Of a stretch of DNA of 64,000 nt, positions 1 to 64,000 are shown piece after piece (position 1 is the first letter of the stretch; every line of letters begins with the position of its first letter). The position numbers were made by a program, and so were the translations under genes. The notes beneath the pieces are model-generated. The model worked only from the letters and a program-made list of their open reading frames with translations, did no database searches and had not been told where the DNA came from. This stretch comes from Thermoplasmata archaeon (lineage in GTDB: Archaea; Thermoplasmatota; Thermoplasmata; Methanomassiliicoccales; Methanomethylophilaceae). The DNA lies in contig SUST01000001.1 in NCBI GenBank assembly GCA_015063285.1, forward strand, positions 124,001 to 188,000, in the 5' to 3' direction.

Positions 1-843
1 GTAGATGGAGCCGTCGTCGGAGACCCCGATCATCAGGATTCCGCCGGTGGTGTTGAGGAACGCCACGATCGTCTTGAGGACGGCCTTCTCCATCCTCTTG
101 TCGTTCTCCCCCGTCTGTATGTTGGTGGTGATCGTCGATTTGAACTCCAGTTTCTCGGATTCGCCCGAGGCGATGATGGCCAGGGCCTCCTCCTTGGCGC
201 GCTCGTTGGAATATGAACCGCCCGTATAGGCCTCCATGCTCTTGTTGAGGCCGCTGTTGATGATGAACCTGTCAACCCCCAGCTCGCTGAGGAACATGGT
301 GATGAGGGCCCCGACTATCGAGTAGATGACGTAGGTGGTTATTATCCAAATCTCGAATTCGGTGTTCTGCTGGAAATGGTAGTAGGTTATCTGCGCCACG
401 AACATGAGCAGCTGGACGGTCATGGCGATGCCGAAGGCCGCCATGTAGACGAAACTCTTGTTGTCCTGCTCCTTCTCCGGAGAGGAGTGCATCATCGTGT
501 ACACCACGACCTGTCCCATGAGCATCAGACAGACTCCCGTCAGGATGCTTGAGAAAATACTGATAAAAGCATGGGCGTCCCTGAACTGGTTGGATATGAC
601 CACAACAAGGAGCGTGAACACCATCAGCATTATCAGGAGAGGAGGCACATGTGCTACCTTGCGGTCGGTTATGATCGCTATCAGCAGCATGATCGCAATC
701 GGGACGGACAGAAGAAGTTGGTCGATCCTGCCTGCGAGGAGCTCGCTGACGATGATGAGTATGTCTAGGGCGAGGAAGGAAACGTAAAGGACCAGCGTCC
801 TGGTCGGAATCCTGTTCTCTCCGCTGGAATGGCTCCAATCCAT
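1..843 (-). CDS. Membrane protein with C-terminal AlbA_2 (Schlafen-type) domain, partial
   Basis: The frame opens at ATG 843 and reaches position 1 without a stop, so 281 residues are visible and the C-terminus lies outside the window. Residues about 15-200 form six hydrophobic segments. From about residue 228 comes the start of an AlbA_2 domain: the ESEKLEFKSTI entry motif, then AFLNTTGGILMIGVSDDG. AlbA_2 domains bind nucleic acid or ATP and usually occur in soluble regulators, so a six-helix membrane anchor in front is unusual. An upstream AAGGG lies 5 nt before the ATG. The tRNA is divergent. I infer a membrane-tethered regulator or effector; its substrate is unknown. Confidence 0.8.
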   Translation of the reverse strand, partial: MDWSHSSGENRIPTRTLVLYVSFLALDILIIVSELLAGRIDQLLLSVPIAIMLLIAIITDRKVAHVPPLLIMLMVFTLLVVVISNQFRDAHAFISIFSSILTGVCLMLMGQVVVYTMMHSSPEKEQDNKSFVYMAAFGIAMTVQLLMFVAQITYYHFQQNTEFEIWIITTYVIYSIVGALITMFLSELGVDRFIINSGLNKSMEAYTGGSYSNERAKEEALAIIASGESEKLEFKSTITTNIQTGENDKRMEKAVLKTIVAFLNTTGGILMIGVSDDGSIY

Positions 844-933
844 GATACCCTTAACCGCTCGGGCATATATAGGGACATGTTCTGAACCGATATTCGATAA
901 TTTATTATGTATAATCTGTTTAACCGCACTTGT

Positions 934-1007
934 GGGCTCTTAGCTTAGTCAGGTAGAGCGCTCGGCTCATAACCGAGTGGTCACTGGTTCGAACCCGGTA
1001 GGGCCCA
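934..1007 (+). tRNA. tRNA-Met (anticodon CAT)
   Basis: A full cloverleaf can be folded. The acceptor stem GGGCTCT (934-940) pairs with AGGGCCC (1000-1006), with A1007 as discriminator. The D stem GCTT/GAGC starts at 943. The anticodon stem is CTCGG/CCGAG around the loop CTCATAA, with anticodon CAT at 968-970. The T stem is ACTGG/CCGGT around TTCGAAC. Two C residues follow the discriminator but no A, so CCA is not encoded, as is common in archaea. Elongator Met, initiator Met and lysidine/agmatidine-type Ile cannot be firmly told apart by anticodon alone. The acceptor starts with a G-C pair. Confidence 0.93.
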
Positions 1008-1075
1008 CCTCATTCTATAAAAAGTGCTCGTGTACAGTTTTTCGGCACTTGCATATATGACAGGATATGGCTTAC

Positions 1076-1510
1076 TCAGTCTGATTGACCGTTATGCTTC
1101 AATTTAATCTTCTGATTGGATTCGTCGATGGTTATCACAAAAACATCGAAGAACCCTTTCCTTCCTATCAACGTGGGTACCATATGGGGCGGTATCATCA
1201 ACGAACAAAACTCTGACGGGAACATTGATGCTATAGCTCTCATGACCCTTACTGATCTCCAACGTCACTTTGCTGATAATGGTATCAGCTGAACCGGTCA
1301 CACCATATGATTTGGTCCTTTCGCCATTGAGGTCCAGACCGAGAAGTTTAGCCCATCTGAAATCCAAAGCAGACATATCTGCTCCGCTGTCAATCAACGA
1401 GAGTATGTCGTACTTCAAACTGCCATTGGAGAACAAATGGGGATTGCAGGGCGCTTGCAAGTAGTGCCATCCGGATTGGCTGTCTCCGAGTATCTGAAAA
1501 CCATAGACAT
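1076..1510 (-). pseudogene. Retropepsin-like aspartic protease, two frameshifts
   Basis: The gene starts at ATG 1510 with MVFRYSETANPDGTTCKRP. It loses frame near 1435, continues in another frame with NGSLKYDILSLIDSGADMS, which holds the catalytic DSGAD motif, and loses frame again near 1180. After that TLIGRKGFFDVFVITIDE restores family-like sequence to TGA at 1076. Each break is one base. No single frame codes for the whole fold of about 145 residues. It follows the DUF5678-like gene by 4 nt, so the two formed one operon. Either the gene is decaying or the assembly has two indels. Confidence 0.7.
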
Positions 1511-1514
1511 GGTA

Positions 1515-1712
1515 TCACAGGAGCATGCAATCGGCTGGAAGGACCTGTGCGATGAAAGGTACCTTAGTAGGCCCGCATGCCTTCTTCGTAGCCTCTGCGA
1601 CCTATTCTAGGCAAGGAGAATGAGCGATGATGAAGCCGTCACACATACCTACGAACTCCCCAGCATAGGGGCGCTTGTCCAGCTTCATGTAAGCATCATA
1701 AGATTTGCTCAT
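1515..1712 (-). CDS. Small DUF5678-like protein with in-frame TAG
   Basis: Reading from ATG 1712 gives MSKSYDAYMKLDKRPYAGEF and then a TAG at codon 37 (1602-1604). The frame continues with VAEATKKACGPTKVPFIAQV to TGA at 1515, 65 residues in all. DUF5678 proteins are small, start with a YAG(K/E)(W/F)V strand and end with a helix plus a conserved strand. Both halves of that pattern are here, one on each side of the TAG. The partner gene downstream is a broken retropepsin, so a nonsense mutation in a dying operon is as likely as amber decoding. A TATA-like TTTATGTAA lies upstream near 1740. Confidence 0.6.
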
Positions 1713-1909
1713 AGTGATACGATATCATTCGTCTTACATAAAGGTGGCAGTCGTAAGTCAATATCGTATGAAGGGAGATTGTCAGAGAGTGCCTTGATAA
1801 CTGTCATCGCACTGTTCCTCGTCATTTTCGTTTTATCATTAGAGTCGAGAAGGAATTACAATCACAGATCTGGACAGCCGATCAAGAGGACACTTTCCGC
1901 TTCCGGAAT

Positions 1910-2905
1910 TCAGACCGATCCTTCATTGTCGCTTTGCTTGGTCTCCTCATCACCTTGGAGAGAATCCGCGACTATGAACTGCATGTAGAATCCGTCCTCG
2001 CCGTAGAATCTTGCAGTATCGCACGTTTCCAAGTCCCCGGAGTCCGTCGATATGCCTCTGAGCACGAGCCTGTGGGCATCGATGACCGCTCCGTCCCCGG
2101 CAGGGGACAGGTACATGAGAGTCCTTTCACCCTTCCTATCGAAGACTGCCTTGTATTCATTGGAATAGGCGGATTTCATGCGGAACTCGCATCCGTGATC
2201 CCATACACCACTGTCCCGGGAATCGGCGATCGTCCTCAGGTCAGAGCGGAGCATCGTGACCCCCACAGGGACCGCTGAATCCCTGATATCGCTAAATGAG
2301 TTCTTTATGTTGAAAAGCAGCGTCTCCGCCTTGATGCTGTCCGTCCTCAGTATCACCATGGCCAAGACCAAAATGAGTATGGACGGGATCGAATACGCGA
2401 TGACCTCCAGAATGAATTCGAGTCCCGTATCGAAACGGATGGGTGTGATCATGTCGATCACTTTGAGGATAACCATGCCCAGCATACAGAAGAACATCAC
2501 CGTGGTGCTGTTGGACACCCTCGAAGCGAACAGGGATAGGTTGATGATTAGGAAGACGCCGATGTACAGCTGCAGGGCCCCGTTCACGAAATTGTACACA
2601 TCGTACTCCACGAGTCCCGCGTACTGCACCAGCATCATATAAGCCGAGAACAGCGACATTATGCACGCCATGACTCCCAAGACCAGCAGTATCCTTCTGA
2701 GAGACCTGTCCTTCATGAGGAACAGTGCAAGTGCTCCCAATATGCACAGAGCAGTCTGGAGATAATCCGAGATGGTATAGACCAGTTCCTCCGATATGTA
2801 TAGGCTCCCGGTGATTATCCTCAAAAGGGTGTCCACTACTGCGGCGACGATCATCAGGATGATGGCCGCACGGTAGAAGAACACCTCATCCAGCTTCTTG
2901 TTCAC
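1910..2905 (-). CDS. Membrane protein, six predicted helices, unknown function
   Basis: The start is taken as GTG 2905 because it overlaps the stop of the upstream gene in a GTGA junction and follows GGAGGGGG. An ATG further upstream would overlap that gene by 37 nt. The product has 331 residues with about six hydrophobic helices up to residue 195, then a soluble tail of about 130 residues. Layout and size match the gene just upstream, so the pair looks like a tandem duplication that has diverged. I do not recognise the family. Confidence 0.75.
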   Translation of the reverse strand: MNKKLDEVFFYRAAIILMIVAAVVDTLLRIITGSLYISEELVYTISDYLQTALCILGALALFLMKDRSLRRILLVLGVMACIMSLFSAYMMLVQYAGLVEYDVYNFVNGALQLYIGVFLIINLSLFASRVSNSTTVMFFCMLGMVILKVIDMITPIRFDTGLEFILEVIAYSIPSILILVLAMVILRTDSIKAETLLFNIKNSFSDIRDSAVPVGVTMLRSDLRTIADSRDSGVWDHGCEFRMKSAYSNEYKAVFDRKGERTLMYLSPAGDGAVIDAHRLVLRGISTDSGDLETCDTARFYGEDGFYMQFIVADSLQGDEETKQSDNEGSV

Positions 2906-3873
2906 TGTACCCCCTCCTCTACCCTGATGGAAGCACATACCCCCATGTCATCCAGGAGGTCGATCCTGCCGTCATGCTCCTCATAGCCGTTGGCCTTTAT
3001 CCTGTAGCCGCTTACGAACGAATCCCTGATATCGTTAACGATTGAGATGTAAAGACACGGGTCGCCGTCCCATCTGTTCAGGACGACATCCCTGTCGCCG
3101 CGCTTCGTACGGAGGCTGATCGTCTCCTCCATCACGTTCCTTCCGCCTACGGCTTTAGTACTCCATCCAGAGGCGTTGAAGCCCTCCTTCAGCTTGCTGC
3201 AGTCATCCGCGCTTATCGATGCGTCGTTCCCTATGGAGAGACTATCTGCGGATACACCGGCGAACCCTTTGATGCGTCCCATCGGCCTGTTCCTGATCAA
3301 TTCCTTCGAATACAGCACGAAGAGCAGGGCGATGTATAGCGGGATGTACGCCAGGGTGTCGCCTGTGACCTCGAGGATACTGGAAGGCTCTACTCTGGCG
3401 TACAGGATGAACAGCTCCAGAAGCAGGAATCCCAGGACTATGGCTGTGGTCGTGTACCTCATGAATGTCGGGTCCCTCGTCCTCACCGTCAGATGGTTGA
3501 CTCCCGCCAGGACCAGATTCACTCCGACGATGATGAAGACCACGTTCGCATAGAATATCACATTGTTTAGGGTCATGAGGCCAGGCAGAGACCTGAGTAT
3601 CCTGGAGGTTCCCAGCGTCACGGCATATACCCCGACGGCGTAGTAGTTTCCCCTCAGCCTTCCAAAGATTATGATACCGCCGCCTATGATGAGGGTTATC
3701 CTACTCAAAAACAGGAAAAATTTGTCCCCGAGGTAGACCAAAGCGCTCTCGGAACCTATCATGTTGACGATCAGGGAGATGATCAGGATGATACCGACGC
3801 ATGCCATCACTACGCCCAATGCGCATCCAGCAATCCACTTCTTCGGTTCCTCTCTGAAACTCCTGTTGTCCAT
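2902..3873 (-). CDS. Membrane protein, six predicted helices, paralogue of the next gene
   Basis: 323 residues from ATG 3873, with AAGGGAC just upstream. About six hydrophobic segments fill residues 15-190. A soluble C-terminal region of about 120 residues follows, rich in charged residues and beta-prone stretches. It shares architecture with the protein encoded at 1910-2905 and is translationally coupled to it. No catalytic motif is visible. The two probably work together at the membrane, with the tails in the cytoplasm; this is inference. Confidence 0.75.
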   Translation of the reverse strand: MDNRSFREEPKKWIAGCALGVVMACVGIILIISLIVNMIGSESALVYLGDKFFLFLSRITLIIGGGIIIFGRLRGNYYAVGVYAVTLGTSRILRSLPGLMTLNNVIFYANVVFIIVGVNLVLAGVNHLTVRTRDPTFMRYTTTAIVLGFLLLELFILYARVEPSSILEVTGDTLAYIPLYIALLFVLYSKELIRNRPMGRIKGFAGVSADSLSIGNDASISADDCSKLKEGFNASGWSTKAVGGRNVMEETISLRTKRGDRDVVLNRWDGDPCLYISIVNDIRDSFVSGYRIKANGYEEHDGRIDLLDDMGVCASIRVEEGVQ

Positions 3874-4069
3874 GTCCCTTCATCACCCAAAATCGACAGC
3901 CTGAATGTCAGGGCAGTTGTGAGATAGCGATGCATTCTATCCATTTAGTTATAATCTGATGCGTTATCAGAGGGAAGCCTTATAATCGTCCCCACTTTCG
4001 CCCCTTCTAGGCATCCGCGTAAAAATCGTAAGCTTCGGCGGAAACAGCGGATCCTGCCGAGGCCACAAC

Positions 4070-4600
4070 ATGCAAGAATTCAGATTACCTTGGAACGCAA
4101 GGGAAGGGATCATCTACGGATGCGTCATAGCGGCTCTTTCCTCACTTATCATAGGCGGATACAACGTCTACGACAATATGGGCTACACTTTGGATACCTT
4201 CGGGGATTTCGCAGCCAGATATATCGTGATCTGGCCGGTGATGTTCCTGGTCGCCTTCACCCTGGCGAACACCGTCGTGGGATGGGGTGCGAAGAAGATC
4301 GTCCACAGATATATCGGACCTGAGGACAGCTCGAACGCATATCTGTGCTTCAACCTGATCGCGTGTGTACTTCTGATGTCCGTCATACTGACCTTCCTTG
4401 GCGGACTTGTCGGAGAGACCATCGGATACCTCTTGGGAGGAACCCCTATCGATGTAATGGAGCTCATTGAGAACTGGCCCAGGATCTGGCCGAGGAACTT
4501 CTGCATTGCATTCTGGGTGGAGATGCTCATAGCCCAGCCCGCAGCACGTATGGTGATGGTCAGGATGCACAAGGCAAAGATGGGTGAAATAACTTCTTGA
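4070..4600 (+). CDS. DUF2798-like membrane protein
   Basis: 176 residues with four hydrophobic helices in two pairs. Each pair ends in a similar stretch, for example FVEM/MLIAQPAARMV-type residues in the second. This two-unit pattern and the WP/RNF context recall DUF2798 proteins, which are small membrane proteins of unknown role. The gene stands alone, facing away from the two membrane genes to its left. A TTATAA box near 3978 is a possible promoter, which would give a leader of some 65 nt. Confidence 0.65.
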   Translation: MQEFRLPWNAREGIIYGCVIAALSSLIIGGYNVYDNMGYTLDTFGDFAARYIVIWPVMFLVAFTLANTVVGWGAKKIVHRYIGPEDSSNAYLCFNLIACVLLMSVILTFLGGLVGETIGYLLGGTPIDVMELIENWPRIWPRNFCIAFWVEMLIAQPAARMVMVRMHKAKMGEITS

Positions 4601-4674
4601 AAAAAGTCAGATTTCTATTATCTGGCACATTGCAAAAACTGGGTTCGGGAATCGTCTCCCGAACCCTTGAATTT

Positions 4675-5206
4675 TCAAAGGATCTTGTTGGATTCCAACC
4701 ACTTGCGGATGCTCTTCCCGCTGTCCGCGACACGGCTTCCGTTGACAGAGAGGCCGTCGGCGACCGTTGAATCCGGACATGCCGCGGAGATGTCCTTCTC
4801 GCTGCGGCCCATGCCGCTCCCCTCGTTGGTGCACAGGGGCAGGATCCTCTTTCCCGAGAGGTTGTTGCCCTCGAGGAAGGTCAGTACTGCCATGGGGACT
4901 GTGCCCCAATAGTTGGGATAACCTAGTATGATCGTGTCGTAGGAGGACATGTCGTAAGGGAAATCTTTGATCTCTGGCCTGGCCTTGCTGTTCAGATCCT
5001 TCTTGGCCTCGTCGATACATTTGTCATATTCCTTGGAATACGGCTTCTTCATCTCGATCTTGAACATGTCCGGCATCGATCATGTCCGCGATCATCTTCA
5101 TCGCTATCTCGGTGTTCCCCACATCGACATATCTGTAGCTCCCACCGAAGTAGTTCTCATCCGCTCTCGAGAAGAATGCAATCAGTGTCCTTGACATCAT
5201 CATCAC
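4675..5206 (-). pseudogene. Flavodoxin-family protein, one frameshift
   Basis: The N-terminal part MSRTLIAFFSRADENYFGG reads from about 5200, with an FMN phosphate-loop-like start. Its frame runs out at 5024. The C-terminal part begins in another frame at 5076 (FKIEMKKPYSKEYDKC) and contains the family's DTIILGYPNYWGTVP and TNEGSGMG motifs to TGA 4675. The join lies in CGATGCCGGACATG near 5080; removing one base restores a single flavodoxin of about 175 residues. It is therefore either a young pseudogene or a sequencing indel. Flavodoxins of this type act as low-potential electron carriers or NAD(P)H:quinone-type reductases. Confidence 0.75.
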
Positions 5207-5335
5207 CTTGGTCCGTTCAAGTATATATTTGTTAGATTAAGAATGCAATGGAGCATGATTATGATATTTTTTATTATAATAACACAACTTAATTACAAAA
5301 TATTTTTAAACTGTATTAGAGACTTATTGTCGATT

Positions 5336-6478
5336 ATGTCTGAAGATTATCATAATAAAAGCGATTACAGCAGATTCAAGCCCATAGGATACCCTGTCAG
5401 ACATAAGCGCAAAGTTCCTTTCCAACCCATGATCGCTCTGCCGCTCACCTATCGCAAAATAATCAAAGAAATCAGAAAAATGGATGCGACATTGGATAGC
5501 TTCGTTCTCGGATCGGATGACTATCTGGAGCTCGTCAAAGATGCATATGCGGATAACATCCATTGGACCACCAAGATAGAGGGCAGTCAACTATCATTAG
5601 AAGAAGTCAAGAAGATCACGAACAGATACACCAGCGGCGAAACAATGGAGGTGAACACCGGTCCGGTGCAAGAGATTCTCAACCACCTTTACTCGTTCTT
5701 CGCAAAGAATGCCATGAGCCTCCCGTGGGATCTGGATACCGTCAAAAGCACGCATTCCATCCTAATGAAGGGCGTGAACAAGGACGTCGTCCCGGGAATA
5801 ATTAGAGACGAAGAGGTCAGTGTCATCGGTTCAGACGGAACCGAATTCTTCATCACCTGTCCGCCCAAGAACATCGAAGAGGAACTTGACTACTTGATAG
5901 ATTGGCTGAACAATTCGCCTTTCGACGAGATAGTCACCGCCACGTTGTTCTTCCACGAATTCGAGAGCATACATCCGTTCAGAGACGGCAACGGAAGAAC
6001 AGGGCGCACCCTTTTCCAGATACTGTTGCAGGAATTGGGTCTGAAGAACTGCAAACTATGCAAATTCGAAAAGGAGATGCTGTCAGACTCCGCCACATAC
6101 TATGATCTGCTGGCCTACACTGACTCAACCGGGATATACTCTCAACTGGTCATGTATGTCGCAGAATCGCTGGAAAAAGCCTACAAGGAGGCCGTCACTG
6201 TATTCGCTGCCAAAGACCGCATTTCGGATCTGAATGAGAATGCCCGTACCATCGTGAAGACCGCCAAAGTGAAGGGTACGTTTACCTTTAACGAGGCGAC
6301 CACATGGATCCCCGGTCTGGGCAGTCAGACACTTCGGAAGATTATGGATAATCTGGTCGAAATGGATCTAATCGAGAAGAACGGCAATACAAAGGGGATG
6401 ACATACTCTTTCAAGGACCCTCTCCGCGATTTGAGGATAAAACTGGAGAATGAAAACCAGAGGCCCATTTTGGAATGA
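5336..6478 (+). CDS. Fic-domain protein (AMP/NMP transferase)
   Basis: 380 residues from ATG 5336. The longer frame from 5243 would run through the promoter: TATTTTTAAA sits at 5301-5310, 26-35 nt before this ATG, which suggests a leaderless message. The Fic core motif HPFRDGNGRTGR begins near residue 212. A class II inhibitory motif TTKIEG (T-x-x-x-E-G) lies near residue 80. The C-terminal 90 residues read as a winged helix. Such proteins attach AMP to target proteins and are held off by the inhibitory glutamate. The target is unknown. Confidence 0.9.
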   Translation: MSEDYHNKSDYSRFKPIGYPVRHKRKVPFQPMIALPLTYRKIIKEIRKMDATLDSFVLGSDDYLELVKDAYADNIHWTTKIEGSQLSLEEVKKITNRYTSGETMEVNTGPVQEILNHLYSFFAKNAMSLPWDLDTVKSTHSILMKGVNKDVVPGIIRDEEVSVIGSDGTEFFITCPPKNIEEELDYLIDWLNNSPFDEIVTATLFFHEFESIHPFRDGNGRTGRTLFQILLQELGLKNCKLCKFEKEMLSDSATYYDLLAYTDSTGIYSQLVMYVAESLEKAYKEAVTVFAAKDRISDLNENARTIVKTAKVKGTFTFNEATTWIPGLGSQTLRKIMDNLVEMDLIEKNGNTKGMTYSFKDPLRDLRIKLENENQRPILE

Positions 6479-6492
6479 AAAAGGTCGAGAGA

Positions 6493-7869
6493 TCATCCGA
6501 TACTGTACATCCTGCGAAGATCCACCAGGTCGATTCCGTTATTCTCTGCATACATCCTCAGTTCCTCGGTGAACCCTGCACGCGAGAAAAGACAATACCT
6601 CCTGTTGTAGCACCCTTCCATCCTATCCGATGCTTCCACCAGCCTGTCCAGCTCCTTCATCCCGGTCTCCTCGTTGCCGAACCTGCATTCGCATACCAGA
6701 TGGAACTCGTTGCCCCCGTCCCTGCAGTGCGCCACGATATCGACGATAGGATCCTTCTCCGGTTTCTTCTCCCACCAGGAGCCCATCTCCGTACATCTGT
6801 AATTATCGGCGACATACTGCCTGCACATTGTCTCGAAAGCGGATCCGTAGAAGTCTATGAGAGGGTGCAGCATCGCCTTGTATCCTACGTCCCTGTCGGG
6901 TTCGGTGACCGCCGTCATATTAGGAATAATAATATCATTATAGACACGGACCAGTCCGCTCGATATGCGGTAGATCTTCTCCTTCTTGTTCGCGCCGCAC
7001 ATCGGATTCAATTGGGATACGATACCGAGCGCCTCGAGGTTGCTCAGATTCTGATAGCATGCGGTCGTGGTCTGTCCGGTATAATCTGCGATCTCCCTAC
7101 CGGTCGAATGACCTTCAGATATCGCCCTCAGTATCCTCATGTTGGTGTCGACGGGCTGCATATCCACGGAGATCATGCGCCTGACCTCTTCGAAGAGTGG
7201 TGTGCCCGACCCCATCAGGGAATTCTTGATGCAGTCCTCGATGTCGTTCCCCCACATCATCAAATGGTAGTACGGCATCCCACCTGCTATTGAGTAAACT
7301 CTCAGGAGATTCTGCTCTGAGAGATAAGGATGAAAAGCCCTGCATTCCCTGTAACGGAGAGGCTCAACGGAAAGCTTAACCTGGAAGCTACCGTACAACG
7401 GCGACGCCTTGTTCTCGAGGATGCTCCTCATGGTTTTACCTGAGGAACCGCAAACGACCAATAGCGCCTTCATCCCCTTTAACCCGGTGTCGATGAACTT
7501 CCGAAGGTACTCATCGGATGCCTTATCTGCAACGCAAAGTAGGGGGTAATCGTCGAGAATGATGACCAGACGATCTCCTCCGGCGAAGATGTTCATGATG
7601 CGTTCGAACACATCGGAAAGGCTCTTCGAACCGCTCCCCTCGGTCCCTGTGAAGGCGTCCAATGACCGGTCGAATGACCTCAATGACCCTTCCAACGAGC
7701 CTTCCACCGCCGTCAAAATGACGTGCGCCTTATCCCTGCAGAACTCGCGGACCAAAGCGGTCTTACCTACGCGACGTCTGCCCCAAACCATAACGGTCTT
7801 GGTCTCGGGATCGTTGAACGCCCTGTTCAGCTCCCTGATCTCCGCCCCTCTCCCGATAAGTCTGGCCAT
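6493..7869 (-). CDS. Archaeal-type AAA ATPase with DUF234-like C-terminus
   Basis: 458 residues from ATG 7869, chosen because TATAAAC (7887-7893) lies about 21 nt upstream and the protein then begins directly with LIGRGAEIRELN; an ATG at 7908 would add 13 residues. The P-loop GRRRVGKTA is at residues 30-38 and Walker B LVIILDDYP at about 101-109. A winged helix near 250-300 and a C-terminal nuclease-like segment (EFHLVCECRF) follow, as in the archaeal ATPase/DUF234 group. These multicopy ATPases are common in archaeal accessory DNA; their role is unsettled. Its promoter carries two palindromic repeats. Confidence 0.85.
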   Translation of the reverse strand: MARLIGRGAEIRELNRAFNDPETKTVMVWGRRRVGKTALVREFCRDKAHVILTAVEGSLEGSLRSFDRSLDAFTGTEGSGSKSLSDVFERIMNIFAGGDRLVIILDDYPLLCVADKASDEYLRKFIDTGLKGMKALLVVCGSSGKTMRSILENKASPLYGSFQVKLSVEPLRYRECRAFHPYLSEQNLLRVYSIAGGMPYYHLMMWGNDIEDCIKNSLMGSGTPLFEEVRRMISVDMQPVDTNMRILRAISEGHSTGREIADYTGQTTTACYQNLSNLEALGIVSQLNPMCGANKKEKIYRISSGLVRVYNDIIIPNMTAVTEPDRDVGYKAMLHPLIDFYGSAFETMCRQYVADNYRCTEMGSWWEKKPEKDPIVDIVAHCRDGGNEFHLVCECRFGNEETGMKELDRLVEASDRMEGCYNRRYCLFSRAGFTEELRMYAENNGIDLVDLRRMYSIG

Positions 7870-7907
7870 CGGTTGTGCATGGGGTCGTTTATAGATATAG
7901 TTTAGCA

Positions 7908-7956
7908 TATAGAAGTTATAACTTTTACATTTAATTTATAGAAGTTAGAACTTTTA
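7908..7956. promoter_or_regulatory. Two tandem 20-bp palindromic repeats
   Basis: TATAGAAGTTATAACTTTTA (7908-7927) and TATAGAAGTTAGAACTTTTA (7937-7956) differ by one base and start 29 bp apart. The core AAGTTATAACTT is a perfect palindrome. They sit just upstream of the TATA box of the ATPase gene and before the 8005 gene, as expected for an operator that controls one or both. Confidence 0.6.
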
Positions 7957-8004
7957 TATCGAAAAACCCGAAAGGATTACTTATCGGAACAACATCCCTC
8001 CAGC

Positions 8005-8478
8005 ATGGACAAGGCAAAGCTGTTCGAGTTCATCAACAGGGACATGGCCGACATGTTCGTCGCCGGCCTGATAAAGGACATGAGCAGCCGCCTCACGGAC
8101 GAGGAGTTCAAGGAGTGCATGCGCAACGTGTTCGCGGAGATAGCGAAGCGCAGCTCCGATTATGAGTACGAGGTGGAGCGTGCGATCGAGAACACGAGGT
8201 TCGATATCGAGAGCGCCTACTACGATGACGAGGATGATGACGACCTCGTTCCTAGCGCAGGACCTAACCTCAAGAACAGATACGATTTCGTGAAGATCAT
8301 GTTCGCCGCCGATCTGGACGAAGAGGCGATCGAGATCTGCAACGGGATTTCCGAAGGACTCCTGAAGGTATCTCAGAAAAAGAAATACGAGAGATACCAA
8401 GAGGACCTCACCAGGTTAAGACTGCAGATGCTTGACTGCATGGAAAAGAAGGAATACGCCAAGTGGTTCGAACACTGA
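8005..8478 (+). CDS. Hypothetical helical, acidic protein
   Basis: 157 residues, predicted mostly helical, with an acidic run (YYDDEDDDD) near residue 75 and no membrane segment or recognisable motif. ATG 8005 is the first start after the TATA-like TTTTATATC at 7952-7960. Its last codons overlap the possible upstream starts of the MATE gene, so the two are probably co-transcribed. Function unknown. Confidence 0.7.
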   Translation: MDKAKLFEFINRDMADMFVAGLIKDMSSRLTDEEFKECMRNVFAEIAKRSSDYEYEVERAIENTRFDIESAYYDDEDDDDLVPSAGPNLKNRYDFVKIMFAADLDEEAIEICNGISEGLLKVSQKKKYERYQEDLTRLRLQMLDCMEKKEYAKWFEH

Positions 8479-8489
8479 GGATATGGAGG

Positions 8490-9872
8490 GTGATCGGTAC
8501 GGTACAGCTTCTGAGATCTGACCGCCACGAACTCGAGACCCTGCTGGGGGAGCCGAAGAAGGCAGTCCGCAGCATGTTCCTTCCCTTCCTGATAGCGTTC
8601 GCCATCATAGAGGCGAATCAATTCATCGATACGTTTTGGATATCCGGTCTTGGAACCCAATCTGCTTCCGCCATCTCGACCGTCGTTCCCTTCTACGTCC
8701 TGCTGATGAGTGCAGGGATAGGTATATCCGTGGGAGCTACGACGACAGTCGCATTCCGTGTCGGGAAGGGCGATAACGGCATGGCCGAGAAACTCGCCGC
8801 GAACGCGCTCAACCTGGGGGTTTTGATGTCGATCTTGGCATCCGTGATCCTCTTCTTCGGACTCGATCCCGCCATGGACCTGCTCGGCGTCGACAGCATC
8901 AGGAAGGAATGTTGGGATTACATGCTACCGCTTATCCTGATGTCCACTCCGATGATCTGCCTGCTCATCCTGGGAGGAACTCTCAGGGGAGAGGGTGCGG
9001 CCAGGAAGTCCACCATCATTCAGATCTCTGCAGCAGCGTTCAACATGATCCTGGACCCCATACTGATCTACACCTTCAACCTGGGGATAATGGGTGCAGG
9101 ACTGGCAACGGGACTTGCATCCCTGATCTCCCTCATCATCGGATTGTCATGGTATCTCAGAGGGAAGACCGTTCTGCGTATCACCCGCACCAACTTCAGG
9201 ATCGACCGCCCCATAATGATGGAGCTGATGGCGGTCGGTGGTCCGAGGACCGTGAACGAACTCATCGCAAGTGCGATGACCTTCATCCAAAGGATATTCT
9301 TCGTGGTTGCCGGAGGTACAGCAGCCGTGTTGCTGTACAACTATCCGTGGAGGTTCATCACACTGTTCAACCTTCCCGGGAGGGCGTTCGAGAACAGTCT
9401 CATACCTGTTGGTTCGGCGGCCTACGGCCAGAACGATACGGAGAAGATGTGGACAGCGTACAAGTACTGCTTCAAGCTGACAGCGGCATTCTCGATTGCT
9501 GCGATGATATTCATCATGGTGTTCGCAGAACCGCTGATGTCCATCATGGCCTACGAGCCCAGCATGAAGGAGCTGATGCCGAAGCTCGTATGGTGCCTAG
9601 GACTGTCAGCGATAATGCTGCCGTTCCTTGCATTGAGAGGTGTAGGTGCAGCATTGCTGCAGGCGATGAAGAAGGCCAAGGTCCCGATGTACTTCGACCT
9701 GTTCTGGGGATCTGTGAGGATGGTGCTCTACGCCCTGAGCGCATACGGTCTTCTCGGTGTCGATCCATTCGACGGCATCATCTACATCATGGTTACTGTG
9801 TACTCGATCAGCGGCGTGCTGATGAACATACTGGCCGTTTGGCAGTTCAGGAAACTGAGACGGGTTCTCTGA
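8490..9872 (+). CDS. MATE-family efflux transporter
   Basis: About 460 residues with twelve hydrophobic helices arranged as two repeats, ending with the usual short basic tail. The sequence FIDTFWISGLG after the first helix and the AARKSTI-type loop match MATE multidrug exporters, which expel cations using a sodium or proton gradient. The start is uncertain: GTG 8490 follows a GGAGG but with very short spacing, while GTG 8463 would overlap the upstream gene. The stop abuts the stop of the convergent gene at 9873 with no base between. Confidence 0.88.
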   Translation: MIGTVQLLRSDRHELETLLGEPKKAVRSMFLPFLIAFAIIEANQFIDTFWISGLGTQSASAISTVVPFYVLLMSAGIGISVGATTTVAFRVGKGDNGMAEKLAANALNLGVLMSILASVILFFGLDPAMDLLGVDSIRKECWDYMLPLILMSTPMICLLILGGTLRGEGAARKSTIIQISAAAFNMILDPILIYTFNLGIMGAGLATGLASLISLIIGLSWYLRGKTVLRITRTNFRIDRPIMMELMAVGGPRTVNELIASAMTFIQRIFFVVAGGTAAVLLYNYPWRFITLFNLPGRAFENSLIPVGSAAYGQNDTEKMWTAYKYCFKLTAAFSIAAMIFIMVFAEPLMSIMAYEPSMKELMPKLVWCLGLSAIMLPFLALRGVGAALLQAMKKAKVPMYFDLFWGSVRMVLYALSAYGLLGVDPFDGIIYIMVTVYSISGVLMNILAVWQFRKLRRVL

Positions 9873-11111
9873 TCATTCGTTCCTCGCATTCTTCAGAGGA
9901 TAGAATGTCTTAACAGGGAACCACTCGATCTTCTCACCCGCTGCATCGATCAACTCTTCGCTGTACCCGATGCAATCGAGAACATCATAATCAGAATAAT
10001 TCCCGTTGCAATAGGCGGGCCACTCTTTGAATGTCGTGACACCTACCCAATCTTCGCCCTTCAGCATCCTCAGCACTTTCTTGGCCTCATCGACACATAC
10101 CGGCACCCCTTCCTCGTACAGTGCTATCGCTATGCGAACGAAATCTCCGCGATCCCAGCTTCCGTTAAGGATGTAATAGTACCCTCCCCCGTCAAAGCAG
10201 GTATGCAGCGACATTCTGGAAAAACTGTGTCCTCCGCGTATCTCCCAAGCATGTCCGTCACAGTTGCCGGTAAGCCATTTGTAGTATGCATCCGGGTCAT
10301 CATGATCCTTTTCCTCTAAAGGGTTCAAGGCCCAGCACTCAAAATGATGCCGCTGTCTGAACAAATCGGATTCCCCGCTTCCATCCCCGCGGGCACGATA
10401 GCAAAACTTGCACATCTCAAGGTATTCATTCACGGTCATCTCAGGGATCCTCTCTACAGGAACATCCTCGATTCCCGCATTGACCATCTCCTCGAACTTG
10501 GAGATCTGCTCAGCGGTCAGTCCGTCCATATCCCTTTCCTTGGTGATGTATCCACTTTCCCACAGATCCGTTCTTCTCATGATCCCTCTACGATACTTCA
10601 GGGGGAGATTCTCCAATACGTCCCTCTCATAAGTTCCTGCCTTTATCTCATCCACACGCTGCCTTACCGCGGTAACTAGCCACTCCAGCAAAGGTTTATG
10701 GCACCAGGCATGCGGATAATCATCGTCTCTATCCGGAGTGAAGGCAGTCTGATCGATGCTTATCCATCTGCCATACTGCCCGGCATCCGCACATCTAACA
10801 ACATACCAGTTGTATTCATCAGGGTAATTCGATTCCCATATCTCTTCAAATTCCTCATAGGGAATCCCCTCTTCCTCGTAATACTCGTAATCATCGAAAT
10901 CTTCGATGGTCCCTCTGGGGACCTTTATCCACATAGCCCTCAGATGATCGTAACTATCACATTCGGGCAGTTCTTTGACGATCGCTTCTATCTTGTCGAA
11001 TAATTCTTTCTCGGCCTTTTCCGACAGCGCAAACTCCTCATATCTACTGGTGAGGTAATGCTTGAGGGCAGGCGCAGTCATCTTGACCAGGCCCGGTACT
11101 GATTCTACCAT
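9873..11111 (-). CDS. Hypothetical acidic protein, unknown function
   Basis: 412 residues with no signal peptide or membrane helix. It is rich in Tyr, Trp, Asp and Glu. Single cysteines are scattered (CKFCYRARGDG near residue 240, NCDGHAWEIRGGHSF near 290) but no standard zinc pattern emerges. I do not recognise the family. It lies between the convergent MATE gene and the HxlR regulator on the same strand, with 52 nt to the latter, so the regulator could precede it in a message. Confidence 0.75.
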   Translation of the reverse strand: MVESVPGLVKMTAPALKHYLTSRYEEFALSEKAEKELFDKIEAIVKELPECDSYDHLRAMWIKVPRGTIEDFDDYEYYEEEGIPYEEFEEIWESNYPDEYNWYVVRCADAGQYGRWISIDQTAFTPDRDDDYPHAWCHKPLLEWLVTAVRQRVDEIKAGTYERDVLENLPLKYRRGIMRRTDLWESGYITKERDMDGLTAEQISKFEEMVNAGIEDVPVERIPEMTVNEYLEMCKFCYRARGDGSGESDLFRQRHHFECWALNPLEEKDHDDPDAYYKWLTGNCDGHAWEIRGGHSFSRMSLHTCFDGGGYYYILNGSWDRGDFVRIAIALYEEGVPVCVDEAKKVLRMLKGEDWVGVTTFKEWPAYCNGNYSDYDVLDCIGYSEELIDAAGEKIEWFPVKTFYPLKNARNE

Positions 11112-11163
11112 TGGTTATTCTCTCCCATTTGACTTAGTGTCAAACGATACAGAGAGTTTAGGG

Positions 11164-11502
11164 TCAGCCTATGTTGTCCTCGCCCCATTCGACGAAATTG
11201 TTCAGCAACGGAACCATGGATTCGCCCTTTTCCGATAGATAGTATTCAACCCTCGGGGGCTTTTGATTGTAATCTTTCCGAATGATCAAACCATCATCCT
11301 CCAATGATTTTAGAGTCAATGCTAGTGACCTAAATGTCACGGGATCGATCATCCTTTTCAGCTCGTTGTATCTCATAGGTCCGTTCAGCGACAGGCAGTA
11401 TAGGATAGGTACCCTGTATCTTCCCTGAACCATTGACATCGTGTAATAGAGCCCCTTATTCTCGATCCTATGTATTCCGATGGCGATCTTCTCTTCATCC
11501 AT
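11164..11502 (-). CDS. HxlR-family transcriptional regulator
   Basis: 112 residues with a winged helix-turn-helix: residues about 28-45 contain RYRVPILYCLSLNGPMRYNE, followed by the wing LEDDGLIIRKDYNQKPPRVE and YYLSEKGESM. HxlR proteins are dimeric repressors or activators that often answer redox or aldehyde stress. A perfect 16-bp palindrome directly upstream is a likely autoregulatory site. The next gene on the same strand is the unknown 412-residue protein. Confidence 0.9.
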   Translation of the reverse strand: MDEEKIAIGIHRIENKGLYYTMSMVQGRYRVPILYCLSLNGPMRYNELKRMIDPVTFRSLALTLKSLEDDGLIIRKDYNQKPPRVEYYLSEKGESMVPLLNNFVEWGEDNIG

Positions 11503-11515
11503 GGTCCTTTTTACA

Positions 11516-11531
11516 CTATACTTAAGTATAG
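11516..11531. promoter_or_regulatory. Perfect 16-bp palindrome upstream of the HxlR gene
   Basis: CTATACTTAAGTATAG is its own reverse complement and lies 14 nt before the HxlR start codon. Position and symmetry suit an operator for the dimeric regulator. Confidence 0.6.
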
Positions 11532-11708
11532 CGTATGCAGTATATTAGACTATGCATCAAATTGATAATAGTAATGCTGGCACATACGTAGAACTCTTGG
11601 AACGATACTATGGATCGCAGATGGAATTACCGTGCCTACAATAGATCCTTGTAGAAGGATTGCGGACATAATCATCACAGCATCCAATCCGCCTCCAGAT
11701 GTGCGGAA

Positions 11709-12836
11709 GTGCTAGGATGGGAGTTCGACTCCATCGTGATCAGAGTCCATAACAATGAATATCGCAAACACAACGGAATTCCGAAAAAAGAATCGCGCAG
11801 AGAGAAACAGGCTCAGATATCGCCGCAGAATGTTAGGAAAAAGCAAAAAGCAAGACACCGCAGACGTGTGGACCTAGGGATTCCTAAAAGAAGGATCCCC
11901 GACCACCCCATCATTCTGAAAAAGAAACCTCAGCCGGAGGCAAAGATAACGGAGGTCGAGTTCCGCAGAAGCATCTCCTATTTCGAAGAACTCATCGGCT
12001 TCGATAGCGAACTGTTGGGCAGCGATACAGATCCCGTTATCATCGAAATGCATAAGAAGGCAGTGTCTGGCGATGCCTACTATCAATATCGTATGGGTGC
12101 ATACTATGAAGAGAACCGCATCTCATGCACAAAGATGGTATATTGGTATGCAGAGTCCGCCCTGAACGGTTGCAGATTTGCTGAAGATGCCCTCGAGAGA
12201 GTATTTTGGTCGGATGATGGCGAAAGCATCGACGACACGGTTGAAAAACTGGAGTCGGAATCGAAAAGAGGGTGCTTCCAATCAATGGTAAAGCTAGCGG
12301 AGATCTGCTCATCAGAATTCTATCATTACTATGACCTGTCCAAGGCAAGATTGTTGTATTGGGAAGCATCGAAACTCGACGTATGCGCCTTCAGATACCT
12401 GGCCTTGGAGTATGTCCTTTCAGGGAAACGTATCGTAGGGATGGATCTGATCAAGAAATCATTAGACGGATGGAACCCTCTGGAAGGACAGTATCTGATG
12501 GGCATCATCCAATACTATCATCCGGCAGATTCCTTTGATCAAGAATTCGGATAGAACCGCCTGAAGAGAAGCGGTAGAGAAGGTTACGTCCCTTCACTGC
12601 TGGCGCTGGGAGACATATTCGCCAAATGTGATAATGAAGATAATCTCGCTATCGCTATTGGATACTATACTGAAGCAGCAGAAAGAGGGGATATGAGAGC
12701 CATGTGCAGACTGATCGGCATATACGAGAATAAGGGCTGTATGGAAAAGGTCGATATGTGGAAGAACAAACTCCATGAAGCAGACTCCGAAATGTCGAAT
12801 TATGAATGGAAGCACTATGCACTGACGAGATTATGA
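11709..12836 (+). CDS. Sel1-repeat protein with in-frame TAG
   Basis: The frame from about GTG 11709 encodes a basic N-terminal region (residues 15-75, many Arg/Lys) and then Sel1-type helical repeats such as AVSGDAYYQYRMGAYYEEN. A TAG stands at 12552-12554 (codon 282). The same frame then continues for 93 codons to TGA 12836 and holds a further clear repeat, YYTEAAERGDMRAMCRLIG. Sel1 repeats form helical scaffolds for protein binding. The start is uncertain. Read with TAG as sense, the protein has 375 residues; read as stop, it loses its last two repeats. Confidence 0.75.
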
Positions 12837-12897
12837 TTGATACCTGAACAATTGTACATTATCTTGTTTTATATCGTGCTATAATGTTTTCCCGTTC

Positions 12898-14310
12898 ATG
12901 ACGGAAGGTCAGCCGAACACGAAGATCATCCTTTTCGCACTCGTCCTGGGGACGTTCATGACAGCTCTTGACGCCACCATCGTTTCCGTGGCGCTGCCTA
13001 CTATGGCAGAGGAACTGTTGGAAGCGGGACACGACACATCGAACATCTCATGGGTCCTGCTGATCTACACACTGATGCTGTGCTGCTTCATCCTGTTATG
13101 GTCGAAACTCGGTTCCAACAAGGGATACAAGAAGGTCTTCATGACCGGTATCGGAGTGTTTGCCGCATCGTCGCTCATGATAGGCCTCTGCGGGTTCTTC
13201 CCGGGATTGGGATTGAACGCGATCATCCTTCTCCGTGCCGTGCAGGGATTGGGTGCCGGAATGGTCACCGCTATGTCGCTTGCGATGGTATCGTCATACC
13301 TTCCGAAAGAGATCAGGGGATCGTCCATCGGAGCGGTCACATTGGCCGCTTCCGCAGGTACCGCTTTCGGTCCTGCGATAGGAGGAATCTTAACGACATT
13401 CCACTGGTCTTACATCTTCTTCATCAACGTCCCGATAGGACTGCTCTGCCTGTTCCTTTGCTTCAGGTACATGCATGTCAAGGAGAATCTGGAGAACGCA
13501 GGAAGCAAGTTGGATTATGTCGGTGTCGCACTGCTGTTCGTGATGCTCTTCACGCTCATCTACTACCTCAACAAGGGACCCGATATCGGATGGACCTCAG
13601 AGCTCGGAATCGCACTCATCTTCGTCATGATGATCGCGGCGGGATTGGTATTCTGGTGGGAGCAGAGGACGAAGGATCCGCTCGTCAATCTGGACCTCAT
13701 AAGGAACCCGATGATCCTGAGGAGCGTGACGGTCACGATGCTGCTGTTCATAGCGATGGCGGGAAGCTATCTCCTGCTGCCCTATTATCTGCAATTCGTG
13801 CAGGGCTACGAGACCATGGAATACGGTTTCATCCTCATCGCGAATTCCGTCGGAATGATGGTCATGGGACCAATAGTCGGGAAGCTCGCGGACCGTACGG
13901 GAAAGAACAAGAGATTCATCGTCGCGGGTGCATTGGTATGCGCCGTCGGATTCTACATGATGATGCTTTACAACGACAGCACAGGCATCGCATGGATCCT
14001 CATCTCGCTGTTCGTGATGGGAGCGGGAATAGGTATGGCGATGGTGGCCTGCACGAACCTCTCTTTCGAGTATATCACAGAGGGTCAGAACGGACAGCTG
14101 TCAGGAATCACGAACACGTTCAGACAGGCGGGAAGCTCCGCGGGTGTCGCGATCCTCAACGCGGTATTCATGGCGTTCATCGTGACCGTTCCCGCGGTCG
14201 ATCTCATACCCGGTTTCAAGCATGCATTCTTCGTCGCGATAATCATCGCGCTGCTTGCATTCGTTGTAGGGATGGGGTTAAGGGACAAGGAGAGGAGCCC
14301 CTCTTCCTGA
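12898..14310 (+). CDS. MFS drug exporter (DHA2/EmrB type)
   Basis: 470 residues with about fourteen hydrophobic helices. MTALDATIVSVALPTMA in the first helix and the RAVQGLGAGM loop of helix four are hallmarks of the DHA2 group, which expels drugs in exchange for protons. TTTTATAT at 12867-12874 is about 27 nt before ATG 12898, so translation is probably leaderless. It stands alone and on the same strand as the Sel1 gene. Confidence 0.92.
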   Translation: MTEGQPNTKIILFALVLGTFMTALDATIVSVALPTMAEELLEAGHDTSNISWVLLIYTLMLCCFILLWSKLGSNKGYKKVFMTGIGVFAASSLMIGLCGFFPGLGLNAIILLRAVQGLGAGMVTAMSLAMVSSYLPKEIRGSSIGAVTLAASAGTAFGPAIGGILTTFHWSYIFFINVPIGLLCLFLCFRYMHVKENLENAGSKLDYVGVALLFVMLFTLIYYLNKGPDIGWTSELGIALIFVMMIAAGLVFWWEQRTKDPLVNLDLIRNPMILRSVTVTMLLFIAMAGSYLLLPYYLQFVQGYETMEYGFILIANSVGMMVMGPIVGKLADRTGKNKRFIVAGALVCAVGFYMMMLYNDSTGIAWILISLFVMGAGIGMAMVACTNLSFEYITEGQNGQLSGITNTFRQAGSSAGVAILNAVFMAFIVTVPAVDLIPGFKHAFFVAIIIALLAFVVGMGLRDKERSPSS

Positions 14311-14736
14311 TACTCAAGCTCTCGATTGGTATATGGTATGACTGAACGGCTGCGGTGCCTGACCTCGACTGTTATGAACATTTTCTCCATCTTCGCTGGG
14401 TGCGAGATTCGATAGGGGGCTGAGTACGATTCCAATGGTTTGGATCAAGAGAGCCGGTCTCCGCAAAGCTATGGGGTTACCATTTTGGAAATCGTTCTCT
14501 GATGCGATACCTCTGTCTGTTCGAACGGGGGCTATCCGGATATAACTTACAGATGCCAGAGAATTGAATTAATTATTAGAACACAGCACAATCGAGGTTT
14601 ACTACAGATTCTGATAAACTGCTAGCAAACTTTTTATTCTTAGGTCTTTGCTTATTTAATATACATTAGGAGTTCGGCTTCGGCAGAGACTCTAGGACGG
14701 CCTGAATGTGTCCGTCAATGTGGTAAGAGTGATATC
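14311..14736. other. Intergenic region, promoter of the BspA-type gene
   Basis: No frame here shows coding character. TTATTTAATATAC near 14652 is the only clear TATA-like box, giving the following gene a leader of about 60-70 nt. Nothing else is recognisable. Confidence 0.5.
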
Positions 14737-16131
14737 ATGAATCATAATAGAGATAAAATTGCCATCGCATCGCTGTTCATAGTTGGTGTAGTGATGGTAT
14801 CCGCAGTGGTGATCTATGATGACAATCAGGACTTGGATGCCGATTTGCATCTCTCGGGTCAATTGGGCGGCGTAGATTGGGTGTACAATAACGGAACAAT
14901 CGATGTCTATCCGTCGAAGAATCCTGCTCCAGGGTATGAAATGGGAGTCATGGCACACTCCGATAATTTTTGGTGGGGATTAGAGTATGATTCTAAATAC
15001 CCCGGGAGCGCAGATCTGATAAGGGTCTATGTCAAAGAGGGTGTGACATCTTTATCAAGCGATTCATTCAGTTGGACCGGCTGTAACAATCATAATTCTG
15101 AAGGAATGGGCTTGAGGGATGTCTCTCTCCCGAACACTCTAACCACGATCGGTGATAGGACATTTTAGTACAGTATAATTGAGGATATTACTATTCCGAT
15201 GAATGTCACCGAGATCGGTGACAGGGTTTTTTTTGCCAATGAACTGAAAAGTGTCACGGTGATGCCTAAGATCCCGCCGAAAATAGGAAAAGATGTGTTC
15301 TCCTATAACTACTACCTTACTCAGATAAATGTTCCTGCAAGTTCTTTGGAAGCCTATAAGGCCGCGCCCGGATGGAGCGATTACGCGGATAAAATGGTCC
15401 CTGTCGAGTTCGATTATCCGACCTCGGGGACCATAATGAACATAGACTGGAAGATCCAAGATGGCTCTCTTACCCTTTCCAAGAACCCCAATGATGAGGA
15501 TGGCAGGATATTATTCACTAAGAATATCTGGAAATCCGCTGGAGTTTACGACATCAAGAAGGTCGTGATCGGCGATGGCATAACGAACGTCCCGGCAGGA
15601 ATGTTTAGAGGATCAAACATCGAATCGGTCGTGATAGGTGAGTCCGTGGAGACCATCGAGATGAACGCGTTCAGGGAGTGCGAGAAACTATACGATGTGG
15701 TCGTAGGGGGAGCAGTCAAGTCCATAGGGCCTGCTGCATTCCGCGATTGTACAAGCCTTGAGACCATAGTACTAGGAGAATCCGTCGAGATAGTCTACAG
15801 TATGGCCTTCCAGGGCGTCCCCCTGAAAAGTCTGTATATGCCACAGGGCATCGCCATTGTGGACACCCTGTTCAGCAAATCGTTCGATATCAGAGCATGG
15901 TATGATCTTGACGGCAAGCAGTTGATAGGGGGCCAGATTGGCGGGCATATCTTTGAGATTGACGACAGTGTCGCTAAAGCGGTGACAGCCGGTGAAGATC
16001 AAGAGCCGGTAGATGATTTAGCGACGGGCTTCATAGACACGGCACGCAAGTACCTGGAAGTAATGATCTTCGATCTGAAGTACAACCTCAGAGAATGGTT
16101 CACGCCGTTACGCAATTTTCAACTATTCTGA
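14737..16131 (+). CDS. BspA-type leucine-rich surface protein with in-frame TAG
   Basis: Starts at ATG 14737 with a membrane anchor or signal at residues 8-27. It continues with LRR_5/BspA repeats (LPNTLTTIGDRTF) up to a TAG at 15166-15168 (codon 144). The frame then goes on at once with YSIIEDITIPMNVTEIGDRV and further repeats (IESVVIGESVETIEMNAF) to TGA 16131, 464 residues in all. The TAG falls inside a repeat, in the variable position after the conserved Phe. The protein is probably anchored by its N-terminus and displayed outside the cell. Stopping at TAG would leave a stub with one and a half repeats. Confidence 0.8.
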
Positions 16132-16147
16132 AACCATTTGATGACGG

Positions 16148-16183
16148 CAGCTATCCCGCTGGTGACTGTCAGTGGGATAGCTG
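16148..16183. terminator. 14-bp hairpin after the BspA-type gene
   Basis: CAGCTATCCCGCTG (16148-16161) pairs with CAGTGGGATAGCTG (16170-16183), with one G-T pair and an 8-nt loop, 16 nt after the stop. No T-run follows, so it may be a processing or stabilising structure rather than a simple terminator. A second small hairpin, GTTCTC/GAGAAC, follows directly. Confidence 0.55.
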
Positions 16184-16516
16184 TTCTCGATGAGAACAGC
16201 TTCTCCGCACTGCCCTTTCATTGTACATCTCATTCTCAGTTACCGTTTTCGTGAAGAGGAACGGTGAGAAAAGACGCGTGTGGAGCAACTTCGGACCGAT
16301 ATTGAGGGCAATTTTCGGAGAACGGACGTCGATTCCGGTCCCGAAAGAACCGGGTCAGACGTCCCTAGACTCGTTCCGATGGCTTCGGAGAGCTAACTGA
16401 GAACGTGATTTCGATGGGTCGGTCGACATGGATCCAGCAAATGCTAGGTCAAAGGTCACGTAAGTGTCAGACACGGGATTTAACGGAATTTTTTATGCAA
16501 ATTATTACAATTTAAC

Positions 16517-16552
16517 GTCCGTTATTTTGTAAAATTTTACAACTTAACGGAC
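16517..16552. repeat. 36-bp nested dyad between convergent genes
   Basis: GTCCGTTA (16517-16524) mirrors TAACGGAC (16545-16552). At the centre is the perfect palindrome GTAAAATTTTAC (16529-16540), with 4-nt spacers on both sides. The same span holds direct repeats TTACAATTTAACG (16505-16517) and TTACAACTTAACG (16537-16549). The flanking genes converge here, so it does not sit before any gene I can see. Confidence 0.6.
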
Positions 16553-16584
16553 TATTAGTTTAACTCATATGAATCGAGTGGGAT

Positions 16585-16600
16585 TCCCCCTTGCGGGGGA
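16585..16600 (-). terminator. Hairpin after the surface protein gene
   Basis: TCCCCC/GGGGGA with a 4-nt loop lies 22 nt beyond the stop of the minus-strand gene at 16622. GATCCC/GGGATC (about 16602-16614) forms a second hairpin nearer the stop. Confidence 0.55.
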
Positions 16601-16621
16601 TGATCCCCGGGATCTATGGTT

Positions 16622-17707
16622 TCAATCCTTCTTGTGTGCTTTCACGTGGGCGACCGCCAACACGATAAGGACGATAACGAGGATGATCGCTGCCGTGAAC
16701 CAGTAGACGTAGTTGTCCGAACCAGCATCTCCGGAGAAGACGGCCTCGATCTCAATGTCTGCCGTGATCTTCTGACCGTCCTCTACGTTCCATCCCTCGA
16801 AGACCATGGTGTCCTTCTTGGGTTCCGCCGTTACGGTGACTCCGTTGATGGTGATCTTCATCCCATCCGTGTTGATGACGGAGCCTGCGGCGCATGTGAG
16901 CTTATCCTCGGAATAGCTGACGTTCTTGCCCGAGAATTCGACTTCGCAGGTGAGGACCGTGGCGAGCATGTCCGGGTACGAACCGCAAACCCAACTATCG
17001 CATGACACGAGGTCGTTCTTGCTCCACTGGACCATCTTGGTCTCGTATGATGCTCCCTCTGGGACGGTGCTAATCACATGCCCAATCTCGCACATCCTCA
17101 TGTCAGGGGATTCGGTGGCGTAAGCGTATGCCATGTAGCATGCGTATCCGTTGTAGTAGAGGGGAGCGGTCTCGTCGATCGCATAGCGCACTTGGGTTCC
17201 GTTGGTATCGGTGTACATTCCCTCGGTCACCTTGGTGACGGATTTGCCGAAGGATGTGTCCTTCAGGGCCTGCGGGAGAACGACGGAAATGGTCCTCTCA
17301 TTGATCTTGTCCCTAACGCTGTCGTCGATGGATGTCACCTTGTAGATGGTGATGTCGTTCCCATCCTTGTCCAGGATGTACGAAGGGAAATAGGCGAGGT
17401 CTGAGGACTCGCTGAACTCGATATCGGTAATCTTGAGAGTTCCGGTGGTATCCCATCCGAGATTGGGTCCGGAGGGCTTCGTGAGAACGGTCAGGGTGAT
17501 TGTGACCTTGGTGTTCTCGCCGTATTTGCTCACGTCCTGACTCGGACCATGGGTGGTGTGTCCGGTACCTGTACAGACCTTCACCTCCGTACCGACGTCC
17601 ATATGGGCATCGTTGTCATCCGCGTCGGCGGATGAGATCAATGCGAAAGATAGCAGCACCAATGCACTCACCACGAATGCAGATGCCATCAATGTGCTCT
17701 TCTTCAT
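16622..17707 (-). CDS. Secreted, C-terminally anchored surface protein
   Basis: 361 residues from ATG 17707, where MKKSTLMASAFVVSALVLL gives a typical signal peptide; the longer frame from 17761 has none. The body is beta-rich. Near residues 280-325 a segment with MVFEGWNVEDGQKITADIEI resembles InlB-type (Listeria-Bacteroides) repeats. A transmembrane helix (about 330-352) and a short Lys/His-rich tail end the protein, so it is displayed outside and anchored at its C-terminus. Its ligand is unknown. Confidence 0.8.
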   Translation of the reverse strand: MKKSTLMASAFVVSALVLLSFALISSADADDNDAHMDVGTEVKVCTGTGHTTHGPSQDVSKYGENTKVTITLTVLTKPSGPNLGWDTTGTLKITDIEFSESSDLAYFPSYILDKDGNDITIYKVTSIDDSVRDKINERTISVVLPQALKDTSFGKSVTKVTEGMYTDTNGTQVRYAIDETAPLYYNGYACYMAYAYATESPDMRMCEIGHVISTVPEGASYETKMVQWSKNDLVSCDSWVCGSYPDMLATVLTCEVEFSGKNVSYSEDKLTCAAGSVINTDGMKITINGVTVTAEPKKDTMVFEGWNVEDGQKITADIEIEAVFSGDAGSDNYVYWFTAAIILVIVLIVLAVAHVKAHKKD

Positions 17708-17910
17708 GAGTATTGGATGTGTAATCCGATATTTGTATGGTCCGACTATTAGGAACTTCAAGTGAACGATCGGGATGAATTCTTCTTTTCGGTTCAGAAG
17801 GCATATATTCTAATTATTGCATAATATCTCTATAATTTTTACATATAATTATATTGATTATGTATATAAAATCTATAAAATTATATAGATAATACCCGCT
17901 GTTATATGTT

Positions 17911-18975
17911 ATGAGGACATTCGATTATTCGTTCCTGAAAGGACTCACTGTGAACATGGATCTGCTCAACACCGTATCGATGATAGAGTCCTTGAAAGAG
18001 AGGGACAGTAATCGCATAGTGCAGTTCCCTACCACATATTCGAACATGGAATCGGCTGCGAGAATCCAATCTGTCTTCGGTTCCAATGCAATTGAAGGTA
18101 TATTCACATCCGACGACCGCCTGAAGGACATCTGCATGAAAAAGGTTAAACCTAAAGGCCACAGTGAGAATGAGATAGCAGGGTACCGTGATGCATTAGA
18201 TCTTGTTCACAGGGAATACAGATCACTTGATATCGACCTGCCAACCATACGCTTGCTGCACAGAATCACCCTCTCTTACACCAAAGAAGGCGGAGGAGAA
18301 TGGAAGACCGTTGACAACATCATCGGTAGCAGGAACGAAGATGGATCCATCAATGTAGTGTTCCGTCCGGTGTCGGCAGAGGATACTCCAGAGGCAATGG
18401 AGCAGCTCATTCTGGCCTACAGGCTTGCGATTCAGGATTCGGAGATAAACAGACTGCTCCTCATTCCCTGCTTCATACAGGACTTCCTTTCTATCCATCC
18501 GTTCCTGGACGGCAACGGGAGGACATCCAGGCTCCTGTCCCTTCTGCTGCTCTACAAGGAGGGGTACGATGTCGGAAAATACGTCTCATTCGAAAACATG
18601 ACCTACAGAAATCGTCCGGAATACTATCGCTCTCTTTCAAGATCATCCAAGGACTGGTTAGAGGGCAAGAACGACTATATGCCGTTCATAAGGAACTTCC
18701 TAGGCATACTGTTGCTATGCTACAAGGAACTGGACAGGCGCTTCGCTACCGCAGTGGGAGCGAAGACGAACAAGACCTCCAGGATAGAATACGCGGTTAT
18801 GAACTCGCTCCTGCCAATCTCCAAGAGGGAACTGTGCGAGAATCTCCCGGACATAAGCGAGGCCATGGTCGCCAACGTCCTTAGGAGACTGTTGGAGGAA
18901 GGGAAGATTGAAAAGGTTGGGTCGGGCCCCGCCACCAGGTACAGGAGGGCGGGGGACCGGCCGGATCATTCGTAA
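17911..18975 (+). CDS. Fic-domain protein
   Basis: 354 residues. The Fic motif HPFLDGNGRTSR begins near residue 195 and the class II inhibitory motif SNAIEG near residue 57. The C-terminal region from about 280 is a winged helix (ISKRELCENLPDISEAMV). AT-rich DNA with several TATA-like boxes lies upstream (17820-17900). Its end overlaps the end of the convergent arylsulfotransferase-like gene by 10 nt. It ends in TAA, one of only five such stops in the window. Expected activity is AMPylation of a protein target, unknown here. Confidence 0.9.
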   Translation: MRTFDYSFLKGLTVNMDLLNTVSMIESLKERDSNRIVQFPTTYSNMESAARIQSVFGSNAIEGIFTSDDRLKDICMKKVKPKGHSENEIAGYRDALDLVHREYRSLDIDLPTIRLLHRITLSYTKEGGGEWKTVDNIIGSRNEDGSINVVFRPVSAEDTPEAMEQLILAYRLAIQDSEINRLLLIPCFIQDFLSIHPFLDGNGRTSRLLSLLLLYKEGYDVGKYVSFENMTYRNRPEYYRSLSRSSKDWLEGKNDYMPFIRNFLGILLLCYKELDRRFATAVGAKTNKTSRIEYAVMNSLLPISKRELCENLPDISEAMVANVLRRLLEEGKIEKVGSGPATRYRRAGDRPDHS

Positions 18976-20165
18976 TACACGCAGCGATAGGTGAAGTTCT
19001 GGGGCTGCGCCAGCTCCATGGACATCAGTTCCTTGCCGGAGGCGAAGTCATACACTGAGAAGCATATCGCATCATTCTCGGTGCATCCCCATCCGATCAT
19101 GAACAGCTCGTCCTTGATCTGCTGCTGCGCTCCGCATGCGGATGAGAACTTACCCGGTACGACCCTCTCCTTGAATGCCTTCAGCTCTTGGGAGTCCATG
19201 TCCACCTTGTACTCGACTATGCGTGTCCTCTCTGTGATGTTGTGGTTGTCGAACGCCCTGATGGTGTCGCCGTCCACGGTGACGTAATGCTGGCTGGAGG
19301 TCCTCTGGTCATCGGTCAGACCGAACTCGTCCCCGTTTCCTGAGAGCTTCCATTTGATCTGGTCGGTGTCCTTGGTGCGATCCAGGCACATGATCGTGTT
19401 GAGATGGCGGAAGGAGCATACGAGGTCGCCGTCGTCGTTCAGACGCATGGCGTTGAAATGGACGTAATCGGGGGCATCGGTCTTCTCATTGCCGAAATCG
19501 TTAGCGGTATCCACGGCGTCGGTGACCGTCAGAGAGTACAGCTCGGGGTAGTCGACGCTCCTCCAATCCCATACGACCTTCCCGTGGTCGACCTCCTGCA
19601 GATAGGAGTACACGACGGATGATTCCTCATAGCCTGGCACATTGGTTACAATATCCTTGATGTAACCCGACATGATGTAGTGGTCTAGGTCGATCAGAAG
19701 AAAGTCGTGACCGTCTAGGAAGTGCCCCTTGTCGACTATGTCGGACTTCTCAAAGGTTATGCGCTTGACCTCCTTGAAATCGGAATCCAAAATGACCCTC
19801 TCTCCCGGGGCGTATCCCGGAAGGCCGTAGTGGTCGGCATTGATGTTCTGGTCGTGGTAGCTGTAGTAGACCTTGCCGTCTATCACATGCTTCTTGAAAT
19901 CCCAATAGCCTGCGTGGACCCCGTCGGGCAGGTCCTCGTGCTTGTACCAAACGATATCGCCCTTACCGTCGAACATTATAATGTTCTTGGTGTAGACAAA
20001 GGATACGAAGATGTTCCCATCCAGGTCTGTGCTGCCCGTGATCTTGAACTCGGGAAGGTCATCCTTGGGGTCGTGGCTGTCCTGTTGCATTGCGAAGACT
20101 ACCGCCGCAAGAATAGCAACGGCGGCGATGGCGATGATGATTACGTACTTGCTCTGTATGGCCAA
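18966..20165 (-). CDS. Arylsulfotransferase-like (ASST-type) membrane-anchored protein
   Basis: About 400 residues: an N-terminal anchor (YVIIIAIAAVAILAAVVFA) and then an extracellular beta-propeller with repeated FDGKGDIVWYK and LDRTKDTDQIKWK blades, LLIDLDHY and HFNAMRLNDDGDLVCSFR. This matches the archaeal/bacterial arylsulfotransferase group. Whether it moves sulfate is unproven, since many members of the fold are uncharacterised. TTG 20165 is preferred because a GGAGGGGAGG precedes it; GTG 20192 is the alternative. The stop lies inside the convergent Fic gene. Confidence 0.75.
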   Translation of the reverse strand: MAIQSKYVIIIAIAAVAILAAVVFAMQQDSHDPKDDLPEFKITGSTDLDGNIFVSFVYTKNIIMFDGKGDIVWYKHEDLPDGVHAGYWDFKKHVIDGKVYYSYHDQNINADHYGLPGYAPGERVILDSDFKEVKRITFEKSDIVDKGHFLDGHDFLLIDLDHYIMSGYIKDIVTNVPGYEESSVVYSYLQEVDHGKVVWDWRSVDYPELYSLTVTDAVDTANDFGNEKTDAPDYVHFNAMRLNDDGDLVCSFRHLNTIMCLDRTKDTDQIKWKLSGNGDEFGLTDDQRTSSQHYVTVDGDTIRAFDNHNITERTRIVEYKVDMDSQELKAFKERVVPGKFSSACGAQQQIKDELFMIGWGCTENDAICFSVYDFASGKELMSMELAQPQNFTYRCVYYE

Positions 20166-20329
20166 ATGCCTCCCCTCCTTCAGGGATCGCACGGATTATA
20201 CGGATGGAATCCTGGTGAGGCGATTTAATTGTTTCATAAAAATGGACTAAATGCAACATTGATGATAGGAAACGAACATTGAACACTCACTAAGGAAATG
20301 ACCAGCAATAAGATAGGGATAGTCTGTTA

Positions 20330-20370
20330 TTTCTCCAGAAAGTATTATATTTCGATACTTATTGGAGAAA
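20330..20370. promoter_or_regulatory. 41-bp two-part inverted repeat, AbiE operator
   Basis: TTTCTCCA (20330-20337) and AAGTAT (20340-20345) are mirrored exactly by ATACTT (20355-20360) and TGGAGAAA (20363-20370). The central 9 bp hold the TATA-like TATATTT. It ends 5 nt before the antitoxin start. AbiEi antitoxins are known to repress their own operon at inverted repeats, so this is the likely site. Confidence 0.8.
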
Positions 20371-20375
20371 ACTGT

Positions 20376-20969
20376 ATGATAATGGCCACCCCGATGATCT
20401 TGGAGCAACTCAGCAAAGAGTATTCAAATCCCAAGATGAAACTAAACAGACTCGTCAAGGACGGAAAATACATCCCAATAATCAGGGGACTCTATGAAAC
20501 CGACCCCAACCTTGACGGGAGGCTACTGGCGGACATCATATACAGCCCATCGTACCTTTCATTCGACTATGCGCTTTCCTATTACGGACTCATCCCTGAG
20601 AGGGTCGAAGCATACACTTCGGCGACCTGCAAGAAGAGGAGATCGAAATGCTACATCACCCCGTTCGGCAGGTACACCTACCAGGATGTCCCCTCCTCGG
20701 TCTTCATAAGGGGGATCGAGATGTTCAACGCCGGCGAGTACACCTACTGGATGGCGTCTCCGGAGAAAGCTCTCTGCGACAAGGTGTACAAGCTTCCTAA
20801 GATAGGGTCGATGAAGGACATGGAGATGACACTTCTTGATGATCTCAGGATCTACGAGGATGGCCTGGATGAGATGGATGCGGGAAAGATCGCGGACATC
20901 TCGGAACACTACAGGAGCCGCAACGTGTCCCTCCTGTCAAAATACATGAAAAGAAGGTGTGAACAGTGA
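20376..20969 (+). CDS. abiEi: AbiEi-type antitoxin (type IV toxin-antitoxin)
   Basis: 197 residues from ATG 20376, just after the operator and a GGAGAAAA; the longer frame from 20298 would include the operator. The N-terminal winged helix (ILEQLSKEYSNPKMKLNRLV) is followed by the antitoxin domain with the family's SYLSFDYALSYYGLIPE and WMASPEKALCDKVYKL motifs. The protein is expected to repress its promoter and to counter the AbiEii nucleotidyltransferase without direct binding. It overlaps the toxin gene by 4 nt (GTGA). Confidence 0.92.
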   Translation: MIMATPMILEQLSKEYSNPKMKLNRLVKDGKYIPIIRGLYETDPNLDGRLLADIIYSPSYLSFDYALSYYGLIPERVEAYTSATCKKRRSKCYITPFGRYTYQDVPSSVFIRGIEMFNAGEYTYWMASPEKALCDKVYKLPKIGSMKDMEMTLLDDLRIYEDGLDEMDAGKIADISEHYRSRNVSLLSKYMKRRCEQ

Positions 20970-21844
20970 CGGGCCGCTTGGACTACCTACTGAAGAACTA
21001 TGACGTCTCGAACCCCAAAGCGAGGGAAAATGCTGTCAGAGAGGTCATTCAGGAAATGACGCTTTACGGACTCTCACAGACCGATTTCTTTGACAGGGCC
21101 GCTTTCATGGGCGGTACCGATCTGAGGATATTCCATGGGCTGAACAGATTCTCGGAGGTCCTGGATTTCATCCTCAGGGAACCTGATGAAGGGTTCTCCT
21201 TTGCTCCGTACACAGAAAGCCTGGAGGATACCCTTACGACATTCGGCATCGACTTCAAGGTCGAAGCAGTTGAAAAGAAGCATCAAGGAAGCATCAGGGA
21301 AGGCCTGGTGAAGGCCAACACGAAGGAGCTCTACCTGAAATTCTACAGCGACGAAGACCGTTCCGATAAGATCTATCCCACCCAACTCTCGAAGATAAAA
21401 ATGGAGGTGGACACCGATCCCGCGGAAGGCGCTCAGTATGAGAAGAGATTCAAGACACAGCCGTTCGGATACATGCTGACCTCCTGCGACATGCCCACCA
21501 TGTTCGCCGGGAAGATCCACGCCATCCTGTGCAGACCGTGGGCCAACAGATTCAAGGGAAGGGACCTGTACGATTACATCTTCTACCTCAACAACGGCGT
21601 ACCGTACAACCTTGCCTTCCTCAATTCCAAGATGAGGAGGACGATTCCCGATATGGAGGGTGATCTGTCGCACGCCGATGTCATGGAACTGCTGAACAGG
21701 AGATTCAAGGAGATCGATTACAGATCGGCCATCGAGGATGTGAGCAACTTCATCGGATCGGAAGAGTACAACTCCGTCCGCATCTGGTGCCCCGAGATGT
21801 TCGAGCAGATAACCGTCTCATTGAAATCCGGTATTATCAAATGA
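20966..21844 (+). CDS. abiEii: AbiEii-type nucleotidyltransferase toxin
   Basis: 292 residues from GTG 20966. The nucleotidyltransferase start FMGGTDLRI (G-G-T/S-D) is at about residues 47-55, and the AbiEii signature MPTMFAGKIHAILCRPWANR with GRDLYDYIFY at about 170-210. Toxins of this family transfer nucleotides, in known cases to tRNA, and stop growth, for example on phage attack. Coupled to abiEi. Confidence 0.92.
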   Translation: MTGRLDYLLKNYDVSNPKARENAVREVIQEMTLYGLSQTDFFDRAAFMGGTDLRIFHGLNRFSEVLDFILREPDEGFSFAPYTESLEDTLTTFGIDFKVEAVEKKHQGSIREGLVKANTKELYLKFYSDEDRSDKIYPTQLSKIKMEVDTDPAEGAQYEKRFKTQPFGYMLTSCDMPTMFAGKIHAILCRPWANRFKGRDLYDYIFYLNNGVPYNLAFLNSKMRRTIPDMEGDLSHADVMELLNRRFKEIDYRSAIEDVSNFIGSEEYNSVRIWCPEMFEQITVSLKSGIIK

Positions 21845-21881
21845 GGAACTTGAACCGCCTCGGTCTTTTCCTCAGAAGGAT

Positions 21882-22247
21882 TCAATTATGGTCCTTGAAC
21901 CTCATCTTCTTCTTCAGTTCGGAGAACATCTCGGCGGCCAGGGCGGCCAGCTTCTCACCGTCTTCGGTCAGGGACACTATCTTCCCTCTTCCGCAGGGCG
22001 TGAATCTCACGAATCCCTCTTTCTCGAGCTCGTCCAACTTCTCCAGGACCGCCTTGTTCCGGAAATACGGTTTGTTGTCGATGATCTCCATCATCTTCTT
22101 CGGGGACCTGTAGAGGTCCACCAATACCTGGAGCATCTTCGACCTTTCCAAAAAGCCCAGCAGGTCCAATAAGATGCTCAAATCGTATTCGTTCTGATTG
22201 CAGTTCCTTCCCTGTACTATTACAAGGTCTCTTCTTTGGGATCCCAT
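21882..22247 (-). CDS. Winged-helix transcriptional regulator
   Basis: 121 residues from ATG 22247, which has AAGGTGA upstream; a start at 22310 would add 21 residues including CIGC. A winged helix spans residues 30-95 (MLQVLVDLYRSPKKMMEII, then LEKEGFVRFTPCGRGKIVSL), followed by a long terminal helix. It resembles PadR/MarR-like archaeal regulators. The target is unknown; the two secreted-protein genes downstream are on the same strand but separated by a terminator. Confidence 0.75.
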   Translation of the reverse strand: MGSQRRDLVIVQGRNCNQNEYDLSILLDLLGFLERSKMLQVLVDLYRSPKKMMEIIDNKPYFRNKAVLEKLDELEKEGFVRFTPCGRGKIVSLTEDGEKLAALAAEMFSELKKKMRFKDHN

Positions 22248-22381
22248 ATATCGTTCACCTTCGGCAACATGGCTCGCTTGGCATCCGATACAGGTCGCTG
22301 ATGCGCCCACGCAGGTGTCCGGTATATCAATCTATGTATTGGTTCAGAAAAATTTGACTTTTTCAGCCATGTTTTTCGATG

Positions 22382-22401
22382 AAAAAGGGCCGAAAGGCCC
22401 C
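22382..22401 (-). terminator. Intrinsic terminator of the secreted-protein pair
   Basis: On the minus strand GGGGCC, loop TTTC and GGCCC are followed by TTTTT, about 20 nt after the stop at 22422. Hairpin and T-run are both present. Confidence 0.75.
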
Positions 22402-22421
22402 GAAATCGTTTGATTCCCCAA

Positions 22422-22880
22422 TCAGCAGATCGTCAGAAATGATCTGTACCCATCCGATCCGGACGCGATAATCGCCAGAATTAGGCTCGCGGGTTCGGTA
22501 GAACTCGCGGTCCCGGATATCTCGATGTCCGCTCCGTTCCTCACATCCTCGATGACGATATCGCAGGATCCGCCGTGGAACGATCCCTCTGCAAGTGATT
22601 GCTTCCCATCGGTCCTGCAGGACAGCGTGAGATGCGTTCCGTCGGGTATCTCGCCCGAGAAGGAGAGGGTGATGCTGCCATCCTCCCCGAGGTAATCGTC
22701 ATAACTCATGACGCATGATGCATCGTATCCGAAGTACAGGTTGCCGTCGTCCATCGACACGGAATATGCATCGCATCCCACCGTGCAATATCCATAAGAG
22801 ATGCAGTTGTCCTCCGACGTGAATTCCGCCAGAGCGGCCTGGGAAATGAGCAGTGCTAACACCAGGATTCCGAAGTTCAT
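22422..22880 (-). CDS. Small secreted protein, unknown function
   Basis: 152 residues starting with a signal peptide (ILVLALLISQAALA). The mature part is beta-rich, with five cysteines near the N-terminus (CISYGYCTVGCDAY) that could form disulfides, and no anchor at the end. Its ATG overlaps the stop of the upstream gene (ATGA), so the two are translated together and probably form a secreted pair. Confidence 0.75.
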   Translation of the reverse strand: MNFGILVLALLISQAALAEFTSEDNCISYGYCTVGCDAYSVSMDDGNLYFGYDASCVMSYDDYLGEDGSITLSFSGEIPDGTHLTLSCRTDGKQSLAEGSFHGGSCDIVIEDVRNGADIEISGTASSTEPASLILAIIASGSDGYRSFLTIC

Positions 22881-23557
22881 GGAGTCCCCACTGCGGTGAA
22901 CACGATCTTGAAGTTCGCCAGGTTGAACTGGTCGACGAAGTTGGTCTTGTCGACCTGTATGCCGGTGATGCCGCCGACGGTACCCGCCGCCTCACAGGTC
23001 TTAAGGTACAGGTCCAAAGTGTATTCCCCGGCGGTGATCGATGCCACCTCATCTGCGTGAGCGGTCGAATCGTCATCGTCCTGCTCAGCGGCGTAGAAGC
23101 TGTATTGGCTTCCGGCTGCGAGTTCTGTCAATGTGGTGATGCCGTAGTAGGAATTGACACCCTTGGTGAGCTTGAACACGAATTGGCACCACTCGTTCGC
23201 GTTCTTCACGGATTGCGTGAACAGAGTGGGCAGCTGCGATGTGATGACGAGATTGTATGTGCCGTTCGTATCCCCGTCGCTGATCGTCACGCTGTAAGGA
23301 GAGTCATTCAGTTTTATCAGGTCGGTGCCGTTGGTCATCGGCAGATAGTACAATGTGGTGGAATCGGCGATGACCGTGTCGTAGTACTGGATATAGTCCA
23401 GGACGGCGGATCCGGATCCGCCGGCGTTTATGGTCACGTACCGTCCTTCGATTCCGTTGTTCTCGCTCTCGTAAGAGGATTGGAAGGCGAAGCCTATCCC
23501 GATCCAGGCGATGGCCACGATCGCCAGGATCCCGATTATCAGTTTTGAGTATCTCAT
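22877..23557 (-). CDS. Secreted or anchored extracellular protein, unknown function
   Basis: 226 residues with one N-terminal hydrophobic segment (LIIGILAIVAIAWIGIGFAF) that can serve as signal or anchor. The extracellular part is Thr/Ser/Tyr-rich and beta-prone (SAVLDYIQYYDTVIADST). The layout recalls small fibre or camelysin-like proteins, but I see no defining motif. First gene of a two-gene operon that ends at 22422. Confidence 0.72.
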   Translation of the reverse strand: MRYSKLIIGILAIVAIAWIGIGFAFQSSYESENNGIEGRYVTINAGGSGSAVLDYIQYYDTVIADSTTLYYLPMTNGTDLIKLNDSPYSVTISDGDTNGTYNLVITSQLPTLFTQSVKNANEWCQFVFKLTKGVNSYYGITTLTELAAGSQYSFYAAEQDDDDSTAHADEVASITAGEYTLDLYLKTCEAAGTVGGITGIQVDKTNFVDQFNLANFKIVFTAVGTP

Positions 23558-23693
23558 AAGATTCTCCTAGTCCTTCAAGGACATTTTTACGGGAACGGCC
23601 TTAGATTGACGCTGCGGCACGTGTCCCCGAGGAGTTGAATCATATTGAATAATAAGAAACAGTGGTAGAAGGTAGAACTAATGTCTAGGCTTT

Positions 23694-23714
23694 GAGGAAA
23701 CCCTCGGTTTCCTC
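23694..23714. ncRNA. Right-end hairpin, possible guide (omega) RNA region
   Basis: GAGGAAACC, loop CTC and GGTTTCCTC form a perfect 9-bp stem 34 nt past the extended tnpB stop. TnpB elements encode a guide RNA that overlaps the 3' end of tnpB and runs to the right end, so the RNA should include this hairpin and end near 23677. Confidence 0.45.
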
Positions 23715-23747
23715 TATGTGATCGCAGGTCTCCCTGCTCTCCATCCA

Positions 23748-24905
23748 TCAGCTCAGTGACTGAACACCTTGCATGCCCAAGGTGAGGATGTTGCATGCAG
23801 CGTTCTAATCGCGGTCGACATCCAGACCGCAATGCGGGCATTGGTGCCTGCGGACCGAGAGGTCCTTTGGCACCATAATCCCGCATTTTGAACACTGTTG
23901 AGACGTGTACGCCGGATCCACCTTCACCACCTGGATACCAGCCTCTGCCGCTTTGTATCCCAGTGTGAAGATGAATTTGCTCCAACCAGCATCCCTGTAG
24001 GACTTCCTCATCCCCTTGGACCTGCTCCTATCGGCGAGCTCCTTGGTCTGAAGATCCTCCATGATTATCATATCGTAATTGTCCAGTAGGCTGTTCACTA
24101 TCGCGTGGATATATCCCCTGTTAACATTGTTCAGCCTCTCGAAGGCATGGAACAGCCTCTGGCGGTACCTCTCCCTCTCCTTCGAGCCTTTCTCGAATTT
24201 CGACATCTTCCTGAGGATCTTCGATACCTGCCTTTCCGCTTGTATGTAATTCTTCCTGTTCGGGTATGTAGTGCCCTCGGAGGTCACCACGATGTTCCTC
24301 AGACCGAGGTCTATGCCTATGGGCCTGGAGGGCTCTGTAGAGGTCTGGATGGTCATCCCACTTTTGTCCTTGCCATCCATCTCGAAGGTCACAGCGGCCT
24401 CCCAGTGGTAGTTGGGTCCAGCACCCTTCCTAATGATGGTGCATGTCTTCATAGTACCGTCCATCTTGCGGTATCCTCTGATCCTCACATCCATCTTCCA
24501 CGGGCTCAGCCTGATGTGATTAGAAGATAGTTTGAAACCTTTCTGAGTATAGGTGAACGAATCGTACCTCTTCCATGATCTGAACCTCGGGAAGCCGGCA
24601 TGCTCCGGGTCCTCCTTCACACGCCTGAAGAACCCGTCGAAGGTCCTGCTCAGACGGAAACAGACATCGCATAACACCTGTGAGTACACCGTCTTCAGCT
24701 TCGGATTGTTTTGCTTCATCTCCGGAAGGAGTTTCTCCAGATCATATGCCGAGGGGTGCTTCCCTCCTTCCTTATGCGTCTCGATACAATGCTCCAGCAA
24801 AATATTGTAGAGGTCATGGCAGACATATAGACAATCATTGAGCTGGCGCTCCTGCTCCCTGTTGGGATACAACCTTACGATCATAGTCCTCATCGTCCTG
24901 TCCAT
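23748..24905 (-). CDS. tnpB: TnpB RNA-guided nuclease with in-frame TAG
   Basis: From ATG 24905 the frame gives a normal TnpB: RuvC-I GIDLGLRNIVV (D199), RuvC-II IIMEDL (E284), zinc finger CSKCG/CPHCG (C338, C341, C356, C359), RuvC-III DVDRD (residues 362-366). TAG (23805-23807) follows directly, then NAACNILTLGMQGVQSLS and TGA 23748. DRDxNAAxNI is the conserved TnpB C-terminal motif, so the TAG fills the variable x right after the catalytic Asp. Stopping there would remove the NAAxNI helix. TnpB cuts DNA next to a motif using a guide RNA from its own 3' region. Confidence 0.9.
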
Positions 24906-25316
24906 GGGATGCCTCCATGATATACACCGTACGATTAGTATAAGAAGCTACGAAGGGGGTCACCGAAAGTGCAACAGAAAAAGCACCTACCCAGATATCC
25001 TTTTTCCACTTTCGGTTTCGGTGTCTAGGGTTCTTAGAAAGTTCTGTTAAATCATCGATTTTAACGTTAAACCGAGGGTTTCCTCAATGCTAATGTCTAC
25101 TAACTAGGCCAGCATTTTAAAATGGACGAAAAGGTCCATTCATGCAGAGAAACGGTCCTTTCTGATAGGAATCGAAATGTCTCGTCCTTGGATTTCACGT
25201 TCTTTTTCTTTGTGTGCGACCGAATACATCGAGCTCAGAATATCTAGTCGATATTTTCCAAAGTTTTTTGAATAATATCGACCACACATAATCTATAAAC
25301 AGAGGGGGTCAACCTC

Positions 25317-25530
25317 ATGGATTATCCGAGAGAGTCATACGTTCGCAAATTGTCTGGAAGGATCGGAAAAAATGACTCAGGAGAAGAGACCCCTTGCGAA
25401 CATCGACGATTCCTTCACCAAGATTATTGTGACGAAGAACGGCCTTCATACCTTCCAGGATGATGACGGCATCGTCACTATGGATCTGTTCGATTTCCTC
25501 CTGAACTGGAATCACAGGTCTGGGGTTTGA
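25317..25530 (+). pseudogene. C-terminal remnant of a DUF4143-type AAA ATPase
   Basis: ANIDDSFTKIIVTKNGLHTF and GIVTMDLFDFLLN (frame from 25372) match the last 50 residues of DUF4143 ATPases. The preceding YVRKLSGRIGK (frame from 25317) matches the strand before them, in a different frame. Nothing of the ATPase domain remains. The remnant starts about 210 bp from the IS605-type element, so insertion or deletion there may have removed the rest. Confidence 0.6.
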
Positions 25531-25558
25531 TTTTTAGAGAAAGGTCCGCAATTCGAAT

Positions 25559-25576
25559 AAGGGGCCGAGACCCCTT
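25559..25576 (-). terminator. Terminator hairpin after the zinc-ribbon membrane gene
   Basis: On the minus strand AAGGGG, loop TCTCGG and CCCCTT, followed by ATT, start 7 nt after the TGA at 25583. The stop and hairpin are joined by TGAAACCATA, a string that recurs at two other genes. Confidence 0.6.
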
Positions 25577-25582
25577 ATGGTT

Positions 25583-25924
25583 TCAGATGATCAGCACGGC
25601 TGACATGGCCGCGAAGATGAACGGCAGGATTATCATGAGACTTATGGGGACCCAAATAAACATGCCTATGATGCTCCACAGAAGAGCGTGAGTCGTGGGA
25701 TTCTTGGTGTAGGGCCCGTCGTTTCCGTTGTAGACAACGACCGCTATGACCACTCCCAGCACGCCTAGGAACATTCCCAAGAGGAACGGGACCAGCGTAG
25801 CGGGCTCCTTGGGCGCCTGATCGTAATTAGAGCTGTAACCCGATGAGTTCCCGACCTTCTTTCCGCACGAGGGGCAGAACGATTCGTTGCCAGAGATCTC
25901 CTTGCCGCAGTTCTGACAGTACAT
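25583..25924 (-). CDS. Zinc-ribbon membrane protein
   Basis: 113 residues. The N-terminal zinc ribbon MYCQNCGKEISGNESFCPSC (CxxC, CxxC) is followed by a Ser/Tyr-rich linker and two hydrophobic helices (about 45-65 and 80-110). Such proteins are common in archaea and Firmicutes and their role is unknown; the ribbon probably faces the cytoplasm. Confidence 0.85.
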   Translation of the reverse strand: MYCQNCGKEISGNESFCPSCGKKVGNSSGYSSNYDQAPKEPATLVPFLLGMFLGVLGVVIAVVVYNGNDGPYTKNPTTHALLWSIIGMFIWVPISLMIILPFIFAAMSAVLII

Positions 25925-26160
25925 GGGTGTTAATAGGTTAGATTTGAGATAAAACTATCCTTAACATCCGGTCATGCCATGTTCTCCGATGTCTTTTGTC
26001 CAGAGATGCTCACAAGGTAGTTTTCACCGCCTTGCCACCCTTATCCTGACCGACCGGACTAGGGTACTGCCGCTATTAGATCGACAGCATATACCGTGGA
26101 GGCACCTGGTAGTAAAATCTTCTGAATCACTAGAAAAAACTCTACTTTACCAGAATATCA

Positions 26161-26436
26161 TTAGATATACTCACTGACCATCGACAGATATTGACTGCTG
26201 TCTATTTTACATGAAATAAGATCGATAAAATCGGATTTGCTGATATGCAGCTGCTTAGACATCTTTGATATGAGTGGATCGCTAATCTCACTCTCGCCGT
26301 GACTTACTTTGGTCTTTATACAGGTGTCAAGGCCATTGACTTGTAATGTATACCAGATATGATCTGATTCTTCGGCTTTGACAAAACCTTTCTTTTCCAG
26401 ATTTGAGTTTATGAATCTCACTTTCAGAACCGTCAC
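26161..26436 (-). CDS. HicA-like toxin candidate
   Basis: 91 residues from GTG 26436, which overlaps the stop of the upstream gene (GTGA). The fold KVRFINSNLEKKGFVKAEES, then HIWYTLQVNG and TKVSHGESEISDPLISKM resembles HicA-like dsRNA-binding toxins: a helix, strands carrying a conserved His, and the SHG turn. The C-terminal KSDFIDLISCKIDSSQY is shared with small two-gene toxin-antitoxin loci. It ends in TAA. Toxic activity is inferred from family resemblance and context. Confidence 0.65.
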   Translation of the reverse strand: MTVLKVRFINSNLEKKGFVKAEESDHIWYTLQVNGLDTCIKTKVSHGESEISDPLISKMSKQLHISKSDFIDLISCKIDSSQYLSMVSEYI

Positions 26437-26780
26437 TGCAATACCTCTACATTTTCCAGAAGCCAGCGACGATACTTGATGGCAGATTTGTGAAATTTGG
26501 ATGTATCTTCGACAACGACATAATGGCGCCATGCGAACTCAATCTCGGATTCAAGATCTATGATTGCTTCTTCCACAGACATGCCCGCGCCATAGAGGTT
26601 GGCCTCGTCGTTTGCGAGAACGAGTCCCTCCGATTCTCTGGAAACTTCAAAAGAGATAGGACTGACGAATCTAAATCTGCCCAACTGTTCAATGAGTACA
26701 TGGTAGATACTGGAGAATGCTTGCGGAGGTTGATTCTTAACCGTTGCGGTATCGCCATCGTCAGAATAATTGCCGACCAT
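26433..26780 (-). CDS. HicB-like antitoxin candidate
   Basis: 115 residues. The central part EGLVLANDEANLYGAGMSVE then EAIIDLESEIEFAWRHYV has the pattern of HicB-type partially RNase H-like antitoxins (strand, AxG turn, long helix). No separate DNA-binding domain is obvious. It lies upstream of and overlaps the HicA-like gene by 4 nt; antitoxin-first order with coupling is common in such pairs. Confidence 0.6.
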   Translation of the reverse strand: MVGNYSDDGDTATVKNQPPQAFSSIYHVLIEQLGRFRFVSPISFEVSRESEGLVLANDEANLYGAGMSVEEAIIDLESEIEFAWRHYVVVEDTSKFHKSAIKYRRWLLENVEVLQ

Positions 26781-27105
26781 AGTTCCTATGAATTATAGTG
26801 AGGTTCATGATATTTGAATATAGCACATGACTCGTCACAGGGCGTATAACTCGGCTTCCTCACACTAGTTATCGCAAGAAAACAGACGGCTGGGCCCCCA
26901 TCAATCCAAATCAAACAGGAGTTTAAACCGTATCCTGCACGGCATCATATCTTATTTTCAAACATCATGAATCTTTGTGCGCGCGACTACACAAATAATA
27001 CAATCATTTGTAGTTATGATCGTCACAACTGGACGATTGGAGCTACATAATTTCCCCGAGTACCTTACCGTTACTTCGTTATACCCGAACAGAGTTTGAT
27101 TCGTC
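26781..27105. other. Intergenic region without a recognisable gene
   Basis: 325 bp between divergent genes, AT-rich. A weak inverted repeat ACAAAT/ATTTGT occurs near 26990-27015. No RNA gene or coding frame is apparent. Confidence 0.4.
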
Positions 27106-27543
27106 ATGGCCAAGAGACGCGCCTATCTCGTCAAGCAGAGGAACAAGTTCCTCGAGGACCTCGGACTGGAGCCCTATCAGTACGGTGTGAACTGGACCCT
27201 TGATGATAAGAGGAAGGACCTGAGGAGATGGGACAGGCAGAGGAGGAAGTACGGCTTCGACGAGAGGGAGACCCGTGAGATGGACGTCGCCTACGCCGAA
27301 TGGCTGTACAGCCGCCTCATGATGTACCGCAAAAGGGCGTCCAAGGCCGTGGACCTGACCTATTATTCCATAGAGTTCGATGGGAAGGAATACACTCAGA
27401 TCGAGGCTATTGACAAGGTCCTGAAATGGACCAGGTACTATCTCGTGAACCGCGAAAATCCAGACAAATCCGTCAAGGCCTTCGGGAAACTGCAGAAGGC
27501 AAGCAGGCTGTGGACCAAGCTGCTTCCGTATGTGTCGTGGTGA
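27106..27543 (+). CDS. Hypothetical basic protein
   Basis: 145 residues, strongly charged and basic, mostly helical (KRKDLRRWDRQRRKYGFDER). It has no signal, no membrane helix and no known motif. Codon use matches the neighbouring host-like genes, with many C/G third positions, which supports a real gene. Function unknown. Confidence 0.7.
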   Translation: MAKRRAYLVKQRNKFLEDLGLEPYQYGVNWTLDDKRKDLRRWDRQRRKYGFDERETREMDVAYAEWLYSRLMMYRKRASKAVDLTYYSIEFDGKEYTQIEAIDKVLKWTRYYLVNRENPDKSVKAFGKLQKASRLWTKLLPYVSW

Positions 27544-27746
27544 GACGACGTACTCCAATTCAAAGAACACCTCAATTCAAAGAGTTAAATCTTGACAGAC
27601 CTTGCAAAGTTACCCGTTAGTAATCGGCAACCTCGTAGTTAGCAGACCCTTCAGCTCCGGACAGTTTTTTCCTGAAATGCTAAGTCAAAACATATTCTGT
27701 CGACAGCCATCTAGAAATTATTGGTGGTAATAAATGACAGTCTAAA

Positions 27747-27770
27747 ATAAATTAGGTTAGAATAATTTAT
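27747..27770. promoter_or_regulatory. 24-bp dyad upstream of the first ABC operon
   Basis: ATAAATTA (27747-27754) mirrors TAATTTAT (27763-27770) around GGTTAGAA. The left half with its spacer reads TTAGGTTAG, which resembles one half of DtxR/IdeR iron boxes. It lies 84 bp before the binding-protein gene. Confidence 0.5.
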
Positions 27771-27775
27771 GAATA

Positions 27776-27795
27776 TAGTATATATTTGTATACTA
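27776..27795. promoter_or_regulatory. 20-bp dyad in the same promoter
   Basis: TAGTATA (27776-27782) mirrors TATACTA (27789-27795) around TATTTG. It starts 5 bp after the previous dyad and overlaps TATA-like sequence, as a repressor site would. Confidence 0.5.
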
Positions 27796-27853
27796 AATCT
27801 ATAAATATAATCAGTACTGATCCATTAGTTGGAGTAATAATCCAAATGATACT

Positions 27854-29224
27854 ATGGACAACAAATTTCTGATTATCGCGGTCGCGGCAATAGTTGCCAT
27901 CGCTGCTGTGGGGGCAGTCATCGTCCTCAACGGTAATGACAACAGCTCCGACAACAACGGAGGCGATGACATTACCAATGAAATCGTCGTCAAAACACTG
28001 GATCTTCCAGCCGACACTCTTCTACGTGTATTCGGTAACGTGAACGGCGATGCGTACATCAACAACGACGACATGACCTACCTAAAGGCCATAATCAAGG
28101 GAGAGAAGGAACAGACCTTCTATGCTGATGTCAACCAGGACGGTGTCATAAACAACAAGGATGTCACCTATCTGCAAGGCATCATCAAAGGTGACCCTAC
28201 CCGTCTGTACTACCAGAACTACAAGTACGACGTCAAGTCAGTCGCCGTTCCTATCGATAAGATGACCGTCATATACTACCAGGTCATGGAAGCAGTCGTC
28301 CTTCTGGGTGCGTTTGACAAGGCTGTCGCTACAGACGAATACACTTGCGTAGACAAAGCCTCTCAATTCCCAGGAATCGAGAAGATGAAGAACCTCGGAC
28401 AGAAATCCGAGATCACCGCCGAGGACCTCATGTCCACCGGTGCCACCACCATCATCTCCGGTTCTGCCACCTACCACATCTCCGAGGAAGTGGAGAAGCA
28501 GCTGCCGTCCAACTACGACATGGTCCGTCTCTGCAACGGTGCAAGCGGACCTGTAATCGTATGGCATGTCGTCACCCTGGGCTACATCCTGGGATCCGAC
28601 GGCGGTTACAACTACCTCGACTTCTACAACAAGTGCATGAACACAGTCAAAGAGAGAACCACTGGTCTGAACAGCGATGTCCCCAAGTCCCTTTCCATAT
28701 ACTTCGACAGCGAAACCAAGTTCAAGATCCACTGCGAGAACTCTGGTAGCTATGAGGTCTCCGAGTTCGCCAGAACCGAGAATGTCGCGGACGGATTCTA
28801 TGAGAAGTACAGTACCCTGTACTACTACCCTGAGAACACCGAATTCGTGTACGGTCTGGAAAAGGATCCAGGACTCGATCTGCTGATATTCACCAAGAAG
28901 TCCACCATCATAGGCTCCGATAAGAAGACGTTCATGGATGACTTCTACAACTACATGAAATCCGTGGGTCTCGACAAGCTAAAGAACTACCAGGATGGAA
29001 AGGCCATAGCCATATGCTACAACCTCACCAACGGCACCCCGCTGTGCCTAGGCCCCATAGTCATTGCTTCTCTGCTCTATCCAGATTCTTTCAAGGACGT
29101 GAACGTGTATGAATACCTCCAGGAATTCTATGACAAGTTCACCATGATGAAGATCGACGTTACCAAAGACGCGTTCTTCTTCTGCACCTCTCAGGACCTG
29201 ATAGACGCAGGCTATAAGCTCTGA
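27854..29224 (+). CDS. ABC transporter substrate-binding protein with dockerin-like repeats
   Basis: 456 residues. An N-terminal anchor (residues 5-25) is followed by an Asn/Asp-rich linker and two dockerin-like calcium loops, GNVNGDAYINNDDMTYL (about 61-77) and ADVNQDGVINNKDVTYL (about 91-107). The rest is a FecB/BtuF-type binding protein. It leads an operon with a permease and an ATPase and should capture an iron chelate, corrinoid or similar ligand outside the membrane. The dockerin-like pair between anchor and binding domain is unusual and recurs in the second operon (49210-50586). Confidence 0.87.
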   Translation: MDNKFLIIAVAAIVAIAAVGAVIVLNGNDNSSDNNGGDDITNEIVVKTLDLPADTLLRVFGNVNGDAYINNDDMTYLKAIIKGEKEQTFYADVNQDGVINNKDVTYLQGIIKGDPTRLYYQNYKYDVKSVAVPIDKMTVIYYQVMEAVVLLGAFDKAVATDEYTCVDKASQFPGIEKMKNLGQKSEITAEDLMSTGATTIISGSATYHISEEVEKQLPSNYDMVRLCNGASGPVIVWHVVTLGYILGSDGGYNYLDFYNKCMNTVKERTTGLNSDVPKSLSIYFDSETKFKIHCENSGSYEVSEFARTENVADGFYEKYSTLYYYPENTEFVYGLEKDPGLDLLIFTKKSTIIGSDKKTFMDDFYNYMKSVGLDKLKNYQDGKAIAICYNLTNGTPLCLGPIVIASLLYPDSFKDVNVYEYLQEFYDKFTMMKIDVTKDAFFFCTSQDLIDAGYKL

Positions 29225-29233
29225 TCAAACCCA

Positions 29234-29257
29234 GGGGGTGCGCATCCGCGCACCTCC
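29234..29257 (+). terminator. 10-bp hairpin between binding protein and permease genes
   Basis: GGGGGTGCGC, loop ATCC and GCGCACCTCC form a 10-bp stem with one G-T pair, 9 nt after the stop. A T-rich stretch (CATCTTCTTTTC) follows. It lies inside the operon, so partial termination or RNA protection could give more binding protein than permease. Confidence 0.6.
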
Positions 29258-29292
29258 GAACCATCTTCTTTTCAGATCACAGGCGGGGTACA

Positions 29293-30423
29293 TTGTCCAA
29301 CTTTACCAGGAAATTAAAGAAAAGAATAATGTCGGGCAAGATGAACGCTCTCACTAACGTGTCCTCGGTTGATTCCGAGGAACAGCTGTTAGATATCTAT
29401 CGCAACTACACGTTCAGAAAGATACTGTTCATAATCATCTGCCTCGCCCTAATGATAATGGTGATAGGGATTGCCATATCCATAGGGCCATACAACCTGG
29501 GTTTCTGGGAATCGTATGAGATCATCTGGGCCAACATAACGGGCAATGTGACCGATGTTACGAAGGATCACGTCGTAATCAATCTCCGCCTGCCGAGAAT
29601 CGTCGAAGGCATACTCACAGGTGCTGGACTGGCTGTGGCCGGTGCTGTCATGCAGGGAATCATGAAGAATCCTCTTGCAGACCCTTACACCACAGGTATC
29701 TCCTCTGGTGCTTCGCTGGGTGCAACATTCGCCATGATAAGCGGATTGACCATCCTGCAAGGCCATTATGGACTCGTCGTCAACGCTTTCATCTTTTCAT
29801 TGATACCGGCGGCGGCCATCATCATCATATCCAAGATCAAAGGAAGTGCCGCAGTCACCATGATTCTGTCAGGTCTTGCAGTCATGTACTTCTTCAATGC
29901 CATAACCACATATCTTATGCTCAGAGCGGATCCGGATGACCTGGCAGCAGTTTACACCTGGCAGGTCGGGACCCTTTCCACAGCCACGTGGGCGAACATT
30001 CCTGTCATGCTCCTGATAGTCATCATAGGCACCATCATCCTGATGATCCTCTCCAGCAAGATCAACATCCTGGCAAGCGGCGACGAAGGGGCGACCACAC
30101 TCGGCATAGATGCGGGAAAGCTCCGCATCCTCTGCCTAATAATCGTGTCTCTTGTATCCGCATCCGTGGTCTCATTCACCGGAATAATCGGCTTCATCGG
30201 GCTCGTCTCGCCGCACATCGTGCGTATATTCATCGGCGGAGACAACAGATACCTGATACCCGCATCAGCCGTATTCGGTGCCGCTTTCCTGATCACCTGT
30301 GACCTGATCTCGAGATCCGCACTTCCCCAAGGAGCCGTTCCGGTAGGTGTCGTAACCTCATTCATCGGCGGTCCAATGTTCCTCTACCTCATACTCAGGA
30401 ACAAGACGGGGGCGACATCATGA
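29293..30423 (+). CDS. FecCD-family ABC permease
   Basis: 376 residues with about nine or ten membrane helices. The family motifs LRLPRIVEGILTGAGLAVAG and NPLADPYTTGISSGASLGA, and GIIGFIGLVSPHIVR near the C-terminus (ATPase contact), are all present. The start is probably TTG 29293, behind GGCGGGG; ATG 29329 is an alternative. It forms the pore for the ligand of the upstream binding protein and is coupled to the ATPase gene by an ATGA overlap. Confidence 0.9.
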   Translation: MSNFTRKLKKRIMSGKMNALTNVSSVDSEEQLLDIYRNYTFRKILFIIICLALMIMVIGIAISIGPYNLGFWESYEIIWANITGNVTDVTKDHVVINLRLPRIVEGILTGAGLAVAGAVMQGIMKNPLADPYTTGISSGASLGATFAMISGLTILQGHYGLVVNAFIFSLIPAAAIIIISKIKGSAAVTMILSGLAVMYFFNAITTYLMLRADPDDLAAVYTWQVGTLSTATWANIPVMLLIVIIGTIILMILSSKINILASGDEGATTLGIDAGKLRILCLIIVSLVSASVVSFTGIIGFIGLVSPHIVRIFIGGDNRYLIPASAVFGAAFLITCDLISRSALPQGAVPVGVVTSFIGGPMFLYLILRNKTGATS

Positions 30424-31190
30424 AAGTTAACGTCTCCAACGTGTCCTACGGATACGACGAGAACATGGTACTCAACGGGATATCGTTCGATATCCTCGGC
30501 CCTGGGCTGACCTGCATCATAGGACCTAATGGAGTAGGCAAATCGACACTTGTGAAATGTATGAACAGGATCCTGAATCCGGACGAGGGCTCCGTCAGTA
30601 TCGACGATCGCAGCGTCAGAGACTACAAGCTTAGCGAGCTGGCGAAATTCATGGCCTTTGTCCCTGTGGCGAACAATAACAACAACGCCATGAACGTGCT
30701 CGAAACCGTCCTCATGGGGAGACACCCCCATCAGAGCTTCGGGTCACGCGCCGATGACATCCACTACGCATATGAGGCCCTCAAAGAGGTCGGCATCGAG
30801 AATCTGGCCCTCCGCGATGCTGGAAGCCTGTCAGCCGGACAGCAGCAGAAGGTCGCTATCGCCAAAGGATTGGCGCAGGAGCCTAAGCTCCTCATACTCG
30901 ATGAGCCTACCGCCAACCTCGACATACGCCATCAGATACTCATCACAAAGAAACTCAGGGAACTCTCCGAGACCAGAGGGCTATCGGTACTCATGATAAG
31001 CCATGACCTGAACATCGCATCCAGGTACGGAGACAGGATCATAGTCATGGCCAAACCCGGAGTCATATACGCCATAGGCTCCCCGAGCGAGGTCATAACG
31101 GAATCCATGCTCGAAGAGGTCTACGGGGTGAAATCCGAAGTCATCGATGTCAACGGGCGCCCACACGTGGTACTCCTGGATGCAGAATGA
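30420..31190 (+). CDS. ABC transporter ATPase (FecE/BtuD type)
   Basis: 256 residues: Walker A GPNGVGKST (35-43), signature LSAGQQQKVAIAKGL (about 139), Walker B LLILDEPTANLD (about 160) and the switch His in SHDLN. It powers import through the permease upstream. The closest relative in the window is the ATPase at 46546-47340. Confidence 0.93.
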   Translation: MKVNVSNVSYGYDENMVLNGISFDILGPGLTCIIGPNGVGKSTLVKCMNRILNPDEGSVSIDDRSVRDYKLSELAKFMAFVPVANNNNNAMNVLETVLMGRHPHQSFGSRADDIHYAYEALKEVGIENLALRDAGSLSAGQQQKVAIAKGLAQEPKLLILDEPTANLDIRHQILITKKLRELSETRGLSVLMISHDLNIASRYGDRIIVMAKPGVIYAIGSPSEVITESMLEEVYGVKSEVIDVNGRPHVVLLDAE

Positions 31191-31294
31191 AAAGTGGGAG
31201 GGTCAAACAACAGTCCCCCCTGCATCCATTTTAGAGTACACCAGCTTTCCCATCTGCCCAATCAATAAGTATCATCATCATTTACCATCCCCCG

Positions 31295-32863
31295 ATGAGG
31301 TACAGGACGATAATGGCGGCTTTGCTGATGGCATTCATCATCGCCCTGCCATGCCTCCCCCTAGGAACCGACTCGGATGCCGGGTCCCGTGACGACTGCC
31401 ATCCCGCATACGATTCTCTCAACCCGTCCCAGAAGTACCTGTACGACAGACTGGAGGACGCCGTCGGTTCCTTCAGGACGACCGTCAAGGTCTCCGGGCT
31501 CACCCTCGAGGAGACCTGGGAGGTCTATTACGCCTTCACTTCGGATTTTCCCGAGTTCTATTGGTTCGGGGAATCATATTCCATCTACTATTACGAGGAT
31601 ACCGGCCTGCCCTCGGAGATCAAGGCCGATAGTCATCTGGATTCCAAGAAGCTGAAGAGGGGCGTGGACGAGATAAACGAAACGTTCAAGAGGATCGATA
31701 TCACAGGAGATACCGATGCCGAAAGGCTACAGTGCATCCAGCAGTACCTAGCCTTCAATACAGTCTACGACAAGACGACGGAGAACTGCGGCGACCTGTA
31801 CGGCGCATTGGTGAACGGCAGGGCCAAATGCGACGGGTATTCGGCTGCGTTCCAATTCTGCTGCAAGATGCTGGACATCCCCTGCGTCACCTTCACCGGC
31901 GATGTGGTCTCGGAGGGGAGGCACGCATGGAACGCGGTCCGGATGGAGGACGGCAGATGGTACCATGTCGATGCCACATGGGACGACCCGAGATGTCCCG
32001 ATATGGTGGAATACGACTATTTCCTCATAGGTTCGGACACCGATACCCCTACTGGGACCTTCGGCAAGAACCGTACCGTCGATTACGGTTTCGGGATCGA
32101 GGTCTCCTCAAAGGCATACGCGTTCGATCCGTATCAGGACGGTTATTGGATGGACTACATACCGGTCCCCTACAAGACCCTCTCCAAAGCGGAGCTCAAG
32201 AACAGCTACTACTATTGGACCATACATGATGTCCAGATCCAGGTCGACGAGGATGCACGCAAGGCTTTGGTCTCGGCGATGCTCCGTTACGATTCGGATT
32301 ATTGGTACGTGACGGTCAAGACCTACCGGTCCTCTACGCCTGTGGAATCTGTGGATCTGAAGGATTACGAGATAGGGATGTATCTAGATGATACAAAGAT
32401 CGTCAGCCTAAGCTCAGAGGGTCTGGATGGGCTGATAAAGTTCGTTCCTCCGGATTCGGTCTCGGAGCCGAGCTATGTGCCCGAATACTATTCCCTTGAC
32501 GGAATATCCTTCGACAAGGGGAGCGGTCTGAAGCTCAAGGACCTCGACAGGTTCACCGTGGGGTATGTCGCTATAGACTTCATACCGCTGCTGATATTCA
32601 TCCTCGTAGTGGCCGTCATCATATCCCTGTTCATCTGGTACCGCAGAAGATCCTCCAAGAGGGCCATGGCGGCATACTATGGCTATTCGCCCCGGTATCC
32701 GCAGTCCGAATCCCGGAAGCAGTCTGCAGGCCGTTCCGTCGGATTCTGCCCCCAATGCGGCGCATCGATTCATAAAGAGGACACATTCTGCATGTACTGC
32801 GGCAGGAACATAGACAGACCGCTGTCCTCCGAGAACGATGACAGGACGGACGGAAAGACATGA
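31295..32863 (+). CDS. Transglutaminase-like surface protein with membrane anchor and zinc ribbon
   Basis: 522 residues: signal peptide (TIMAALLMAFIIALPCLP), then a transglutaminase/protease-like domain with the triad Cys in GRAKCDGYSAAF (about 178), His in RHAWNAV (about 208) and Asp in YHVDATWDDP (about 225). A transmembrane helix (about 430-450) follows, then a cytoplasmic zinc ribbon, FCPQCGASIHKEDTFCMYCG. The catalytic domain should face outside. It may cut or cross-link proteins or peptides; the substrate is unknown. A decayed copy of its tail lies at 34978-35207. Confidence 0.85.
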   Translation: MRYRTIMAALLMAFIIALPCLPLGTDSDAGSRDDCHPAYDSLNPSQKYLYDRLEDAVGSFRTTVKVSGLTLEETWEVYYAFTSDFPEFYWFGESYSIYYYEDTGLPSEIKADSHLDSKKLKRGVDEINETFKRIDITGDTDAERLQCIQQYLAFNTVYDKTTENCGDLYGALVNGRAKCDGYSAAFQFCCKMLDIPCVTFTGDVVSEGRHAWNAVRMEDGRWYHVDATWDDPRCPDMVEYDYFLIGSDTDTPTGTFGKNRTVDYGFGIEVSSKAYAFDPYQDGYWMDYIPVPYKTLSKAELKNSYYYWTIHDVQIQVDEDARKALVSAMLRYDSDYWYVTVKTYRSSTPVESVDLKDYEIGMYLDDTKIVSLSSEGLDGLIKFVPPDSVSEPSYVPEYYSLDGISFDKGSGLKLKDLDRFTVGYVAIDFIPLLIFILVVAVIISLFIWYRRRSSKRAMAAYYGYSPRYPQSESRKQSAGRSVGFCPQCGASIHKEDTFCMYCGRNIDRPLSSENDDRTDGKT

Positions 32864-32992
32864 GAGCATCATGAGGGAATCCGAGGCCCCCTTTCGTCAT
32901 CGCCTGATGATCATCTTAAATCCACTATAGAACGCCCGTTTGCAGGTATGTCATTATATTGTTGCCTTACGGTTCTTTTCTGAGGCTTCTTC

Positions 32993-34882
32993 ATGGAATT
33001 ATCCAAAAACGCAATCATCGGTATCGCGGCAGTTGCCGTCATCGCCATCGTCGCCGTTGCGGCGCTCGCTATGATGGGCGGAGGCGGCAGCGACGATATC
33101 ACATATGAGCTGAACGGAGGTGTCAACAACGAGAACAACCCTACGGGTTACAAATCCGATGTCGTCACCCTGTACGATCCCAGCAGGGAGGGGTATGACT
33201 TCTCCGGCTGGTATCTGGAACCAGGTTTCATCAACAAGGTCACGTCCCTGAACAAATCCATGGGCAAGGTCACCGTCTACGCCAAATGGGCGTACAAGGT
33301 CTACAACGTCGAGTATGTTCTCAACTGTGATACGGCGGTCAACATCAATCCGAAATCCGTCACTTGGGAATCCGGCACCCTCAGAGGCGCATGCTCCCTC
33401 GACCGCTGCTTCGATGCCTGGTATTCCACTCCGACCTTCGAGCCCGCCTCCAAAGTCGGTTCGTTCACGGACATCAAGTCGGATACGACCCTCTACGCGA
33501 AATGGAAGAGTCTCGCCGGCACAAAATACGTGTTCAGTGTCGAAAGCACGGACCCTTCGCACCCCATGGCCGATTCCAGCACCGCAGAGATGAGGATAGC
33601 CATAGACGATGGCAAGAGGGTACTGTCGTCGTCTTTCGCAAGTTATGATTATGTAGTCGGATCGGGGACGGTCCATTATTCCTGGTATGATTCCACTTGG
33701 TCCGATGACGAATCCGATTTCGATTTCATCAGGATGGACACTCTGACCACGATCGACGGAAAGAAAGAACTGTTCGTTTTCCAGAACGACGATTCGACAT
33801 ATTGGATCGATGAGTACTTCCATCCTTACAGAGTGGAAGAGTATAGCTTGAGATTCACTCTGTCATCATATTCCGCTTACACGGTCCCGACGGCAGTTAC
33901 GATAACCGTCTACTCGAGCGACGGCATAACCGTCAAGGGTTCAGGCACCTACAGCGTCGGGGACGACGTCAGTCTGACCGCGACGGCATCCTCCGGAAAG
34001 AAATTCAAAGGGTTCTGCTTCGACGGAAACGGCATCTACAGCAATCCTTCGATGAAGTTCGTGGCCTGCGATTCCCTGACATTGTTTGCCCTGGAGAAGA
34101 ACGAGTACGCCGTCTATGCCGAAGGATCCTATTCCGATCCTAAATGGACCGTCACCGACGACCGTACCGGCAATGTCGTGGCCACCGCCCACTCCAATCC
34201 TGCGTTCGTTTCCCTTGAGGAATCCATGTCATATACCGCATCGTTTACGGCAAAATCGGGCGGCAAGGATGTGGATCTGAAACAGGACCTGATCACCGGC
34301 TTTGTGCGTACGAACAAATACACTTGGGATTTCAACAGTTACAGGTATACCATAACCTCGGAGGATTACATCCCCAGCTATGTGTATTACAAGAACTTCA
34401 ACACGGACGGAAGGCATCATACAGACAATGTCAAGGACAGCGAGTTCCTCGCATACACCTCCCCCGAAATCGTCAATCTGGTGAAAAAGATGAGTGAGGA
34501 AGAGCACTTTTCCGACCTCCAGATGGCCAATTTTGTCCTCAGGTTCGTCCAGGAGGGCCTGACCTACACCAGTGACTCTTCGGGCAAAGGCATGGACGGA
34601 TACTGGAAGTATCCCTTCGAGACCCTGTTCAATACCATCGGGGACTGCGAGGACAAGACAATCCTCTATGCCTCACTGATGAAGGCGATGGGTTACGATG
34701 TCGCACTCCTGCTGTATGGCAACCACATGGCCGCAGGAATCGGCATGCCCTCCGGCACCCCGGGCAAATGCTACGAAGTAGGCGGGATCAGCTACTACTA
34801 CTGCGAGACGACCGTTCCGGGGTGGACGCTGGGCGAAACGCCGGAAGATTACGGCTCCGTCGATGTGGTGGTCATAATCTGA
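32993..34882 (+). CDS. Anchored surface protein: InlB-type repeats and transglutaminase-like domain
   Basis: 629 residues. An N-terminal anchor (7-28) is followed by InlB-type (Listeria-Bacteroides) repeats, each with a YDPSREGYDFSGWYLEPGF or TTLYAKWKS element, up to about residue 180, and then beta-rich regions. The C-terminal domain has a transglutaminase-like Cys in IGDCEDKTILYASLMKAMG (about 551) and His in YGNHMAAGIG (about 577). It follows another transglutaminase-like protein, and the two probably act on the cell surface. A strong terminator follows. Confidence 0.82.
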   Translation: MELSKNAIIGIAAVAVIAIVAVAALAMMGGGGSDDITYELNGGVNNENNPTGYKSDVVTLYDPSREGYDFSGWYLEPGFINKVTSLNKSMGKVTVYAKWAYKVYNVEYVLNCDTAVNINPKSVTWESGTLRGACSLDRCFDAWYSTPTFEPASKVGSFTDIKSDTTLYAKWKSLAGTKYVFSVESTDPSHPMADSSTAEMRIAIDDGKRVLSSSFASYDYVVGSGTVHYSWYDSTWSDDESDFDFIRMDTLTTIDGKKELFVFQNDDSTYWIDEYFHPYRVEEYSLRFTLSSYSAYTVPTAVTITVYSSDGITVKGSGTYSVGDDVSLTATASSGKKFKGFCFDGNGIYSNPSMKFVACDSLTLFALEKNEYAVYAEGSYSDPKWTVTDDRTGNVVATAHSNPAFVSLEESMSYTASFTAKSGGKDVDLKQDLITGFVRTNKYTWDFNSYRYTITSEDYIPSYVYYKNFNTDGRHHTDNVKDSEFLAYTSPEIVNLVKKMSEEEHFSDLQMANFVLRFVQEGLTYTSDSSGKGMDGYWKYPFETLFNTIGDCEDKTILYASLMKAMGYDVALLLYGNHMAAGIGMPSGTPGKCYEVGGISYYYCETTVPGWTLGETPEDYGSVDVVVII

Positions 34883-34909
34883 TCGGAATGCCTTCGGAGA
34901 AGCCTTGAT

Positions 34910-34935
34910 AGGGGGGGTCGCCCCCCTAGTTTTTC
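34910..34935 (+). terminator. Intrinsic terminator
   Basis: AGGGGGG, loop GTCG and CCCCCCT followed by AGTTTTT, 28 nt after the stop of the preceding gene. Confidence 0.8.
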
Positions 34936-34977
34936 ATGTTCTGACCGTCAGATTTCCATCATCGCCTGGTCAGGCCA

Positions 34978-35207
34978 TCTTCTAGCCGTCATCATATCTC
35001 GATTCATCTGTTACCGCAGGAGATCCTCCAGGAGGGTTATGGCAGCATATTATGGCCCGGCGGCAGTCTGCCGGCCGTTCCATCAGATTCTGTCCCCAAT
35101 GCGGCGCATCGCTCCATGAGGGGGGCTCGTTCTGCATGTACTGCGGCAGGAACATCGATAGGGCTCAGTCTTCTGAGGATGACAATGGATCGAAAGGAAG
35201 GATCTGA
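34978..35207 (+). pseudogene. Decayed copy of the transglutaminase gene tail
   Basis: LAVIISRFICYRRRSSRRVM and then, in another frame, RQSAGRSIRFCPQCGASLHE and GSFCMYCGRNIDRAQSSED repeat the end of the protein encoded at 31295-32863, with a deletion and a frameshift between helix and zinc ribbon. No start or catalytic domain remains. It shows a past duplication at this locus. The rest of 34883-35477 holds only terminator-like hairpins. Confidence 0.8.
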
Positions 35208-35338
35208 GAATCAGATAGCGGGAAGAGTCATAGGCCCGTACAAACTGAAAGGCCTGACCGTACTGCCGATGATCTTCAGATGAATGAAATAATTTAGTTA
35301 CAAAGGGCCATAATGCCCCTCTTTCTCAAACAATAATC

Positions 35339-35361
35339 AGAGAGTCTCATCGATACTCTCT
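35339..35361 (-). terminator. Hairpin downstream of the GmrSD-like gene
   Basis: AGAGAGT (35339-35345) pairs with ACTCTCT (35355-35361), and on the minus strand a T-rich tract follows. It lies about 115 nt past the stop, so its assignment is tentative. Confidence 0.4.
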
Positions 35362-35477
35362 ATTTTGTTTTTTTACAGTAACATTAACAGAATTGTGAAG
35401 CTACTTCAATCGTGAATAATAACATCACACTCACAATATCTGTCGTAAAATGCAAAACTAACTGATTCGTTCTTGCT

Positions 35478-37136
35478 TTAAAGGAATTCATCTAGAGTCA
35501 TACTTTCAACAGGAAACTCTTTTTTCGGCCAAATCCTAAGAACTTCTTTTAACAATTTCTTCTGACGCTCCTCAATTTCATCAATACTCCACTTATCTAA
35601 GAAAGAAATCTCCCGGGTATCTTCTATGCTAGATTCAGCGTACTTGATCTTTTTTACATCAAAAGTTTCATTACCAATTCTAATATTCTTCAACCCATCA
35701 AGAAGTATCATATTCCCTATACGTTTATGATACTCCTTCCAAGTTGTTTCATCAACCATCCATTTTGCATTACTTTCTGGCATAATATGTTCCAAATGAA
35801 CATCCTTTCCCCTTTCAGCGATCTTTGTTTCAGTATGATTCTTATTGTAGATTTCAATTAAAATGACCTTTCCAATGCTCTTCTTAGGAGCAAATTTACG
35901 AAATGCCAATTCAACATCAGCATCAGAGTCAACTACACTATAAACCTCGGATATGACCTTCAATGGGGACCAGTGCCTATTACTTACTGATTCTGCCCAA
36001 TTAGCATAATTCCTTTCGTTCTTATTGGCTGTTTTCTTCCCAATGACCTGATTTCTGAGAATTAAAGTCTCTACTGCCTTAAGCACCTCGCCGACGCATT
36101 CTTTCTGTCCTGTGTTATATAACGCCATTATCAATGGACAAAACGATGTTGCTCCGAATTGCTTCAGATTCATCAAATGATCGTAAGTATCGTCAGAATA
36201 GTACTTGCTGTTCTTTGATGGATTTATAATATAGAGATAAAGATCAACAGAGTCAAACATTCCAATCAAGAATGGATAAATATCCCCTTTCAACTCCTTA
36301 CTAACTGTTCCAAATAATTCTTTTTCACGTATGAATTCATGAGACGAATTCCAATAATATTTAATGAATTGAGTTGGACTCAGATCTTTACCACTATTCT
36401 CAATCTTATTGATCATATTGACCCATTTGTCTTTGATATAGTCATGATTGCTATCCAACTTACTAAAAAAATGATTCTTAAGAAGATCTGGTGCCTTTAA
36501 TGGTGTTCCTCTTGCATTCAAAGTTTCAAACACAGTGAACGCTTGTGATAAGCTTTCAGTCTCTACGTATGCAACATGAAATCCACTCAAAAAACTGTTA
36601 GCAAGTTCTTTGATTGCCTCAATTTCCTGATCACTATCGTCAATATATCTCTCTACACACTCGCGTAAGAGTTCATAGGCCCTCTTGACCAATTTATCTG
36701 ATTCATGCTGAACATTATAGTCGTGATTGGCCCCCTGAACATAATTCAACAGAAACTCATTATTATCTAAACCACTGGTAAGACGATAACCACCATCTTC
36801 AAACCCTATTGCCCCATTGATGCTATGAGTAAGGGAATCTACTTTCTGGTAATTGCGTTCCTTTATAAAATCTCTCAAAACACATAAGAAAATTGTAGAT
36901 GTGGTAATTCTTTGCTGGCCATCAACTATGTTATAAACTTCATTATCGCGATGAATTATGACAAGACCAAACAGATACGTGTTTTCTGAACTATCAATAA
37001 ATTTTGTCAAATCTGTAAAGAAATCACCGATGTTGTCTTCTGTCCAAGAAAAGTCTCTTTGATATTCAGGAACCATAAGATTATTTGTAAACAATTCCTT
37101 CATTGCCTTGTCAGACCATTGCATGTGATCAAACAA
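35478..37136 (-). CDS. GmrSD-like (DUF262/DUF1524) restriction protein
   Basis: 552 residues. The N-terminal DUF262 domain has PEYQRDFSW (about 23) and VDGQQRITTS (about 70), a ParB-like nucleotide-using fold. The C-terminal DUF1524 domain has the HNH-type LEHIMPESN (about 446) with NMILLDGLKN (about 474). GmrSD proteins are modification-dependent (type IV) restriction enzymes that act on phage DNA with altered bases. It ends in TAA and is AT-rich compared with its surroundings, which suggests transfer. The gene upstream, 57 nt away, is probably in the same operon. Confidence 0.87.
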   Translation of the reverse strand: MFDHMQWSDKAMKELFTNNLMVPEYQRDFSWTEDNIGDFFTDLTKFIDSSENTYLFGLVIIHRDNEVYNIVDGQQRITTSTIFLCVLRDFIKERNYQKVDSLTHSINGAIGFEDGGYRLTSGLDNNEFLLNYVQGANHDYNVQHESDKLVKRAYELLRECVERYIDDSDQEIEAIKELANSFLSGFHVAYVETESLSQAFTVFETLNARGTPLKAPDLLKNHFFSKLDSNHDYIKDKWVNMINKIENSGKDLSPTQFIKYYWNSSHEFIREKELFGTVSKELKGDIYPFLIGMFDSVDLYLYIINPSKNSKYYSDDTYDHLMNLKQFGATSFCPLIMALYNTGQKECVGEVLKAVETLILRNQVIGKKTANKNERNYANWAESVSNRHWSPLKVISEVYSVVDSDADVELAFRKFAPKKSIGKVILIEIYNKNHTETKIAERGKDVHLEHIMPESNAKWMVDETTWKEYHKRIGNMILLDGLKNIRIGNETFDVKKIKYAESSIEDTREISFLDKWSIDEIEERQKKLLKEVLRIWPKKEFPVESMTLDEFL

Positions 37137-37193
37137 TAACTGAGGATCAGATCTAAAGATCTTACGTTCTTCACTTTATATCTTGTATCACTT

Positions 37194-38114
37194 TCAATTG
37201 ACGATTTTCTTCTTCTCAATGTATTTTTGAAGTTCCTCGTCATCTAGAACCTTATCAAACTTATTTTCTCCGAATAAACCGGTAGCCAACATCGATTTAT
37301 TAATAACTGATACAAAAGTTGAGAAATCCTTGTTTATACGAACTAATTCATCTATCATTACGATGTCTAACTCATTATCTCTTGAAGGCAAAAGAATCTC
37401 TGATTGATGAACATCTTCAATATTAAGCCAAATAACCCCGATACCGAAAGAAGAATTCAATTTTGTGAGTTGCTTCAAAGCATCATCAGTTATCTTGGGT
37501 GCCACAAGATAACCTTCATTTGCCCAAGAAGAATTTGAAACAGCTTGAAAATAACACTCCCTTACATTCGACCCATTAATTTCTTTTTTCATTTCAAAAG
37601 AATAAATGGAAATAGTATCTATGCCCGCATTCTTTGCAAGAACAATTGTATCATTTTTTAATTCATCAAACGGAAACCTGACTGAGACAAGATCCGGATG
37701 CATCCATTTCTCAGCATTCTTACTAGATTTAACAGAATTCTCATGATGAATGGTCATCGTATTTCCTAAAAAATTTGGATCAGCGTTGACATATGAAACT
37801 AGCAGAGGATGGAGATCCCTTTCATACACCTTATCTTCATTTTTCGGTTTTACTACAATGTCGCCATTAGTTTCATATTTTAATTCCTTCAATCCAAAAA
37901 CTCCTGGGGACACTTTGGTAAAAATACTATCCTCATGCTTCTGCATATTTACATACATCTGTGCTTGAATTGTTTGCCAGGGAGTATTTCCATGTATTCC
38001 TGATTCTTTATCATAACCTTTCTCCACTGCATACTCCCACATATCGCCAGGAGTCATTGGACGTTTGGTCTCCCTAAGAATCTTTTCGGATAACTGAAGG
38101 CCTGTCATTGACAT
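37194..38114 (-). CDS. HrgA-like protein: HARE-HTH domain plus restriction-like region
   Basis: 306 residues. The N-terminal 75 residues form a HARE-HTH domain (EKILRETKRPMTPGDMWEYA, then SPGVFGLKEL), found in restriction and chromatin proteins. The rest resembles the HrgA/COG2958 group linked to restriction loci. Conserved acidic and lysine residues (SIYSFEMKKE) could form a nuclease core, but I cannot assign the active site. AT-rich like its partner. It faces away from hsdM, with a 181-bp shared upstream region. Confidence 0.7.
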   Translation of the reverse strand: MSMTGLQLSEKILRETKRPMTPGDMWEYAVEKGYDKESGIHGNTPWQTIQAQMYVNMQKHEDSIFTKVSPGVFGLKELKYETNGDIVVKPKNEDKVYERDLHPLLVSYVNADPNFLGNTMTIHHENSVKSSKNAEKWMHPDLVSVRFPFDELKNDTIVLAKNAGIDTISIYSFEMKKEINGSNVRECYFQAVSNSSWANEGYLVAPKITDDALKQLTKLNSSFGIGVIWLNIEDVHQSEILLPSRDNELDIVMIDELVRINKDFSTFVSVINKSMLATGLFGENKFDKVLDDEELQKYIEKKKIVN

Positions 38115-38295
38115 AGTAACAAAATATGTAATGAAGGACTAGAATTAAGTGATTATCGTTGTACATCAATGAATTAAATACGATTCTTTCAATATGTTCT
38201 ATGATCTTTGGGTCGGATGCTTTACATCAGATAGTTGGCGTATTTAAGTCGGATTATCATCAATTTGCATTCACAAGAACAGCAGGGTATCACTG

Positions 38296-39864
38296 ATGAC
38301 GCTAGACAATAAGAAAGAAACCGAACGTGCGGAGCTCCACCGCACCATATGGGGAATAGCAAACGACCTCCGCGGCAGTGTTGACGGATGGGATTTCAAA
38401 CAGTATGTACTTGGAATGTTGTTCTACAGATACATCTCCGAGAATCTGTCAAATTACATAGAGAAGAACGAGCACGAGGCAGGAGACACCTCGTTCAAAT
38501 ACTCTGATCTTTCTGATAAGGATGCCGAGACCATCAGGGAGGAGATGATTAACGACAAGGGTTTCTTCATCCTTCCCAGCGAACTCTTCCAGAATGTAAG
38601 AAAGAAAGCACCATTGGATGAAAACTTAAATGAGACTCTGGAGAATGTATTCAAGCATATCGAATCATCTGCGATGGGTACCGAGAGCGAATCGGATTTC
38701 AAAGGACTCTTCGATGACCTCGATGTGAACAGCAACAAGCTCGGTGGGTCCGTCGCAGAGAGGAACAAGAAGCTCGTCAAGCTCATGGACGGCGTAGGCG
38801 AGATGAATCTCGGCAACTACAAGGACAACACCATCGATGCATTCGGGGATGCCTACGAGTTCCTCATGGGGATGTACGCATCCAATGCCGGTAAGAGTGG
38901 CGGGGAGTACTACACGCCCCAAGAAGTATCTGAGCTCCTTACACGCCTGACCATTGTTGGGAAGACAGAAGTGAACAAGGTCTACGATCCTGCCTGCGGA
39001 TCCGGTTCTCTTCTTCTCAAGTTCGCAAAGATCCTTGGTAAGGACCATGTCAGGCAGGGATTCTTCGGCCAGGAGATCAACATCACCACATACAACCTGT
39101 GCAGGATCAACATGTTCCTCCATGACATCGATTACGACAAGTTCGATATCGCCCACGGGGACACCCTCATCAATCCGATGCATTACGATGATGAGCCTTT
39201 CGAGGCCATCGTATCCAATCCGCCCTACTCGATCAAATGGGAAGGGGATACGAATCCTGTCCTGATCAACGACCCGAGATTCTCTCCTGCCGGAGTCCTC
39301 GCACCCAACTCCAAGGCGGATATGGCCTTCATCATGCACTCATTGGCATGGCTGGCGACCAACGGAACCGCGGCAATCGTCTGTTTCCCCGGCATCATGT
39401 ATCGTAGCGGCAAGGAGCAGAAGATTAGGAAGTATCTCATCGATAACAACTATGTGGACTGCGTCATTCAACTTCCTGACAACCTATTCTACGGAACATC
39501 AATAGCAACATGCATCATGGTATTGAAGAGATCCAAATCATCCAACGACACTCTGTTCATTGATGCTTCCAAGGAATGCATCAGGGTCACCAATAACAAC
39601 AAGCTCACCGAGGATAACATCTCCAAGATCATCTCTATATTCACAGATCACAATGATGTTCAGTATGTGGCAAAGGTCATACCCAACCAGCAGATCAAGG
39701 ATAATGATTACAACCTATCTGTATCACAATATGTGGAGCAAGAAGACACGAGAGAGGTAATCGACATTAAAGAGCTCAACTCAGAGATTGAGCAGATAGT
39801 TGCAAGAGAGAACGAGCTCAGAAACCAGATTGATCAGATAATCAAAGACATCGAGAGTGATTAA
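38296..39864 (+). CDS. hsdM: Type I restriction-modification DNA methyltransferase subunit
   Basis: 522 residues. The N-terminal helical HsdM domain (GIANDLRGSVDGWDFKQYVL) is followed by the methylase with motif I VYDPACGSGSL (about 228) and the N6-adenine catalytic motif NPPYSIKW (about 306). It methylates adenine in the site chosen by HsdS. GTATTTAAG near 38240 may be the promoter. The stop is TAA, 2 nt before the hsdS start. Codon use is host-like and GC-richer than hsdS. Confidence 0.95.
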   Translation: MTLDNKKETERAELHRTIWGIANDLRGSVDGWDFKQYVLGMLFYRYISENLSNYIEKNEHEAGDTSFKYSDLSDKDAETIREEMINDKGFFILPSELFQNVRKKAPLDENLNETLENVFKHIESSAMGTESESDFKGLFDDLDVNSNKLGGSVAERNKKLVKLMDGVGEMNLGNYKDNTIDAFGDAYEFLMGMYASNAGKSGGEYYTPQEVSELLTRLTIVGKTEVNKVYDPACGSGSLLLKFAKILGKDHVRQGFFGQEINITTYNLCRINMFLHDIDYDKFDIAHGDTLINPMHYDDEPFEAIVSNPPYSIKWEGDTNPVLINDPRFSPAGVLAPNSKADMAFIMHSLAWLATNGTAAIVCFPGIMYRSGKEQKIRKYLIDNNYVDCVIQLPDNLFYGTSIATCIMVLKRSKSSNDTLFIDASKECIRVTNNNKLTEDNISKIISIFTDHNDVQYVAKVIPNQQIKDNDYNLSVSQYVEQEDTREVIDIKELNSEIEQIVARENELRNQIDQIIKDIESD

Positions 39865-39866
39865 CA

Positions 39867-41015
39867 GTGCATCGTTGGAAAAACGAGACAGTTATAAGAT
39901 ACGATAGTCTTGAAAACTGTGCCAGAATAAAACGCGGTACTCGCATAACAAAATCAGAAATAACTGATTCAGGGACATATCCTGTTATAAGTGGTGGTGA
40001 AAAACCTATGGGGTTTTACGAAATGTTCAACAGAGACTCGAATACCATCACAATCGCCCAGTATGGTGCAGCGGGGTATGTTGATTGGCAATCATCCCCA
40101 TTCTGGGCAAATGACGTGTGCTATTGCATATATCCCTCATCGGAACTTAACAACCGTTTTCTTTATCACGTTCTCAAATCGAATCAAAACTACCTCTATT
40201 CTCAAAGAACGAAGGCCATACCTGCTCATCTGCCTTTGAAGATTCTATCACAGTTAATGATTCCAATCCCCCCATTAGAGATCCAAAATGAAATAGTCTG
40301 CATCCTCGATTCCTTCGCCGCCCTCACTGCAGAACTCACTGCAAAACTTACTGCAGAACTCACTGCAAGAAAAAAGCAATATGAATTCTATCGTAATAAA
40401 GTGCTATCTCTCTCAAATTTCCCCTATTATTCCTTAGAATCGGTCTGTAATATTGTAGATTATCGTGGAAAAACTCCTAAAAAAGTGGATAAAGGGGTGT
40501 TTCTCGTTACCGCAAAAAACATCCGTATGGGTTACATCGATTATTCTCTTTCTTCAGAATACGTTTTAGAAGAGGATTATGATGAAATTATGCACAGAGG
40601 TAAGCCAAGAATAGGGGATGTCTTGATAACAACCGAAGCTCCCTGCGGTTTTGTTGCCCAGATTGATCGCGAAGATGTTGCTTTAGCTCAGCGTGTAATA
40701 AAATATAGTCCAAAAAATCCTTCATTCCTAGAACCAACGTACTTGAAGTACATATTAATGGGGGATGAATTTCAACATAAGTTGAATAATGCGGCAACAG
40801 GCAGTACTGTAAAAGGCATCAAAGGCAGCAAACTTCACCAATTAACTATCCCGATACCCGATATAAGCAAGCAAAGGGAAATAATATCAATATTGAAACA
40901 GTTCGAAACACTGAGCACAGACATTATCATAGGATTACCGGCAGAAATTGCATCTCGCCAAAAACAATATGAATACTATCGTGACAAGCTATTATCATTT
41001 ACTACTGATGTTTGA
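39867..41015 (+). CDS. hsdS: Type I specificity subunit
   Basis: 382 residues from GTG 39867. Two target-recognition domains (about 10-140 and 200-330) each end with an IPIPPLEIQNEIV/IPIPDISKQREII motif and a helix (KQYEFYRNK and KQYEYYRDK). Between them the spacer helix contains four 12-bp direct repeats encoding LTA(E/K/R). In EcoR124-type enzymes the number of TAEL repeats sets the gap between the two half-sites. The gene is AT-rich, unlike hsdM and hsdR, which suggests exchange of the specificity gene. Confidence 0.95.
   Translation: MHRWKNETVIRYDSLENCARIKRGTRITKSEITDSGTYPVISGGEKPMGFYEMFNRDSNTITIAQYGAAGYVDWQSSPFWANDVCYCIYPSSELNNRFLYHVLKSNQNYLYSQRTKAIPAHLPLKILSQLMIPIPPLEIQNEIVCILDSFAALTAELTAKLTAELTARKKQYEFYRNKVLSLSNFPYYSLESVCNIVDYRGKTPKKVDKGVFLVTAKNIRMGYIDYSLSSEYVLEEDYDEIMHRGKPRIGDVLITTEAPCGFVAQIDREDVALAQRVIKYSPKNPSFLEPTYLKYILMGDEFQHKLNNAATGSTVKGIKGSKLHQLTIPIPDISKQREIISILKQFETLSTDIIIGLPAEIASRQKQYEYYRDKLLSFTTDV
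40323..40370 (+). repeat. Four tandem 12-bp repeats in the hsdS spacer
   Basis: CTCACTGCAGAA, CTCACTGCAAAA, CTTACTGCAGAA and CTCACTGCAAGA follow each other in frame and encode LTAE, LTAK, LTAE and LTAR. Slippage by one unit would keep the frame and change the length of the spacer helix. Confidence 0.85.
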
Positions 41016-41024
41016 GCTGATTTG

Positions 41025-42410
41025 ATGATCCCTTTACAAGATGTTCTTGATAAGATCAATTCTGGATCAGATGATTATAAATTATACTTAAAAAGTCAAG
41101 GCGCATCGGAATCTTACGCGGAAAAAGCATCATTGGCACTAAAAACTCTGTTTTGGCAAGCGGGGGAACAAAAAGGATATTTGGAAAACGAAATTAGTAC
41201 TGGCATTCATGATGGAAAACAGTTCTCTATGCTTATTGGGTTCGCTTACACTATACTGGATTGTATAGAGGATGCTGCGGAATTCGCACATATCGGTATC
41301 AAGGATAAAAATGGCTACCACATCGAATGCGATACACATTTTATTCAAACCGTCAAATTATATGGCGAAAGAGCCGGAAGCAAACCAACGAATGACTTTG
41401 AAGCTTTCAGATTTCTAAGGTCCTTCATATGTGCCCATCCTTTGAGAACAGAATATAAAACAACAAGCGAAGGATTCATACCAGGAACTTATGCATATTG
41501 TAAATTTGTTGACTATATCAACGATAGACCAGTACATGAATGGATGAAACCTAAGGGTGCTGATTTCTGGGTCCAGGTATTGAGCGATAATAACTCATGG
41601 GACGATGATTTCTACATTTGTAGTAAAGAAATATGGGCGTATGTGGATTACAGATACAAACAATTGATTGAAGAAATACACAAAACCATGGTTGAACGTA
41701 CTAAGAAAACTCTCGATTAGCTACGTCATAAACCGATTGTTATCATCTCACCTGATCGCTCTGTTGATAATCTAGAACAACTAATGAAGCTAGATCACTT
41801 TCGGAATGGATATCATGACTATGGGCTAAAAACGTATCATCATACACTTACTTATCTGTCCGAGCATCCTTTGGATCAATATAATGACGAACTTATTCAC
41901 TGGATTTGGGATCGTTTACATGTTATAAGAAACAAGATTCAAGATTTAAATTGTGAATCCAATGATTTGCACTCTGATGCGCGTATTATGTTTGAAAACA
42001 TTGGTTGTGATATCCATCAATGTAACAACTTAATAGAATTGGATTACAATGACTATGAAACTGAAGAATATCCTCTGCATAATCCAAATCCAGTCAAAAC
42101 CCCCTCGGATTTCCTTAGGTTAGAATTTGATAAACTTTTGAATTTAGAAGAATTGAAAGAAGCTTCGCATAAAGATAGGATAGATCTAGTTTCGTGGTAT
42201 TACAGAAACTGCCAACGTATTCCACGTTCAGATATCTCAAAACTGTTCATGGTAATTGTCATCCCTGATTTTGTAAAGAAGTATGATTTGTTAGAAGATC
42301 TAATAGAAATGGATGACTACCGTCTTTTTCTTAATATCCTTGCATGTTCTATACACGAACTAAACATGACATCCGGACATCAAAATAATATGAACGCGGC
42401 GATTATATGA
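41025..42410 (+). CDS. Unknown protein in the type I operon, with in-frame TAG
   Basis: From ATG 41025 the frame reads KINSGSDDYKLYLKSQGASE and on to TAG 41718-41720 (codon 232). It continues without another stop through LRHKPIVIISPDRSVDNL and YHHTLTYLSEHPLDQYNDEL to TGA 42410, 461 residues in all. The end overlaps hsdR (ATGA). The 63 nt between the TAG and the next ATG are open and protein-like, which argues for one gene rather than two. The protein is helical, AT-rich in codon use and of unknown family. Its place between hsdS and hsdR suggests a role in the restriction complex or its control. Confidence 0.75.
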
Positions 42411-45400
42411 GTACTTACAATATCATAGCCTCAACAGATGAATGCACTGTAGTATCCGAGTACACTCCAGTCAAGAAACGTTCCGATGCCTACCAGTCCG
42501 AAGCAGCCCTAGAAGAACAGTTCATCAAGGATCTCCAATCCCAAGGCTATGAATACATCCGTATCAACAGCGAGGACGACCTCAAGAACAATCTTCGCAA
42601 ACAGTTGGAAAAGCTCAATGGTTATGCGTTCTCCGAGGATGAATGGAAGAGATTCTTCAGTACGTGTATTTCATCATCCAACGATTCCATCGAGGAGAAG
42701 ACAAGGAGGATCCAAAAAGATCACGTCCAAGTCCTTCAGCGTGATGACGGCTCCTCTAAGAACATACGGCTCATCGACAAGAAGGACATACACAACAACT
42801 CCCTGCAGGTATTGAATCAGTATACCGCAACAGACGGCACCCATGAGAACCGCTACGATGTCACCGTCCTGGTCAATGGATTGCCTTTGGTGCATGTGGA
42901 GCTCAAGCGCCGTGGGGTCGAGTTGAAGGAAGCGTTCAATCAGATCAACCGCTATCAAAACGAGAGCTTCTGGTCAGGCTCCGGATTGTACGAGTATGTC
43001 CAGATCTTCGTAATCTCCAACGGAACGAACACCAAGTACTACTCGAACACCACCCGTTCGAATCACATCATCGAGGCCTCCGTCGGAGGAAGGAATAAAG
43101 GGAAGAAGACCAGCAATAGCTTCGAATTCACCTCCTTCTGGGCAGACGGCAGCAACCGCATCATCCCTGATCTGTTGGATTTCACAAGGACGTTCTTCTC
43201 CAGGCATTCAATCCTCAGCATCCTCACCAGATACTGCATCTTCGATGCCGACGACAAATTGCTCGTCATGAGGCCCTACCAGATCGCTGCGACCGAGAGG
43301 ATCATCAACAGGATCCAGATCTCCAACAATTACAAGACGATGGGTACGGTCAAAGCGGGAGGATACATATGGCATACCACCGGCAGCGGCAAGACGCTCA
43401 CATCGTTCAAGACCGCTCAACTGGCGACGGAGCTGCCCTTCATAGAGAAGGTCCTCTTCGTTGTCGACCGTCAGGACCTCGACTATCAGACCATCAGGGA
43501 ATACGACAGATTCGAGAAGGGTGCCGCCAACGGGAACAAGAACACGACCATCCTCCAGAAGCAGTTGTCCGACCCCCAATGCAGGATCATCGTCACCACG
43601 ATCCAGAAGCTGGAGGTCTTCATCAAGAAGTACAAGGACCACGAGATCTACAACAAGCACATAGTGATGATCTTCGACGAATGCCACCGTTCTCAGTTCG
43701 GCGAGATGCATATCGCCATCACCAAGGCGTTCAAGAACTACCACCTGTTCGGATTCACCGGTACGCCTATCTTCGCCATGAACTCCACCGCTGGTAAGAA
43801 CCCTACATTGCGTACCACCCAGGATGCGTTCGGGGACAAGCTCCATTCGTATACCATCGTCAATGCGATCAACGATGGCAACGTATTGCCCTTTCTCATC
43901 GACTACGTGAAGACCATCAAGGCCGCCGACGACATCTCCGACGAGGAGATCTCAGGAATCGAGACGGAGAAGATCATGGCCGCTCCCGAAAGGATCAGTA
44001 TGGTCACCAAATACATCCTCGACCATTTCGACCAGAAGACCAAGCGCAACACCTATTACGATTACAAAGGTAAGAAGGTCAACGGATTCAACTCCATCTT
44101 CGCTGTGAGCTCGATCCCCACCGCTATCAAGTATTACAACGAATTCCAAAGACAGCTCAAGGAGACTGGGAAACAGCTCAACATCGCCATCATCTACACC
44201 TCGCAGCAGAACGGCGACGATTGGGACGAGGGTATAACCGTCGGGGACTTCGAACTCGAGACCTTGACGATCTCAGAACGCCAATACCTGGACCGTTCCA
44301 TCAGCGATTACAACGCCACATTCAAGACCAACTTCGACACCTCCTCGGATGGCTTCCAGAATTACTACAAGGACATCTCACAGAGGATGAAGAACCGCGA
44401 CCTCGACCTCCTGATAGTCGTGAACATGTTCCTCACCGGATTCGATGCTACAACATTGAACACGTTGTGGGTGGACAAGAACCTCAGATCCCACGGGCTC
44501 ATACAGGCATTCTCGAGGACCAACCGTATCCTGAATTCTGTCAAGACATACGGGAACATAATCTGCTTCAGGAACCTCCGCAAAGCAACGGAGAACGCCA
44601 TTGCATTGTTCGGTGACGAGAATGCTACGGGTACGGTGCTCCTCAAGACCTACAACGAGTACTATTTCGGATACACAGACGACGAAGGGAAACATGTCAA
44701 CGGATACAAGGATCTCATCGAAAGGCTCGTCCAGGAATTCCCTGTCGGTAAACCCATCATCGGGGAGGAGAAGAACAAGGAGTTCATCAAGCTCTTCGGT
44801 TCCATCCTGAGGCTGCAGAACATACTCACGGCATTCGATCAGTTCCAAGGGAACGAGATCATCAGCCCGAGAGATATGCAGGACTATCAGAGCAACTATC
44901 TAGACATATATCGCAATATACGCATCAAGAAGGTCAAATCGGACGTCACGGCGGACATCGTATTCGAGATCGAGCTCATCAAGCAGGTGGAGGTCAACAT
45001 CGATTACGTCCTGATGCTCGTTAAGAAGTATCACGACGACAACTGCAAGGACAAGGAGATCCTCGTGGATATCGAGAAGGCCATAGGGTCCTCCACACAG
45101 CTGCGCAGCAAGAAGGAACTCATCATGCAGTTCATCAGCAGGGTGGATCCCTCAGCCGATATCGATGCGGATTGGGCCAGGTTCGTATCGCAGCAGAAGG
45201 ATGAGGATCTCAAGAAGCTGATAGATGAGAACAAACTGAGGCCGGAAGAGACCGCACAGTTCGTCAGCAATGCGTTCAGGGACGGCACTCTCAAAACTAC
45301 CGGTACGGATATAGACAAGATCATGCCCCCCATGCGCCGTTTCGGCGGAGGGGACAGACTTCAGCAGAAGAATACAGTCATAGAGAAGCTCAAGACTTTC

Positions 45401-45427
45401 TTTGACAAGTATTTCGGATTGATATGA
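42407..45427 (+). CDS. hsdR: Type I restriction endonuclease/translocase subunit
   Basis: 1006 residues. The N-terminal nuclease has the PD-(D/E)xK core ending in VHVELKRRG (about 162). The SF2 motor follows with Walker A HTTGSGKTLTS (about 323), DECHRSQFG (about 423) and the later motif FLTGFDATTLN (about 675), then a helical C-terminus that contacts HsdM. It pulls DNA and cuts at a distance when the site is unmethylated. Host-like codon use. The start is fixed by the ATGA overlap with the preceding gene. Confidence 0.96.
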   Translation: MSTYNIIASTDECTVVSEYTPVKKRSDAYQSEAALEEQFIKDLQSQGYEYIRINSEDDLKNNLRKQLEKLNGYAFSEDEWKRFFSTCISSSNDSIEEKTRRIQKDHVQVLQRDDGSSKNIRLIDKKDIHNNSLQVLNQYTATDGTHENRYDVTVLVNGLPLVHVELKRRGVELKEAFNQINRYQNESFWSGSGLYEYVQIFVISNGTNTKYYSNTTRSNHIIEASVGGRNKGKKTSNSFEFTSFWADGSNRIIPDLLDFTRTFFSRHSILSILTRYCIFDADDKLLVMRPYQIAATERIINRIQISNNYKTMGTVKAGGYIWHTTGSGKTLTSFKTAQLATELPFIEKVLFVVDRQDLDYQTIREYDRFEKGAANGNKNTTILQKQLSDPQCRIIVTTIQKLEVFIKKYKDHEIYNKHIVMIFDECHRSQFGEMHIAITKAFKNYHLFGFTGTPIFAMNSTAGKNPTLRTTQDAFGDKLHSYTIVNAINDGNVLPFLIDYVKTIKAADDISDEEISGIETEKIMAAPERISMVTKYILDHFDQKTKRNTYYDYKGKKVNGFNSIFAVSSIPTAIKYYNEFQRQLKETGKQLNIAIIYTSQQNGDDWDEGITVGDFELETLTISERQYLDRSISDYNATFKTNFDTSSDGFQNYYKDISQRMKNRDLDLLIVVNMFLTGFDATTLNTLWVDKNLRSHGLIQAFSRTNRILNSVKTYGNIICFRNLRKATENAIALFGDENATGTVLLKTYNEYYFGYTDDEGKHVNGYKDLIERLVQEFPVGKPIIGEEKNKEFIKLFGSILRLQNILTAFDQFQGNEIISPRDMQDYQSNYLDIYRNIRIKKVKSDVTADIVFEIELIKQVEVNIDYVLMLVKKYHDDNCKDKEILVDIEKAIGSSTQLRSKKELIMQFISRVDPSADIDADWARFVSQQKDEDLKKLIDENKLRPEETAQFVSNAFRDGTLKTTGTDIDKIMPPMRRFGGGDRLQQKNTVIEKLKTFFDKYFGLI

Positions 45428-45656
45428 TTCAACCTGGTATACACAATAAGAAGTGAATCCGAATTACAATCAGGCGTTACATTGTTTATTGGACCAATCA
45501 TCCAATATAAATACTACCTACCGCTACGCCCTCTCAAGGAAGACAGCAAGCTCTGTGCCGAAGACACGATCCTCGATCCTGAACCGACAAGCAGATCCCG
45601 TATACGCCTTTTTCATCGATCTGCAAGAAATCCCCATAAAACAAAAGGAATGAGGA
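45428..45656 (+). promoter_or_regulatory. Leader of the Sel1-repeat gene
   Basis: ATATAAATAC near 45506 is a good TATA box, which gives a leader of about 120 nt. Near the end GCAGATC and GATCTGC enclose about 20 nt and could form a hairpin. AAAGGAATGAGG before the start serves as ribosome-binding site. Confidence 0.45.
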
Positions 45657-46361
45657 ATGATGAGAACAGTATCAATAAGATACCCCAGCGCGCCCGACAC
45701 ATTGAACGAAAAGACCCTGTGGGCATACGGCGAAGCGATCAAAGGCAACGCCGAATGCCAATTCGCGATGGCCTAGTATTCCATAGATCCCCTGGAATCC
45801 GCCACCGACGGGGACGCACTCATATGGCTGATGCTCTCCGCCGCCCGCGGGAACGCCGACGCCATGTACTGCCTCGGGACGCTGATGCTCACACCGAACA
45901 GCAGGATATACAACCGTGAGGAAGGACTGCTGCAGCTGCGCAACGCGGAGAAGAACGGCCAAGAGGAGGCCGCGCTGTACCTTATGATAATCGACGTCTA
46001 CGACACCGACTGCATAGACGACCTCGTTAACATCTCCCAGGTGGCCCACGACGGTCCCGCGGCCGACCTGGGAACGCTGATCCTCAGATTGGGGAACAGC
46101 CTGTACCAATCCAACGACCTGCCGAACCACAAATTCATGGCGTTGAGGGCCTACGCATACGCATCGAAATACGGCAACGTCAACGCGATGATGAAGGCGG
46201 GATACATGCTGGAGAACGGAGAAGAGGTGAAGCAGTCCTTCGAAAAGGCCCTGAAATTCTATCGGAAGGCCGCAGACCTCGGGGATCCGATGGCAAAGGA
46301 ACTGCTGAAGGACCTGATGGAGAGGATGGATTTGGATTACATCATAATAGACGATCCTTGA
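45657..46361 (+). CDS. Sel1-repeat protein with in-frame TAG
   Basis: Two ATGs at 45657 and 45660 follow a good Shine-Dalgarno sequence. The frame reads TLWAYGEAIKGNAECQFAMA, then TAG at 45774-45776 (about codon 40), then YSIDPLESATDGDALIWLM and regular Sel1 repeats (LSAARGNADAMYCLGTLML) to TGA 46361, about 234 residues. The TAG falls inside the first repeat, next to the conserved Tyr of the G-N-A-E-x-Q-F-x-x-x-x-Y pattern. A downstream ATG could start a shorter protein, but the ribosome site and the broken first repeat favour the long frame. Confidence 0.75.
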
Positions 46362-46371
46362 AACTGTTTGG

Positions 46372-46390
46372 GGCGGGCTATGCCCGCTCA
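46372..46390 (+). terminator. Hairpin after the Sel1-repeat gene
   Basis: GCGGGC, loop TAT and GCCCGC lie 12 nt after the stop, with weaker flanking pairs and an AT-rich stretch beyond. Confidence 0.55.
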
Positions 46391-46481
46391 TATCGTTTAT
46401 GATAAAAAGAAAATCCTTCAGAAAACTTTGAGAATTCCTTAGACCCTTCTTTGAAAAAACAACATAGCCAGATACGAAAAA

Positions 46482-46516
46482 GAGTTTTCAGGACCGCGGA
46501 ATCTCTCCCGCGGCCC
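46482..46516 (-). terminator. Terminator of the second ABC operon
   Basis: On the minus strand GGGCCGCGG pairs with CCGCGGTCC (one mismatch) and is followed by an A/T-rich tract containing CTCTTTTTC. It lies about 30 nt past the stop of the ATPase gene. Confidence 0.65.
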
Positions 46517-46545
46517 CTTTATCCAGGTGATATCATGGAGCGTTG

Positions 46546-47340
46546 TCAGATATCCTCCGAATCCTCCAGGGATTCGTTCAGTATCACATGCGGCCTTCCG
46601 TTCACATCGATCACGTCGGCATCCACCCCGTACACGGTGCGGATGTTCTCCTTGGTGATAACCTCCGAAGGGGTACCCACTGCGTAGATGCCTCCTCCGT
46701 GGAGCATTATGATCCTGTCCGCGTACTTCGCGGTGATGTTGATGTCATGGCTGATCATGATCACCAGCATCCCCTTCTGCCTGGGAAGCTCGCTGAGCAC
46801 CTTGGTGACCTCCAGCTGATGCCTCACGTCCAGATTGGATGTCGGTTCGTCCAGGAGAACTATCTCCGGCGTCCTCACCAATCCCCTGGCGAGCATGACC
46901 TTCTGATGCTGTCCCGCGGATAGCTCGTTGAAGTCCCTCATGGCCAGGTGCTGTATCTTCATCAGCCTCAGCACGTCGTACACCTTCTGCAGGTCGTCGT
47001 CGCTGGTACCGAACTTGTGGTCGTTCTGCAATCCAACCATGACGGTGTCCACCACGGACAGGGGGAAGGAGTCCTCACTGGCATTGGGAACGTATCCCAT
47101 GTGCCCGGCGAGCTCCTTCAGCTTGTACTCCCTGACCTCCTTGTCGTTGATGTACACGAATCCCGAGGATGGTTTCAGGATCTTGTTCATGCAATGGATC
47201 AGGGTGGATTTCCCGACACCGTTCGGTCCCATGATGCAGACGAACTCCGGCTTGTCCAAGGTCTGTGTGATCCCCTTCAATACAGGTACGTTGGGATCAT
47301 ACCCGAACTCCAAATCCTTCATCTCTACCTTCATTTCCAT
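46546..47340 (-). CDS. ABC transporter ATPase, second uptake operon
   Basis: 264 residues from ATG 47340, whose A is shared with the stop of the permease gene (TGATG). A much longer open frame upstream runs through the permease gene and is a shadow. Walker A GPNGVGKST, signature LSAGQHQKVMLARGL and Walker B IVLLDEPTSNLD are present. It is similar to the ATPase at 30420-31190. It drives import by the linked permease and binding protein. Confidence 0.92.
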   Translation of the reverse strand: MEMKVEMKDLEFGYDPNVPVLKGITQTLDKPEFVCIMGPNGVGKSTLIHCMNKILKPSSGFVYINDKEVREYKLKELAGHMGYVPNASEDSFPLSVVDTVMVGLQNDHKFGTSDDDLQKVYDVLRLMKIQHLAMRDFNELSAGQHQKVMLARGLVRTPEIVLLDEPTSNLDVRHQLEVTKVLSELPRQKGMLVIMISHDINITAKYADRIIMLHGGGIYAVGTPSEVITKENIRTVYGVDADVIDVNGRPHVILNESLEDSEDI

Positions 47341-48413
47341 CACCAGAACGACTTCCTCTGCTTGATGAGCAGATAGAGGAACAGGGGACAGCCTATGAAC
47401 GCTGTGATGACCCCCACCGGCAGGAATGTCGGTGCGATTATCACCCTTGAGATCAGATCGGCCACCATCAGCAGCACCGCGCCGAATGCGGCGGATGCCG
47501 GGATCAGGTACCTGTTGTCCGAACCGAGGAATATGCGTACTATGTGCGGTGCGACCAATCCTATGAATCCGATGATTCCCGTGAAGCAGACAACCGATGC
47601 GGCCATCAGGGAGATCAGGATCAGCAGGGTTATGCGCAGCTTGTGAGCGTCCAATCCCAAAGCGGTAGCGTTCTTGTCGCCTGTGATCAGGATGTTGAGC
47701 TGCTTGGAGAGCAGCATCAGTATGATCGTTCCGATCACAGCGAATATCAGGATCACCACGAAGGATGTCCATGACGAACCCGACAGGTCACCGATTGACC
47801 ACTGGAAGACGGCCGAGAGGGATTGCTCTGACAGTGTGAGCTTGATTATCGTGGTGCATGCGTTGAACAGGTACATGACCGCTATTCCCGCTAGGATCAT
47901 GGTCGCCGCGGAGGTGTTCCTCAGCGAGGATACCCCTATGATAACGATCGCCGGGATCAGCGAGAACACGAATGCGGTGGTTACGAGACCTATGGTCCCT
48001 CCGACACCTGCTACAGACAATCCCAATCCCAATGCCAAAGTGGCACCGAATGACGCACCCGAGGATATTCCCGTGGTGTAAGGATCGGCCAGCGGGTTCT
48101 TCATCATGCTCTGCATCGCGGCTCCCGCGACACCCAGGGACATTCCTGCGACGAGTCCCGTCATTATACGGGGAAGCCTGACATCGAAGAGCACCCAATC
48201 AATCGTTTCGTCAACCGCATCGGGGTTGAAGAAGTGGTTCCATATCCCCGCGTATGCCTCCCAGATCGATATCCCGGAGGAACCCACGGTGGTGGCGTAT
48301 CCCAATGTGATGAACATCGCCACTATGCATCCCGCGATGAACAGTATCTTCCTGAAGGTGTAGCGGTGGTAGTCCTGCATCATCTTCGTATCTGCATTCG
48401 TTTCCATTCTCAT
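47340..48413 (-). CDS. FecCD-family ABC permease, second uptake operon
   Basis: 357 residues from ATG 48413, which overlaps the methyltransferase stop (ATGA) and follows AAGGAGGC. The motifs VRLPRIMTGLVAGMSLGVAG, NPLADPYTTGISSGASFGA and GIIGFIGLVAPHIVR match the permease of the first operon closely, so the two operons are paralogous. Confidence 0.92.
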   Translation of the reverse strand: MRMETNADTKMMQDYHRYTFRKILFIAGCIVAMFITLGYATTVGSSGISIWEAYAGIWNHFFNPDAVDETIDWVLFDVRLPRIMTGLVAGMSLGVAGAAMQSMMKNPLADPYTTGISSGASFGATLALGLGLSVAGVGGTIGLVTTAFVFSLIPAIVIIGVSSLRNTSAATMILAGIAVMYLFNACTTIIKLTLSEQSLSAVFQWSIGDLSGSSWTSFVVILIFAVIGTIILMLLSKQLNILITGDKNATALGLDAHKLRITLLILISLMAASVVCFTGIIGFIGLVAPHIVRIFLGSDNRYLIPASAAFGAVLLMVADLISRVIIAPTFLPVGVITAFIGCPLFLYLLIKQRKSFW

Positions 48414-49165
48414 GCCTCCTTGGTGAAGATAACATCGAACGAGAACACCAGGTCCCTGTCGCCGTACGGCCTTGCGTGACGCACGTGGAGAGTCACATCC
48501 CTGCAACCCAATTCCATCAATGTATCAGCATCCCACACGGGACGTCTTACGCGGCTCAGGGGCATCTGCATGGAGAGATCGTCTATAACCTTGAAGTCGA
48601 CCTTTCCGTCGTCGAAGGCGTAATGGCCTCCCTTCATCTCCTTCCTGCTTGCCTCGAAGGCCTTCCTGGCCCCCTCCCTGCTCTCCGCATATTCCTCGTC
48701 GAAATGGTGCAGATAGTAGTTCCCGTCGGAGACGATGGCCATCCCTCCGGGACGGAGTACCCTCAGGATCTCCGAATAGGCCCTCTCGGGGTGCTCCAGG
48801 CACCAGAAGACGTCCCTAGACAGGACAAGGTCGAAGGATCCGTCGGGGAACTGCAGGTCCTGGGCATCCATCACGCGGAAATCCGCCTCGACGCCCCTGT
48901 CCTTCGCGTTCTTCCTGGCCTCCTCGACCATCTTGTCGGAATAGTCTATGCCGGTGACCCTGTATCCCTTGGACCCGAACAGCATGGAGTAGAACCCCGG
49001 GCCGCATCCGACGTCCAGGATATCCCTGACATCGTGCCCCTCGAGGTAGCGCTCCATCTTCGCCAACGCCTCTTCGGACCTGTTGTCCATATCGTAATTG
49101 ACGGATCCGGAGAAACCGGAACTGCGTAGGTTCCAATAATCCCTGATCTCTTCGATTAACGTCAT
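48410..49165 (-). CDS. Class I SAM-dependent methyltransferase in the ABC operon
   Basis: 251 residues. SAM-binding motif I DILDVGCGPGFYSML (about 48-62), acidic loop VTGIDYSDKM, motif near VMDAQDLQFPDGSFDLVLS and the late IVSDGNYYLHHFDEEY. It belongs to the UbiE/small-molecule group. Its substrate is unknown. Coupling to the permease suggests that it modifies the imported compound or a chelator. The methyltransferase domain at 50761-51945 has a similar DGNWYLEEYDEDF motif, so the two are related. Confidence 0.85.
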   Translation of the reverse strand: MTLIEEIRDYWNLRSSGFSGSVNYDMDNRSEEALAKMERYLEGHDVRDILDVGCGPGFYSMLFGSKGYRVTGIDYSDKMVEEARKNAKDRGVEADFRVMDAQDLQFPDGSFDLVLSRDVFWCLEHPERAYSEILRVLRPGGMAIVSDGNYYLHHFDEEYAESREGARKAFEASRKEMKGGHYAFDDGKVDFKVIDDLSMQMPLSRVRRPVWDADTLMELGCRDVTLHVRHARPYGDRDLVFSFDVIFTKEA

Positions 49166-49183
49166 GTTATCTCAGCAATGAGC

Positions 49184-49201
49184 GGGGGCCGTCAGGCCCC
49201 C
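49184..49201 (-). terminator. Hairpin between binding protein and methyltransferase genes
   Basis: On the minus strand GGGGGCC, loop TGAC and GGCCCCC begin 8 nt after the TGA at 49210, joined by TGAAACCATA. As in the first ABC operon, a strong hairpin separates the binding-protein gene from the membrane genes. Confidence 0.65.
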
Positions 49202-49209
49202 TTATGGTT

Positions 49210-50586
49210 TCAGATGCCGTATGCGCTCTTCTTTGCCTGGTAGGTCTTGAGGTCAAGGTAGTCGATGTCCTTGAAGTCCTGTGCCTTCCAGTCGGAGTGG
49301 TACTTGCTCAGGTAGTCGTCGAACAGTGCATCCACGTCGAAGTTGAACTTATCGGGATACAGGTGGTTCGCCAGGTATGCGCATGCGACGTAGCTTGCTG
49401 TTCCCATGTAGACTCCCTGGTTGAACAAGAGCACCTTTCCGTCCTTGTATGCCTGAGTCTGGACGATGTTCTTCTCGTACTTTCCGTCGGTGGTTCCGTA
49501 CTGTGTGAACATGGCCTTCTGGCAGCTATCATGGTCCTCGTAGGTCTCCATGAATCCGAAGTACTGGGAGCTGATGATCCAATCGGGGTTCATCATCATG
49601 ATGGCCTCTCCGTCGATGCTTCCGGTGGGGTAGCCGTCGTCGAGAGGTGTGCGTCCTCCTGCGAGGTAGACGAGCTCCTGGACTCCTCCGTGCATCTTGG
49701 AGATGCTGTTGAGGGAGTAGCTTGCGAACACCAAGGGACGGTCCTCCATCTTCACGTCCTTCAGGGCGTCGGAGATCGTCTGGTAGACGGAGTCTGCCTT
49801 CTCTGCGTAGGCGTATGCCTGCTTCTCATGGTTCAGAAGGTATCCGAGGGTGATGATGGCGGGTACGGTCCAGTTGTCCTCGTAGAAGGGAAGACGTACG
49901 ACATCGGTTCCGATGCGTGCGCAGGTCTCCTCCATGTTGGGGTCGAACCAGGCCCTGGTTCCAGAGAGCATGAAGCTCGGGGGTGTGTTGCCGTCCTTGA
50001 CGAATACCTCGTAATCGGGTGTGAACCTGCTTCCGAAGCATTTCGCACCGTCGAACATGGTGAACCACTTGTGGTATGAACCGTTGTTTCCGACCTGGTC
50101 GCAGACGTACTTGACGTTGTCAACTGCGCCGAGGATGAGCATGGAATCATAGTTGCTCTTGTATCCGACTGCTGCGGTGGTGAGGGGGTAGGTACAGGAA
50201 CCGATGACAGCGTCCACGTCGTAGAAGTAGACCTGCATGTTCTTCTCACGGTCGACCATCCTCTCGATCCATTTCACATCGGCCTCGTCGATCTTTCCGT
50301 CGACGTTGGCGTCCGCGAGGGACCTCTGTACGAGCTGTCCGCCGTAAGACTTGTAACAATCATAGTATGTGGGCTCTATCTCGCCCGCGATGATCTTCTT
50401 CACTGTATCGACATCACGGCTGTCGAGGTAATCGTCCTGATTCGCGTTCCCGAAGACGGCCAGACGCCCATCCAGGTTGTTGCTGTTGGGGAGGTCCTTT
50501 CCTCCGTTCATCGAGATTATGACTGCGATCGCTGCGACGGCCAGGATGGCCACGAGAACGATCGCGATTATCATCTTCTTGTCCAT
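49210..50586 (-). CDS. ABC substrate-binding protein with dockerin-like repeats
   Basis: 458 residues. The N-terminal anchor (5-26) is followed by two dockerin-like loops, GNANQDDYLDSRDVDTV (46-62) and ADANVDGKIDEADVKWI (91-107), then a FecB/BtuF-type binding domain. Same order as the protein at 27854-29224. First gene of the operon that continues with methyltransferase, permease and ATPase. TTTATATT at 50641-50648 is the promoter box, giving a leader of about 30 nt. Confidence 0.87.
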   Translation of the reverse strand: MDKKMIIAIVLVAILAVAAIAVIISMNGGKDLPNSNNLDGRLAVFGNANQDDYLDSRDVDTVKKIIAGEIEPTYYDCYKSYGGQLVQRSLADANVDGKIDEADVKWIERMVDREKNMQVYFYDVDAVIGSCTYPLTTAAVGYKSNYDSMLILGAVDNVKYVCDQVGNNGSYHKWFTMFDGAKCFGSRFTPDYEVFVKDGNTPPSFMLSGTRAWFDPNMEETCARIGTDVVRLPFYEDNWTVPAIITLGYLLNHEKQAYAYAEKADSVYQTISDALKDVKMEDRPLVFASYSLNSISKMHGGVQELVYLAGGRTPLDDGYPTGSIDGEAIMMMNPDWIISSQYFGFMETYEDHDSCQKAMFTQYGTTDGKYEKNIVQTQAYKDGKVLLFNQGVYMGTASYVACAYLANHLYPDKFNFDVDALFDDYLSKYHSDWKAQDFKDIDYLDLKTYQAKKSAYGI

Positions 50587-50760
50587 TTTATCACTCGATT
50601 GGAATTATGCTCCAACTGATTGCACGTTCTGTGACAATGGAATATAAAGCTAATGTTTGCGGACAAAAACATCTGAAAAATTCTTTGATTATATGGATGA
50701 GTTAGTTGCCTGGTCGTATTGAAAGGTTGTTTATATGAGGCTGGCTGATAACTCCAATCG
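50587..50760. promoter_or_regulatory. Divergent promoter region
   Basis: TTTATATT on the minus strand (50641-50648) serves the binding-protein operon. TTTATAT (50730-50736) lies about 28 nt before the start at 50761, so that message is probably leaderless. No strong dyad is visible, but the ArsR-type protein encoded to the right is an obvious candidate to bind here. Confidence 0.55.
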
Positions 50761-51945
50761 ATGTCCTCCGACGATCAGACCGAGCCGCAGACGACGTACA
50801 AGTTGGACAATTTGTCCGCCCAACAGCAGACAATTGAATTTTGGGACGCACGTTCGAAGGGATACGGGATATCGACCCGCAAGGAGCTCGAGCAGGACAA
50901 CAACGTCCTCAGGAACATCATGCGTCACAGGATGAACCTCAACAGGAAGCTGAAGGTCGTCGATATGGGAACGGGCGCAGGAGGCTCTGCCATCACCATG
51001 GCCCGTCTGGGCCACGACGTCACATCCATAGATGCATCGGAGAAGATGCTGGAGGAGGCGAGGAAGAACGCCATACTGGCCAAGGTCGACATCAACTTCA
51101 TCCTGGGGGATGTCACCGCACCTCCGCTGCTGAAGCACAATTACGACCTGGTGGTCGCGAAGAGCGTCGTGTGGAACCTCATAGACCCCACAGCGGCATA
51201 CGCCGCATGGATCGACCTGCTGAAGCCCGGAGGAGCAATACTGATCATCGACGGCAACTGGTATCTCGAGGAATACGACGAGGACTTCAGGAAGCGCAGG
51301 GTCTACATGGACATGAAGTACGGGAAGGACAACAACCTCCACGCCCACACCAACGTCGACGGGGTGGACCTGGACATCATACGCAGGTTATCATGCAACT
51401 TCCCGGCGAGCATGGAGCGCAGACCCGCATGGGATGTGGGTGTGCTGATAGGGTTGGGCATTTCCGACCTGAAGATCTACTCGTTGGACAAGGAACCCTT
51501 CTCCGTCCTGACACGCGACGGACTGATGAAGATCCCGCTGTCCTTCGCCATCATCGCCCGCCTGCCGAGGAATGCGGTCAGCCCTTACAGCGAGGTGATG
51601 AACCCCAACATGTACACCGAGGACGACCTCAAAGCGGTCGCCGAGAGGCTCAACTCCACCGACTTCGAGTACTCCAAGGTGCTCAAGGCCCTGTCCGACC
51701 CCAAGCGCCTGGCGCTCCTGTCCGCACTGATGGGCGGCAAGATGAGCGTCAGTCAGCTTGCAACGGTCACCGGGGAATCCACATCGCTGACCTCCCATAA
51801 CCTCAAGACCCTGAAGGATGTGAACATAGTCGTTGCCGAACGCGACGGGAAGGAGATATTCTACTCCCTGTCGGACCCCAACTCCATCAACAGCATTCTG
51901 GATGTCTGCACGTTCCTGCTGTACGGGAACAAGAAGGATCTGTGA
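50761..51945 (+). CDS. SAM methyltransferase fused to an ArsR-type DNA-binding domain
   Basis: 394 residues. An N-terminal class I methyltransferase with KLKVVDMGTGAGGSAITMA (about 62-80) and ILIIDGNWYLEEYDEDF (about 160) is joined near residue 300 to a winged helix, KVLKALSDPKRLALLSALM and then MSVSQLATVTGESTSLTSHN, typical of ArsR regulators. No metal-binding cysteine pair is visible in the helix. It is divergent from the second ABC operon, whose methyltransferase it resembles. I infer a regulator that senses the methylated substrate or product, or SAM itself. Confidence 0.88.
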   Translation: MSSDDQTEPQTTYKLDNLSAQQQTIEFWDARSKGYGISTRKELEQDNNVLRNIMRHRMNLNRKLKVVDMGTGAGGSAITMARLGHDVTSIDASEKMLEEARKNAILAKVDINFILGDVTAPPLLKHNYDLVVAKSVVWNLIDPTAAYAAWIDLLKPGGAILIIDGNWYLEEYDEDFRKRRVYMDMKYGKDNNLHAHTNVDGVDLDIIRRLSCNFPASMERRPAWDVGVLIGLGISDLKIYSLDKEPFSVLTRDGLMKIPLSFAIIARLPRNAVSPYSEVMNPNMYTEDDLKAVAERLNSTDFEYSKVLKALSDPKRLALLSALMGGKMSVSQLATVTGESTSLTSHNLKTLKDVNIVVAERDGKEIFYSLSDPNSINSILDVCTFLLYGNKKDL

Positions 51946-51988
51946 CTGCAATATAGATATTGTACTATAGGGAGCAACGACCGAATCA

Positions 51989-52855
51989 TCAGCGGGGATA
52001 GTTCTTCGTCCCATGATAGCGCATGAGCTCGAGCTTCCTGACGAACGATGACGGGAAATGCATCGCGATGCGTGACAGGCTGGTCATTCCCATTATGAAC
52101 TTCGTGGGAATCTGCTTCTCCAAACCCACGACGGTGTTCCTGTGTTTGACGATGTCATCCAAGAACCCGTCCAGATCCGTGGCATCCGACACCGTGAGCA
52201 CATGGCCCAATTCATGCAGCAGATGTCCGTCCGTGCCTCCGGTAAATCCCAGACCGTATTCGATGGCATGGTCCCTCGCACTGATGTTCTCGCTGCGGAA
52301 CATGCCGCTGCATATGACCTCGTATGCGTCGAACCTCTTCGACACATCCTTCTCCAGTATGCCGTGGTCGATGGCCTTCTGCAGACCCTTGACCGATGTC
52401 AGATATCCCAACGGATGCGCCGCGGAAACCACGCAGTTCACGTCCTCCAGCGAATCGAGTATCCACTCCGTCCCCTTGTCTATGGCCAGCCACAGGCTGG
52501 AGTGCATGTTGGGCTTGACGTTCTTCGTCCAGTACTCGGTCATCTCGTCGTAATCGTAGAAGTACACCAGGATGTGCGGTCCGTCCCAGGCGCTTATCTC
52601 TATGCCCGGCACCAGGAACCTGCCGTAATCCTTGTTCAGCTCCCTGGCCTTCAGCGACCCGTTGATCAGGTTGTGGTCGGTTATCGCAAGGCCAACATCC
52701 CTCTTCTTCGCCAGCGCCAATGCGCTCTTCACCGATGTGTAGGAATCGGAGCAGTTGGTGTGGAAGTGCATGTCGGCACAGAGCATGTTGGATCCCCTGA
52801 TCCAATCCATATCGGGTCTTTCGAACCTTACCCTGCCGTCCTCCGCGCCTTGCAT
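51989..52855 (-). CDS. PHP-domain phosphoesterase
   Basis: 288 residues. Metal-binding motifs in order: DMHFHTNCSD (about 28), LAITDHN (about 56), LVPGIEISAW (about 82), SAAHPLGY (about 144) and TGGTDGH (about 203). PHP proteins hydrolyse phosphoesters using two or three metal ions. The substrate is not evident; related proteins act on nucleotides or histidinol phosphate. It lies alone, convergent with the fusion regulator. Confidence 0.87.
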   Translation of the reverse strand: MQGAEDGRVRFERPDMDWIRGSNMLCADMHFHTNCSDSYTSVKSALALAKKRDVGLAITDHNLINGSLKARELNKDYGRFLVPGIEISAWDGPHILVYFYDYDEMTEYWTKNVKPNMHSSLWLAIDKGTEWILDSLEDVNCVVSAAHPLGYLTSVKGLQKAIDHGILEKDVSKRFDAYEVICSGMFRSENISARDHAIEYGLGFTGGTDGHLLHELGHVLTVSDATDLDGFLDDIVKHRNTVVGLEKQIPTKFIMGMTSLSRIAMHFPSSFVRKLELMRYHGTKNYPR

Positions 52856-53035
52856 GAGCGTGCATGACGGTCATCCGTTTTTGTTTTTGCTGTCAGGCAT
52901 GGATACACTTTCCCATTCAACCCTTGCCGCGCATACCGAATGCGCCGTTGAAATGTGATAGCAACACGTTCGCCGACCTGACCGACGTATGTTTATTACC
53001 GACCTTGACTATTGGTGTCCCAAGAGGCCGCGAGA

Positions 53036-53530
53036 ATGAATGCCAACCCAGCAACTACCAGGATCTTTGTGATAATCGGGATATTATTGCTGTTGGGCGT
53101 TGTCATCTTCGTCTTCTTCGCAGGAGAATCCGAGAACACCAATTACGAGATCTCCTACGACAGCAAGGAAGGCGTGATCGCGGTCACCCTCGAAGAGGCC
53201 CTTCCTGACGGCCAATGGACCGCCTACATCTACTACGATACCGACACGGGCGGGACCAGGATCATAACGAAGGACGGGACGGTCACTCCCTCTTCGGACA
53301 GGATGTCTTTCAAGATAACCGACGATGATGATGTGCTGGTCAATCTCGACAACCACACCTACCAGATCGATCTGAGGTCCGATTCCGGCCATCACGATAT
53401 GCATTTCCAATTTACCGTGAGCGATCATGAGAATTCAGCGCTGGAAAATGTTGCCATTTGGATATGCGTCATCCTAGTGATCGGAATAGTCCTGTTCGGC
53501 GTCATCAGACGCATCGTCCGCGGATACTGA
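53036..53530 (+). CDS. Small membrane protein with extracellular domain
   Basis: 164 residues from ATG 53036 (a GTG at 53012 would add 8). One helix near residues 10-32, a soluble beta-rich, acidic region of about 90 residues (MSFKITDDDDVLVNLDNHTY) and a second helix near 140-158 ending in Arg-rich residues. Both ends should lie in the cytoplasm with the middle outside. Family unknown. TGTTTATTA near 52989 may be its promoter. Confidence 0.72.
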   Translation: MNANPATTRIFVIIGILLLLGVVIFVFFAGESENTNYEISYDSKEGVIAVTLEEALPDGQWTAYIYYDTDTGGTRIITKDGTVTPSSDRMSFKITDDDDVLVNLDNHTYQIDLRSDSGHHDMHFQFTVSDHENSALENVAIWICVILVIGIVLFGVIRRIVRGY

Positions 53531-53595
53531 TGCATATCGATCGGCACACTGGTGATTTGACTACAATTTAATACATATCACATCAATTCAGGGGT

Positions 53596-55029
53596 ATGGA
53601 ATTTGATTGGGTACAGATACTGGAATTTCTGATTATCATATCAGACATCATCTTCCTCCTGGTCATCCTGATGACCGAGAAGAAGAACCCATCCAAGATA
53701 GTGGTGTGGGCATTGGTCTTCCTTTTGCTCCCGTTCGTCGGTTTCATACTGTACATCTTCATAGGACAGACGGTATACTCCGACCGCGCTTTCAGGATGA
53801 AGAGTCTGAACGATGAGAAGACGAAGGCGCTCGTTGAGTACGATAGGGGCAACGCCGACAATGAGGAGGTGCCCGAGTACCGCCAGCTCATCAAGACGAT
53901 GCAGAACTTCGGATGCGTCGGCTACACGGCCGGCGACACCGTCCAACTCTACACGCTGGGAGAGGACAAGTTCAAGGCGCTCTACGATGACCTCAGGGCT
54001 GCGAAGAAGTTCATCCACCTGGAGTACTACATCATCAGGAACGACGAGCTCGGCAACGAGCTGATGCAAATCCTCACCGAGAAGGTCAAGGAGGGAGTGG
54101 AGGTCAAGCTGCTCACCGACGACTTCGGATGGGGAAAGGGGCCGCAGAAGGCCATCAAGGCGTTCAAGGCCGCAGGAGGGGAGTTCGCTCTCTTCCACAG
54201 GGTGTTCACCCTCATGTTCAGCCCCAAGAAGAACAACCGTAACCACAGGAAGATCGCCGTCATAGACGGTAAGATCGGATACTGCGGCGGATTCAACATC
54301 GGGGACGAGTATCTCGGAAAGGGACCTCTCGGATTCTGGAGGGACACCGCCGTACGTGTCGTAGGATACGGTGTCATCCCCATCCACATGAGGTTCGAGA
54401 TGGACTGGGAGTACGCCAGCAAATCCACCCTGGACATCGCCCAGCATTACACTGGTGTCGAGCTGGACCAGAGCGGCGACGCGAAGATGATCGCCGTCTC
54501 CGGAGGACCGGACGTGGCCGCGTTCAACCCCATCAGGATGCAGTACCTGACGATGATCAACAACGCGAAGAAGTCCGTGTACCTTCACAGCCCGTACTTC
54601 ATCCCTGATAACTCCCTCAAGGACGCCCTCTCGCTGGCCGCCGCAAGGGGGGTGGATGTCAGGGTGATCATCCCGGATAAGCCGGACCACCTTTTCGTGT
54701 TCTGGAACAACATCAGCTCCGCATACGACGTCATGGGCAACGGCGTGAGGGTCTTCATGTACAACCGCGGATTCGTCCACTCCAAGACGATGGTTGTCGA
54801 CGAGGAGATCTGCTCTGTCGGATCTGCAAACTTCGACGACCGTTCCCTGGTCCTCAACTTCGAGACCAACATGCTGATAATGTCCAAGTCGCTGGGCAAG
54901 CAGATGGCCGATGCCTTCAGGGAGGACCTGGAGTACTGTACAGAGTACAAGATGGAGCAGTTCGAGAAGCTGACCTTCATACAGTCGATCAGGCTCGCCA
55001 TCTCCAGACTGTTCGTCAACCTTACCTGA
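53596..55029 (+). CDS. cls: Cardiolipin synthase (phospholipase D family)
   Basis: 477 residues. Two N-terminal helices precede two HKD motifs: NHRKIAVIDGKIGYCGGFN (about 215) and VHSKTMVVDEEICSVGSANF (about 393). This layout is that of bacterial-type cardiolipin synthases; in archaea such enzymes make archaeal cardiolipins from archaetidylglycerol. Acts at the membrane. It has its own start and no linked lipid gene. Confidence 0.92.
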   Translation: MEFDWVQILEFLIIISDIIFLLVILMTEKKNPSKIVVWALVFLLLPFVGFILYIFIGQTVYSDRAFRMKSLNDEKTKALVEYDRGNADNEEVPEYRQLIKTMQNFGCVGYTAGDTVQLYTLGEDKFKALYDDLRAAKKFIHLEYYIIRNDELGNELMQILTEKVKEGVEVKLLTDDFGWGKGPQKAIKAFKAAGGEFALFHRVFTLMFSPKKNNRNHRKIAVIDGKIGYCGGFNIGDEYLGKGPLGFWRDTAVRVVGYGVIPIHMRFEMDWEYASKSTLDIAQHYTGVELDQSGDAKMIAVSGGPDVAAFNPIRMQYLTMINNAKKSVYLHSPYFIPDNSLKDALSLAAARGVDVRVIIPDKPDHLFVFWNNISSAYDVMGNGVRVFMYNRGFVHSKTMVVDEEICSVGSANFDDRSLVLNFETNMLIMSKSLGKQMADAFREDLEYCTEYKMEQFEKLTFIQSIRLAISRLFVNLT

Positions 55030-55166
55030 AACCCTAATCCTGAGGGGCATCCGACCGCATCCCAACGATGCGTGAGGGTGTCCCTTCCAACCCTTTTGAG
55101 GCCCTTACAAATCCGTGAACCGACGGATTGTACCGATTATATACCCTGAAGACTGTCTTCTAGCCC

Positions 55167-56108
55167 ATGGCAATATCAACAGACAGGATAATCGCAATCA
55201 TCGCAGTGGTGATAGCGGTCGCTTCCCTCTGCTGCTGCGTGTACATCGCGCAATCGGACAATCCCGACGAAGGGGAGGGTCCCGAATACGATCGCATCGT
55301 ATATTGCGCGGAGCAGGTCAGGAAGTACACGGACATGAAGCCCGAGGTCGCTATCGTCCTCGGCAGCGGACTCTCCAAGGTCGCCGACTACGTCGATGTG
55401 GAGACCGTCATCCCGTATTCGGACATAGACAGCTTCCCCATATCAACGGTCGAAGGGCACAAAGGAAACTTCGTGTTCGGGAAGATGGCTGGCACAGATG
55501 TGGTCCTCATGCAGGGAAGGGTACACTACTACGAAGGATACAGCGCAATGGACGTCGTCCTCCCGTTGAGGGTGATGCACGAGCTCGGAGCGGAGACCGT
55601 CATCATCACGAACGCGGCCGGTTCCCTGGACTACGAGAACGAACCCGGTACGTTCATGCTCATCACCGACCACATATGCGCGATCGACTCCCCTCTTATA
55701 GGCCCGAACATCGATGAACTGGGCGACAGATTCATCGGCATGAAGGATGCCTACGATCCGGCCCTCACCAAAGCGATCAAGGAAGTCGCAGCGGATTTCG
55801 ACATCGAGATGGCGGAGGGAGTCTACGTACAGTACTCCGGACCCCAGTACGAGACCGCAGCGGAGACCAAGATGTTCCAATCCTGGGGCGCGGACGCCGT
55901 GGGAATGAGCACCGCTGTAGAGGCCATCGCCGCACAGCACATGGGCATGAAGATCGCAGGGATCAGCTGCCTCACGGATATGGCAACGGGTATGACCGAC
56001 GTCTCGCCCTCCCATGAGGAAGTGCAGAAGATGACCGAGAAGATGAGCGGCCAGCTGGCGATGATAATCAACGAGCTCCTGAGCCGTTACAACCTATCGG
56101 AACTCTGA
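55167..56108 (+). CDS. Purine nucleoside phosphorylase with N-terminal membrane anchor
   Basis: 313 residues. Residues 8-29 form a hydrophobic segment (IIAIIAVVIAVASLCCCVYI) followed by a short acidic linker. The rest is a complete trimeric-type PNP: VAIVLGSGLS (about 62, phosphate loop), VEGHKGNFVFG, GRVHYYEGY, ITNAAGSLD (about 148), YSGPQYETAAE (about 215) and AVGMSTAVEA (about 244). It splits inosine or guanosine with phosphate. Normal PNPs are cytoplasmic and about 270-290 residues long, so the added segment points to a membrane-bound, probably outward-facing enzyme. Confidence 0.9.
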   Translation: MAISTDRIIAIIAVVIAVASLCCCVYIAQSDNPDEGEGPEYDRIVYCAEQVRKYTDMKPEVAIVLGSGLSKVADYVDVETVIPYSDIDSFPISTVEGHKGNFVFGKMAGTDVVLMQGRVHYYEGYSAMDVVLPLRVMHELGAETVIITNAAGSLDYENEPGTFMLITDHICAIDSPLIGPNIDELGDRFIGMKDAYDPALTKAIKEVAADFDIEMAEGVYVQYSGPQYETAAETKMFQSWGADAVGMSTAVEAIAAQHMGMKIAGISCLTDMATGMTDVSPSHEEVQKMTEKMSGQLAMIINELLSRYNLSEL

Positions 56109-56230
56109 ACCTTATGAAAACTGGTACCCTCTCGGCTATACTGCCGGGAGGCGTGCCATTCAAATCTTTTGAATGTGTTCTAAGATACCCCTTTCGTAGG
56201 TTCTTAAAAGAGCCTATTTTTACATTTTTT

Positions 56231-56274
56231 CAATTTTTACCCCTTTCATCTATTCTCAAAGGGGTAAAAAATTG
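56231..56274. promoter_or_regulatory. Long inverted repeat before the DUF4143 ATPase gene
   Basis: CAATTTTTACCCCTTT (56231-56246) mirrors AAAGGGGTAAAAAATTG (56258-56274) with a single extra A. A third half-site, TTTTTTACCCCCT, follows near 56286. ATTCAAATCTTTTGAAT near 56159 is another palindrome. The cluster ends about 50 bp before the start codon. Confidence 0.6.
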
Positions 56275-56351
56275 ATTTTAACTATTTTTTACCCCCTACA
56301 AGACTTTTCAAAAGTATGATTTTATATTATTGATGCATATCATCATCTGCA

Positions 56352-57572
56352 ATGATAGAACTCCAGCGTACCAGATATCTATCGCAGATAGAACCTTTCA
56401 TACATGACGGCGGCATGATCAAAGTCCTCACAGGGATGAGGAGATGCGGCAAATCCACCATCTTGCGCCAGATAATGATCTCCCTGCAAAATGAACCGGG
56501 CACATCCGTGGCCTATCTGGAATTGGATGACGATGTATACAGCAACATATCGACCCCAGACCAATTGCGTGAGGCCATAGAGGAATGCTTCAAAGATAAC
56601 GACAGCAAGAGGTATCTCTTCATAGATGAAATACAGAATGTGGAAAGTTTCGAAAAGGTCGTTGAAGCCTACAGGATGAAAGACGTGTCGGTTTTCATCA
56701 CCGGCAGCAACTCATACCTCCTATCGGACGAGATCTCCACAAAACTCACCGGCAGATACATCGAGTTCAGGATCATGCCCTTCTCATTCTCGGAGGTGGA
56801 GGAATACCGTAAACTAAATGGTGTCCCCATCAACGCCATGTCGGATTTCAACGACTACCTGATATACGGAGGACTTCCGAAGAGATTCGATTATCCCTCT
56901 GCAGCAGCCCAGGAAAGATATGTATTCGCAGTCCTCAGCGAGATAAAAAAGAAAGACATAATGGCAAGAAGCGGGATAAAGAATAAAGCACTCCTTGATG
57001 ACCTGGTCTCGTTCGTAGCATCGATTCCCAGTCAAGAAATCAGCAACGATTCGATAACCGAATTCCTGCAAAAGAACGGACTAAAGGTCAAGAGAGATAC
57101 GGTGAAGAAGTATCTGGACCTGATATTCTCCAGCAACATAGCATCCAAATGCAGGAGATACGACGTAGTTGGAAAGAAGACTCTGAACACCGTTTACAAA
57201 TCCTATCTTACGGATCTGGCGCTTCATACATTCATCTCAGGGAAGAAGGACAGATTGGACTTCGGGATGCTGATCGAGAACATGGTCTACAACGAACTGA
57301 TCTCCAGAGGATACATAGTGACCGTCGGGAAGAAGGGCGGCAAGGAGATCGATTTCGTGGTCACGGACGGTATGAGGAAAGCCTACATCCAAGCGGTCTA
57401 TCTGATGCCCACGAAGGATGTCGTGGACAGGGAGGAGGGGCCTTTGCTCGCGATGAAGGACGGATTCCCCAAGTACATCGTATCCATGGACCCGATAACC
57501 GTCAGCGACAACGGCATCATCAGATTGAATCTGGTCGAGGATTTCCTTCTCGGCGACGGATTCAAACTGTGA
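56352..57572 (+). CDS. AAA ATPase with DUF4143 domain
   Basis: 406 residues. Walker A LTGMRRCGKSTIL (about 27), Walker B KRYLFIDEIQNV (about 92) and the FRIMPFSFSEVEEYRKL stretch define the AAA_14 part. The DUF4143 region (about 210-370) ends with KGGKEIDFVVTDGMRKAYIQ, a nuclease-like fold. Members are abundant in archaeal and gut genomes with unknown roles, possibly defence. The remnant at 25317-25530 belongs to the same family. Confidence 0.9.
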   Translation: MIELQRTRYLSQIEPFIHDGGMIKVLTGMRRCGKSTILRQIMISLQNEPGTSVAYLELDDDVYSNISTPDQLREAIEECFKDNDSKRYLFIDEIQNVESFEKVVEAYRMKDVSVFITGSNSYLLSDEISTKLTGRYIEFRIMPFSFSEVEEYRKLNGVPINAMSDFNDYLIYGGLPKRFDYPSAAAQERYVFAVLSEIKKKDIMARSGIKNKALLDDLVSFVASIPSQEISNDSITEFLQKNGLKVKRDTVKKYLDLIFSSNIASKCRRYDVVGKKTLNTVYKSYLTDLALHTFISGKKDRLDFGMLIENMVYNELISRGYIVTVGKKGGKEIDFVVTDGMRKAYIQAVYLMPTKDVVDREEGPLLAMKDGFPKYIVSMDPITVSDNGIIRLNLVEDFLLGDGFKL

Positions 57573-57698
57573 CGAGCAGGTATATTCTCGAAAATCAGTC
57601 CAATGCTCCAATCCGATTACGCTGTATGTCCGGCGATGAGATTGACAGGGTCGCCAAATAAACTGAAAAATGTTTAATGCTGTTTCGCATTAAGGCGG

Positions 57699-58115
57699 AT
57701 GATGAGCGAAGGGATGTTCTGCCTGCTTCTGATGGCCATCTGCGTGGCAGAGAGGATCGCGGCCGTAGCCATCATCAACAGACTGGACAGGCCCGGTGTA
57801 TCACGCCTTAACGAATTCTCCGCCTTCAAGAAACTTCTGGTCGGATTTGTCTTCAGACTCATCCTGGTGATCGTCATCGCTCTGGCGATCAACAACTTCC
57901 TCGGAGTCTACGACAGTTACGATACCTGCATCATAGCGGCTGCGGCCCTCTGGCTGGGTGTCAACATGTTCATGGGTATCGCCCTGGGCACCTTCAAGAG
58001 CCGTTCGAGAACCGTGCCCCGTATCGATCCTTCGAAGATCTGCCGCCATTGCGGCAACGTCATCGACGAGGAATACGACTTCTGCAAGATATGCGGAGCA
58101 AAACTGAAGGTGTGA
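57699..58115 (+). CDS. Membrane protein with C-terminal zinc ribbon
   Basis: 138 residues from the first of two close ATGs. Three hydrophobic segments are followed by a cytoplasmic linker and a zinc ribbon, CRHCGNVIDEEYDFCKICGA. Similar in plan to the zinc-ribbon proteins elsewhere in the window. Function unknown. Confidence 0.78.
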   Translation: MMSEGMFCLLLMAICVAERIAAVAIINRLDRPGVSRLNEFSAFKKLLVGFVFRLILVIVIALAINNFLGVYDSYDTCIIAAAALWLGVNMFMGIALGTFKSRSRTVPRIDPSKICRHCGNVIDEEYDFCKICGAKLKV

Positions 58116-58120
58116 ACCGA

Positions 58121-58912
58121 TCACAGCCTCAGACGAAGCAGTTTGACCATACCGTACTTGTCGGCGAACCTCATGGAGATGAGGGTGGACAGGTCGGCCT
58201 TGTTGCGGAGTATCTTGCGGGCCTCTGTGAAGAACGGCCTGCATTCGATGAGTTCCGCACCGCACTTCTTGGCGAATCCGCTGGGATCGTCCACGGCGAA
58301 GTACATGGCCGCGGAATCGTTCCCTGTCTTCTTCACATACCTGTTGGTGTAGCTCAGACCTTTGGTGCTAGTTGCATCGAAAACGAGCTCTGCTCCGGGG
58401 AACCTGCTCCCCATCCTCCTGATGACATCCACCACTTCCTCTTCGTGGAAATACTGGAAGACCCCGAGGACCAGGATCATGACGGGCAGATTATCCGGAA
58501 TGAGGTTCGCCCAGTTCATATCGAAGAGGTCACCTGAGATCAGAGTCTCGTTGCTGCTCTCTGGAAGGAGGCTCCTCCTCAGCTCGATCACCTCAGGGAG
58601 GTCCATGTCGTAGAAATGGGCAGGGAGGTCCGCGAGACGGCAGTAAGCGGTCTCCAGACCCGTTCCGAGATGGATAATGCTGCTCCTCCCGTTCCTCTTC
58701 ACGAATTCCCTCTCCATCCTGTCGGTGTTGTAGTATCTGGCAACGGATGCCAGCATGGCATACTCCGAGGAACCGTCCATGATGCTCTTGGGGATGTCGC
58801 GCTTGAATCTCAGCGACACGCTGTCGCTGAAGTATTCAGGAAACATCTGTGTGGAGTATATCCTGGCGGCCAGGGGGATGTATAGCGTGTCGGGTACGCC
58901 TTCGTTCGTCAT
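58121..58912 (-). CDS. Leucine carboxyl methyltransferase-family (LCMT) protein
   Basis: 263 residues from ATG 58912; the longer frame to 59080 overlaps a separate small gene. SIIHLGTGLETAYCRLADLP (about 76) is the family's SAM motif, followed by FYDMDLPEVIELRRSLLP and PVMILVLGVFQYFHEEEV. Proteins of this group methylate carboxyl or hydroxyl groups of small molecules, often in secondary metabolism. No pathway partner is adjacent. Confidence 0.85.
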   Translation of the reverse strand: MTNEGVPDTLYIPLAARIYSTQMFPEYFSDSVSLRFKRDIPKSIMDGSSEYAMLASVARYYNTDRMEREFVKRNGRSSIIHLGTGLETAYCRLADLPAHFYDMDLPEVIELRRSLLPESSNETLISGDLFDMNWANLIPDNLPVMILVLGVFQYFHEEEVVDVIRRMGSRFPGAELVFDATSTKGLSYTNRYVKKTGNDSAAMYFAVDDPSGFAKKCGAELIECRPFFTEARKILRNKADLSTLISMRFADKYGMVKLLRLRL

Positions 58913-58926
58913 TTTCAGTCCTTGAT

Positions 58927-59058
58927 TCAGAGACCTGAGTTCCTGCGCCTCCCGTGGTCCCATATGTAGAAGACGGGCTTGGCGCTGTATTCCGCGGGCG
59001 GATCGCGTATCGCTATGATCGTATCGTCCGTCGTCACGGCTGAATTCTCTGATGTCAT
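58927..59058 (-). CDS. Possible 43-residue protein
   Basis: ATG 59058 to TGA 58927 gives 43 residues, starting MTSENSAVTTDDTIIAIRD and ending WDHGRRRNSGL. Third codon positions are mostly C or G, as in host genes, and the gene ends 14 nt before the LCMT start on the same strand, so it may lead that operon. No motif. Confidence 0.5.
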   Translation of the reverse strand: MTSENSAVTTDDTIIAIRDPPAEYSAKPVFYIWDHGRRRNSGL

Positions 59059-59257
59059 TTTTCCATTCATGCAACGACATTAAAGTTCTTATTATTATAT
59101 TTTAGGAATACCTAAATTATAAGAATATGTTTACAGACACCGGGCATGCCCTTTGCTCATTCCTTTTATACGCTGGCGCAAGCGGTTCGCAAAAGTAAAA
59201 ATGACAACTTAACCGCCTACACTCTGCCTAAAATACCCCTCCTGAATTCGAGGGTCC

Positions 59258-59377
59258 ATGACGGGATGCAAATGTGTTTACTGCGGTTTCATGAACGACG
59301 AACTCAATCCATTCAGCCGCTGCATGCAGTGCGGACAGCCTTTGGAGATGAGATTCTCTGGGCCCTCGTTCGACTGA
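59258..59377 (+). CDS. 39-residue zinc-ribbon protein
   Basis: ATG 59258 to TGA 59377. Two CxxC pairs, CVYCG and CMQCG, 17 residues apart, can bind one zinc ion. This is the same module that ends several larger proteins here. It may act alone as an adaptor. Confidence 0.6.
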   Translation: MTGCKCVYCGFMNDELNPFSRCMQCGQPLEMRFSGPSFD

Positions 59378-59504
59378 ACTAAAACCCCTTCCTCATTGAC
59401 CTTCATCATACGGTATGGGCATCCGATTCCCTTACGTATGCACCGATAATCCGATGTGACCTTTCTTATATCACTAGTCAGTAGAAACTGACAGTCAAAA
59501 GAGG

Positions 59505-59597
59505 GTGAAGAACTGGTTCAAGGACAAGGTCAAGTTCGTCGTTGACAAGCTGAAAGGACTCTTCGTCTTCCCGAAGATCTCCATCAATATCAGGTGA
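59505..59597 (+). CDS. 30-residue basic amphipathic peptide
   Basis: GTG 59505 to TGA 59597 encodes MKNWFKDKVKFVVDKLKGLF followed by VFPKISINIR. Lys residues alternate with hydrophobic ones in a helical pattern. TTCTTATAT near 59465 gives a promoter and an intrinsic terminator follows at 59630, so the peptide has its own transcription unit. A toxin, membrane-active peptide or small regulator is possible; this is inference. Confidence 0.5.
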   Translation: MKNWFKDKVKFVVDKLKGLFVFPKISINIR

Positions 59598-59629
59598 ACT
59601 TCCTTAACGAATAAAACCGTTTGATCACG

Positions 59630-59656
59630 AAGGGCCACCCGGCCCTTCTACCTCTT
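59630..59656 (+). terminator. Intrinsic terminator after the small peptide gene
   Basis: AAGGGCC, loop ACCC and GGCCCTT are followed by CTACCTCTTTT. It ends 17 nt before the next gene. Confidence 0.7.
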
Positions 59657-59672
59657 TTAGCAGGTGAACAGG

Positions 59673-60728
59673 ATGAAGATTGCGATCTACGGACTCCCGT
59701 GCTCGGGGAAGAGCACCCTCATCTCCAAAAACAGGGGAACCGATAAGGACGCCATCGCCGAAGGCCATTTCTCCTTCCCCTCCGACGGAGGATATACAAG
59801 ATCACCCGCCGACAGCGATTCGTATGACGTCATCGCCTACCTCGACACCGCACCGGAAATCATCCTCGACCGTATGAGGCAATCCGAGGAGAACAACAGG
59901 TACTCCGACCTCACCCCCGAGGACCTTGTATCCTGGAGGGATTTCGAAGTCTCCAATCTCCGTTCCGAATGCTTCTCCGAAGGAAAGGAATTCGTCATCC
60001 TCGATCCCAAGTTCGATAAGATGCAGGAATTCATCGAGGGGCTGCTCAGCGGCAATATCCTCACATCCCCGCAGGTATCCAGGCTTGCTGCGGACCGCAT
60101 CCTCCAATCCACCGACAAGCACACGATAATCCTCTCGGACGGGGACAGGACGCTGTCCGATATCGACCTCACTCTGAGCCTGGACCTCCCCCGTCTCATG
60201 GATCTGAGGGATCTGTTCTACGGCGACAGGTACACCACCTTCCAATTCTGGTATGTGTACAACATCTACCGCGAGGTCCCGCATCTCGCCGAGAAGATGC
60301 GCAAGAGATCGGAGGACGCACAGCTGAACAGACCTCTCCTGGACGACCTTTCTCAGATAGACTCCTACAGAGTCGTCATCACCGCAGGGCTGGAGGACCT
60401 GTGGTCATACGCCATCGAGGGCACCGCATTCGACATGGCCATCGGCACCGATGTGAACGCATATCGCAACATGTCTCAATTCGGGAAGGCCTACATCGCC
60501 AGATATCTGAAGGATGCCGGACGCGAGGTCATCGCACTCGGCGACAATATGGTGGACTACAGGATGCTCCACGAAGCGGACAGGGGATTCGTGATAGCGC
60601 ATCAGAAGAAGAACCCCGTACTGCAGAAGACGGTCCTGAACGGAACGAAGCTGAAGCAGCCTGCGAGCAACGAGATAAAGTTCGAAGGCGTGGAGACCGT
60701 CAGCAGCATCCATGAGGATGCCCAGTAA
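59673..60728 (+). CDS. P-loop kinase fused to a HAD phosphatase domain
   Basis: 351 residues from ATG 59673. The N-terminal half has a P-loop, YGLPCSGKST (6-15), and a kinase-like lid region (MRQSEENNRYSDLTPEDL). The C-terminal half is a HAD-type phosphatase with SDGDRTLSD (D-x-D-x-T, about 155) and the late motif ALGDNMVDYRML (about 288). Kinase first and HAD second is also the order of T4-type polynucleotide kinase/phosphatase, but sequence similarity beyond the motifs is not evident to me. The substrate could be a nucleic acid end or a small metabolite. It ends in TAA. Confidence 0.75.
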   Translation: MKIAIYGLPCSGKSTLISKNRGTDKDAIAEGHFSFPSDGGYTRSPADSDSYDVIAYLDTAPEIILDRMRQSEENNRYSDLTPEDLVSWRDFEVSNLRSECFSEGKEFVILDPKFDKMQEFIEGLLSGNILTSPQVSRLAADRILQSTDKHTIILSDGDRTLSDIDLTLSLDLPRLMDLRDLFYGDRYTTFQFWYVYNIYREVPHLAEKMRKRSEDAQLNRPLLDDLSQIDSYRVVITAGLEDLWSYAIEGTAFDMAIGTDVNAYRNMSQFGKAYIARYLKDAGREVIALGDNMVDYRMLHEADRGFVIAHQKKNPVLQKTVLNGTKLKQPASNEIKFEGVETVSSIHEDAQ

Positions 60729-60771
60729 GTCTAGCGCAACATAGATATCCTGAACCGCTGGTCACCCCATC

Positions 60772-61656
60772 ATGAGGAAGGACCTGATACCTGCGGTGTA
60801 CGTCATCATAGGCGCGTCGTTATGGGGTATCATAGGTCTTTTCACCCGTCCGATGTACGAGGCGGGTCTGTCCCCCCTGCAGATAACCTTCGTCAGATGC
60901 GTCGTGACCCTGGCGGTCATGACCGTAGCTATCCTGGTCACCGACAGGAAGCTCTTCAGGATAGAGCTGAGGGACATTTGGATGTTCATCGGCACCGGGA
61001 TCTTCAGCATCGTATTCTTCAACGTCATGTACTTCACATCGCAGCAGATGGTGTCGCTGTCGACCGCATCGGTGCTGCTGTACACCGCACCCTGCTTCGT
61101 CATGGTCATGAGCATGATCCTGTTCAAGGAAAAGCTCACCAGGAACAAGCTGCTGGCACTGGTACTAGCGTTCGTGGGATGCGTGTTCACCACGGGCATC
61201 GGGACCGGGGACCTGAACATGGGCATCGCCTACGGGATCCTCGCAGGTTTCGGTTATTCCCTATACTCGATATTCGGCAAGTACGCATTGGAGAAGTACG
61301 GCCTCCTGACCATCCTCTTCTACACCTTCCTGATCGCGGCGGTTTGCCTGCTTCCCTTCTCCGATGTCCCCTCGGTCATCGATATATGCGGGGACTCCTC
61401 CGTACTCTTGGAGGCATTGGGATTGGGATTGCTTTCGACCGTGCTGCCTTACTACTTCTACACGGTGGGATTGAAGGGGATGGATGCGGGCAAGGCATCC
61501 ATCATAGCGTTCGTCGAGCCGATGGTGGCCACCATCGCTAGCATCGCCATAGACGACCCGTTCGGATGGACCAACGTCCTCGGTATAGCGCTGATCCTGG
61601 GATCCATAATATTGCTCAATGCAAAGACGGGACAATCGGATAAGGTATCAAGCTGA
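60772..61656 (+). CDS. EamA-family (DMT) transporter
   Basis: 294 residues with ten hydrophobic helices in two five-helix EamA repeats. WGIIGLFTRPMYEAGLSPLQ in the first and GYSLYSIFGKYALEKYG in the second are typical. Such proteins export or import amino acids and other small metabolites. The substrate cannot be read from sequence. Confidence 0.9.
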   Translation: MRKDLIPAVYVIIGASLWGIIGLFTRPMYEAGLSPLQITFVRCVVTLAVMTVAILVTDRKLFRIELRDIWMFIGTGIFSIVFFNVMYFTSQQMVSLSTASVLLYTAPCFVMVMSMILFKEKLTRNKLLALVLAFVGCVFTTGIGTGDLNMGIAYGILAGFGYSLYSIFGKYALEKYGLLTILFYTFLIAAVCLLPFSDVPSVIDICGDSSVLLEALGLGLLSTVLPYYFYTVGLKGMDAGKASIIAFVEPMVATIASIAIDDPFGWTNVLGIALILGSIILLNAKTGQSDKVSS

Positions 61657-61680
61657 TCCTTATCCTGGCAGGACAAGTTC

Positions 61681-61746
61681 TGTAAAAAGTGTTATCAAAA
61701 CACACTTTTTACAAATAAAAAATGTAATATCAATACACTTTTTACA
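61681..61746. repeat. Three copies of a 12-mer, two as a perfect inverted repeat
   Basis: TGTAAAAAGTGT (61681-61692) mirrors ACACTTTTTACA (61702-61713), and ACACTTTTTACA occurs again at 61735-61746. The copies lie between two convergent genes. They could form a two-way terminator or be binding or recombination sites. Confidence 0.6.
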
Positions 61747-61753
61747 AAAATGG

Positions 61754-63028
61754 TCACACCTTTCTCCCTGACCAGGAGTAGATCCTCGAGTTGACCTCCC
61801 TTCCTGTTTCTATGATTAGTTCGGCATCGATCAGAGCGGCTATATCCGCCCTGGCCGTATTCAGCGATACGCCGTATTGGTTCATGACGGACCTGACGGA
61901 GATATCCTCCCCGTTCATCAGACCGGTGAATATCCCTATCTGCCTGTCGTTCAGACCGTATCCCGACAGCCTGGCCCTCATAACCATCTCCTCCCCGGTC
62001 CTCCTTTCCAGATATCCTTCGAAAGTGTCCATCGAATCCTCCAGAGCCTTGAGGTTGTACAGCATGAAGTAGGTCATGTCGTTCCCGTCGGTCTCCCCGA
62101 AGATGTACGACTCCTCATACCTTCCCTTGTGGTCCCTGATGTACCTGGAAAGGGCCAGGTATTCCATTATGCCGTATCCGCTCTTCAGCGTGTACCAATA
62201 GAACAGAGAGCGCGCCACACGGCCGTTCCCGTCCTCGAACGGGTGGATGTATGCGATCGCGTAGTGCAGGATCATCCCTTTGACCACGGGATGCAGAGAG
62301 TCGTTTCCGTTAATGAACCCGCATAGCTGCTCCACCGAGCACTCGATCTCCTCTTTGGGAATCGGCTGATGGAACACCTCCCCGGTCAGAGAATCCTGCA
62401 CGACCACATCGTCGTTGTCGCGGAAGGTACCCATGTACCTCCCATCCATGGTCCCGTCGGCCACTATCCTGTGGATGTCCTTGATCAATTGAGGGGTCAA
62501 AGGCTGATCCGTATGGTCCTTGATGTACAGCATGGCCCTGTAGTTGTTGACTATCATCCTTTCGGACCTGTCCTTCGGACGGATGTTGTGACACAGCATC
62601 TCTATGGCCTTCTTAGTAGTGGTCACGGCACCCTCCGCCTGACTGGAGGCTATCGATTCCTCCATCAGTGTCCTAGCTGGATGGTACGCTCCACTGTTCA
62701 GAACGTCATCACCTTGGGAGAATCCCTTGTTCGCTCTCGCATCGAACATGCGGAGCATCGTCCAGACCCTTTCCGTTATGAAATACCGGTAATGCGTGTT
62801 CCCAAATACCAATTCGGAACCACAGTCCCCGCGGACGAGCTTCATCCTCGCCCATACGACATCGGGATCGAATCTTCCCGTGTCCCTGTTGCGAACCTCC
62901 GACCAGTGGAGATATCTCTCGTTGAAATCCTTAGCGTATTCCCTGACCTCGTCTGAAAGTATGTCTTTAGAGCTCTGCCCATCGGACATCATCGCCTCGA
63001 TATCCGGAGGATTCCTTAGAATGCGCAT
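61754..63028 (-). CDS. Fic-domain protein
   Basis: 424 residues from ATG 63028; the longer frame from 63139 would run through the operator array. The inhibitory motif SSQAEG (128-133) and the Fic motif HPFEDGNGRVAR (about 260) are intact. The C-terminus (from about 360) is a helix-turn-helix (SVRSVMNQYGVSLNTARADI), so it may regulate its own gene. Class II Fic with expected AMP-transfer activity. Third such gene in the window. Confidence 0.92.
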   Translation of the reverse strand: MRILRNPPDIEAMMSDGQSSKDILSDEVREYAKDFNERYLHWSEVRNRDTGRFDPDVVWARMKLVRGDCGSELVFGNTHYRYFITERVWTMLRMFDARANKGFSQGDDVLNSGAYHPARTLMEESIASSQAEGAVTTTKKAIEMLCHNIRPKDRSERMIVNNYRAMLYIKDHTDQPLTPQLIKDIHRIVADGTMDGRYMGTFRDNDDVVVQDSLTGEVFHQPIPKEEIECSVEQLCGFINGNDSLHPVVKGMILHYAIAYIHPFEDGNGRVARSLFYWYTLKSGYGIMEYLALSRYIRDHKGRYEESYIFGETDGNDMTYFMLYNLKALEDSMDTFEGYLERRTGEEMVMRARLSGYGLNDRQIGIFTGLMNGEDISVRSVMNQYGVSLNTARADIAALIDAELIIETGREVNSRIYSWSGRKV

Positions 63029-63057
63029 GACATAAAGATTGATGATGAGTATTAATA

Positions 63058-63127
63058 CCCTACCAATTAAGTACTGTTTTGGTAGGGTTATCAGTTTATA
63101 CAATACCAAATTGGTAGTATATTGGTA
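63058..63127. promoter_or_regulatory. Array of five TACCAA/TTGGTA half-sites
   Basis: CCCTACCAA (63058-63066) mirrors TTGGTAGGG (63079-63087). TACCAAATTGGTA (63104-63116) is a second dyad, and TTGGTAG (63122-63128) adds a single half-site. All lie between 30 and 100 bp upstream of the Fic start. The helix-turn-helix in the Fic protein is a candidate ligand. Confidence 0.65.
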
Positions 63128-63151
63128 GTGTAATATCACTGATTATGAGGA

Positions 63152-64000
63152 TCAGCTCAGGATGTACCTCGCCGAACGCGTACTGCCTTCGGCCTTCTCG
63201 ATCCTTCCGTCCTTCCTCATGTTCTGCAGGAGATTGGTGGCCTTCACAGAAAGCTGTTCATCGGTCAGACCCTTCCTGTCCCTGAACCTCAGCATATCGA
63301 CCACATCCCCGCGGGTCACGGAACCGTTCTCTTTCAGCAGCTCCATTACGGCGTCGTAATCGGACCCTTTGCTGAAACGGGACGACGGATCCTGATAGTC
63401 CAGATTGATACAGGGCACGCCGTCGTATACTGTGACCAGTCCCCTCGATATGAGGGATTCCATTCTCTTGTCAGACAGATACCTACCGGAATCCAGCCTG
63501 TCCAGGTCCAGTATGTCCTGTATCTCCATGTCCCTGCGGATGTCCAAGGCCCTTGCCAGAGCGCCCTCCCTCCTTCCGGGGAACGTCACCGACACAGAAT
63601 CGTCGGTTATGGAGAATCTGGGCAGCGGGAAGTGCTTGTGTATCTGAGAGAGATAGAAATTACGGATGCCCGCACCGGAATTGGATACAAGACCGATCTC
63701 GGTCATCGCCTTGATGAGGAAAGAGTTCCTGGAGGCCATAGTCTGATTCTGGCCCTTGACGAAGGATTCCGGCTCCACGTCGGGGAAGGATCCCTTGCTG
63801 TACACCGTGACGGACTCGTTCTCCCTCTCGATAACGTCGATGGTCCCGCCCATGGTGTAGTCCTGATGCTGCAGGGCGTTGAATATCGCCTCCGTGAGCG
63901 AAGCGACACGGTATGTGCTCATGAAAACAGGCCCGCTCCCCTCGTCTATCTTTACGGTGGAATTGCTGATGATCGAGGCCAGTTTCCTTGCCGCCAAAAC
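63152..64000 (-). CDS. AlbA_2/HATPase-type transcriptional regulator, C-terminal part
   Basis: The frame is open to the window edge, so the N-terminus (expected AlbA_2 domain) is missing. The visible 282 residues hold the HATPase_c_4-like segment YRVASLTEAIFNALQHQDYT then GGTIDVIERENESVTVYSKG and MASRNSFLIKAMTEIGLVSN with SGAGIRNFY. Two winged-helix regions follow. Such RecG-like proteins are common, poorly understood regulators, often beside mobile or defence genes. It is upstream of the Fic gene on the same strand, with the operator array between them. Confidence 0.82.
   Translation of the reverse strand, partial: VLAARKLASIISNSTVKIDEGSGPVFMSTYRVASLTEAIFNALQHQDYTMGGTIDVIERENESVTVYSKGSFPDVEPESFVKGQNQTMASRNSFLIKAMTEIGLVSNSGAGIRNFYLSQIHKHFPLPRFSITDDSVSVTFPGRREGALARALDIRRDMEIQDILDLDRLDSGRYLSDKRMESLISRGLVTVYDGVPCINLDYQDPSSRFSKGSDYDAVMELLKENGSVTRGDVVDMLRFRDRKGLTDEQLSVKATNLLQNMRKDGRIEKAEGSTRSARYILS

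Follow-up and report, generated by a model that had tools for sequence, protein, structure and literature searches.

An in-frame TAG codon beside the RuvC-III catalytic aspartate of a mobile TnpB nuclease in pyrrolysine-using archaea is very likely read as an amino acid

The proteins for which pyrrolysine is best known are the methylamine methyltransferases. Conserved amber codons in mobile-element genes are already known from Methanosarcina, where the members of a transposase family keep an amber codon in frame (PMC2933860, a review; the family is also listed in PMC3639795). In Methanomethylophilus alvus, which belongs to the same order as the archaeon studied here, TAG is seldom used as a stop codon and several pyrrolysine (Pyl) proteins have been predicted (PMC4153887). 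Among TnpB proteins, the RNA-guided nuclease of ISDra2 provides the closest reference; its residues D191 and E278 have been named as catalytic, and its guide RNA (reRNA) is formed by the 3' end of tnpB together with the right end of the element (PMC8612924). In a functional screen of ISDra2 TnpB, stop codons before residue 376 were depleted, and such stops inactivate the protein (PMC11844463). A search for literature that names TnpB and pyrrolysine together, with subscription journals mostly outside its reach, returned one genome paper in which each is mentioned once, and an earlier description of a pyrrolysine TnpB may exist elsewhere.

The window, the whole 64,000-nucleotide stretch analysed here, contains a tnpB gene of 385 codons (23748–24905, minus strand) that has a TnpB-like fold and is complete only with a TAG taken as an amino acid. 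This TAG is codon 367 (23805–23807, minus strand), the sole in-frame TAG of the gene, and it lies between the codon for Asp366, directly 5' of it, and that for the invariant Asn368; it aligns with Glu362 of ISDra2 TnpB. After the TAG the frame stays open for 18 codons up to a TGA, and the C terminus reads ...CGLDVDRD-O-NAACNILTLGMQGVQSLS-TGA. A sequence-only reading of this DNA, which had placed a TAG between DRD and NAACNI of the gene, was exact in both coordinates and reading, and it was also right that the RuvC-III motif is complete only with the TAG read through. In the read-through protein, the Pfam families PF01385, PF07282 and PF12323 (OrfB_IS605, Cas12f1-like TNB and N-terminal HTH) all score above their curated cut-offs. 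The catalytic triad is intact: the codons for the RuvC-I Asp199 (24309–24311), the RuvC-II Glu283 (24057–24059) and the RuvC-III Asp366 (23808–23810), all on the minus strand, specify residues that align with D191, E278 and D361 of ISDra2 TnpB, the last of which we take to be the third catalytic residue of that protein. The D-E-D triad is invariant among 28 sequences, and the zinc-ribbon cysteines are kept. The model of the protein made with 28 aligned sequences (mean pLDDT 84.7) has a predicted helix at residues 365–384, beginning at the motif, and its best structure matches are the TnpB structures 8h1j, 8iaz and 8exa.

The host lineage comprises gut-type methanogens in which the stop codon TAG is read as the rare amino acid pyrrolysine. 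In the host genome (1.79 Mb, 96.7% complete), a contig end removes pylT and most of pylS and leaves only the C-terminal part of the latter; after this fragment come intact open frames that we read, on operon order and sequence, as pylB, pylC and pylD. A query with the M. alvus tRNA-Pyl had no match in the host genome, a null result that is uninformative because the contig end cuts the pyl locus; the same query matched all three of the relatives tried that carry the element. The tRNA-Pyl(CUA) gene pylT lies directly upstream of pylS in the genomes G079, G081 and G087, and pylS is present in all four element-carrying genomes. The host genes for the trimethylamine and monomethylamine methyltransferases, MttB and MtmB, contain an in-frame TAG. 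The host is very probably a pyrrolysine user, as the sequence-only reading had implied, and so are the other carriers. In a 464-kb sample of the host genome, 326 of the 366 called genes end in TGA and 40 in TAA, and 18 have an in-frame TAG inside, few of which resemble terminators. The gene caller took TAG as a sense codon, so these stop fractions are approximate, and to that approximation TAG is almost never used as a gene end by the host.

Several other open frames with internal TAG codons were noticed. On the plus strand of the window, a 322-codon frame at 11868–12836 with TAG at codon 229 and no Pfam match is a candidate Pyl protein, in which a repeat-like sequence seems to go on past the TAG, and a Sel1-repeat protein (PF08238; 45702–46361) with TAG at codon 25 either has a later true start or is a Pyl protein. 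A magnesium/cobalt-chelatase-like gene (L219:2556-4436) has two in-frame TAGs; ∼309 codons precede the first of them and 311 follow the second.

All three complete copies of the element in the host genome (the window copy C1, C11 and C20, which are 84% identical) have TAG at codon 367; a fourth copy, C5, ends at a contig end before this codon. The same codon is TAG in G079 and G081, for which a genome search gives 65% identity, and in G087, where two copies at contig ends have it. These genomes represent three other species of the genus, which with the host makes four carrier species. In 147 genomes of the order, a stop-like codon was found within the motif in seven instances, all of them TAG and none TAA or TGA, and the same pattern with TGG was found in none. 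The comparison of relatives at codon 367 that the sequence-only reading had put forward as a check gave TAG in all copies of the element that extend to this codon, in four species. Elsewhere in public genomes, the matches listed for the same pattern include at least 115 with TGG (Trp) and at least two with TAG, and none with TAA or TGA; the two TAG matches listed are the G079 record and a lone Anabaena copy. The latter (L052:13-42, Anabaena azotica) is a single TnpB motif with TAG at a contig start; many cyanobacterial TnpBs have TGG (Trp) there, and this TAG is probably a nonsense mutation. When 390 genomes of the phylum were sampled, the TnpB matches outside the order had lone TGA or TAA interruptions and no TAG. 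Neither the motif with any of the three stop codons (TAG, TAA, TGA) nor a relative of the protein was found in viral contigs.

The TAG copies included in the tree form one clade (support 100/99), with sister sequences that have Lys (AAG, G037) and Leu (CTC, G114) at this position. The presence of TAG throughout one TnpB clade is most simply explained by one change to TAG followed by inheritance. Fourfold sites of the window copy are only 42–47% identical to those of the G079 and G081 copies, so that a genuine stop codon had ample time to turn into TAA or TGA; by the branch lengths of the tree, the clade has accumulated over one substitution per site while retaining TAG. NAACNIL is in frame in every copy, and the TGA is reached by all except the G079 copy, which has a frameshift just 3' of the motif. 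The TAG is therefore not a chance nonsense mutation and is inherited within one clade. That each TAG arose independently, as a pseudogene mutation or a sequencing error, has a negligible probability: other TnpBs of the phylum do contain lone stops, as noted above, but here the same codon recurs in independent contigs and species of a single clade with the frame otherwise open, and this agreement led us to reject both decay and sequencing error. The aligned proteins contain only two other TAGs, at residue 271 in L041 and at residue 187 in the C20 copy (L007, G000:C20:175-1323), where the C11 and C5 copies have Gln. In a second, distant TnpB (L010, G000:C1:234840-236078; 32% identity), a TAG occupies another place in the protein and the residue at the motif position is Leu.

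The TAG also lies within the presumed scaffold of the element's omega-RNA (23688–23846, minus strand), which comprises the 3' end of tnpB and the right end of the element and is delimited by nucleotide conservation and a folded consensus. Over the last ∼160 nt of the element, TAG included, identity to the distant G079 copy is 0.88–0.92, as compared with ∼0.7 elsewhere in the gene. The segment has a stable consensus fold with few covarying pairs, and an Rfam search of the element gave no match. By analogy with the ISDra2 reRNA (PMC8612924), a 16-nt guide is presumed to derive from the flanking DNA at the right end (23672–23687, minus strand). The 18 codons after the TAG belong to this conserved, presumed omega-RNA as well, so that their conservation may reflect more than selection on the protein, and RNA constraint could help to keep the TAG and the codons that follow. 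The strong nucleotide-level conservation of the 3' end would also suit a TAG that is a real terminator, in which case the product would be a 366-residue TnpB without the end of the RuvC domain that binds DNA under RNA guidance but is dead as a nuclease, and what lies beyond the TAG would be kept as omega-RNA only. TnpB-derived nuclease-dead repressors are known, which counts in favor of such a product. We nevertheless consider it highly unlikely, because the full triad and the zinc-ribbon cysteines are kept, NAACNIL is in frame in every copy and leads to the TGA in all but the frameshifted one, TAG is hardly a stop in the host genome, the codon is never TAA or TGA, and the element is present in several copies and seems to have moved recently.

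The position of the TAG just before the last RuvC helix, within the omega-RNA segment, and its conservation in four species would agree as well with a programmed switch, in which the efficiency of TAG decoding varies and the supply of pyrrolysine, and hence methylamine availability, sets the ratio of full-length to truncated product. Such a switch would also set ribosome traffic over the omega-RNA and so tie the activity of the element to host physiology. This is unlikely, since TAG so seldom serves as a stop that its decoding seems to be constitutive and efficient, the argument also made for M. alvus (PMC4153887), and no regulatory element was identified.

Decoding as pyrrolysine would place a non-natural residue beside an active-site Asp, as the sequence-only reading had pointed out. 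A need for a special residue there is not supported by the comparison of homologues. In TnpBs of the order, residue 367 is V, I, L, R, K, H, F, Q or D, and the homologous residue is Trp in many other TnpBs and Glu362 in ISDra2 TnpB; few positions of the motif vary more. Because it varies in this way beside the invariant D366 and N368, pyrrolysine looks tolerated and not catalytic, and its side chain is probably one of several that this slot accepts. The retention of TAG over the long clade history could be taken to mean that pyrrolysine was selected for its chemistry beside the catalytic Asp, altering cleavage activity or specificity, but the range of residues accepted at this position makes that quite unlikely, and omega-RNA constraint and simple descent account for the retention. 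What appears to matter is the polypeptide beyond residue 367: given the depletion of stops before residue 376 in ISDra2, termination at residue 366 should abolish nuclease activity, and a TnpB product ending at DRD should be a dead nuclease.

The whole element, which carries tnpB only, spans 1403 bp (23688–25090, minus strand), with boundaries derived from copies that have different flanks. It is bounded by 22-nt terminal inverted repeats (TIRs), one at the right end (23689–23710), which is also a 3'-terminal hairpin of the presumed omega-RNA, and one at the left end (25069–25090), the two being 95% complementary. Outside these lies a 9-bp target duplication, TAATGTCTA on the plus strand in the right copy (23679–23687) and identical in the left copy (25091–25099), with equivalents at other copies of the element. 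The host genome contains at least six copies, many of them at contig ends. Target duplications of 8–9 bp were found at six insertions, four of which were inferred by pairing contig ends; the two flanks match at 9/9 positions for the window copy and 7/9 for C11, and, for the paired contig ends, at 9/9 for C28/C20 and C5/C27, 8/9 for C14/C2 and at least 8/8 for C18/C86 of G087. Directly 5' of the duplicated target in the window is TTAG (25100–25103, minus strand), a candidate transposon-adjacent motif of the form TTNN. TT is present at one fixed offset upstream of the duplication in seven of eight left flanks, against a TT background of 0.053, although the offset was chosen by inspection and the raw count somewhat overstates the significance. 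In the empty site, the TT motif would be followed directly by the flank that would serve as the guide, an arrangement that fits the adjacent motif of a TnpB.

The marker of the IS200/IS605 family, the Y1 (HUH) transposase TnpA, is not in the 1.4-kb element, and a search of the host genome at its 96.7% completeness for the Y1 transposase (PF01797) gave no match, with positive controls. IS4-type DDE (PF01609) and IS256-type (PF00872) transposases were not found in the host genome either, and TIR-like sequences in relatives, for example G085 (L193), revealed no autonomous partner. The element, which is multicopy and apparently recently mobile, is therefore set apart from canonical IS605 elements by its TIRs, its target duplications and a genome without a match to the Y1 transposase, and is not a standard element of the IS605 type, the label that the sequence-only reading used for its TnpB relatives. 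Its unusual ends suggest that TnpB may ride elements moved by a mechanism other than Y1 transposition.

The explanation that we strongly favor is that the TAG is decoded as pyrrolysine in the RNA-guided nuclease of a tnpB-only element and that the full-length product needs this decoding; judged from sequence comparison, readthrough and the dependence of full-length TnpB on it are very likely. On this explanation, the codon after the RuvC-III Asp would have changed to TAG once and then been inherited in the clade, kept by descent and by the overlapping omega-RNA. In Methanomassiliicoccales hosts, where TAG is a rare sense codon, ribosomes would insert pyrrolysine and yield the full 385-residue nuclease. 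In hosts without TAG decoding, translation would stop at Asp366, the RuvC helix that follows would be absent and the nuclease should be inactive. The nuclease probably cuts the empty donor site (TTNN plus flank), as other TnpBs do, and repair would then restore the element. As an outcome, the element would depend on amber-decoding hosts, and its confinement to pyrrolysine users is a reasonable inference with which the presence of pylS in all four carriers is consistent. More tentatively, and with less than even confidence, we propose a nuclease family obligately dependent on an expanded code, carried on a TIR and target-duplication element that is moved by a transposase other than Y1 TnpA, with code status acting as a host-range barrier. 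If this is true, the genetic code of the host would itself limit the range of a mobile element. A pyrrolysine codon fixed across species beside a catalytic residue of a mobile RNA-guided nuclease provides a natural nuclease whose activity should hinge on amber decoding, and it makes the confinement of a mobile element to its hosts by code expansion directly testable.

The nearest described systems each share part of this arrangement. ISDra2 TnpB (PDB 8bf8 and 8exa; PMC8612924) has the same fold, the same catalytic triad, an adjacent motif that starts with TT and the reRNA placement presumed here, but it has Glu362 where the window tnpB has TAG, and ISDra2 moves by Y1 TnpA without target duplication. 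Canonical IS200/IS605 elements and the tnpB-only IS1341-type elements have in common with the window element TnpB, a presumed right-end omega-RNA and a hairpin near the end; IS200/IS605 elements lack the terminal inverted repeats and target duplications (PMC7290912, PMC8612924), both of which are present here. The Methanosarcina transposase family likewise combines a mobile-element gene, a conserved in-frame TAG and pyrrolysine-using hosts, but its product is given as a transposase with kinship to an insertion element of Bacillus and not as an RNA-guided nuclease. Cas1 and the other predicted Pyl proteins of M. alvus (PMC4153887) likewise show that, within the order, amber codons have become fixed in ordinary genes, which is attributed to efficient decoding; they are predicted in one of the three species compared, whereas the tnpB TAG belongs to a mobile family, is shared by four species and stands beside a catalytic residue.
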